Shown here one piece after another: positions 1-32,708 of a DNA stretch of 32,708 nucleotides. How positions within the stretch are numbered: the stretch's first letter is position 1; each line of letters begins with the position of its first letter. The stretch comes from a virus: IMG/VR virus record IMGVR_UViG_3300020187_002853, positions 1 through 32,708 of that record. One strand, written 5' to 3'. The notes beneath the pieces are model-generated. The model saw only the letters and a program-made list of their open reading frames with translations. It did no database searches and was not told where the DNA came from. Position numbers and translations under genes: made by a program.

Positions 1-492
1 TAAGAATTGATCTCCTGGAATTTCTAAACCAGTTGTTGCTGGAACCGTAGGGCCAGATGACCATTCAGTACCTCTAAGACCTTGAGCACCTTGTGAACCT
101 GTAGCTCCTTGAGCGCCTTGAGCTCCTGTGTCTCCTTTATGACCTTTAACACCTTGGTCTCCTTGAGCACCTTGAGGACCTTGAGCTCCTTGAGCACCTG
201 TGTCTCCTTTATGACCTTTAACACCTTGGTCTCCTTGAGCACCTGTGTTACCTTTAGTTCCTTGTGGACCTTGAGCACCTTGAGCTCCCGTATCACCTTT
301 AACGCCTTGTGCACCTTGTGCGCCTTGAGGACCTTGAGCACCCTGTGCTCCCGTATCTCCTTTTGTACCCACCGGCTGGGCTTGTGGTTCGTAACTACCG
401 GTTGTGGAATTCCATACTAGATAATCTCCATTACTGACTCCAGTTACGGAGTTCTTGAGTTCTTCTAGCTGTTTAACTCTGATTCTAGACAT
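1..492 (-). CDS. Collagen-like phage fibre protein, C-terminus cut by left edge
   Basis: The frame stays open to base 1, so only the first 164 codons are present. The start is the ATG at 492-490, preceded by an A-rich leader (TTAAATAAAAAAGATC). Residues 1-40 form a short non-repetitive head (MSRIRVKQLEELKNSV, then a stretch with VWNSTTGSYEPQ, a phrase typical of phage fibre 'peptide linker' segments). Residues about 42-135 are uninterrupted Gly-X-Y triplets dominated by GAQ, GPQ, GDQ, GVK, GHK and GDT, i.e. a charged collagen-like stalk. After that comes a non-repetitive stretch containing WSSGPTVPATTG. Such proteins form trimeric tail or head fibres in phages. It is divergent to the plus-strand gene at 596. 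I cannot tell the virion location. The Gly-X-Y composition (Lys, Asp, Gln) differs sharply from the Ser/Thr/Asn-rich stalk of the fibre at 8055-11921, so it is not a recent duplicate. Confidence 0.85.
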   Translation of the reverse strand, partial: MSRIRVKQLEELKNSVTGVSNGDYLVWNSTTGSYEPQAQPVGTKGDTGAQGAQGPQGAQGAQGVKGDTGAQGAQGPQGTKGNTGAQGDQGVKGHKGDTGAQGAQGPQGAQGDQGVKGHKGDTGAQGAQGATGSQGAQGLRGTEWSSGPTVPATTGLEIPGDQFL

Positions 493-595
493 TTAGATCT
501 TTTTTATTTAAGCTTAACTTTTGACAGTTTATATATCTTGGTTTCAGGACCATACTGACCACAAAGCACAATATATTTTAATATTATACCAAGGG
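493..595. promoter_or_regulatory. Divergent intergenic region, probable bidirectional promoter
   Basis: About 100 bases separate the divergent starts at 492 (minus) and 596 (plus), so both transcription units must begin here. On the plus strand there is a TTGACA at 521-526 and an AT-rich stretch (ATATATTTTAATATTATACC, 570-589) just before the start. I see no unambiguous -10/-35 pair with good spacing. On the minus strand the leader TTAAATAAAA lies about 13 bases before the 492 start. Confidence 0.35.
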
Positions 596-1843
596 ATGGT
601 CGTATCAATCTTAAATATATATCGAAATTATACTGCAAAGTTTATGAGTCGTGAGCGTTCAGCTGCATTTAAAAGGTTAATTCGCAAATATGAGTTCTTA
701 TTAGAGGACTGGGAGGATGTATCTGAGATTAGTAAGAGTGCTAATCTGGAAATGATGCGTGAAATTAATGCGCGCAAACCAAAGAATATTTTAGAGGACG
801 ATTTTACAGTCGAAGAGGAAGAGGATAGGGACAAGGAGAGAGAGGAAGAGACTCCACAAGATATTGTCTTAAAAAAGTTATTTCGTAAAATAGTTTTTAA
901 GAGTCACCCTGACAGGCTAGACAGCGACATCTCAGAGCTTGAAAGAATTAGGTTAGTTTCCTTATACGAACAGGCAGTTAGTGCACACGATGACAAGAAT
1001 TGGGCACTGATGGTAGTTACCGCAATTAAGTTGGATGTAGAGCTACCAGAAGAGGCCGAAGAGATGGTTGACAAGATTGAAGACGAGGCTAAGGAACTGG
1101 AAGAGAAGATTAATAGTACTACTTCTGGAATTGCTTGGCAATTTTACCATGCAGTTGAAGAAGAAAAGGAAAAGATAGTTGAAAATTATTTAGCAATCAT
1201 ATCACGGTCAAAGAAAAAGGCAGCTGAGAAATCGGTAAATAAAAGGTCTAAATTAATTTTAGGAGTTGGACATCCAAGAACTGGGACAGGTTACACTGCT
1301 AAATTACTACAAAGCTGGGGATTAGATGTAGGCCACGAAAAGATGGGAGAACACGGAACAGTAGATTGGAGTTTAGGATCGGGTGAAAAGTCTTTATGGC
1401 AGGATGTTGATTTTAGAGAATGGGAATGGCAACATATAATCTACTGCGTAAGAGATCCTAGAATGAGTATACCATCGATAGTTTATACTGAGAATGTTGG
1501 AAAAGTTTCAGAAACCTTTAGACAAAAGAAAAGCAATTTTTATCATCATGATAATCCAATCGTAAGAGCAATTAACTCTTTATTAGAATGGGATAATTTA
1601 ATAAACAATATGAATCCTAATATCATATATAGGATAGAAAAAGATTCTAAAGATTTATATGAATATTTAAAACAACATACTGATGTTGCTTGGGATGAAT
1701 CTACTATAGGAACAAGATACAATCAAAGAAACCATAAGAATTGGGAAGAAATGGAATCTGAGTTTTTAACAGTTCCTAGAAGATATAAAAATAGATTAAA
1801 TGAATATTGTAAAAGATATGGATATTCTAAGGTATTTGATTAA
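596..1843 (+). CDS. J-domain-like protein fused to a sulfotransferase domain
   Basis: This is the only convincing plus-strand gene in the window. With the start at 596 (415 aa), residues about 19-60 are helical and charged, 65-90 are an acidic linker, and about 92-155 resemble a DnaJ-type J-domain: LFRKIVFKSHPDRL carries the HPD tripeptide at 104-106. A long acidic helix follows. From about residue 219 the protein changes character: KLILGVGHPRTGTGYTAKLL is a good 5'-phosphosulfate-binding loop of PAPS-dependent sulfotransferases, and YCVRDPRMSIPSIV (about 283-296) matches the 3'-phosphate-binding R-D-P-R...S motif. The predicted reaction is sulfate transfer from PAPS to a sugar or Tyr acceptor. 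Base use shifts near 1240: the second half is clearly more AT-rich, like the adjoining sugar genes, which suggests a domain captured onto an older phage gene. The start is uncertain: an in-frame ATG at 644 (MSRERSAAF) is equally plausible, and a TTG at 521 less so. The J-domain assignment is weaker than the sulfotransferase one. Confidence 0.75.
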   Translation: MVVSILNIYRNYTAKFMSRERSAAFKRLIRKYEFLLEDWEDVSEISKSANLEMMREINARKPKNILEDDFTVEEEEDRDKEREEETPQDIVLKKLFRKIVFKSHPDRLDSDISELERIRLVSLYEQAVSAHDDKNWALMVVTAIKLDVELPEEAEEMVDKIEDEAKELEEKINSTTSGIAWQFYHAVEEEKEKIVENYLAIISRSKKKAAEKSVNKRSKLILGVGHPRTGTGYTAKLLQSWGLDVGHEKMGEHGTVDWSLGSGEKSLWQDVDFREWEWQHIIYCVRDPRMSIPSIVYTENVGKVSETFRQKKSNFYHHDNPIVRAINSLLEWDNLINNMNPNIIYRIEKDSKDLYEYLKQHTDVAWDESTIGTRYNQRNHKNWEEMESEFLTVPRRYKNRLNEYCKRYGYSKVFD

Positions 1844-1866
1844 ATTCAACATTTTTATAATTAATA

Positions 1867-2664
1867 TTAAACATCTAGATATTTCATTATTTTTTCATTA
1901 TTCCATGGTGAGACTTCTAAAATACGAGAAGAGTTAAAACTAATTTTATCATTAATGGTTAATTTATTAAAATCAATATTTGAATTTTCAACAACGTACC
2001 CATAATCAATTTTTCTGTCAACTGATAAACAATAGTCTATAAATTTAAAATGTCCACCATACACCTTATCTGAAAATATGATTCTAGAATTAGGTATGCC
2101 ATATGCATCGGCCGCTATTAATCCATGTAGGCTTGAAGATAAAACCATTTCTACGCTGAGTAGATCTTCTAAAAATTCAGTTATTCCAGAGCATATATCT
2201 ATTATTTTAAATCCTTTTTCTTCTAATTGTCTTATTATTGGATTATCTATATCTACATAATGAGGTATGATTCCGACTTTATGTGTTTTTTCTTTAGTTT
2301 TATTCCAAATTAAAGGGAAAAGAAGTGCTGGATCTCCATAAATATCTGGGCATTCTATTCCTTTTAACTTAAATTCATTTCTTGTTAATGGTCCACGAAC
2401 TGCTAGTATTTTATGTGGTTTATTAAATATAGCATTTTGAGTGATGCACCCAGTACCCCATACAACATCATTCTCTTTAATAAATTGACTTACGCTGCCG
2501 ATTGAAACCAATTTTTGTTCAATTTGATTATAGTTTTGATGTACTGTTATTAAATCTTTATTTAAACCCTTTATTTTTAGAAAAGAAGCAATTATAGGAG
2601 ATGCTATTATGTCTCCCCAGTTTTTTTCAAATCCCTGATTTGAATATTGAAATGATCTTATCAT
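1867..2664 (-). CDS. Polysaccharide pyruvyl transferase family protein
   Basis: 265 aa, close to the compact end of the family (CsaB/GumL-like), which transfers pyruvate from phosphoenolpyruvate to a sugar as a ketal. Visible family motifs in order: NWGD (15-18), VWGTG (68-72), VRGPLTR (89-95), GDPALL (110-115), GIIPHY (131-136) and SSSLHGLIAADAYGIP (176-191), the last being the most diagnostic. No signal peptide or membrane segment is evident, so it should act in the cytoplasm on nucleotide- or lipid-linked or protein-linked sugar. It follows the glycosyltransferase at 2668 with a 3-base gap, so they share an operon, and it converges on the sulfotransferase fusion. The gene is strongly AT-rich relative to the structural genes downstream, suggesting acquisition. 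Acceptor unknown. Confidence 0.85.
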   Translation of the reverse strand: MIRSFQYSNQGFEKNWGDIIASPIIASFLKIKGLNKDLITVHQNYNQIEQKLVSIGSVSQFIKENDVVWGTGCITQNAIFNKPHKILAVRGPLTRNEFKLKGIECPDIYGDPALLFPLIWNKTKEKTHKVGIIPHYVDIDNPIIRQLEEKGFKIIDICSGITEFLEDLLSVEMVLSSSLHGLIAADAYGIPNSRIIFSDKVYGGHFKFIDYCLSVDRKIDYGYVVENSNIDFNKLTINDKISFNSSRILEVSPWNNEKIMKYLDV

Positions 2665-2667
2665 AAT

Positions 2668-3402
2668 TTAAATATCGTATTTCGCCCTGTGCCTAACAAT
2701 ATAGGTTGGTTTTTTAATCCATTCTGATTCTCCATATTCATTATAAAGCTGTTCTATAAAATTATAGTCTTCTGCAATTTCCATTCCTTTCCATTTAGCG
2801 TTAACATTAGTTCTATGTCCTAATGCTCCCATACAGTGTTTACCAACTTCCATCTTTATTGGAAATGTTCCAAAATAGGGTTCGCTGTTAGGATATGCTT
2901 CAGGATCTGATCTTAACACAAAGTTATAAATTGCCTTTGAATAATTATAATGTTTTTCTACAGCCTCTCTACCTAAATGATAGTTGATTGCAAAATTGGT
3001 TTCATGTACCCAAATAGAAGTCCAACTTACCCATTTTGCGTTTTTGTTTTCAGAAAAAACATTTATCATTTCTTCAATATGATTAGGAAGCAATAAATCA
3101 TCAGTATCTAGATATGTAATTAAATCAGATTCACATGAATCGATTCCAACTTGCCTTAATTGACCTGGCCACCTTTCTTCCTGTTTTTGCATTCTAATTA
3201 AATTTACTCTATCATTATTAGAGAACATCTTATCATAGACTACGTTTGTGAGTTTACATCCATCGGATATTATCGTCAATACTGAATTTTTGTAGCTTTG
3301 ATTCAAGAAACTGTTTATTGCTGCTATAAATTTAGAGACACTATTTTTTCTTGCACCTGGGTATGGCCACAAGTATGACATCATTATTACATTAACCTTC
3401 AT
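2668..3402 (-). CDS. GT-A fold glycosyltransferase (GT2-like)
   Basis: I place the start at ATG 3402 (MKVNVIMMSYLWPYPGARKN, 244 aa); the longer frame to 3462 adds residues inside the upstream gene and looks spurious. The remaining overlap with the upstream stop is 11 bases. The N-terminus has the usual GT2 opening: a beta strand, then KFIAAINSFLNQSYKNSVLTIISDG (split here as two strands and a helix, residues 24-48). LITYLDTDDLLLPNHIEEM contains the DxD-type metal and nucleotide-sugar site at D99-T-D101-D102. The later WKGMEIAEDYNFIEQL resembles the GT2 acceptor-side ED motif. It likely adds a sugar from a nucleotide-sugar donor in the cytoplasm. It sits between a DUF2827 protein and a pyruvyl transferase, forming a small glycan-building operon. 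Donor and acceptor cannot be read from sequence. Confidence 0.8.
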   Translation of the reverse strand: MKVNVIMMSYLWPYPGARKNSVSKFIAAINSFLNQSYKNSVLTIISDGCKLTNVVYDKMFSNNDRVNLIRMQKQEERWPGQLRQVGIDSCESDLITYLDTDDLLLPNHIEEMINVFSENKNAKWVSWTSIWVHETNFAINYHLGREAVEKHYNYSKAIYNFVLRSDPEAYPNSEPYFGTFPIKMEVGKHCMGALGHRTNVNAKWKGMEIAEDYNFIEQLYNEYGESEWIKKPTYIVRHRAKYDI

Positions 3403-4582
3403 TAAAATAAGTATTTGTTTTCCAATTATAGTTATACGACATTTTATGAGAATTTGGTTCAAATAGATTATCTAACAATTTTTTATATGTTTCTATTAAT
3501 TCTTCATTCTCTTTTGTATATCTATGTAAAACCTTTGAATTTCTTTCTTTATATTCTTCTAGGTTATCGTCATGATTTTTAATTGCCCATTCTATTTGCT
3601 TTGAAGCTTCTTTCATTTTAAACCCTTCGTAATAATATCCTCCATCCTGTATCATTTCAGCATTATGAATCAAAGGATAATTAAAGTATAGTGCATCTAA
3701 GTATGCATAATTAAGAGGATTATCCCATTGGTGTGAAACTACTATATCTGTATTTCCCGCAAGTGCTGCTACTATTGGATATCTTCCCATCCATTTTATC
3801 TTTCCTTGTTTTAATATTTCTAAAGTATTTAATGCGGTTCTAAATCCTTTATTAGAAAACATATTTTTACCAGAACATATTGTTAGGTCTTTAAACTCAA
3901 TGCCCCTTTGAGTCAAGTCTTCACATGCCATAATTATTGGAAATGAAAATTTAACGACATTAAAATTAGGTTCAAAACTAACAATTCTTTTAGATTCACT
4001 ATTATTTTCGTATTCTGCTTTAGGAGAAACTAATGTAGAGTTTTGCATGTCTAAAAACATAGAATCCCATACAAATGGAACTGGAAAGACATTATCTGTT
4101 CTTAATGGAATTGAATAATAGTCATGATTGTGCTTTTGTTGCTGTGGAACATACCATACATTATCTGGCCTAGAATACCAAGAAGGTGCAACTTCTGAAT
4201 CAGATTCACCAAAAATGATTCTTTCCATGTCAATTACATAATTATTACCACATTTATAATCTACAAGTTTACAATTCTTTTTCATTCCTATTTTATAAAG
4301 GTTAGAAATACCATTGACATCATATGTTGTCCCTAACATAATCAAAGCATCAATATCTTTAATTATCCTATTTATTGGTGTAATTGGGATTTCAGAATAC
4401 CTCCAAAACTTTATTTTAGAATGATCTTTTACATTACCTGAAGTATCTACTATTCTAACGTCATACCCTGGTATTTTATTAAGAGCCATGTAAAGCATAG
4501 CTGCGTTCATTTTAATTCCGTTTACCCAAAGACTTTCATCTTCGGATTTTAATCCAATTGTAATTGCAATTACTTTATCCAT
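3392..4582 (-). CDS. DUF2827 glycosyltransferase-like protein
   Basis: I choose ATG 4582 (MDKVIAITIGLKSEDESLW, 396 aa) because DUF2827 proteins begin with this type of segment; a further 16 codons upstream are probably not translated. Family hallmarks visible: ITIGLKSEDESLWVNGIKMN near the N-terminus, a mid-protein VPFVWDSMFLD, SFEPNFNVVKFSFPIIMAC, and the C-terminal half GRYPIVAALAGNTDIVVSHQWDN followed by LNYAYLDALYFNYPLIHNA, which resembles the donor-binding half of GT-B glycosyltransferases. DUF2827 genes are usually found among polysaccharide and glycoprotein glycosylation genes; the enzymatic activity is not established as far as I know. It is first in the three-gene sugar operon and lies directly below a strong terminator, so it probably has its own promoter within 4583-4612. 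Confidence 0.8.
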   Translation of the reverse strand: MDKVIAITIGLKSEDESLWVNGIKMNAAMLYMALNKIPGYDVRIVDTSGNVKDHSKIKFWRYSEIPITPINRIIKDIDALIMLGTTYDVNGISNLYKIGMKKNCKLVDYKCGNNYVIDMERIIFGESDSEVAPSWYSRPDNVWYVPQQQKHNHDYYSIPLRTDNVFPVPFVWDSMFLDMQNSTLVSPKAEYENNSESKRIVSFEPNFNVVKFSFPIIMACEDLTQRGIEFKDLTICSGKNMFSNKGFRTALNTLEILKQGKIKWMGRYPIVAALAGNTDIVVSHQWDNPLNYAYLDALYFNYPLIHNAEMIQDGGYYYEGFKMKEASKQIEWAIKNHDDNLEEYKERNSKVLHRYTKENEELIETYKKLLDNLFEPNSHKMSYNYNWKTNTYFNEG

Positions 4583-4612
4583 GTTGTTTATTGTATTTAC
4601 ATTATATTTATC

Positions 4613-4640
4613 AAAAAAAGAGGGGACCAATGGTCCCCTC
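4613..4640 (-). terminator. Rho-independent terminator after the coiled-coil fibre gene
   Basis: A perfect 9-bp stem GAGGGGACC / GGTCCCCTC (4620-4640) with a 3-base loop is followed on the minus strand by a run of seven T (4613-4619). It lies 25 bases after the stop of the fibre gene at 4666-5979 and separates it from the sugar operon. Confidence 0.92.
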
Positions 4641-4665
4641 TAATAGATTAAATCTTAAATAAAGA

Positions 4666-5979
4666 TTATGCTCTCACGTACTCAACGAAAACTGAATCCT
4701 GTGGATCTAGATCGTAAGGAAGTCTAATGTCAACAGACTGTCCTGAAGATACATTATATCCAAACTGTCCAGGAGTAGCGATACCTGCGTTAGGTTCTAG
4801 GACAAGACCATTTACAGAAACTTTAACAACGTTACCGTTTACTGCGTCTTCAATAAAACCAGCAAGTGTAAGTGTTAAGATGTTATCTGCTAGAGTCGGT
4901 GCAGCTGTGAATGATTCGATTCCGAATGGATCCTTAACAAATGCAGCTTCGATAGAAGTGATGTCAGCTTCAAGAGCAGCTGCTCTTACTTCTAGAGAAT
5001 CAACTGAGTTCTCAACTGCAGTCATCTCTGCGTCAGTAGCTGCAGATGCAGTTTGTGTCTGTAGAGCGTTAACTGAAGCTTCTAGAGAATCAACTGAATT
5101 TTCTAGTGCAGTAATGTCGCTATCAAGTGCTACAGTACCTAGAACTGTGTCGATAGAACCGATTGAATCTTCTAAAGAATCAATAGAGTTATTGATACCT
5201 GAAAGTGCAGTGGTAGTGTTACCTTCGAAAGTTTCAAGATCACCAACTCTTGCTTCTAGAGAATCAACTGAGTTCTCAACTGCAGTCATCTCTGCGTCAG
5301 TAGCTGCAGATGCAGTTTGTGTCTGTAGAGCGTTAACTGAAGCTTCTAGAGAATCGATTGAGTTCTCAACTACAGTCATATCGCTATCAAGTGCTAGAGT
5401 ACCTAGAACTGTGTCGATAGAACCTACTGAATCTTCTAGAGAATCGATTGAGTTCTCAACTGCAGTCATCTCTGCGTCAGTAGCTGCAGATGCAGTCTGA
5501 GTTTGTAGAGCGTTAACTGAAGCTTCTAGAGAATCAACTGAATTTTCTAGTGCAGTAATGTCGCTATCAAGTGCTACAGTACCTAGAACTGTGTCGATAG
5601 AACCTACTTCTAAAGAATCAATAGAGTTATTGATACCTGAAAGTGCAGTGGTAGTGTTACCTTCGAAAGTTTCAAGATCACCAACTCTTGCTTCTAGAGA
5701 ATCAATAGAGTTCTCAACTGCAGTCATCTCTGCGTCAGTAGCTGCAGATGCAGTCTGAGTTTGTAGAGCGTTAACTGAAGCTTCTAGAGAATCGATTGAG
5801 TTCTCAACTGCAGTCATCTCTGCGTCAGTAGCTGCAGATGCAGTCTGAGTTTGCAGCGCGTTAACTGAAGCTTCTAAAGAATCAACTGAATTTTCTAATG
5901 CAGATAGATCAGCTGCTTCTAGTTTTGCTGATAACTGATTTGATAAATCGTCAACCTGTTTGATTTTAATTAATGCCAT
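4666..5979 (-). CDS. Repetitive coiled-coil phage fibre protein
   Basis: I choose ATG 5979 (MALIKIKQVDDLSNQLSAKL, 437 aa); the 28 codons upstream in frame overlap an AT-rich leader (CTAAAAATAAACATATATAC) and look non-coding. Residues about 10-345 are heptad-like repeats built from ALENSVDSLEASVNALQ, TQTASAATDAEMTAVENS, RVGDLETFEGNTTTALSGIN and GSIDTVLGTVALDSDI, predicted long trimeric or dimeric coiled coil. The last about 90 residues are a globular cap containing VVKVSVNGLVLEPN and LPYDLDPQDSVFVEYVRA, a pattern shared with the end of the protein at 6117-7997. This architecture fits a tail or baseplate fibre shaft with a terminal domain. The repeats are nearly identical at DNA level (see the repeat entry). 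It is flanked by terminators on both sides, so it is its own transcription unit. Adjacent to a glycan-modifying operon, which may act on this or neighbouring fibres (inference). Confidence 0.82.
   Translation of the reverse strand: MALIKIKQVDDLSNQLSAKLEAADLSALENSVDSLEASVNALQTQTASAATDAEMTAVENSIDSLEASVNALQTQTASAATDAEMTAVENSIDSLEARVGDLETFEGNTTTALSGINNSIDSLEVGSIDTVLGTVALDSDITALENSVDSLEASVNALQTQTASAATDAEMTAVENSIDSLEDSVGSIDTVLGTLALDSDMTVVENSIDSLEASVNALQTQTASAATDAEMTAVENSVDSLEARVGDLETFEGNTTTALSGINNSIDSLEDSIGSIDTVLGTVALDSDITALENSVDSLEASVNALQTQTASAATDAEMTAVENSVDSLEVRAAALEADITSIEAAFVKDPFGIESFTAAPTLADNILTLTLAGFIEDAVNGNVVKVSVNGLVLEPNAGIATPGQFGYNVSSGQSVDIRLPYDLDPQDSVFVEYVRA
4990..5900 (-). repeat. Intragenic near-identical repeats with a 444-bp higher-order duplication
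   Basis: A block of about 90 bases encoding the ENS-VDSLE ... TASAATDAEMTAVENS segment recurs five times (near 5000, 5262, 5442, 5700 and 5795) with few changes. In addition a larger unit is duplicated: the stretch from about 5084 to 5260 recurs at about 5526 to 5698, offset 444 bases, with one 6-base in-frame difference just after GATAGAACC (5152-5160 versus 5596-5604). Confidence 0.85.
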
Positions 5980-6035
5980 GTATATATGTTTATTTTTAGG
6001 CCTAAAGACGCGTTGTGCGCCTTCATATCTATATA

Positions 6036-6071
6036 TTAAAAAGGCTCCGTAGTTTTTTACCACGGAGCCTT
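6036..6071 (-). terminator. Rho-independent terminator after the 626-aa structural gene
   Basis: Stem AAGGCTCCGT (6041-6050) pairs with ACGGAGCCTT (6062-6071); on the minus strand the stem is followed by T residues (TTTTTAATA). It ends transcription from 6117-7997 before the fibre gene at 5979. Confidence 0.85.
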
Positions 6072-6116
6072 AAATATACTTATAAAATAATATTACAATA
6101 GTATCAGGTGTTATAC

Positions 6117-7997
6117 TTATACATCATTACTCGATGCATCATAAATCACATCGACATCATCAGTTGGATCTAATTCATAGTTTGCAATAGAACCCATCCA
6201 ATATAGTTGATCACCTGCTGCGATGTCTGCAATTGCTCTTGCAGTAGTACCTCCATCAGCTGAGAAGTAACAAGGCTGGTTTTTAGCACCATCGCCTACA
6301 TTTACATTTAGACCATTAACTAGAACCTGTACATTTGAATCGCTAAATGGAGTATATGTAATGAATACACCAGTTGCATCTTCATCTGCCGTTGTAGTTA
6401 ATGGAGTTTGGTTTAGATCGCTTGCTGTCTCAACTCCAGTTTCAGCAGAACCAGCAGCTTCGATTAATAATAGATATGGAACTCTACCTGATTGAGAAGA
6501 AACTGCTCCATTTGAATTTATCCATCCACCTGTAATCGGAGAACCTGTGATTTCAATAGGACCACCTGAATCTCTAGTAAGAGTTAATACTGGAGAACCT
6601 ACAGTTGCGGAAGTTCCAATACCTGTCCATGATGCTGCTCCAAATGCTGGAGTACCGAATAGACCGTTAACTGTATTTGTAATTGTAATTCCAGTTGCGG
6701 CTCCAGTTGTTGTAATTCTAACACTTTGACCATCGTATGCAGTCATCGTAAATAACTCAGTTGTTAAATCTAAAGAACCTGCAGTAATTGCTGCATCTAA
6801 TTTAGTTTTAATATCAGTTGGAGTAACAACATCGTAAGTATCTGCACCTACAACCATTGTGTCCGATGGGTTATCGAATACAACAGCTACTGCTGATTGA
6901 ACTCCATCTGTAATTGTGATTTCTGGGTAGGTTGGAGTTTGTCCAACTATTCCAGTTGCAATGTACGAATCAGTTGCGCTGTAAAAATCGTTTGATTCGT
7001 AGTTTGGTGCAAAGTCTCCACCTTCAACGATAACAGGAGTTGCTCCTGAACTCGCAGATACATTAGAAGTAGAGGTGAATGTATTAATAAGAGTTTTGAA
7101 TGCGTCAATATCGACAACACTGTCACCACCTGGACCATCAAATACAGTTATTCCATTAAGAATAACTACATCAGTCGCTCCTGGGATAGCAGTACCTACA
7201 ATTTGAGAAGATGTAATCTTTTCGTTTAAGTGTAGATATGTCTCCTTTCCTCCAATTGTTGTTGTGATTTCTCCTGGATTTAGTTGATCAGTATAATATA
7301 CATTAGATGGAGAACCTGTTAAAGATTCAGGATCTTTGTAATTTCTAATGATATCATTAAACGGCTTTACAAATACGTCTTTACCAGATCTAATAATATC
7401 AACAACAGTACCTACCTTAAGGTCTGCACCTCCTGCTGTTCCATATTTTACAAGATCTCCACTTGCGTTAATTGTAACAACATCACCTTTTTCGATTAAA
7501 GGAGCCACACTATGCTCAAACTTTATTCTATCGTCATTCTCATTAACACTAAATCTACTTTGGATTTTATCAATTGCACCTGCTGTAAAACCTGAAGCTT
7601 CGGTAATAATAGCCTCTCCTTCAGTGTTTTGTTCAAATACAACAACGCTTGCTCCACTAGTGATAGAGTTGATTGAATTTAATCTATAAGACATCATATC
7701 TACATCTTCAGCAACTAATGAAATATTAGTTTCTGTTTTTGAAGAGATAGATTTAATTCTTAGAACTGATTCTCCAGCAGAATCAGAGATCCACATCCCA
7801 ACTGAAATATCAATAGCATTATACTCATTTGATTTTCTTGTTGATGCGTCTCCAGTTGATTTAGGAGTTATAGCAACAGTCATTTCATACGTCTTGTACT
7901 GACTAGCCATTCCGGTTCCGTCATTCTCATTGTATGTCAATTGACCTGAAATACTACTTATAGTACCGTTAAGTGTGATTGGTGTGATTGTAGACAT
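6117..7997 (-). CDS. Putative phage structural protein (beta-rich)
   Basis: 626 aa, rich in Thr, Ser, Gly, Val and Ile with no signal peptide, membrane segment or enzymatic motif; the overall pattern is of an elongated beta-sandwich virion protein. The N-terminal about 130 residues (MSTITPITLNGTISSISGQL onward) include alternating strands; VAPLIEKGDVVTINASGDLV and LKVGTVVDIIRSGKDVFVKP (about 165-215) resemble the small beta-barrel modules of decoration or spike proteins. The C-terminus has VQVLVNGLNVNVGDG and then YELDPTDDVDVIYDASSNDV, parallel to the end of the fibre at 4666-5979 (VNGL ... LDP.D.V.V.Y). It lies between two fibre genes and is flanked by hairpin terminators, so it is expressed separately and probably strongly. 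Precise role (baseplate, tail spike, head fibre) is unknown. Confidence 0.7.
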   Translation of the reverse strand: MSTITPITLNGTISSISGQLTYNENDGTGMASQYKTYEMTVAITPKSTGDASTRKSNEYNAIDISVGMWISDSAGESVLRIKSISSKTETNISLVAEDVDMMSYRLNSINSITSGASVVVFEQNTEGEAIITEASGFTAGAIDKIQSRFSVNENDDRIKFEHSVAPLIEKGDVVTINASGDLVKYGTAGGADLKVGTVVDIIRSGKDVFVKPFNDIIRNYKDPESLTGSPSNVYYTDQLNPGEITTTIGGKETYLHLNEKITSSQIVGTAIPGATDVVILNGITVFDGPGGDSVVDIDAFKTLINTFTSTSNVSASSGATPVIVEGGDFAPNYESNDFYSATDSYIATGIVGQTPTYPEITITDGVQSAVAVVFDNPSDTMVVGADTYDVVTPTDIKTKLDAAITAGSLDLTTELFTMTAYDGQSVRITTTGAATGITITNTVNGLFGTPAFGAASWTGIGTSATVGSPVLTLTRDSGGPIEITGSPITGGWINSNGAVSSQSGRVPYLLLIEAAGSAETGVETASDLNQTPLTTTADEDATGVFITYTPFSDSNVQVLVNGLNVNVGDGAKNQPCYFSADGGTTARAIADIAAGDQLYWMGSIANYELDPTDDVDVIYDASSNDV

Positions 7998-8015
7998 TGT
8001 TTATTATTTTATTAT

Positions 8016-8037
8016 AAGGGAGACCGAAGTCTCCCTT
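8016..8037 (-). terminator. UUCG-capped hairpin terminator after the giant fibre gene
   Basis: A 9-bp stem AAGGGAGAC / GTCTCCCTT closes a loop that on the minus strand reads TTCG between C and G, the extra-stable UUCG tetraloop. The loop orientation supports minus-strand transcription. The following T content is modest (ATAATAAAAT). Confidence 0.75.
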
Positions 8038-8054
8038 TCTTTGTTTTATTTATC

Positions 8055-11000
8055 TTAGAATCTAAATACTATGAATGCGTGAGCTTCTTTAGTTGGATTA
8101 CCAAAACCTCCAGCTTCTCTTACTGCATCTAGATTAGCCATACTTAGGTCTAAATTTAATTTAGCAGTTGCAAAGTTGATAAAGATATCAGTTGTAACTT
8201 GATTACCAATACCAAAGCTTGAGGTATGCGTGCTTTCATTAGCACCCAATGCATAGAATCCAGCGTTATTACCACCACCATCTAATTGAGTGATTACATA
8301 TCTTGAAAGATTTGCTTGGTAACCAAATGCTATAATCTCTTTTGGAGGTGTGCTTTCATTAGTAAATGAAAGTTCAACAGTATTACCTACGATTGACCCA
8401 ACATTTGCTCCTGTAGTTTCAAAATCTCCAACTCCAGATGGATCTAAGAACTCAACACCTCCTAGTACTTGAGTAGATGTATATTCTGCTCTTGCAAAGT
8501 ATAGTGTTCCAAGTCCTCCACCAGTAATATCAGACCAAACTGTATTGTAATCTGTTCCGTCAACTTTTACAAGTGCTTGACCTTCTGTACCTCCAGCTGG
8601 TACGCCTGAACCTGATGTACCTGATGTACCCGAAGTTCCATTGACTCCGCTTGTTCCAGATGTTCCGTTAACTCCGCTTGTTCCAGATGTTCCACTAACT
8701 CCTGAAGTACCTGATGTACCGCTTACGCCTGAAGTACCTGATGTACCATTGACTCCTGAAGTACCTGATGTTCCGTTAACTCCACTTGTTCCTGAAGTTC
8801 CATTGACTCCTGAAGTACCTGATGTACCATTAACTCCCGATGTACCGCTTGTTCCGCTGATTCCAGAAGTACCAGATGTTCCGTTAACTCCACTTGTACC
8901 AGAAGTACCATTTACTCCTGAAGTACCGGAAGTTCCGTTGACTCCTGAAGTACCGCTTGTTCCGTTAACTCCACTTGTACCTGATGTACCGCTTACGCCT
9001 GAAGTACCCGAAGTTCCATTGACTCCTGAAGTACCCGAAGTTCCATTGACTCCTGAAGTACCCGAAGTTCCATTGACTCCTGAAGTTCCAGATGTACCAT
9101 TGATTCCTGAAGTACCTGATGTACCGCTGATTCCTGAAGTACCTGATGTACCGCTTACGCCTGAAGTACCTGAAGTTCCATTAACTCCTGAAGTACCAGA
9201 TGTACCATTAACTCCTGAAGTTCCAGATGTTCCGTTGACTCCTGAAGTACCTGAAGTTCCATTAACTCCTGAAGTACCGCTTGTTCCGCTAATTCCAGAA
9301 GTACCTGATGTACCATTGATACCACTTGTTCCTGAAGTACCATTTGAACCAGAAGTTCCTGAAGTACCATTAACTCCTGAAGTACCTGAAGTACCATTAA
9401 CTCCTGAAGTACCAGATGTTCCACTGATTCCAGAAGTACCTGATGTTCCACTGATTCCAGAAGTACCCGATGTACCATTTGAACCAGAAGTACCTGAAGT
9501 TCCGTTAACTCCTGAAGTACCGCTTGTACCATTGACTCCTGAAGTACCTGATGTACCGCTAACTCCTGAAGTACCGCTTGTTCCGCTAACTCCTGAAGTT
9601 CCTGAAGTACCGTTGACTCCTGAAGTTCCTGAAGTACCGTTGACTCCTGAAGTACCGCTTGTTCCGTTAACTCCTGAAGTACCTGATGTACCGCTTACGC
9701 CTGAAGTACCTGAAGTACCGCTTACGCCTGAAGTACCCGAAGTTCCATTGACTCCTGAAGTACCGCTTGTTCCGTTTGAACCAGAAGTACCTGAAGTTCC
9801 GTTGACTCCACTTGTACCGCTTGTTCCATTTATACCTGAGGTACCTGATGTACCACTAATTCCTGATGTACCTGAAGTACCACTAACTCCGCTTGTTCCT
9901 GAAGTTCCATTAACTCCTGAAGTTCCTGAAGTTCCATTAACTCCTGAAGTTCCTGAAGTTCCATTAACTCCTGAAGTTCCTGAAGTACCGCTAATTCCAG
10001 AAGTACCGCTTGTTCCGCTAACTCCTGATGTACCTGAAGTACCTGGTGTACCATCGACACCCGAGATACCTGAAGTACCATTAATACCTGATGTACCTGA
10101 TGAACCGCTAACTCCTGATGTACCTGAAGTTCCGTTAACTCCTGAAGTTCCTGAAGTACCGCTAACTCCTGATGTACCTGAAGTACCGCTAACTCCTGAA
10201 GTACCTGAAGTACCATTTGAACCAGAAGTTCCTGAAGTTCCGTTAACTCCACTTGTACCAGAAGTACCATTGACTCCTGAAGTACCGCTTGTTCCGCTAA
10301 CTCCTGAAGTACCTGAAGTACCACTAATTCCAGAAGTACCTGATGTACCATTTGAGCCTGAAGTACCTGAAGTTCCATTAACTCCTGAAGTACCACTTGT
10401 TCCTGGAGCACCTGGAGCACCGTTAATACCTGATGTACCACTTGTACCTGGAGTACCTGGAGTACCTGGGGCACCTGTTGCTCCTGAAGTACCGCTAGTA
10501 CCTGAAGTACCTGGAGTACCTGGGGTACCTGGAGCACCTGGAGCACCGTTAATACCTGATGTACCACTTGTACCTGGAGCACCGCTTACACCTGAAGTAC
10601 CGCTTGTTCCGCTAACTCCTGATGTACCTGATGTACCACTAACTCCTGAAGTACCACTTGTTCCATTTGAACCTGAAGTACCGCTTGTTCCATTTACTCC
10701 TGAAGTACCAGATGTTCCGTTGATTCCAGAAGTACCAGATGTTCCGCTAATTCCAGAAGTACCAGAGGTTCCGCTAACTCCTGAAGTACCGCTTGTTCCA
10801 TTTGAACCTGAAGTACCTGAAGTACCATTTACTCCTGAAGTACCAGATGTTCCGCTAATTCCTGAAGTACCGCTTGTTCCGCTAATTCCAGAAGTACCTG
10901 ACGTACCGCTAACTCCACTTGTTCCTGATGTATGTGAATCAAAGCTTACTGAGATTGAACCATTTCCTAAATCAGTAATGGTTGCATGTGAACCAAAATC

Positions 11001-11921
11001 GATTGCATTAACTGAAGAAACTGATGTGTTATCGTCTTCAATTGTTAGGTTGAATGTACCTCCACCACCGTTTCCAGCAGCTCCGTATGCATCTAATAGG
11101 ATACCAATTCTCTGTTCAACTAAGAATGGGAATGTACTTTCAGCTGAAATTGGACTTGCTTCGTGAGTAAGTGTTAATTCTAAACCATCTGCTAATTCGT
11201 TAGTTGTAGCATTTCCATTAATATCTACTCTAGACCAGCTTGTAATTTTGTATAGATTATAGATGCTCGTGTCCGATACGTCCGTAAGGGCGATAGTTAC
11301 ATTAGCACCATCAGCTGTAAATCTATTTGTTAAGTAGTTTTCTAAGTAAGAGTTTCTCTTTCCTCTCTCATCGGTGTTATGGAAGATTACCTTCGTTACT
11401 GAAGCAGGATTAGAGCTGTCTAAAACGATTTTACCAGCAACTGGAAGATCGTTTGCGCCATAGTTAAATGACTGCACTCTGTATAACGGTGCTGGAACGG
11501 TAAATACGTTTCCAGTTACTACACCACCTGAAGTAACTCCTCCAGCCGAAGAAAGGCTAATGATTTTAAGTTTAGGTAGTGTTACACTGTTATTTGCAGT
11601 TACGTATTTAACTTCTGCGTAAACTGATCCATCATCAAGTGAATCAACTTGTAACTGAGACATGTTAAAGGTAATGTGACCTTCAGTACTTGCCGCAGTT
11701 GAACCAAATTGAATTTGACTTGCTGCTGTCGTATATGAATATTTAAAAGCTAAATCTTTATCGTAGACTTTAACTTCAATTGACTGTGCGGAATAAGCTT
11801 CAACTTGATTTCCTACCTGGTTTTGGTAAAGGATAATCGTAATGTTGTGAGCTTGTCCCTTTGTTAATTGATAAACCTGAGGGATATATGCAATCAGGTT
11901 ATTTCTAGAAACTTGTGGCAT
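8055..11921 (-). CDS. Giant collagen-like phage fibre protein
   Basis: 1288 aa. Residues 1-330 are globular: the opening IPQVYQLTKGQAHNITIILY and KVYDKDLAFKYSYTT resemble an Ig-like baseplate-attachment domain such as BppU-N (weak resemblance), and a later stretch has FPFLVEQRIGILLDAYGAAG. Residues about 331-1105 are Gly-X-Y triplets, mostly SGTSGTSGVNGTSGTSG; a central proline-bearing block (GAPGAPGTPGTPGTSG) lies around 10390-10590. The C-terminal about 180 residues begin VPAGGTEGQALVKVDGTDYN, a phrase common where phage stalks meet receptor-binding tips, and end in a beta-rich tip domain. Each NGT in the stalk is also an N-X-T sequon. The gene has its own leader (TATAAAAATAAAGATAAG before the start) and a downstream hairpin. 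Likely a long side tail fibre. It shares a region with glycan enzymes at 596-4582, consistent with a decorated stalk (inference). The opposite strand also stays open through the repeats but is an artefact. Confidence 0.88.
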   Translation of the reverse strand: MPQVSRNNLIAYIPQVYQLTKGQAHNITIILYQNQVGNQVEAYSAQSIEVKVYDKDLAFKYSYTTAASQIQFGSTAASTEGHITFNMSQLQVDSLDDGSVYAEVKYVTANNSVTLPKLKIISLSSAGGVTSGGVVTGNVFTVPAPLYRVQSFNYGANDLPVAGKIVLDSSNPASVTKVIFHNTDERGKRNSYLENYLTNRFTADGANVTIALTDVSDTSIYNLYKITSWSRVDINGNATTNELADGLELTLTHEASPISAESTFPFLVEQRIGILLDAYGAAGNGGGGTFNLTIEDDNTSVSSVNAIDFGSHATITDLGNGSISVSFDSHTSGTSGVSGTSGTSGISGTSGTSGISGTSGTSGVNGTSGTSGSNGTSGTSGVSGTSGTSGISGTSGTSGINGTSGTSGVNGTSGTSGSNGTSGTSGVSGTSGTSGVSGTSGTSGVSGAPGTSGTSGINGAPGAPGTPGTPGTSGTSGTSGATGAPGTPGTPGTSGTSGINGAPGAPGTSGTSGVNGTSGTSGSNGTSGTSGISGTSGTSGVSGTSGTSGVNGTSGTSGVNGTSGTSGSNGTSGTSGVSGTSGTSGVSGTSGTSGVNGTSGTSGVSGSSGTSGINGTSGISGVDGTPGTSGTSGVSGTSGTSGISGTSGTSGVNGTSGTSGVNGTSGTSGVNGTSGTSGVSGTSGTSGISGTSGTSGINGTSGTSGVNGTSGTSGSNGTSGTSGVNGTSGTSGVSGTSGTSGVSGTSGTSGVNGTSGTSGVNGTSGTSGVNGTSGTSGVSGTSGTSGVSGTSGTSGVNGTSGTSGVNGTSGTSGSNGTSGTSGISGTSGTSGISGTSGTSGVNGTSGTSGVNGTSGTSGSNGTSGTSGINGTSGTSGISGTSGTSGVNGTSGTSGVNGTSGTSGVNGTSGTSGVNGTSGTSGVSGTSGTSGISGTSGTSGINGTSGTSGVNGTSGTSGVNGTSGTSGVNGTSGTSGVSGTSGTSGVNGTSGTSGVNGTSGTSGVNGTSGTSGVNGTSGTSGISGTSGTSGVNGTSGTSGVNGTSGTSGVNGTSGTSGVNGTSGTSGVSGTSGTSGVSGTSGTSGVNGTSGTSGVNGTSGTSGTSGSGVPAGGTEGQALVKVDGTDYNTVWSDITGGGLGTLYFARAEYTSTQVLGGVEFLDPSGVGDFETTGANVGSIVGNTVELSFTNESTPPKEIIAFGYQANLSRYVITQLDGGGNNAGFYALGANESTHTSSFGIGNQVTTDIFINFATAKLNLDLSMANLDAVREAGGFGNPTKEAHAFIVFRF
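8605..10930 (-). repeat. 2.3-kb tandem repeat tract coding Gly-X-Y triplets
   Basis: The tract consists of degenerate 9- and 18-base units (plus strand: forms such as CCTGAAGTACC, CCAGATGTTCC, GTTCCGTTAACTCC). Synonymous variation is scattered between units, so the array is old enough to have drifted, but many 40-80 base stretches are exact copies. It is prone to slippage or recombination and to misassembly, so its exact length should be read with caution. Confidence 0.9.
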
Positions 11922-11970
11922 TTCTTATCTTTATTTTTATAAGTATAGTTTTTCAGTATTATATATCGTC

Positions 11971-12681
11971 TTAAAATCCATAATCTTTTCGAAGGCGCAT
12001 AAAAACATTGCTCGAGATAACATTTATTGGACCTCCTTCAAGTTTTATTGTATTTTTTAGGTTAACTCTATATACAATTTTATTTTCATCTTTCTCCTTA
12101 ATCTCACTGATTTGTAACAGGACATCATCTGGGCTATATTTTTCAGTTGAGATGTGTACTAACTTAAACTTCTTCCAATCTGCCTGGTAATTAACCGATG
12201 GATTATTAAAAGAATATAAGTGTACCATATTATCTGGTGTAGTTACGATCACGAATCCATCATTTACGAAATATGGTCTATTTCCAGAGTATGAGATAGT
12301 CATTGCACTATCTAGGATTCTCCATTGTTCTCTGATTTCAGAATGTAAAACTTCATAGATGTCAATTGCCTGTTCAACTAGTTCATCTAAAAGATTCTCG
12401 TCTGCTAATTGAGATCCTGTTTCGTATACTAATTCAATATTGTCCCAATCAACATTTGTAAGTTGGGTTGACGAGAAGACATCTCGTTCAATCATTTTCT
12501 CAGCGTCATAGTGATACAGAAAGTCAAGCACTTCATCTGTTTCGATTAGTGCATCCCACAACTTCCCACTTTTTAACTTTTCTCTGAGAGAATTAGCATG
12601 TGAGAGCATTCGATATGTTCTGTATTCAAAGTCTTCTGGGCCTTCATTTGCCCAGGAAGGTACTATAAGTATGCTTCTCAT
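11971..12681 (-). CDS. Unknown phage protein, 236 aa
   Basis: I do not recognise a family. The N-terminal two thirds are helical and acidic (RMLSHANSLREKLKSGKLWD, DELVEQAIDIYEVLHSEIRE); the C-terminal third is beta-rich (GNRPYFVNDGFVIVTTPDNM, ENKIVYRVNLKNTIKLEGG). No signal peptide or membrane segment. It is the last gene of a compact series 15201-11971 that includes ClpP, with 3-base spacing from the gene upstream. Position just after the giant fibre suggests a virion assembly or structural role, without direct support. Confidence 0.75.
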   Translation of the reverse strand: MRSILIVPSWANEGPEDFEYRTYRMLSHANSLREKLKSGKLWDALIETDEVLDFLYHYDAEKMIERDVFSSTQLTNVDWDNIELVYETGSQLADENLLDELVEQAIDIYEVLHSEIREQWRILDSAMTISYSGNRPYFVNDGFVIVTTPDNMVHLYSFNNPSVNYQADWKKFKLVHISTEKYSPDDVLLQISEIKEKDENKIVYRVNLKNTIKLEGGPINVISSNVFMRLRKDYGF

Positions 12682-12684
12682 GGA

Positions 12685-13041
12685 TTATTTATCCAATTTA
12701 GTTCCTCGGAAGGTTCTATAGAGATGTTTAATTTTTTGGATAAATGTAATATCACCAATAAATCTAAGTTCTCTAATTGGACCCTCATTTAAGTATCTAT
12801 CTACGATTTCAAAGATAGCTAACTCTGCTTCAATTAAAGATTCAAATACTCTGTATTTTTTTGGTATTGGTGTGGTTGTAGGTCTAGAACGCCTACTCTT
12901 CTTAAATGCAAGATGAAAAGAAACCCTACCTCTAGAGTCTCTATTTTCAATAATTATAAATTTCCGAATTAGATTAGTAGGAAGATCTTTTACAGTCTTC
13001 TCTCTTTTTGTTGTATCAAATCTAATTGGTTCATCAACCAT
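12685..13041 (-). CDS. Unknown basic phage protein, 118 aa
   Basis: Unrecognised. Strongly basic, with a KKSRRSRPTTTPIPKKYR stretch (about 48-65) that could bind nucleic acid, followed by an acidic helix (FESLIEAELAIFEIVDRYL) and a basic C-terminus (IKHLYRTFRGTKLDK). Starts 1 base after the upstream stop (TAATATG), so translation is probably coupled. Confidence 0.7.
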   Translation of the reverse strand: MVDEPIRFDTTKREKTVKDLPTNLIRKFIIIENRDSRGRVSFHLAFKKSRRSRPTTTPIPKKYRVFESLIEAELAIFEIVDRYLNEGPIRELRFIGDITFIQKIKHLYRTFRGTKLDK

Positions 13042-13042
13042 A

Positions 13043-13351
13043 TTAAGCCTTTTTTGTCCTGGTAGACTTAGCTACTTTCTGCTTGATTTTTTCAGTTGTT
13101 GCTGTTGTTAATCCCCACTGTAAAATGAACCAGCTCATTTCCATTCTGGCCATGTTTTTGTTTAACTTTAATTCTTTACGAATAAGTTCAGTTCCCCAAT
13201 CGATAAACTCCTGCTCTGCTGCCTCAGTCGTGCGGTACATCATATACCAATCTGGGTTTGACTTCACATCTTCATAAGTTACGTTAAACGGCTCAAGTTG
13301 TTTATTTACCAGTGTGATAAACATGTCGCGTTCTTTTTGTCTTCTGTTCAT
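13043..13351 (-). CDS. Unknown phage protein, 102 aa
   Basis: Unrecognised, mostly helical, with WGTELIRKELKLNKNMARME and a lysine-rich tail (KIKQKVAKSTRTKKA). Begins 2 bases after the ClpP stop, so it belongs to the same operon. A nucleic-acid or assembly role is possible but not shown. Confidence 0.7.
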   Translation of the reverse strand: MNRRQKERDMFITLVNKQLEPFNVTYEDVKSNPDWYMMYRTTEAAEQEFIDWGTELIRKELKLNKNMARMEMSWFILQWGLTTATTEKIKQKVAKSTRTKKA

Positions 13352-13353
13352 GA

Positions 13354-14037
13354 TTATGCTCTCTTGTTTTTAATCACTTCATCAATAATACCATAATCTA
13401 AAGCCTCGTCTGCAGATAACCAAAAATCTCTGGTTGCATCTATTTTTACTTGCTCTGGATCTTTATCACAGTATGAACCTAGAAGTACAAATAATTCATG
13501 GTTCACTTTTTGCCATTCTTGCCAGTCGATTTCAGCATCTTGGATGTTACCCCTAAAACCGCCTGAAGATTGATGAAGCATAGTTTTTGAATGTCGTAAT
13601 GACATACGTTTTCCTTTTGTTCCAGCTCCAAGCAGGACTGAACCCATCGAAGCTGCCATTCCGGTATTAATAGTTCTAATATCGGCTTTAATGTATTCCA
13701 TAACGTCTACCATTGAAAGTCCCGACTTAACTGAACCACCCGGACTATCAATATGCATTGTTATATCTTCGGTAGACGTAGTGTCTAGAAACATCAACTG
13801 TGCTTGTACAACTGTGCTCATTCTGTCGTCTACTGGACCAGCTACCCATAGTAAACGGTCCATCATTAATCTTGAGAAGATGTCCATTTGAGTAGCTCTC
13901 AATTCTCTCTCCTCTAAAATATATGGAGTCATTGACCCTTGAATATGCTTGCTATAAGCATCTACGGTACTTGACCCAATATTAAATTCGCTCTTTGCGA
14001 ATCTTTCAAATTCTTTATCTTTAGGTAGGTAGTTCAT
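13354..14037 (-). CDS. clpP: ClpP-family serine protease
   Basis: 227 aa, a little longer than bacterial ClpP because of an N-terminal extension of about 30 residues. The catalytic triad is intact: Ser130 in GMAASMGS, His155 in KTMLHQSSGG, and Asp204 in DATRDFWLSADEA; Ser-His and His-Asp spacings (25 and 49) equal those of E. coli ClpP. The oxyanion-loop IDSPGGSVKSGL is also present at 96-107. It forms the tetradecameric peptidase barrel that degrades proteins fed by a Clp ATPase. A Clp ATPase with an IGF-type ClpP-docking loop is encoded two genes upstream (15228-17240), so the phage appears to carry both parts. Possible uses are host-protein degradation or procapsid maturation. Its start overlaps the upstream stop (ATGA at 14037-14034), implying translational coupling. 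Confidence 0.95.
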   Translation of the reverse strand: MNYLPKDKEFERFAKSEFNIGSSTVDAYSKHIQGSMTPYILEERELRATQMDIFSRLMMDRLLWVAGPVDDRMSTVVQAQLMFLDTTSTEDITMHIDSPGGSVKSGLSMVDVMEYIKADIRTINTGMAASMGSVLLGAGTKGKRMSLRHSKTMLHQSSGGFRGNIQDAEIDWQEWQKVNHELFVLLGSYCDKDPEQVKIDATRDFWLSADEALDYGIIDEVIKNKRA

Positions 14038-14351
14038 ATGTTCTTTAAAATCTGTTTAATGAGGTCGCATGTTTCGTATTCCTCTATTAATTCAAAGTAT
14101 TCTTTTGCTTTTGTTAGTGATTTTGAAAATCCGTCTTCTGGTAAGACCATTTCGTATTCTACTCCTTCGTCGTCAACTAAGATTACTAGCATCTCTTCAT
14201 CTCCACCCTCAACGATGTGTAACACATACTCAACAATTCGACGGTAGAAGATATCGTATTTAGACATCAACATCAGGTCAAAGTCAGGCTTAGTGAACTT
14301 CTGAGGATCGACATAAATTGTCGGGATTCTATTTTCTTCGAGGTATGACAT
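14034..14351 (-). CDS. Unknown acidic protein, 105 aa
   Basis: I choose ATG 14351 (MSYLEENRIPTIYVDPQKFT), which follows the upstream stop by one base; an ATG at 14372 would overlap the previous gene by 20 bases and is less likely. No family recognised. It has RRIVEYVLHIVEGGDEEMLV and VDDEGVEYEMVLPEDGFSKS, a compact alpha/beta pattern. ATGA overlap with clpP suggests it is made in proportion to ClpP, and it might be an adaptor, but that is conjecture. Confidence 0.7.
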   Translation of the reverse strand: MSYLEENRIPTIYVDPQKFTKPDFDLMLMSKYDIFYRRIVEYVLHIVEGGDEEMLVILVDDEGVEYEMVLPEDGFSKSLTKAKEYFELIEEYETCDLIKQILKNI

Positions 14352-14352
14352 T

Positions 14353-15201
14353 TTAGATTTGAAAGTAATCATTGAGAATTAGTTTATAGTCTACTTGTTC
14401 TCCTCTTTTTTCTGCGGCCATCGCATTATCAACTCTTTGTAGGAATTCAATACCAGCATCGGTTAGACTTAGTGTATTGTTTTCATATTCTAACATAGGC
14501 TTTTTTAATACTAATGAATAGTCGTTGCCTACACCATTCTCTACAATCTCACTTGCAAGATCGAAGTGTCTTTCGTAAAAATGAATATTGTCTACAAAGT
14601 GGAAGTAATATCCTAACTCTAGATCAGGGTAATTCTTCAATAGTGAATGGTAAACTGATTGATGAAGGAATGCAAAGAATGGCGCATCAAATGTTAAACC
14701 AAAGAAAATATCGTTTGATCTCATTTGAATCTTCATGTACAGTTTATTCTTTCTAATAAAGAAGTTTGCGTAAAGTGTACATACAAAATCTTTATTGTCT
14801 TCGAATTGGAACTGTGGTCTATTAAAGAACATTACAGCCTGTCTTGACTCTTTGTCTTTGCGTAAAGAATCAACAACCCAACCGAATTGCTCTTCATTAA
14901 ACACTAAGTTACCATAGTTTGAGTTAATCTCATTAGTACCTGGATTGGTGATGTTTTTCCAAAAGCTAGAAAAGTGACTAATATAGTCAATGTTCTTATC
15001 GCGATGTAGGTACCATGCCAATTCGCCAGTAAAGTACTTAAAGTTGAACGGACGATCTTTAAAATCCGCGATTGGATTTGTTGGATCGATATCGAACGAA
15101 GCTAAAAGCGCTTCTTTTACTTTTAAATCTCGTGGAGAAGACTCAGACTCATACGTGTTGATTTCGCCAATTAGATCTATAAATGTTTGTGAGAAACTCA
15201 T
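14353..15201 (-). CDS. Divergent thymidylate synthase-fold enzyme, possibly a deoxycytidylate hydroxymethylase
   Basis: 282 aa. Thymidylate synthase family landmarks: NSNYGNLV (93-100), ESRQAVMFFNRP (118-129) for the Arg phosphate site, the nucleophile Cys141 in KDFVCTLYANFFIR, and MRSNDIFFGLTFDAPFFAF (160-178), equivalent to QRSxDxFLGLPFNIASY of ThyA. At the position where ThyA has the uracil-selecting Asn the protein has Asp172; in T4 gp42 an Asp at this site selects cytosine. HFVDNIHFYERH matches the His/Tyr sugar-contact motif. It could therefore make 5-hydroxymethyl- or 5-methyl-dCMP, or a related pyrimidine, from dCMP and methylenetetrahydrofolate in the cytoplasm. A canonical ThyA is separately encoded at 21277-22215. 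The family contains many phage members of untested activity, so specificity remains inference. Confidence 0.78.
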   Translation of the reverse strand: MSFSQTFIDLIGEINTYESESSPRDLKVKEALLASFDIDPTNPIADFKDRPFNFKYFTGELAWYLHRDKNIDYISHFSSFWKNITNPGTNEINSNYGNLVFNEEQFGWVVDSLRKDKESRQAVMFFNRPQFQFEDNKDFVCTLYANFFIRKNKLYMKIQMRSNDIFFGLTFDAPFFAFLHQSVYHSLLKNYPDLELGYYFHFVDNIHFYERHFDLASEIVENGVGNDYSLVLKKPMLEYENNTLSLTDAGIEFLQRVDNAMAAEKRGEQVDYKLILNDYFQI

Positions 15202-15227
15202 ATTTAGATTACTTTACTATTATATTA

Positions 15228-17240
15228 TTATTTTATGATTAGTTTATCCTCAGACTTCAGCTTTGTGATATTATATGGCTTCTCTCTAGGTTCAATTTGT
15301 TCAGTTAAAATAGCATCTGCTACTAAATCTTCAACGTACTTTTGAATTGCTCTCTTGATTGGACGGGCTCCAAACGCCTTGTCGTATCCTTCATTGCAGA
15401 TAAATTGTTTTGCAGCTGCATTGAATTTAAATGAATATCCTTCTTCAGCCATTCTATCATTAAAGAGACCTAATTCAATATCAACGATTGAAAGTACATC
15501 TTCATTTGATAGGTGATCGAATAGAATAATATCATCTAGACGATTCAAGAATTCTGGACTAAATTTGTTCTTTAATTCTTTCTTAATCACGCCTTCAATT
15601 TTACCGCTCTTTTGTGCAAGTGTACTTTCGCTTTGGAATCCAATTCCTGTACCGAATTCAGCAAGTTTGCGAGCACCTACATTTGAAGTCATAATAATGA
15701 TTGAGTTTGTGAAGTCAACTAAACGACCTCCTGAATCAGTTAATCGACCGTCATCAAGTACTTGCAATAGAGTATTAAAAACATCAGGGTGAGCCTTCTC
15801 AATCTCATCAAATAGGATAACTGAGTGTGGCTTGCGTCGAACTGCCTCTGTCAATTGACCACCATCTTCGTGACCAATATATCCTGGAGGCGAACCAACT
15901 AATCGAGAAACGTTAAACTTCTCTTGGTACTCTGACATATCGATACGAATCATCGAATCAGTATCGCCAAACATATATTCAGCAAGTGCCTTAACAGTCT
16001 CAGTTTTACCAACTCCAGTTGGACCTAAGAACATAAATGAACCGACTGGTTTTTTATGACTGCTTACGCCTGTACGTGATCTTTTAATTACTGTTGCGAG
16101 CGCGTCAACTGCTTCATCTTGACCAATGATTCTTTGTTTTAATTCATCAGCCATTTGAATGATTAGTTTCTTATCATCAACCCCTAATCTCTTCACTGGA
16201 ATTCCAGTTTGATTTGAGATGGTTTCAGCAATATCATCGATACCTACGATTCTTTTGGTTTGCTTAAGACTTTCTTCCCATTTAAGAGTTTCATCAATAA
16301 CTTTTTGGTCGATTGATAACTGTTCGTCTCTAAGTGACGCTGCTAATTCATAATCCTGAGATGCGACTGCATTCTCTTTTTTAACACGAATTAATTCAGC
16401 ATCTTTTTCTAGGTTCTTAATTTTAGCAGGCACTTTAACTTCAAGCAGGTGAGTACGTGCTCCAGCCTCGTCCATTAGGTCAATTGCTTTATCTGGCAAT
16501 TCTCTTGATTTAATGTAGCGTTCGCTCATTTTTACACAAGCTTCAAGTGCTTCTTCAGTATACTCTACTGCATGATGCTCTTCGTATTGGCCTTTAATTC
16601 TCTTAAGAATCTCAATAGTATCTTCAATTGATGGTGGATCGATAAAGATTTCTTGGAAACGACGGGTTAATGCACCATCATCTTCAACATTCTCACGATA
16701 TTCATCAAGTGTAGTAGCACCAATACACTGTACCTGTCCTCTTGCAAGGGCTGGCTTTAAGATGTTCGAAGCATCAAGAGCTCCGCTAACACCACCTGCA
16801 CCGACAATTGTATGGATCTCATCGATGAAAACGATAACATTATCAACTGACTTTAGTTCGTCAACGATTTGCTTCATTCTCTCTTCGAATTCTCCACGAT
16901 ATTTGGTACCTGCGACAATTGTAGTCATATTGATAGAAACGATTCTCTTGTTTAAGAGTACACGTGCTACCTTTTTGCTAACAATTCTCTGTGCGATTGC
17001 CTCAACAATTGCAGTTTTACCAACACCTGGATCTCCAAGGATAATTGGGTTGTTTTTCTTGCGGCGTGCCAAGATTTGGCAGATTCGATAAATCTCCTTA
17101 TCCCTGCCGATAATAGGGTCTAGCTTTCCTTCAGCCGCTAATCTAGTCAAGTCTTCACCATATTCGTCTAGGAATGGAGTGTTAGTCTTGAACTTTTTTC
17201 TGCGACCTTTTTCGCTTTCGTATCCGTCTGCTACTGACAT
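15228..17240 (-). CDS. ClpC/ClpA-type AAA+ unfoldase lacking the N-domain
   Basis: 670 aa with two AAA+ modules: Walker A GDPGVGKT (69-76) and B VFIDE (137-141) in D1; GPTGVGKT (406-413) and LFDEIEK (476-482) in D2, with the YRGEFEERM and PPGYIGHEDGG pore-loop regions and the sensor Arg in FLNRLDD. A short UVR-like linker (SQDYELAASLRDEQ, 294-307) as in ClpC replaces the long ClpB middle domain. GIGF at 532-535 is in the right place for the ClpP-docking loop, so it should feed ClpP rather than act as a disaggregase. The usual about 140-residue double Clp-N substrate/adaptor domain is absent: only about 25 residues precede D1, so substrate choice must differ from the host enzyme. It heads the clpP operon; A-rich leader precedes the start (GAATAAATAGAAAAAG). 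Confidence 0.93.
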   Translation of the reverse strand: MSVADGYESEKGRRKKFKTNTPFLDEYGEDLTRLAAEGKLDPIIGRDKEIYRICQILARRKKNNPIILGDPGVGKTAIVEAIAQRIVSKKVARVLLNKRIVSINMTTIVAGTKYRGEFEERMKQIVDELKSVDNVIVFIDEIHTIVGAGGVSGALDASNILKPALARGQVQCIGATTLDEYRENVEDDGALTRRFQEIFIDPPSIEDTIEILKRIKGQYEEHHAVEYTEEALEACVKMSERYIKSRELPDKAIDLMDEAGARTHLLEVKVPAKIKNLEKDAELIRVKKENAVASQDYELAASLRDEQLSIDQKVIDETLKWEESLKQTKRIVGIDDIAETISNQTGIPVKRLGVDDKKLIIQMADELKQRIIGQDEAVDALATVIKRSRTGVSSHKKPVGSFMFLGPTGVGKTETVKALAEYMFGDTDSMIRIDMSEYQEKFNVSRLVGSPPGYIGHEDGGQLTEAVRRKPHSVILFDEIEKAHPDVFNTLLQVLDDGRLTDSGGRLVDFTNSIIIMTSNVGARKLAEFGTGIGFQSESTLAQKSGKIEGVIKKELKNKFSPEFLNRLDDIILFDHLSNEDVLSIVDIELGLFNDRMAEEGYSFKFNAAAKQFICNEGYDKAFGARPIKRAIQKYVEDLVADAILTEQIEPREKPYNITKLKSEDKLIIK

Positions 17241-17300
17241 ATTTTTGTATTGTTATTCTTTTTCTATTTATTCGATAAATCTTATATGCGCTGGTTCATT

Positions 17301-17753
17301 TTAGTTTACAATGTCGTCAGCAGCATATACTGCTGGTAAAAGATCTGGTTTTACCCTAGCCTGAATACCAAGAGATTCAACATATCCTACGGCAGCTTTT
17401 ACCAATTTATTCGATTGGTGTGAAGGGTCTATGTTGTAGTCAAGGTCGATTGTGTTGATTTCGATTCCATTTTCGCGGAGATACAATGCCACTTCGACTG
17501 ATCTCTCGACTTCACCCCAGAGACGCGTCCACATGTCGTTAATCTTATCAACTCTACTTTTTTTGTAAATGACGTGGCATCCTGCAGATTCTACGTGGAA
17601 TACGATAGTGGTAGCATATGTTGTCATTTGTTTATTCTGACTATCGCAACCTAAATAGATTTTGACGTCATGTCCTTCGTGCTTTTTTAGGTATTCCTTG
17701 ACATACTGTGCCAATTCAAAACCAGCTGGATCGGTAAGTTTGTAAAACTTCAT
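17301..17753 (-). CDS. YkuK-family (DUF458) RNase H-like protein
   Basis: 150 aa, typical length for the YkuK family, which has a predicted RNase H-like fold. Visible family traits: VKIYLGCDSQNKQMTTYATT (30-49) with the Cys-Asp-Ser strand, VIYKKSRVD, then WTRLWGEVERSVEVALYL and INTIDLDYNIDPSHQSNKLV, the latter carrying acidic residues appropriate for a metal site, and ending ARVKPDLLPAVYAADDIVN. The biochemical role of the family is poorly defined; a nuclease acting on RNA or RNA-DNA hybrid is a reasonable guess. It lies between a terminator and the Clp unfoldase gene, 60 bases upstream of the latter. Confidence 0.82.
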   Translation of the reverse strand: MKFYKLTDPAGFELAQYVKEYLKKHEGHDVKIYLGCDSQNKQMTTYATTIVFHVESAGCHVIYKKSRVDKINDMWTRLWGEVERSVEVALYLRENGIEINTIDLDYNIDPSHQSNKLVKAAVGYVESLGIQARVKPDLLPAVYAADDIVN

Positions 17754-17759
17754 ACGGTT

Positions 17760-17791
17760 AAAATTAAAAGGGAGCCCGTGAAGGCTCCCTT
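17760..17791 (-). terminator. Rho-independent terminator after the M42 peptidase gene
   Basis: Stem AAGGGAGCC (17768-17776) pairs with GGCTCCCTT (17783-17791), six-base loop; on the minus strand it is followed by TTAATTTTAA. The same 9-bp stem is used at 26651-26674. Confidence 0.88.
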
Positions 17792-17818
17792 AAATTAATT
17801 TAAGTTAAATTCACGTGG

Positions 17819-18910
17819 TTATAATGTGAAACTGTTCAGCTTCTTATTATGTATCTCAGAAATAACCTCACTATCGATGCTTTGTAATACGTTAATATAA
17901 AGTTCAATACAGTTTTCAACGTCATCTACGTGAGCCATTTCTACGGTAGTATGCATATACTTAAGTGGAGTTGCCAAGATCGCAGTTGGAGTATTCTCTA
18001 GGAAGAATGCCATTGTGTCATTACCATACGAGCCTACTGCCTTCTGTACCGGAATATCGTTCTTCTTAGCAATCTCTTCGATCATGTTATTAATCTTACG
18101 ATGATTTTGTGCGGTATATTCTAGGGTTGGTCCTTTACCTCCTTTGATATTTCCATCTTTAGACTTCTCAATTCTGGGTGTATTTGTATTATGGCAAACA
18201 TCGTGAACTAGAGCTAAATCAGCCTGTAGTCGCTTTGCAATCATTTTAGCACCATACAAACCAACCTCTTCCTGTACTGAATTGACAACATAAAGGTCGA
18301 ACGGTAATTTAATATCTCGCTCTTTTAGTCTTTTTGCTACTTCAGCAATAATGTAACCTCCAATCTTGTTATCAAGAGAACGGCCTACCCAGTAGTTTCC
18401 GATCTGACGAAGTGGATCGTTGAATGTAACGATGTTTCCTACCTCTACTCCTAATTCAGCTACCTCTTCATCGCCTTCAGCTCCTAAGTCAACCCAAAGC
18501 TCATGTTGGTCTGGTCCCTCTTCGACATAAGAATCTCGAGTGTGGATTGCTGGCCAGCCAAATACGCCGTTTATTTTACCATTTTTCGTATGTACTACAA
18601 TATCCTTTGAAGGTGCAATCATATTATCGCTACCACCATGTCTCTTAACTCTAATGTAGCCCTCTTTTTCGATATTGGTAATAATCCATGCAATCTCATC
18701 ACAGTGCGCTTCGATAACAACTCGCGGGGTTTTGTCCATATAAACTGAATCAGTCTCTACTCGACCAACTGCGGTTCCATACGGATCAACGTACATTCCG
18801 TCGACGTAATTATTAACCTCATCAATCCAAATTTGTTGGCCTTCGCTCTCTTCACCAACAGGTGAGAATGCGTTAAGGTACTTGTAGATAAATTGTTCTT
18901 CGTTTTTCAT
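17819..18910 (-). CDS. M42-family metallo-aminopeptidase
   Basis: 363 aa, full family length (FrvX, glutamyl aminopeptidase/endoglucanase M type). All expected dinuclear metal ligands are visible: His69 in IEAHCDEIAW, Asp180 in RSLDNKIGG, the Glu pair 214-215 in VQEEVGLYGA (catalytic base plus ligand), Asp237 in ALVHDVCHNT, and His320 in YMHTTVEMAHVDD. M42 enzymes form large tetrahedral cytoplasmic particles that trim peptides from their N-termini; next to an operon carrying ClpP and a Clp ATPase, it could recycle peptides from proteolysis into amino acids (inference). It starts on the last base of the LOG gene's stop (TAATG), so the pair is translationally coupled. A complete peptidase of this type is uncommon in phages as far as I know and is probably host-derived. 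Confidence 0.93.
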   Translation of the reverse strand: MKNEEQFIYKYLNAFSPVGEESEGQQIWIDEVNNYVDGMYVDPYGTAVGRVETDSVYMDKTPRVVIEAHCDEIAWIITNIEKEGYIRVKRHGGSDNMIAPSKDIVVHTKNGKINGVFGWPAIHTRDSYVEEGPDQHELWVDLGAEGDEEVAELGVEVGNIVTFNDPLRQIGNYWVGRSLDNKIGGYIIAEVAKRLKERDIKLPFDLYVVNSVQEEVGLYGAKMIAKRLQADLALVHDVCHNTNTPRIEKSKDGNIKGGKGPTLEYTAQNHRKINNMIEEIAKKNDIPVQKAVGSYGNDTMAFFLENTPTAILATPLKYMHTTVEMAHVDDVENCIELYINVLQSIDSEVISEIHNKKLNSFTL

Positions 18911-19572
18911 TAGAAATTTGGTTCGTTATCTTTTCTGTATTTTTCGTGGTATTCAATAATCTTATCTGCAGCTTCTTCAGCTGAGTCTACAATTCTAAAT
19001 AGATCAAAGTCTTTTAAGCTCATGCGACCGCTTGCGTTAACCATATCCATTAGCCAATCCATAAGTCCAGCCCAGTATTTTTTACCGACTAGAACAATAG
19101 GTTGTTGGTGAACATGACCACATTGAATTAATGTAAGCGCTTCGAATAGTTCATCGAGTGTACCGAGCCCGCCTGGAAAGACTACATATCCTTGAGAATA
19201 TTTCATGAACATGACTTTACGTGTGAAGAAGTATCTATTCTCCACGCCTACATTGATATATGGGTTCATTTCAGCTTCAAATGGTAATTCAATACCAACT
19301 CCAACAGAAACTCCATTATTTTCATATGCACCCCTGTTTGCGGCTTCCATAATACCTGGACCTCCGCCTGATATAACACCGATATTTGCAGCAGCCATAA
19401 GCTTACCAAATTTGCGGGCCTCTTTGTACCATATGTCTTTTTCAGGGGTTCTTGCAGAACCAAATACTGAAACACATGGTCCTAATTCGTTAAATGTATC
19501 AAATCCTTTAGTGAATTCTCCTTGAATGCGCAGAATCTGCCAAGCATCCTCAGTCTTTCGGTTCAAGCTCAT
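18910..19572 (-). CDS. LOG-family (TIGR00730) nucleotide phosphoribohydrolase-like protein
   Basis: 220 aa with a Rossmann-like fold. Motifs: VSVFGSART (35-42), VISGGGPGIMEAANRGA (66-82) and the diagnostic PGGLGTLDELFE (133-144). Family members hydrolyse nucleoside 5'-monophosphates (including cytokinin ribotides) to base plus ribose 5-phosphate; earlier annotations as lysine decarboxylase are usually wrong. In a phage it could feed base salvage or alter host nucleotide signalling. The start overlaps the upstream 70-aa gene by 23 bases, and its stop overlaps the M42 start, so the three genes form one unit. No sign of damage. Confidence 0.9.
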   Translation of the reverse strand: MSLNRKTEDAWQILRIQGEFTKGFDTFNELGPCVSVFGSARTPEKDIWYKEARKFGKLMAAANIGVISGGGPGIMEAANRGAYENNGVSVGVGIELPFEAEMNPYINVGVENRYFFTRKVMFMKYSQGYVVFPGGLGTLDELFEALTLIQCGHVHQQPIVLVGKKYWAGLMDWLMDMVNASGRMSLKDFDLFRIVDSAEEAADKIIEYHEKYRKDNEPNF

Positions 19573-19762
19573 ATAAATCTTTTAAAAGGGTTGAGTAAAC
19601 ATATTCACAAGATTCAGGATAGAAAACATCCGTGAATTGTGACATGTCATACTTAGAATATAAGTATTGACCAAATCTTAGGTCATCTGAATTTCTGCCG
19701 TCGCCATTTTTAAGCGACCAGTCCAGATATTCTCCATTAAGTCTAGTGTAATTTAGTTGCAT
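19550..19762 (-). CDS. Unknown small protein, 70 aa
   Basis: No family recognised. Tyr-, Asp- and Leu-rich (MQLNYTRLNGEYLDWSLKNG at the start). It is the first gene after the terminator at 19774-19813 and so probably heads the LOG/M42 unit. A promoter would have to lie within or upstream of that hairpin; I do not see a clear one. Confidence 0.6.
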   Translation of the reverse strand: MQLNYTRLNGEYLDWSLKNGDGRNSDDLRFGQYLYSKYDMSQFTDVFYPESCEYVYSTLLKDLYELEPKD

Positions 19763-19773
19763 AATCTATTAAT

Positions 19774-19813
19774 AAAAAATGGGACTTCCAGAATATTATA
19801 TCCGGAAGTCCCA
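19774..19813 (-). terminator. Rho-independent terminator after the GH16 region
   Basis: A 10-bp perfect stem TGGGACTTCC (19780-19789) / GGAAGTCCCA (19804-19813) with a 14-base loop is followed on the minus strand by six T (19774-19779). Confidence 0.92.
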
Positions 19814-19851
19814 AAAAGTTTATGAGTTAGACCTAATGTTTTATATATCTA

Positions 19852-19957
19852 CTAAAAATGTGCAATACTTTTTACTGGCTTATTATCCTTATACAGGACA
19901 AGTGTTCTTTTACCATTAATTGTGGTATCTAACGCGATTCTCTCGCCATATTTAAAC
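19852..19957 (-). pseudogene. Orphan coding-like frame downstream of GH16 without a start
   Basis: Immediately after the GH16 stop, another frame reads about 34 codons, beginning FKYGERIALDTTINGKRT and ending KPVKSIAHF before TAG at 19854-19852. Composition is protein-like, but an in-frame TAA lies only three codons upstream and there is no ATG. It could be the tail of a lost small gene, or a C-terminal extension of the GH16 protein separated by a one-base frameshift. It lies between GH16 and the terminator, so it is transcribed. Confidence 0.3.
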
Positions 19958-20863
19958 TGCGGTTACATTATTTTTCTGCAATACTCTAAAAGATTTTACC
20001 AGGACTGCACTTTCGCGTGGTATATCCTTTTCTAAATCAGCATAATGGTAATATCCATGATTGAGAATTACAAATTGATTTGAATTTTCAGCATTATACC
20101 ATTTTAGTATTTCAGGGTCAGTACATTTGAATACTCTAATACCATCATAATATATTTCTATTCTGTCCTCTTCCCAAAGACACGCATATTGAACATATCT
20201 TTCAGTACAATCTGCTACGGAAACACTATAAGATCCGTACATTGTTTTAGACCCTTCATTAACGTTACCATAATGTAGGTTAGGCTGTATCTTTTTATTT
20301 TGGGTTAATTTACCAAATATGTTCTTTTTAGAATAGACATCACCTTCATCACTATATGCCTCGAATATATCGATTTCAGGAGGCCAAGTCTCAGCTCCAC
20401 TTAACCAAAATGCTGCCCAATATGGAGTTCCTTTTGGTAATTTAATCTCAGCCTCAAACCATCCATATTTCCAGCTCTGTTTAGTTGAAACCATACCAAC
20501 CCCTACTGGAATTGTAAATTCTTCAGGTAAATGATCCTTCTGTCTCCAAAGAGGCAACTCACTTTTCTTATAGGTCTTTGGAATATTGCGTAATTCTAAT
20601 GCCAATCCTTCGGTTGATACGTATGCAAGATCTCCTTTACCATAATATTGGCATAGTACATCGGCATGGAAATCGCCCCAAGGCTGCCCATATCTCCATT
20701 CTTGTAGATTAAGTGGGTTATCGAAGTTGTCTTCAAAAACTAGTTTATAGTCAGATGGTGGAGTGAATATTCTATCCCCTCCATTATAAACGTTAGACCA
20801 AAGGTTAGCCTTAATTCTTGATTTTAGATTTGAGATTGTGTCCTTTAAACTGTGTTTAATCAT
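19952..20863 (-). CDS. GH16-family endo-beta-glucanase/galactanase-like hydrolase
   Basis: 303 aa. The catalytic signature ExDxxE is EIDIFE (Glu163, Asp165, Glu168) in WPPEIDIFEAYS; upstream KYGWFEAEIKLPKGTPYWAAFW (split at 132-153) is the typical laminarinase/carrageenase strand. Glu163 is the expected nucleophile and Glu168 the acid/base. The family cuts internal beta-1,3/1,4 bonds in laminarin, agar, carrageenan and related polysaccharides, many of which are marine algal or bacterial surface glycans. No signal peptide is visible: the N-terminus (MIKHSLKDTISNLKSRIKAN) is basic and helical, so it may act in the cytoplasm, be released at lysis, or be attached to the virion as a depolymerase. 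Its ATG overlaps the stop of the 58-aa membrane or secreted protein (ATGA), implying co-translation. The substrate cannot be told from these motifs. Confidence 0.88.
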   Translation of the reverse strand: MIKHSLKDTISNLKSRIKANLWSNVYNGGDRIFTPPSDYKLVFEDNFDNPLNLQEWRYGQPWGDFHADVLCQYYGKGDLAYVSTEGLALELRNIPKTYKKSELPLWRQKDHLPEEFTIPVGVGMVSTKQSWKYGWFEAEIKLPKGTPYWAAFWLSGAETWPPEIDIFEAYSDEGDVYSKKNIFGKLTQNKKIQPNLHYGNVNEGSKTMYGSYSVSVADCTERYVQYACLWEEDRIEIYYDGIRVFKCTDPEILKWYNAENSNQFVILNHGYYHYADLEKDIPRESAVLVKSFRVLQKNNVTAV

Positions 20864-21036
20864 GCTTCTGTGTTTTCTTCCTCGTCAATTTCTTCGACAA
20901 ATTCTATCTCGTCTTCTCTCTTCATCGCGCATTCAGCACAACAAAGCCCTTCACCGTGAGGTACCTGCTGTATTGGTGAAAACCAAGCAAGTAATCCTGC
21001 AGCAAAAAGGCTAAGTGGTTTAAGTATTCTCTTCAT
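20860..21036 (-). CDS. Small membrane or secreted protein, 58 aa, coupled to GH16
   Basis: Starts at ATG 21036 with MKRILKPLSLFAAGLLAWFS: a basic N-terminus then one hydrophobic segment of about 13 residues, fitting a short signal/anchor. Then comes GEGLCCAECAMKRED, a Cys cluster (C32, C33, C36) that could bind metal or be lipid/disulfide modified, and a highly acidic tail (EFVEEIDEEENTEA). The stop TGA overlaps the GH16 ATG. Roles such as a lysis accessory or a membrane tether for the hydrolase are possible, but I recognise no family. Confidence 0.7.
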   Translation of the reverse strand: MKRILKPLSLFAAGLLAWFSPIQQVPHGEGLCCAECAMKREDEIEFVEEIDEEENTEA

Positions 21037-21043
21037 TCTGTAT

Positions 21044-21259
21044 TTATTCTTCTAGAAAAGAATTTAATTCATGCAGAATTTCAGCAGATTCTTTTCTAAT
21101 AGAATACACATGATCCCAAAGAGATATGCTTGGATTTTCTGGATAGTCTACTGATTTTGCCCAGCTTTTTGCACGTTCAAAATCTTCGACAGACCATGTA
21201 AAACCACGGTCAGGTGCATTTGTGAATGCTCTTCTGATTTTTCTAATAATTCTGGTCAT
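21044..21259 (-). CDS. Unknown small protein, 71 aa
   Basis: Basic N-terminus (MTRIIRKIRRAFTNAPDRGF), then Trp-rich and acidic helices (EDFERAKSWAKSVDYPENP, ILHELNSFLEE). No family recognised. Located 7 bases upstream of the 58-aa gene, hence in the same operon as GH16. Confidence 0.65.
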   Translation of the reverse strand: MTRIIRKIRRAFTNAPDRGFTWSVEDFERAKSWAKSVDYPENPSISLWDHVYSIRKESAEILHELNSFLEE

Positions 21260-21276
21260 AATACTATATTATTTTA

Positions 21277-22215
21277 TTAATTACTTAATGGTGCTTCGAT
21301 TTTAGGCCAACTTTCATAGTATTCAATAGTGTAATCGAATTCGCCTTCTAGCATGTTACTTTCTAATTTAGTTAAGGCTGGAAGAGGATAAGGTTCTCTA
21401 CTAATTTGAGTTTTTGCCTGTTTAGTGTGATTCTTATAAAGATGAACGTCTCCTAAATTACCAATTAATTCATCAGCTACCATATTACATTCATTCGCAA
21501 TCAACTCTAGCAGCATGCCATACGATGCGATATTAAAAGGCAGACCTAAGAATGTATCGACTGATCTTTGGTTCCACATTAATGAGACTGCTCTATACTT
21601 TCCAGGGTTAGTAATCTTTTCTTCTCGTGTCGTTGGGCGTGTATACACTTGGAAACCATAGTGACAAGGTGGTAGAGTCATTCCATCCAACTCCCCAACA
21701 TTCCAAGCAGATACCATTAGTCTTCTACTATCGGGATTGTTCTTGAGGTCGTTGATTAGATTTTTGATTTGGTCTATTTGTCCTAAATGTTTGTTTTCTA
21801 AAACTCCGTGACCCCACTCTCTCCATTGTTTACCATAAATAGGACCTAACTCACCCCACGTTCTAGCAAACTCATCATTAGTCTTAATGTTCTCGATAAA
21901 AGCTTCCATGCTCATTGCCAGCCCTTGCTTATCTTCTTTATACCTTTTATAAGCATCACCATTCCAAATGTTACATCCGTTATCAACCAAATACTTAATG
22001 TTGGTATCTCCTTTTAAGAACCACTTCAATTCAGTCATCATAGTTTTGACTGCCATCTTTTTTGTGGTTAGCAAAGGAAAACCTTCTTGCATATTATGGC
22101 GAATCTGTCGCCCAAATACAGAAATCGTACCTGTTCCGGTACGATCGCTTTTTTCTACTCCGTTATTTAAAACATCGGCAAGTAGTGATTGATATTGTTT
22201 GTCTAAATTATTCAT
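21277..22215 (-). CDS. thyA: Thymidylate synthase ThyA
   Basis: 312 aa. Makes dTMP from dUMP using 5,10-methylenetetrahydrofolate. Conserved residues: Arg25 in SDRTGTGT, Trp84 in CNIWNGDAYKRY, GPIYGKQWREW (124-134), Arg164-Arg165, the nucleophile Cys184 in LPPCHYGFQVY, QRSVDTFLGLPFNIASY (216-232) with Asn228 that selects uracil, and GDVHLYKNH (255-263). There is an insertion of about 30 residues between the Trp and GPIYGKQW compared with E. coli ThyA, as seen in some other phage and bacterial enzymes. The family also includes hydroxymethyl-dUMP synthases; nothing here clearly marks it as one. The first 8 bases overlap the upstream gene's end. With the dUTPase (23030) it supplies thymine nucleotides to phage replication. 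Confidence 0.95.
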   Translation of the reverse strand: MNNLDKQYQSLLADVLNNGVEKSDRTGTGTISVFGRQIRHNMQEGFPLLTTKKMAVKTMMTELKWFLKGDTNIKYLVDNGCNIWNGDAYKRYKEDKQGLAMSMEAFIENIKTNDEFARTWGELGPIYGKQWREWGHGVLENKHLGQIDQIKNLINDLKNNPDSRRLMVSAWNVGELDGMTLPPCHYGFQVYTRPTTREEKITNPGKYRAVSLMWNQRSVDTFLGLPFNIASYGMLLELIANECNMVADELIGNLGDVHLYKNHTKQAKTQISREPYPLPALTKLESNMLEGEFDYTIEYYESWPKIEAPLSN

Positions 22216-22486
22216 CTTCTAAATCAAAGTTAAATTCTTCACCTTCCGTAGAAACATAATCTACTCCTCCTTCTAAGAACATTTCCCACAATAAATCATA
22301 TGTGTCTGATAGTTCATTGCTAGGATCAGAAGTCCATGTGGCGTCTTCGTACAAGAATAAATGTGCTCCATTTGGAGTTTCGTTCCATCGATAGTCAACT
22401 GCTACGCCATCAACTTCTAGAATTCCTTCATTGGTTGTTTCCCACCAAACCTCGCGGGGTTCTTCAATAACTTTGATATTTGCCAT
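22208..22486 (-). CDS. Unknown acidic protein, 92 aa
   Basis: Unrecognised, beta-rich and acidic (EVDGVAVDYRWNETPNGAHL, ending EGEEFNFDLEDE), many Trp and Tyr. Overlaps the thyA start by 8 bases and starts 1 base after the upstream stop, so it is in the thyA operon. A small regulatory or DNA-mimic role is conceivable given the acidity, without evidence. Confidence 0.7.
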   Translation of the reverse strand: MANIKVIEEPREVWWETTNEGILEVDGVAVDYRWNETPNGAHLFLYEDATWTSDPSNELSDTYDLLWEMFLEGGVDYVSTEGEEFNFDLEDE

Positions 22487-22487
22487 T

Positions 22488-22703
22488 TTATTTAGAATTT
22501 AAAGATTCAAGTAATGTATCAATGTATTCTGTCATTCCTTCGCGCTGAAACGCTTTAATTGAAATTAACAGCTCTTCTTTAGTACTCATATCGGCCCATT
22601 CTTTGATTTCGTTAATGTTGCCTTCGAAGTACTCTACTAATTTTTGAGGGCTTACGGATATAATTAATTGCTCCTCTTGATTGTTTTGATTATTATCAAT
22701 CAT
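22488..22703 (-). CDS. Unknown small helical protein, 71 aa
   Basis: Helical and acidic (PQKLVEYFEGNINEIKEWAD, LLISIKAFQREGMTEYIDTL), no family recognised. Three bases after the upstream gene, same operon. Confidence 0.65.
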   Translation of the reverse strand: MIDNNQNNQEEQLIISVSPQKLVEYFEGNINEIKEWADMSTKEELLISIKAFQREGMTEYIDTLLESLNSK

Positions 22704-22706
22704 TTC

Positions 22707-23030
22707 TTAATTTTTAATAAAAGGGTTATGTAAAATTCTATATGATTCATGTCCGGGTTTAGTTTTTGCCGGCTCAATCCATCCTAATTCAAGTAATTTT
22801 TCAATTGCTGATTTAGCATTCTCAATATTACCATTCGAATGATAGTTAAAAAAGCCAAGCTGACCAAATGTATCTTTTTGACGGTCTGGTCGGCGGACTG
22901 CCTGATTAATTATCACCCATAATACGTCAAGATAGTCAGGATATGAAGCCAACTCTTCGTGTATTCCAAGAATATACTTGAGAGGCACAAAATCCTGATC
23001 AATCTTGCGTAAGTCTTTGTCCTTTAACAT
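22707..23030 (-). CDS. Unknown protein, 107 aa, possible winged-helix fold
   Basis: YLDVLWVIINQAVRRPDRQK, then NAKSAIEKLLELGWIEPAKT and ESYRILHNPF suggest a winged-helix order (helix, recognition helix, wing) of small phage regulators, but I do not match it to a named family. The start overlaps the dUTPase stop (TAATG at 23030). Confidence 0.65.
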   Translation of the reverse strand: MLKDKDLRKIDQDFVPLKYILGIHEELASYPDYLDVLWVIINQAVRRPDRQKDTFGQLGFFNYHSNGNIENAKSAIEKLLELGWIEPAKTKPGHESYRILHNPFIKN

Positions 23031-23497
23031 TAGTAACCTCTTTTTTGACGAGCTTTGTTCTCTTCAGCCTTTGCAAAATAGTAGTTATATGCAGTGCGAG
23101 CGTCTAATCCAATAGAGGCGGCGTAGTTAATGAAAAAGTGTAGTATGTCTACCCATTCCATATACAACTCTTTACGATCATCTTCAGATAAATCTGATAC
23201 TTTCATTGTTTCGTATTTCGAGAAGTCTTTCTTCCAGTATTTCCATACTGCATTTCCAGAACCATCTTTAATACCTCCTAAAGCATCGGTCATTTCATGG
23301 ATTTCGTCAACAACTGCATGGGTGTTAACGTGCCAAAAGTTCATCACTTCTCGGATCGACATATCTTCAAAGTTAAAACCATAAGTCTGTTCTTGCATCT
23401 CTTTCTGATGCTCCATAATATCTTGAAGGTGAGTTGTTGACTCTTCATAGAAGTCTTGAACTTCTAAATCCTTACATTGATTATCTACGTTTGCCAT
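23030..23497 (-). CDS. Dimeric (all-alpha) dUTPase / dUTPase_2-like pyrophosphohydrolase
   Basis: 155 aa. The MazG-like metal motif is present: DEIHE (64-68) and EWVDILHFFINYA (114-126) give the ExxE and ExxD pairs, and the end NYYFAKAEENKARQKRGY carries the Lys/Asn/Arg nucleotide contacts typical of dUTPase_2. Hydrolyses dUTP to dUMP plus pyrophosphate, keeping U out of DNA and giving ThyA its substrate, which fits its position in the thyA operon. A dCTP- or modified-dNTP-directed variant cannot be excluded. Confidence 0.88.
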   Translation of the reverse strand: MANVDNQCKDLEVQDFYEESTTHLQDIMEHQKEMQEQTYGFNFEDMSIREVMNFWHVNTHAVVDEIHEMTDALGGIKDGSGNAVWKYWKKDFSKYETMKVSDLSEDDRKELYMEWVDILHFFINYAASIGLDARTAYNYYFAKAEENKARQKRGY

Positions 23498-23525
23498 ATT
23501 AAATTATTCCTTTATTATTGTATCA

Positions 23526-24089
23526 CTATAATACATTTTGTTTCAGAGTTTCAGAATAAATTAGGTCTTTCCAAAGATTAATTGCAATTGCTTTACGGGT
23601 ACCTTTGGTAACTACATCGACCCGGTGTAACACATCTCCTGCGTTAAATATAACTAATCGATTTGGTTTTGCATAGATTCTTTCAGGTTCACTGTCAACT
23701 CCATTTGTATAAATTTCAAGCATTCCACCTTCAAATTCTGCCTGTTCAGGATAATATATTGTTCCAATCAAAGGATTCTTAGTTTCCCCTGTATTATCCC
23801 ATAAATCTTCGTCGCGATCAGCATGTAGTATTAGATTATTATTGTACCTCATATCTTCAGCACTCTGGATTCCTGTCCAATATTCAAATCCACTAATATC
23901 AAATGATTCTCTAATTGGACAATTATCTCTCCAAATATATTGAATCAACTTTTGTTCAGCTGTATTTGCTTCAGTGTTCCACCAGCCGTTATACCATTTA
24001 TATTCCCCAGGAGTAGATAGCAATTGCATATCCGCTACTTCTCTTTTTAGCATTTCATCTTTAATGAAATTGTCAATTACTACTATCAT
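23526..24089 (-). CDS. 2-oxoglutarate/Fe(II) oxygenase-like protein
   Basis: 187 aa, near the size of small phage prolyl-4-hydroxylase-like oxygenases. Iron facial triad His89-x-Asp91 (LILHADRDED) and His155 (GDVLHRVDVV); Arg165 in TKGTRKAIAINLW binds 2-oxoglutarate. TIYYPEQAEFEGGMLEIYTN and PNRLVIFNAGDVLH are the characteristic strands of the double-stranded beta helix. Substrate unknown: could hydroxylate a protein, nucleobase or small molecule. Its ATG overlaps the stop of the cREC gene (ATGA), which itself overlaps the candidate DNA-base enzyme at 24490, so all three are translationally coupled and may act in one process. Confidence 0.85.
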   Translation of the reverse strand: MIVVIDNFIKDEMLKREVADMQLLSTPGEYKWYNGWWNTEANTAEQKLIQYIWRDNCPIRESFDISGFEYWTGIQSAEDMRYNNNLILHADRDEDLWDNTGETKNPLIGTIYYPEQAEFEGGMLEIYTNGVDSEPERIYAKPNRLVIFNAGDVLHRVDVVTKGTRKAIAINLWKDLIYSETLKQNVL

Positions 24090-24490
24090 ATTGTTTTTGT
24101 ATATTTGTTTATATTTTCGTGAATTCTCTCACTACCATAAGGATTCATTGAATGAACCATCACTTCCGGAAACTTTTCAGCAGGGTGGTCCTTTGCATAC
24201 TCTATAAGGTACTTTGCACAATCAAGCCCGGTCTCTTCTTCAAATTCTTCAGGAAAGTCTTCACTTGAGCCGCATGCACATACGATTTCATAATGTTCAT
24301 CTACCATGTCATGGTCAAACGATACTAAATCTGGCATGCCATTATCATTAATCCACTTTACGAACTGGTCATAATTCCTGACAATTTGCCATTCTAAATC
24401 CTGGTATTTTAAGGCCGCTTCTCCTATTCTATGAACCATATATTCATAGGCATCTGCAGCCTCTCTAATATCGTCAAGAAATAGATTCAT
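24086..24490 (-). CDS. cREC-like (cyclic-phosphate processing receiver) protein
   Basis: 134 aa. Receiver-like alpha/beta protein with MNLFLDDIREAADAYE (double Asp after the first strand), PDLVSFDHDMVDEHYE (second acidic cluster plus His) and MVHSMNPYGSERI at the fourth/fifth strand. These match what I know of the cREC family, predicted to process cyclic phosphates or to act as atypical response regulators. A CACGSSEDF Cys pair between them is unusual. Start TAATG and stop ATGA overlaps couple it tightly to both neighbours. Confidence 0.72.
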   Translation of the reverse strand: MNLFLDDIREAADAYEYMVHRIGEAALKYQDLEWQIVRNYDQFVKWINDNGMPDLVSFDHDMVDEHYEIVCACGSSEDFPEEFEEETGLDCAKYLIEYAKDHPAEKFPEVMVHSMNPYGSERIHENINKYTKTI

Positions 24491-25542
24491 TAGAATAGCG
24501 TATTTTGCGTAAAGTTGTTGTTGAAGAAATATTGCATCGTTGATTCATCTACCCTCGCAACCTTTCTCTTATTGATTAGATTAGGATTGCTACTTAATCT
24601 GGTATAGACTCCAAACTGACAGAGACCAACTTCACATCCATATGTTTTCAACTCGTTCTGATCCTCTTGGAAGATCTTTACTCCATTTACTACCATATTA
24701 TGTTCGTTCTCATTAAGTGGAATATCTCCAATCAAGTCCTTATAGTTCTCTCTGAACCAAACAACTCGATCACCATGTGGTATTTTACACCCTTCACCGA
24801 ACATCATATCGAGGGTCAGCCTTGCACCAGGACCTGGAACACAGAATCTTTCATCATGATTAATTGGAATGTTCGGATTAACTGAATTTGATGTCGAGCA
24901 GTGATATCCATAGTATGACCCTACTCCTTCAATTTCGGTAAGAATACCATACATTTCAGCAAGTGACTGGACATTTGCCATTCTCCGTGTGATTCCACGA
25001 GGAATAAATCCAGCTACCCAAAGTAATATGTTAATCTTATCTGCGTTTCTTTCGACTCCTCGTGTTTCAGCAACCCATTGGTTGGACGCTCCATACAGAG
25101 AAGTTCGAAGTTCCGTTGTTCCATACACTCCAAGCCCTAGGGCAAGGGCATCATCAATATTTTTACGAATCTCCATCTCATAATCCTTATCGACTAAGAG
25201 TCTCTTAAAATCAACAAGTGCCTTCTTAGGATCTGGTTCTCGTGTCAGGATCTGGTGAATACCTCGTCCTCCATAAAAGTGAGAGATTATAGTATTACAA
25301 ATAATATTGTCCATATCCATGTCTGAAAGGACAATGTTCTCCATAATGTATCTCATCCTGTCATCATATAAAATGTGAGGGTGAAAGTACTCAACTGTTT
25401 CGCCAAGTGCTTCATCGCCTCCACTATCATATGAATTTCTGTAGCCATATGTCAATTCGGAACGTTCATTAACCTTATTGAAGAAATATCCAATGCGGTC
25501 AATAATTTCCATATTGACAAGGGCTCTCATATCTTCAGCCAT
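24490..25542 (-). CDS. Candidate alpha-glutamyl/putrescinyl-thymine pyrophosphorylase-type (HMUDK-helical-like) enzyme
   Basis: 350 aa. The signature is a short helix-hairpin-helix-like turn TEIEGVGSYYGYHCS (202-216) followed by ERFCVPGPGARLTLDMMF (231-248); a VxGPGA motif at this place is what I recall for the aGPT-Pplase / 5-hmdU DNA kinase helical-domain group, a relative of HhH DNA glycosylases implicated in thymine hypermodification. The N-terminal HPHILYDDRMRYIMENIVLS and the C-terminal CEVGLCQFGVYTRLSS also fit that group. It is first in a coupled trio with a cREC protein and a 2OG oxygenase, and lies near thymidylate synthase and dUTPase. No P-loop kinase domain is attached. Family assignment is from memory of motifs and moderately secure; function is inference. 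Confidence 0.55.
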   Translation of the reverse strand: MAEDMRALVNMEIIDRIGYFFNKVNERSELTYGYRNSYDSGGDEALGETVEYFHPHILYDDRMRYIMENIVLSDMDMDNIICNTIISHFYGGRGIHQILTREPDPKKALVDFKRLLVDKDYEMEIRKNIDDALALGLGVYGTTELRTSLYGASNQWVAETRGVERNADKINILLWVAGFIPRGITRRMANVQSLAEMYGILTEIEGVGSYYGYHCSTSNSVNPNIPINHDERFCVPGPGARLTLDMMFGEGCKIPHGDRVVWFRENYKDLIGDIPLNENEHNMVVNGVKIFQEDQNELKTYGCEVGLCQFGVYTRLSSNPNLINKRKVARVDESTMQYFFNNNFTQNTLF

Positions 25543-25556
25543 ATTATTATATTATT

Positions 25557-26225
25557 TTAATCAAAGAATAGACAGTCATATCCTCCCACTTTTTGGAAGA
25601 TGATGATTTCTTCTATTCTGTTATTTTTGTAACTTTCGGTAAGTCTTTGTAGAGCTGATTTTGCTCGATCATCGTTGCCATGTAGTTCTATAAATAGAGC
25701 CTTTGGCTTATACGACAGAACATGTTCTATAATATCATACTCTGCTCCTTCAATGTCTATTTTTACAATATCTGGCTTGACTTCTTCCAGTAATTCGGTA
25801 ACATGATAGTTCTTAACTTCATCGTATTCTGAAAAAGATCCTCTACGTTTAATAATTGAAGTAGAGCTGTGATTGCTTTTTGCATTTGACTTATAGATTT
25901 GTAGTGTATCTTGGTCAAGCGCTGAAACAGCAGCATGGATTATTTTTGCCTTAATACTTTCTGAGAAGTTAGAAGCCGCAATGTTATAGTTTCTAAAATC
26001 ACATTCCACACCATAAACCCTATGTGCACCGTGGTCAAGCGCTATTTTAGTAAAAGCTCCGATATTTGTTCCTAAATCTAGGCATACTTTATCAGAATAA
26101 TTAATTTCGTCAGTGATATAGTTTCTGATTGATTCAGAAATCATATCGCGATCTACATTCTCCTGTGCATTAAGCTCCTTTACGTATCTACGCTTGAGGG
26201 CTTTTTGTTCTTTAGTAAGCGGCAT
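25557..26225 (-). CDS. FkbM-family SAM-dependent methyltransferase
   Basis: 222 aa. SAM site LDLGTNIGAFTKIALDHG (49-66) and GVECD after strand 2; PDIVKIDIEGAEYDIIEHVL is the hallmark FkbM IDIEGAE motif. Family members O-methylate sugars or small molecules. In this phage it could cap the glycan built by the 1867-4582 operon, although it is located far from it, next to a HAD phosphatase. Starts 3 bases after the HAD gene's stop; an inhibitory or Shine-Dalgarno signal is not evident. Confidence 0.9.
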   Translation of the reverse strand: MPLTKEQKALKRRYVKELNAQENVDRDMISESIRNYITDEINYSDKVCLDLGTNIGAFTKIALDHGAHRVYGVECDFRNYNIAASNFSESIKAKIIHAAVSALDQDTLQIYKSNAKSNHSSTSIIKRRGSFSEYDEVKNYHVTELLEEVKPDIVKIDIEGAEYDIIEHVLSYKPKALFIELHGNDDRAKSALQRLTESYKNNRIEEIIIFQKVGGYDCLFFD

Positions 26226-26227
26226 AG

Positions 26228-26611
26228 TTATTTTTGTACTAGATTTGATACAATATGAACTATCTCAATTTCCGGATTAGACTCTTCGATAAGGGCTTTT
26301 TGTACTGGGTCGTCTTCAAAGAATCTGGTTAAATTATACCCTTCTTCTCTAAGTTTTTTTATTGTTCTTGCTTTATGTTGACCTGAATATGTTCTAGCCT
26401 GTACCGTATGGTTTCCTCTTTCAGCTAGAGTCATTGGGTTAAAATATACGTTAGACGTTACGCCCAGTTCTTTTAACTTTTCAAAAACATATTCTTTTTC
26501 ATCAATACATCTTCCTGTAATTATGATATCGTCAGAAAATCTAGGAGTTACTCCAATTGAAACAACACCATCAAAATCATATCCGTAAAATTCGTGTTCT
26601 TTATTGCTCAT
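26228..26611 (-). CDS. HAD-like phosphatase
   Basis: 127 aa, a compact HAD fold without a cap domain. Motif I YDFDGVV (Asp12, Asp14), motif II ITGR (31-34), motif III Lys80 in SGQHKARTIKKL, motif IV FFEDDP (Asp100, Asp101). It resembles phage 5'-nucleotidase or polynucleotide-kinase 3'-phosphatase type proteins; substrate unknown. Heads the short operon with FkbM and lies just upstream of the MIPS terminator region, so its own promoter is around 26612-26644. Confidence 0.82.
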   Translation of the reverse strand: MSNKEHEFYGYDFDGVVSIGVTPRFSDDIIITGRCIDEKEYVFEKLKELGVTSNVYFNPMTLAERGNHTVQARTYSGQHKARTIKKLREEGYNLTRFFEDDPVQKALIEESNPEIEIVHIVSNLVQK

Positions 26612-26644
26612 ATTCTTTTAATCTTATACTATCTTAATATCTTG

Positions 26645-26674
26645 AAAAAAAAGGGAGCCAACTAGGGCTCCCTT
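26645..26674 (-). terminator. Rho-independent terminator after the inositol-phosphate synthase gene
   Basis: Stem AAGGGAGCC (26651-26659) / GGCTCCCTT (26666-26674); on the minus strand followed by a T-run (eight A on the plus strand, 26645-26652, of which two belong to the stem). The stem sequence is identical to that at 17768-17791. Confidence 0.93.
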
Positions 26675-26692
26675 ACTACAACTAAATAAAGG

Positions 26693-27904
26693 TTAAACAG
26701 TTGCTTTAGTTCTTGTGTTTACTGACTTAAGTTGCTTCTTTGTAACTTCTGTCAACTCGCGATTTGCCAATGCATCACATTCAACAACCCCATCGCGGAA
26801 CATCATTTGCTGAGGTGGAGTCTTTTGCGTAAGAGCAGAAGGTCCACGAAGAGCGCCAACGATTCCCATTTCGCGGGCTACTTTTACATAGCGAAGAGCG
26901 TCGATCACAACACCACCAGAGTTTGGTGAATCTTGTACAGATAGCTGAGCATCAAAGATAACTGGAGCTCCTCCAAATCCTTCCATTTCAAGACGGAAGT
27001 TAGCCACTTTGTTATCTGCGTAGTATGGAATGTACTCAGATGGTCCAGCATGTAAGAATGAATCCTCAGTTGAGATGTTACGAATTTCATTCTGAGCGCG
27101 GATTACGTTCTCTTTAGAGATCTTCTTAGAAGCAAGACGTGATTTGTCTTCCATGTTCAAGAAGTCTGTGTTACCACCAACATTACGTTGGATGTGAGCT
27201 TTTACGTGGTGTCCACGTTCAAATGCAAGTTCTTGTAGCATTTGAGAAAGGATTGAAGCACCAAATTGGCTACGCATATCGTCTCCAATCAATGGAATTC
27301 CTGCATCGATGAAACGCTGCTCCCATTTTGGATCTGATGCGATAAAGACTGGAATACAGTTTACGAAAGAGATTCCAGTTTCTAAACAGATTTCAGCCCA
27401 AAACTCTGTAGTCTTTTGAGAACCTACTGGTAGATAGTTTACCAATACTTCTACACCGTGCTCTTGTAATTGAGCGATTACGCGATCTTTCCATTGGCGT
27501 TCTTTTTTAGAAGTCCATGCCGTACGATTCATATCAGTCTCGTTACGAAGATCCTCATCTACTAAGAAACGATTTGATTCTGGGTAGTGGTCCATTAGAG
27601 ATGCGTATCCATCAATAACTGGAGATTCATACACTGGAGAGGTATTAGTAATAGTCTCTACAATGTCGTATGCACAGTTTGGTCTCTGCTTAAGAGCCTC
27701 TCCAAGAGGAAGACCAATTTTACGTTCGTCAATATCGAATCCTACTACGAATTCAATATTTTCTGCTTTGTAACCACCGATATCAAATTTCATCATACCA
27801 GTTTTTGCATCAGTGTGCTCAGTGTAGTACTGAACGCCTTCAACTAGGGACTTAGCACAATTCCCTGTACCGATAATCCCAACTTTGATTTTCTTGTTGT
27901 CCAT
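26693..27904 (-). CDS. ino1: Inositol-3-phosphate synthase (MIPS)
   Basis: I choose ATG 27904 (MDNKKIKVGIIGTGNCAKSL, 403 aa); the 30 codons upstream in frame are AT-rich and improbable. NAD-binding GTGNCAKSLVEGVQYY (about 11-26), VVGFDIDERKIG, the catalytic region FVNCIPVFIASDPKWEQRF, then LIGDDMRSQFGASILSQML and NVGGNTDFLN are the characteristic motifs, and FDAQLSVQDSPNSGGVVIDA near the C-terminus completes the active site Lys/Asp region. It isomerises glucose 6-phosphate to 1D-myo-inositol 3-phosphate through NAD-dependent redox. A full-length MIPS in a phage is unexpected; inositol phosphate could be used for a glycan or lipid head group or to drain G6P. Preceded by the tiny gene at 28019-28189 and terminated at 26645. 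Confidence 0.95.
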   Translation of the reverse strand: MDNKKIKVGIIGTGNCAKSLVEGVQYYTEHTDAKTGMMKFDIGGYKAENIEFVVGFDIDERKIGLPLGEALKQRPNCAYDIVETITNTSPVYESPVIDGYASLMDHYPESNRFLVDEDLRNETDMNRTAWTSKKERQWKDRVIAQLQEHGVEVLVNYLPVGSQKTTEFWAEICLETGISFVNCIPVFIASDPKWEQRFIDAGIPLIGDDMRSQFGASILSQMLQELAFERGHHVKAHIQRNVGGNTDFLNMEDKSRLASKKISKENVIRAQNEIRNISTEDSFLHAGPSEYIPYYADNKVANFRLEMEGFGGAPVIFDAQLSVQDSPNSGGVVIDALRYVKVAREMGIVGALRGPSALTQKTPPQQMMFRDGVVECDALANRELTEVTKKQLKSVNTRTKATV

Positions 27905-28018
27905 AATTTTCTTTGTTAAACCTTTATTTATGTTATTGTATATGTTATACAGCGTTCTGAAGAAAAGTTTCATAATTAGTTTAAAAAAATTCACTTTATG
28001 TGCGCCGTGTGATATTTA

Positions 28019-28189
28019 TCACATTTGGCGGGTGTTCATCTTGCCCTTAACAAGATTAATTAGCTCTTCCGGTAGTTCAATATTTACAATTTCCGCGTCT
28101 TTTAGCGTAATTTTGAAGTAATCTTCAATCGCCATGTATATTCCTAATGAAATATGAGCATCTTCGAATATCTTGTCATTTAATATCAT
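28019..28189 (-). CDS. Tiny protein, 56 aa, in the T9SS-protein operon
   Basis: ATG 28189 lies one base after the stop of the upstream gene (TAG at 28193-28191). The sequence starts MILNDKIFEDAHISLGIYMA and ends EELINLVKGKMNTRQM. Two amphipathic helices with acidic faces give it a carrier-protein-like look, but there is no Ser-attachment DSL motif, so acyl-carrier function is unlikely. No family recognised. Confidence 0.55.
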   Translation of the reverse strand: MILNDKIFEDAHISLGIYMAIEDYFKITLKDAEIVNIELPEELINLVKGKMNTRQM

Positions 28190-28190
28190 A

Positions 28191-29105
28191 CTACTTGATT
28201 ATAAGAATCTTTTCGGTTGTACCATTGCTATATCTAATTAAATATAGTCTATTGCCCGGCAGCATTTCTATATCTTCTTGAATATAGCGACCTTGCCAGT
28301 CCCATATTCCGATCACTTCTTTTTCTTTCTGATTCTCTTCAATATTAAGCGTAGAATTACGAACAATAAAAGTCCATTGAATTCTCTGAGTAGACATCAA
28401 GTAACTATTTCGGTATTTGTCAATCTGAAAACCATATCCATGAGAACCTAGATTTGTACCAACAAATGTGATTGAATCGTTACCTGCTAATACATTAGTT
28501 GAAGTCTGTACTTGAGGTACAAAAACACCGTTAGAATACGATGAGTAAATTTCAGTCATTGTTAAGTTAACTGAGTCTCCTGGATTAGGATTTGTAAAGT
28601 GACAATTGTAGTTTCCCCATACAGGTTTCATTGAATTAACTGAGTTCTTCTCTACATTAATCCAAAGTGGTTGCTCACCAAATGCCGTAGAATTATTCGG
28701 AACATGCCAGTAATCTGTTGAGATAACAAAGTCTGATTGTATTGAGTTTGTTGAATTCACCAACATCGGCCAGCAGCAATTTGTGTAAATGAATCTATAT
28801 TGACCTGAATCAAGATCTAAATAATCGCTACCGTAATTTGCAGTGTTAAATCCTTGATGTGTTCCTGTATTAAACTTAGTTAGTGTAACATTACCATCAT
28901 ATTGGTACCAACCTTGAGAGTCTTTAACCCATTTCTGTACTGAAACAGATTGTGGCATTGTTGGAAATGCATCTGAAACAACATACATTCCAATAGATGT
29001 AGAATCTTGACTAGTTTGTGCAACTTGAATAATTCCACCAAGAATATGTGAAGCACTGAGGTTAACCGTAACTAATAGCGCTAAGAGTGCTAATAACTTT
29101 TTCAT
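28191..29105 (-). CDS. Secreted protein with T9SS type A-like C-terminal sorting domain
   Basis: 304 aa. Residues 1-18 (MKKLLALLALLVTVNLSA) are a clean Sec signal peptide. After cleavage comes SHILGGIIQVAQ, like the beginning of the 'ASHIVGG' extracellular domain of many Bacteroidota surface proteins, with a Cys pair in FIYTNCCWPM. The last about 45 residues (VIGIWDWQGRYIQEDIEM, then LPGNRLYLIRYSNGTTEKIL) match the T9SS type A tail pattern: a D/W-x-x-GR turn, a glycine, an aromatic-rich strand and a Lys-rich end. It should cross the inner membrane by Sec and the outer membrane by the host type IX system, then be anchored on the cell surface. Function is unknown; superinfection immunity or alteration of host surface are guesses. 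No enzymatic motif. Confidence 0.82.
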   Translation of the reverse strand: MKKLLALLALLVTVNLSASHILGGIIQVAQTSQDSTSIGMYVVSDAFPTMPQSVSVQKWVKDSQGWYQYDGNVTLTKFNTGTHQGFNTANYGSDYLDLDSGQYRFIYTNCCWPMLVNSTNSIQSDFVISTDYWHVPNNSTAFGEQPLWINVEKNSVNSMKPVWGNYNCHFTNPNPGDSVNLTMTEIYSSYSNGVFVPQVQTSTNVLAGNDSITFVGTNLGSHGYGFQIDKYRNSYLMSTQRIQWTFIVRNSTLNIEENQKEKEVIGIWDWQGRYIQEDIEMLPGNRLYLIRYSNGTTEKILIIK

Positions 29106-30154
29106 TAGAATAGTCCTAGGACCGTTTTAGTTAATTTTGAATTCTTTTTACCAGTAGACCAGTTCCAATAGTAGTATTCTCTACTTAAATGAACCGAACC
29201 TGGTTTTTCCATGTAGTTTTTAGCAAATTCTTCAGGATTCTCTTCGAACCAGTGAGATGGCCAGTCTAGAATCTCGAATCCAGCATCTTTACCTAATACT
29301 CGTACCTGGTGGTTAAAGGCCTCCATTACTTCGACCCTCTCTATTCTAGAACCTGCAAATGGAGTGCCTTTATACCAGCCTGTTTTTGGAATTCTGCGGC
29401 CCTCAAATTCGATAGGTAATAAAGTATGTACTGTTACCCTTTCGATATTAAGAGACTTTAAATGCTCAATAAAGTCTTGAGCCAATTTTACCGCAGCTTC
29501 GTATGGATTCTTTTGACGACATAGATGATGGCGTACATCAATGTTTCCAAAATAGGTGACAAGATGTGTTGTGCCTTCAGGAATATAAGTAGTCATGCCC
29601 TCTTTCATGACTCCAAATAATGTTTTACCGTCGTTTCGGCTGATGTCAGCATTGGGTGGACAAACTGAAACTGAATGGCTATCTCCTAATACAAAAGTAC
29701 CGGTACCCGTTCTCAGGGATATTGTCTCTATTGTCTCGCACTTTTGTGTAATAGCTTCCGCATCTAGTTTTGACCAGCGCTCTGAACAGCTCTTCATTCG
29801 ACTAGTAACAAAGGCGCCAACATCTGGCATTTCACGATTCAGACAATAGATAGGTCCTTTAAAATCAAGGAATCTTTCAATTCTGGCAGCAGGTTCGTCA
29901 GTTGCCCCTCCAAACAAGTTATAAGAACCTGCAAACTCCATTGGCAACGCAACCATCCATACGTCATACTCATGAATATCTGAAGACTTATCCAGTACTT
30001 CGGCATCGATGCCTAAATAGTTAAGTTGTGCCTTCAATAAGTATGACCACGCACTCTTGTGTGATGCCATCTTTGACGAATAAGTAGTTACTACATCGTC
30101 AATTCCAATCTTTTTACCCTCTAATTGTCCTTTAATTTCGTTAATTGCTTTCAT
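29105..30154 (-). CDS. SGNH/GDSL-hydrolase-like protein
   Basis: 349 aa. Block I FVLGDSHSVSVCPPN (155-169) contains the catalytic GDSHS Ser; block III is YFGNIDVRHH (201-210) with its Asn; block V is near the C-terminus in KPGSVHLSREYYYW, with the His but the preceding residue Val rather than the usual Asp pattern. SGNH enzymes act as acyl or sugar O-acetyl esterases or lipases; the phage copy might remove or add acetyl groups from surface sugar, but activity is not certain. The first 150 residues are unlike the classical family. Its stop overlaps the T9SS-protein start (TAATG), suggesting coexpression. Confidence 0.65.
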   Translation of the reverse strand: MKAINEIKGQLEGKKIGIDDVVTTYSSKMASHKSAWSYLLKAQLNYLGIDAEVLDKSSDIHEYDVWMVALPMEFAGSYNLFGGATDEPAARIERFLDFKGPIYCLNREMPDVGAFVTSRMKSCSERWSKLDAEAITQKCETIETISLRTGTGTFVLGDSHSVSVCPPNADISRNDGKTLFGVMKEGMTTYIPEGTTHLVTYFGNIDVRHHLCRQKNPYEAAVKLAQDFIEHLKSLNIERVTVHTLLPIEFEGRRIPKTGWYKGTPFAGSRIERVEVMEAFNHQVRVLGKDAGFEILDWPSHWFEENPEEFAKNYMEKPGSVHLSREYYYWNWSTGKKNSKLTKTVLGLF

Positions 30155-30560
30155 CTTCTATTTTAATCCACTTTTGTTCGCTATTCAATCTAAAAGAACC
30201 AATACATTTTCTACGCCATTCAGTTGGACCAATCAATGATAGAAATACTCCACCATCATTACCAACATATAGGTGATATGTTTCGCCAATTACTGGTTCA
30301 TATGCAAATTTAGCCGTGTAAACTAATTCGTTCCACTTAAACTCTTCGACCATTTGTTGGTATTCAGCTTTTAGCTCTTCAAATTTAGCCTTTAACTGAT
30401 GGTTAACCTTATTAACACCACGCTGTTTCCATGCATCTATATCTTCATGAATAATAGCAGGTGCTCCAACATTGGTAGCATAGGGAAGAAGAGCAGCATT
30501 GTAGCCCTCTTCTTTATCCCATACTATCTGGTCAGGTTTTTTAGTAGATTCGCTCTTCAC
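30141..30560 (-). CDS. DUF2452-family protein
   Basis: 139 aa. Strong resemblance to DUF2452: GYNAALLPYATNVGAPAI near the start, a central helix (EELKAEYQQMVEEFKWNELV), EPVIGETYHLYVGNDGGVFL and IGSFRLNSEQKWIKIED at the end. I know the family mainly from Bacteroidota genomes, of unknown role, so this gene supports a Bacteroidota host and may have been captured from it. Overlaps the SGNH-like gene's start by 14 bases and the upstream gene's end by 20. Confidence 0.82.
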   Translation of the reverse strand: MKSESTKKPDQIVWDKEEGYNAALLPYATNVGAPAIIHEDIDAWKQRGVNKVNHQLKAKFEELKAEYQQMVEEFKWNELVYTAKFAYEPVIGETYHLYVGNDGGVFLSLIGPTEWRRKCIGSFRLNSEQKWIKIEDESN

Positions 30561-30837
30561 CTTCTGGATATTGGCCTTTCTCGTTGATATAGTTTTCTAA
30601 GCCTTGGATATATGCAACTGCATCTAATAAATTGTCGCGCTTATGATTGTAACTCTCACGTGAGAACTTGAGTGCTACCAGTGCCATAAACATTTCGCGA
30701 CCGGTGACATCCAAACCAGTCATTCCACTAAAGATTTTAGCGGCGCGATCCATGCCCTCAGAAAATGGGCCATATTGGCGATCTGCCTCTTCGCCACGGT
30801 TGTTTACAATTTCGTTTGCTTCTTCTAAAATGCTCAT
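30541..30837 (-). CDS. DUF6378-like phage protein
   Basis: ATG 30837 (MSILEEANEIVNNRGEEADR, 98 aa) is chosen over the in-frame start at 30870 because the latter would lie inside the promoter. Helical, with NRGEEADRQYGPFSEGMDRA, GREMFMALVALKFSRESYNH and KRDNLLDAVAYIQGLENYIN, which match a family of short phage proteins (DUF6378) of unknown role. First gene of the long operon that runs to 26693. Confidence 0.8.
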   Translation of the reverse strand: MSILEEANEIVNNRGEEADRQYGPFSEGMDRAAKIFSGMTGLDVTGREMFMALVALKFSRESYNHKRDNLLDAVAYIQGLENYINEKGQYPEGEERIY

Positions 30838-30859
30838 ATTTACTTTAATTAGTCTAATT

Positions 30860-30889
30860 ATTATAGACACTCAGATAGAATTGTTTCAA
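30860..30889 (-). promoter_or_regulatory. Sigma70-like promoter before the DUF6378 operon
   Basis: On the minus strand TTGAAA (30889-30884) is followed after 18 bases by TATAAT (30865-30860), and the start codon is 22 bases further. The -10 lies in GTCTATAATAATT, shared exactly with the promoter at 31185, and the -35 in TGAAACAA, also shared. Confidence 0.7.
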
Positions 30890-30939
30890 CCCTATTCAGA
30901 ATCCTGAAGGGAAATTTCGGAAATTTTTGTGCCAATTCT

Positions 30940-31161
30940 TTAGAACCAGTCAGCGTCATCCATGTAGGTCTCATTAGTGGGCTGACCTGTAGTTCGCATC
31001 GTGCACTTACTACACAACCACCCATCAACTACGTCATCAACCATTCCCTCTTCCTCGCATCCGCCATCTGGCGCCCAAGCCCTCCATTTCGAAGTCTCAG
31101 GTTCGCTATTCATGCATTTGATCTTTTTCTGTGTCTTTAGACCTCTTTGATAGTTTGCCAT
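30940..31161 (-). CDS. Unknown small Cys-containing protein, 73 aa
   Basis: Four Cys (C16, C35, C50, C53, the last two as CSKC in GWLCSKCTMRTTG) could form a zinc ribbon or knuckle. Acidic overall, with DDVVDGW. Directly preceded by a promoter and leader (TCTAAATAAAGAGAAATAAC). No family recognised. Confidence 0.65.
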   Translation of the reverse strand: MANYQRGLKTQKKIKCMNSEPETSKWRAWAPDGGCEEEGMVDDVVDGWLCSKCTMRTTGQPTNETYMDDADWF

Positions 31162-31184
31162 GTTATTTCTCTTTATTTAGAATT

Positions 31185-31215
31185 ATTATAGACCCTAATT
31201 GTCTATTTGTTTCAG
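31185..31215 (-). promoter_or_regulatory. Second copy of the phage promoter motif
   Basis: On the minus strand CTGAAA (31215-31210), 19-base spacer, TATAAT (31190-31185), then the start codon 24 bases on. Shares the 13-base GTCTATAATAATT and 8-base TGAAACAA with the promoter at 30860-30889. Confidence 0.65.
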
Positions 31216-31555
31216 AGAAATGGGGGAGATCCCTTGGGGGAAATTTTAGTTTTATCCAAACCTACACTATATATTCCATTTATTTTATTACACCTCAGAA
31301 CAAATTACACTATTATTTCTCAGAATTATGGGGCCCACCCAACTACCCCGACTTGTATAGAGGTTTGGGGGCAACCCCTCAGTCGTTGAAGGTACCAGTG
31401 GCTCTTTCCGGATCCGGGATATTTTTTGGACTGGGGAACATTACATACAACTCACACCTCTTAGATAGGGCTCTTTTAATAGAATGCTCTAAGTGAGAGT
31501 GAATCTATGGATCTTATAGTCCTATTAGTAATCATCAATGGATCCTCTATGAAGA

Positions 31556-31590
31556 CTCTAATAACTCTAATAACTCTAATAACTAATAAG
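31556..31590 (+). repeat. Tandem 9-base repeat, CTCTAATAA x3 plus partial copy
   Basis: Three exact copies of CTCTAATAA at 31556-31582 followed by CTAATAAG. It lies inside the non-coding region and could bind a protein or have arisen by slippage. Confidence 0.9.
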
Positions 31591-32161
31591 AACATTGGAG
31601 GGGGTAAGAGTATCGTGGAGAAGGACGCCCCGCGGCCACCTATCGATGGAGTCTTCACCCCTCTTAGGACTTCACAGTGGGATAGTGAAACATCAATCGG
31701 GATCCTATGAGGCTCTTAAGGGTCTCGAGGGTTAACCCCAAAATCTCCTAGAATAGAGATCGTCGCTCCGCGACCGATCCCAACCATGGGATTCTCCCTT
31801 TCTATGGTACCTATGAGTACTATGAGGATTATGGGTAATAGTGGAGGGTTCGACTCAAAGGGCCGAGAGTGCTTTCCCGGACCGAGAACAATTTGCGCAC
31901 ATCTGTGACACTTTATTGGGACCATACACTATTATTAGTTAAAGTCATAGCCTAGGTCCCCTACACTCTAAACTTTTCTAAAAATCGCGCAACGTCCCCC
32001 GAAGAACCCCAGCGGGGCCCTCTTCTCCCGCTATAGCACTAGGTGTGGGTGAGTGAGCGGTGTGGGTAATTCGCCGGCTCGTCCGGTGAGGGGTGGATCC
32101 CCTCTCTCGACCTCTCTGAGCGCTCTGTGCCGCTCATGGAACCTTCTCTCTCCTTCAAAGG

Positions 32162-32187
32162 CCTGAAAGTTATATGCACCTTTCAGG
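32162..32187. other. Hairpin beyond the right-edge ORF
   Basis: An 8-bp stem CCTGAAAG / CTTTCAGG with a 10-base loop lies 15 bases past the stop of the right-edge ORF. No T-run follows on the minus strand, so an intrinsic terminator is uncertain; it may belong to the structured region. Confidence 0.5.
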
Positions 32188-32202
32188 AAAAGGTTTCACC
32201 CG

Positions 32203-32708
32203 TTAGTAAATAATTTTTCGGATGCGGGATATTTTCCACTGGGACTCCTTGTTCCAGTCGATCCAGTATAGCGTAGGGTTGAGTACTCTATAGCGCTTAA
32301 AGGGGTCGTTAGGATCTGTTATTCCGCTAGGTAGACTCTTATGTAGTTGGGGTGTTACTACGGTAAATGTACTGCTACTGAGGATCCTTTTAATCCTTTC
32401 TATAAGGTTAGGTTGTTCTATATCTAGGGCTTGTAGTAGGTCTGTGTAATAGATACGTTCATTATTATGCTCCAGTTCTAATCCGCGCTCGTTACTGCCC
32501 TTTTGTGTTTTATTATGCATATACTGGAGTAGTGCTTCGTGGGTCCACATGTTCTGGCCAAAGAATTTCTTATTGATGGCCCGGCCCTCGTGGATCATCT
32601 TATTCGACAGGCTCCACATGATGTGCTTGTTGATTTTTTCACGAATATAGTTGAATGGGGCGGGAAGCACTAGGGCATCACGTATCTCGAGTGCAACTAT
32701 ATCTAATA
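32203..32708 (-). CDS. Unknown protein, N-terminus cut by right edge
   Basis: The frame remains open to the end of the window (first visible residues LDIVALEIRDALVLPAPFNY), so the GTG at 32670 is probably not the true start. About 168 residues are visible. There are basic helices (EKINKHIMWSLSNKM, NLIERIKRILSS) and a segment THEALLQYMHNKTQKG with HNNERIYYTDLLQAL that might form a winged-helix; the end WNKESQWKISRIRKIIY is strongly basic. DNA binding is plausible but I recognise no family. Confidence 0.65.
   Translation of the reverse strand, partial: LDIVALEIRDALVLPAPFNYIREKINKHIMWSLSNKMIHEGRAINKKFFGQNMWTHEALLQYMHNKTQKGSNERGLELEHNNERIYYTDLLQALDIEQPNLIERIKRILSSSTFTVVTPQLHKSLPSGITDPNDPFKRYRVLNPTLYWIDWNKESQWKISRIRKIIY

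What the first reader, a model, noticed from the sequence alone, without database searches (positions are those of the whole stretch)
596..4582. AT-rich glycan-modification cassette inserted between fibre genes
Sulfotransferase, pyruvyl transferase, GT-A glycosyltransferase and DUF2827 protein lie between collagen-like (1-492) and coiled-coil (4666-5979) fibres and differ in base composition from both. Sulfate and pyruvate ketal are both acidic caps; together with one or two glycosyltransferases they could build a charged glycan. Because the phage has no visible flippase or polymerase here, the simplest acceptor is a cytoplasmic protein such as its own fibre. A phage-encoded sulfated and pyruvylated fibre glycan would be new to me. 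The far-away FkbM methyltransferase and inositol-phosphate synthase could supply further groups.
Basis: inference. Interest (0 to 1): 0.75.

Follow-up and report, generated by a model that had tools for sequence, protein, structure and literature searches.

The report
Phage tail-fibre sugar-coating gene module
Next to a tail-fibre gene this marine phage carries sugar-attaching and sugar-capping enzymes, including a sulfotransferase fused to a chaperone-recruiting J-domain, and the same glycosyltransferase family sits beside similar stalk-like adhesins in many bacteria, so the enzymes probably decorate the phage's own fibre rather than the host surface.

Summary
The cassette is real: a sulfotransferase (ST), pyruvyltransferase-family, GT2 and DUF2827 genes lie between fibre genes. 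Four corrections or additions. (1) The ST gene is 644-1843 and its first half is a J-domain; related phages carry that J-domain alone in the same slot. (2) It is not a foreign AT-rich insert: GC3 equals that of the flanking fibres, and DUF2827 occupies this fibre slot in 14 of 14 phage contigs, while the other genes vary. (3) DUF2827 is predicted to be a GT-B glycosyltransferase. In two phages it is the only glycan gene in the slot; no initiating transferase or flippase family was found in the window or 12 other phage records. (4) In bacteria DUF2827 sits beside trimeric autotransporter adhesins: a YadA anchor lies within 1.5 kb in 18 of 24 genomes (0.08 expected), preferentially at adhesins with SLST-type coiled-coil repeats. 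Sulfate and pyruvate on one fibre glycan remains inference; pyruvyltransferase is in this slot only here, and the ST might sulfate the fibre protein itself. Virion glycosylation is known in mycobacteriophages; the DUF2827 role and the J-domain/ST fusion appear new.

The parts
1..492 (-). Collagen-like fibre, N-terminal part, cut by the contig end
   Evidence: PF01391 1.6e-18
644..1243 (+). J-domain module (HPD motif) of the J-domain/sulfotransferase fusion
   Evidence: DnaJ Pfam matched at E<=0.1 by 10 of 10 members, best 1.8e-5, all individually weak; profile matches Sec63 and DnaJB9 in the PDB at 4-5e-5; HPD invariant
1244..1843 (+). PAPS-type sulfotransferase domain of the fusion
   Evidence: Fold match to TPST2/TPST1/CurM ST/SULTs; invariant PRTGTG-type loop and R...S eight residues apart; a relative overlaps an APS kinase gene
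1867..2664 (-). Polysaccharide pyruvyltransferase family protein; in this slot only in the window
   Evidence: PF04230 6.3e-11; 49% relatives in other phages' glycan cassettes
2668..3402 (-). GT2 (GT-A) glycosyltransferase
   Evidence: PF00535 3.3e-9; same subfamily in the same slot of several sister phages
3392..4582 (-). DUF2827 protein, predicted GT-B glycosyltransferase; core of the module
   Evidence: PF10933 1.5e-82; model matches GT4 enzymes, Z 23.1 over 324 residues, Foldseek E 5e-10
4619..4641 (-). Intrinsic terminator between the fibre gene and DUF2827; similar hairpin-plus-T seen at this place in sister phages
4666..5979 (-). Coiled-coil repeat fibre (MALIKIKQ start, SVDSLE repeats); proposed acceptor
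   Evidence: coiled-coil families; repeats; conserved neighbour of DUF2827
6117..7997 (-). 626-aa fibre protein of the same cluster, conserved in sister phages

Best explanation
A fibre-modification module of a large marine phage. The DUF2827 protein, a soluble GT-B enzyme, attaches the first sugar to Ser/Thr-containing repeats of the trimeric coiled-coil fibre encoded next to it while the fibre is still in the cytoplasm; the GT2 enzyme extends it; the sulfotransferase and the pyruvyltransferase-family enzyme add acidic caps. The J-domain fused to the sulfotransferase brings the enzyme, through a host Hsp70, to the folding fibre. Shown: gene content, folds, conserved synteny, the DUF2827/adhesin link in bacteria, no match to the tested lipid-carrier families. 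Inferred: acceptor residue, order of transfer, the cap substrates and the J-domain role.
For: DUF2827 next to, or within two genes of, a coiled-coil repeat fibre in 14 of 14 phage contigs with a readable slot. In L018 and L020 DUF2827 is the only glycan gene of the slot. DUF2827 folds as GT-B, with protein O-GlcNAc transferase SdgB among the matches. In 24 bacterial genomes the nearest YadA anchor is within 1.5 kb in 18 (expected 0.08) and within 8 kb in 21 (expected 0.4); adhesins beside DUF2827 carry more (S/G)LS(T/S/A) repeats than other adhesins of the same genomes, p=0.0013. J-domain modules lie in the same slot fused to the ST (8 contigs) or alone (4). No hydrophobic segment typical of membrane proteins in cassette proteins; no Bac_transf, WecA-type, Wzx-type or GtrA match in the window and 12 phage records. 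PAPS supply: APS kinase overlaps an ST relative in L061 and is encoded by the L027 phage.
Against: No direct evidence that any fibre is modified. A terminator separates DUF2827 from the fibre, so they are not simply one transcript. Several relatives are fragments and host enzymes could supply initiation or flipping. Hydromonas (G028) has DUF2827 with other glycan genes and no adhesin anchor nearby. Phage fibres have only 17-30% Ser+Thr and not the SLST repeats of the bacterial adhesins. The bacterial genomes are mostly Burkholderiales and not independent.
Confidence: 0.6

Rival explanations
1. The enzymes remodel the host's surface polysaccharide (O-chain or capsule) to block superinfection, as has been proposed for glycosyltransferases in the host-recognition cluster of pelagimyophages.
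For: Published reading of similar fibre-adjacent GT genes (PMC7029224); pyruvyl and sulfate caps are common on surface polysaccharides (general knowledge); L003/L004 cassettes are large enough to build a glycan.
Against: No initiating transferase, flippase or GtrA match; DUF2827 can be the only glycan gene of the slot; bacterial DUF2827 sits beside adhesins, mostly in housekeeping surroundings rather than polysaccharide clusters; a J-domain fusion makes little sense for a polysaccharide acceptor.
Confidence: 0.2
2. The J-domain sulfotransferase is a protein (tyrosine) sulfotransferase acting on the fibre polypeptide, separate from the glycan made by the other enzymes.
For: Best structural matches are TPST2 and TPST1, Z 11.9 and 11.7; the J-domain suggests a polypeptide client.
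Against: The next matches, e.g. CurM ST Z 11.0, are statistically tied; ST-only relatives lie near glycosyltransferase-like and FkbM-like genes by eye, which suggests a glycan; the fibre has only three tyrosines.
Confidence: 0.2
3. DUF2827 glucosylates phage DNA like T4 alpha-glucosyltransferase.
For: T4 AGT is among the fold matches.
Against: GT-B is shared by many families; cellular DUF2827 is tied to adhesins, not DNA; phage copies are tied to fibre genes.
Confidence: 0.03

Closest known systems
Virion glycosylation of mycobacteriophages (Freeman et al. 2023, cited in PMC12619734, PMC11256854)
   Same: Phage-encoded glycosyltransferases decorate structural proteins of the virion
   Different: There the capsid and tail-tube subunits are modified; here a coiled-coil fibre is the proposed target, with DUF2827 and acidic-cap enzymes
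Cytoplasmic adhesin glycosyltransferases of bacteria (e.g. the A. pleuropneumoniae NGT system, PMC5303269; SdgB on SD repeats, PDB 7vfl)
   Same: Soluble GT modifying a surface protein before it is displayed (own knowledge of these systems)
   Different: DUF2827 is a different, uncharacterised family, tied to trimeric autotransporters and phage fibres
Glycosyltransferases of the pelagimyophage host-recognition cluster (PMC7029224)
   Same: GT genes among tail-fibre genes of marine myophages
   Different: Interpreted there as host O-chain modification; sulfotransferase and pyruvyl are not mentioned in that paper's main text
Tyrosylprotein sulfotransferases TPST1/TPST2
   Same: Closest solved folds to the ST domain
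   Different: About 15% identity; activity of the phage domain unknown; J-domain fusion not known to me for TPSTs

Membership tests
DUF2827 (PF10933) | Match over curated Pfam cut-off along the whole profile | tested here: met
   277.8 bits vs 25, profile 1-362
GT-B glycosyltransferase (GT4-like) | Two-Rossmann GT-B fold | tested here: met
   AF2 model pTM 0.84; Z 23.1 over 324 residues to BshA
GT-B glycosyltransferase (GT4-like) | Sugar transfer activity and donor | not testable with these tools
   needs biochemistry
PAPS-dependent sulfotransferase | Sulfotransferase fold | tested here: met
   Z 11.9 to TPST2, rows led by sulfotransferases
PAPS-dependent sulfotransferase | 5'-phosphosulfate loop and 3'-phosphate motif (R...S eight apart) | tested here: met
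   invariant R12, G14, T15 and R70, near-invariant S78 in alignment A6; motif spacing compared from own knowledge
PAPS-dependent sulfotransferase | Match over a Pfam sulfotransferase cut-off | tested here: not met
   Sulfotransfer_3 14.2 bits vs 27; called sulfotransferase-like by fold and motifs only
J-domain protein | HPD tripeptide in the J-domain context | tested here: met
   invariant in 10 of 10; profile hits Sec63/DnaJB9
J-domain protein | Pfam DnaJ cut-off by the window's own copy | tested here: not met
   14 bits vs 27.8; membership rests on the group profile
Polysaccharide pyruvyltransferase (PF04230) | Match over curated cut-off | tested here: met
   43.1 vs 25.3 bits
Phage serotype-conversion (gtr) system | GtrA-type flippase | tested here: not met
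   no PF04138 match in window and 12 phage records, some of them fragments
Virion glycosylation system | Glycan present on the virion | not testable with these tools
   needs mass spectrometry of virions

The most novel reading that the evidence does not exclude
DUF2827 is a previously unrecognised family of cytoplasmic glycosyltransferases dedicated to trimeric coiled-coil fibres, shared by bacterial trimeric autotransporter adhesins and phage tail fibres; in these phages a J-domain-tethered sulfotransferase finishes the decoration during fibre folding.
Probability: 0.45. Interest if true: 0.85.

Novelty: new variant of a known kind. Interest (0 to 1): 0.7.

Why it matters
It gives a testable function to DUF2827, for which the searched library held one paper mentioning the name, and links phage fibre modification to adhesin modification in bacteria such as Burkholderia, Variovorax and the bee symbiont Snodgrassella. 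It also suggests that GT genes among phage fibres, usually read as host-surface modifiers, may instead coat the virion, which would bear on adsorption and phage recognition.

Tried and rejected
Foreign-insert reading: rejected on GC3 and synteny. Split J-domain gene next to the ST in phage C48C1: the upstream gene has no significant similarity to the J module. Empty-slot phages as a control: none found; every readable slot had DUF2827. Late-promoter motif TATAAATA: not enriched in the window (93 vs 81 expected). Profile search of the ST against PDB sequences gave no sulfotransferase; only the fold comparison did. PHROGs: weak GT hits only for the GT2, none useful for the others. Overall Ser+Thr content of adhesins beside DUF2827 versus others was not significantly different (p=0.18); two of the eight adjacent sequences were gapped or out of frame. 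My 24 genomes were picked by eye from the 77 cellular loci; over all 77 loci, 60 carried an adhesin signature in the flank by a cruder in-house test.

Full report
What is there. The window is one complete IMG/VR record of 32,708 bp, a fragment of a tailed phage. Between a collagen-like fibre (1-492, -) and a coiled-coil fibre (4666-5979, -) lie a + strand gene 644-1843 and three - strand genes: PS_pyruv_trans 1867-2664, GT2 2668-3402 and DUF2827 3392-4582. The + strand gene starts at ATG 644, matching 399-aa relatives, and is a fusion: a J-domain module with an HPD motif (residues 1-200) and a sulfotransferase domain (201-399).

Composition. The four enzymes have GC 0.28-0.32 against 0.377 +/- 0.035 for other genes, but GC3 0.16-0.25, the same as the fibres around them (0.16-0.22). 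The low GC therefore reflects protein composition and is not a sign of recent insertion.

The slot is conserved. Profile scans of viral contigs found sister phages with the same arrangement: fibres, then J-ST on the opposite strand, then a variable glycan cassette ending in DUF2827, then a fibre beginning MAxIxxKQ and a roughly 626-650-aa fibre. DUF2827 is present in 14 of 14 contigs with a readable slot (12 records; L073 and L074, which look like phage contigs misbinned into bacterial assemblies). In L023 two GT2 genes lie between DUF2827 and the fibre, and the copies in L064 and L074 are interrupted. GT2 of the same subfamily is frequent. Pyruvyltransferase occurs in this slot only in the window (PF04230 is elsewhere in the L026 phage). 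In L018 and L020 DUF2827 is the only glycan gene of the slot, followed by a stand-alone J-domain protein. The J module stands alone in four contigs and is fused to the ST in eight.

What the enzymes are. DUF2827 was modelled (pLDDT 82, pTM 0.84) and matches GT-B enzymes: Foldseek E 5e-10 to BshA, Z 23.1 over 324 residues, with the protein O-GlcNAc transferase SdgB at Z 19.3. The J-ST model (pLDDT 91, pTM 0.58) matches sulfotransferases over residues 199-399: TPST2 Z 11.9, TPST1 11.7, CurM 11.0, SULTs about 9-10. Sequence searches of the ST stay below Pfam and PDB thresholds, so this rests on fold, the PRTGTG loop, the R/S pair eight residues apart, and context: an APS kinase gene, which makes PAPS, overlaps an ST relative in L061 (PF01583 2.4e-23), and the L027 phage encodes an APS kinase. 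The J module is supported by DnaJ matches at E<=0.1 in 10 of 10 members, best 1.8e-5, and by a profile hit to Sec63 at 4e-5.

The bacterial clue. A scan of 84,980 species genomes with the DUF2827 profile returned 79 loci, mostly Burkholderiales and Neisseriaceae, plus Acidithiobacillus and the two phage contigs. In most neighbourhoods read, two to four DUF2827 genes stand directly beside a trimeric autotransporter adhesin in otherwise ordinary surroundings. Across 24 whole genomes the nearest YadA anchor is within 1.5 kb in 18 (0.08 expected from the number of anchors and genome sizes) and within 8 kb in 21 (0.4 expected). Of the other three, G015 has DUF2827 at the start of a very long adhesin gene whose anchor is 11 kb away, G014 has no anchor on that contig, and G028 shows no adhesin nearby. 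Adhesins next to DUF2827 are richer in (S/G)LS(T/S/A) coiled-coil repeats than other adhesins of the same genomes (p=0.0013), although their overall Ser+Thr content is not significantly different (p=0.18). The genomes were chosen by me and are related, so the numbers show a strong association, not independent events.

Mechanism. The shared neighbour in phages and bacteria is a trimeric coiled-coil fibre. With a soluble GT that can be alone in the slot, no matches to Bac_transf, WecA-type, Wzx-type or GtrA families in the window and 12 phage records (several are fragments) and no typical transmembrane segment in the cassette proteins, the simplest acceptor is the fibre itself in the cytoplasm. 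I propose DUF2827 as the initiating enzyme, GT2 as extender, and ST and pyruvyltransferase as cappers. The J-domain would bring the ST to the folding fibre through Hsp70. Acceptor residues, order and cap substrates are inference. The ST could also act on the polypeptide.

Rivals. Host-surface modification is the published reading of similar genes in pelagimyophages (PMC7029224) and is not excluded, because host enzymes could supply initiation and flipping. DNA glucosylation is unlikely given the adhesin link.

Novelty. Phage virion glycosylation is known (Freeman et al. 2023, cited in PMC12619734 and PMC11256854). I found no paper giving DUF2827 a function and none that combined the sulfotransferase and phage tail-fibre terms I searched; that library is incomplete. 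I therefore file it as a new variant of a known kind.

Noticed in passing
L002 1-1272 and 2295-2873: Sister phage encodes a GT25 domain followed by an OGFOD2-like oxygenase-like region (PF25238 0.0011, below cut-off) in one frame, and a separate 2OG-Fe(II) oxygenase, beside collagen-like fibres; reminiscent of collagen lysyl hydroxylase/glycosyltransferases.
   Followed up: partly
window 23526-24089: A 187-aa protein with weak NCBIfam similarity to Fe2+-dependent dioxygenases (2.8e-4, below cut-off) in a phage with a collagen-like fibre.
   Followed up: no
window 28191-29105: Secreted-looking protein whose C-terminus resembles a type IX secretion tail by eye, hinting at a Bacteroidota host; NCBIfam gave no hit.
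   Followed up: partly
L061 9526-10495: APS kinase gene overlapping a sulfotransferase-like gene in a viral contig.
   Followed up: partly
L039, L040, L046, L029, L036, L052: ST-only relatives recur next to genes that look like GT32/GT25-type glycosyltransferases, or FkbM-like and 2OG oxygenase-like genes, in other marine phages (by eye).
   Followed up: partly
L073, L074: Contigs filed under Kapaibacterium and Bifidobacterium breve assemblies that look like misbinned phage DNA with this module.
   Followed up: partly
window 19952-20863: GH16 glycoside hydrolase (PF00722 8.5e-14).
   Followed up: no
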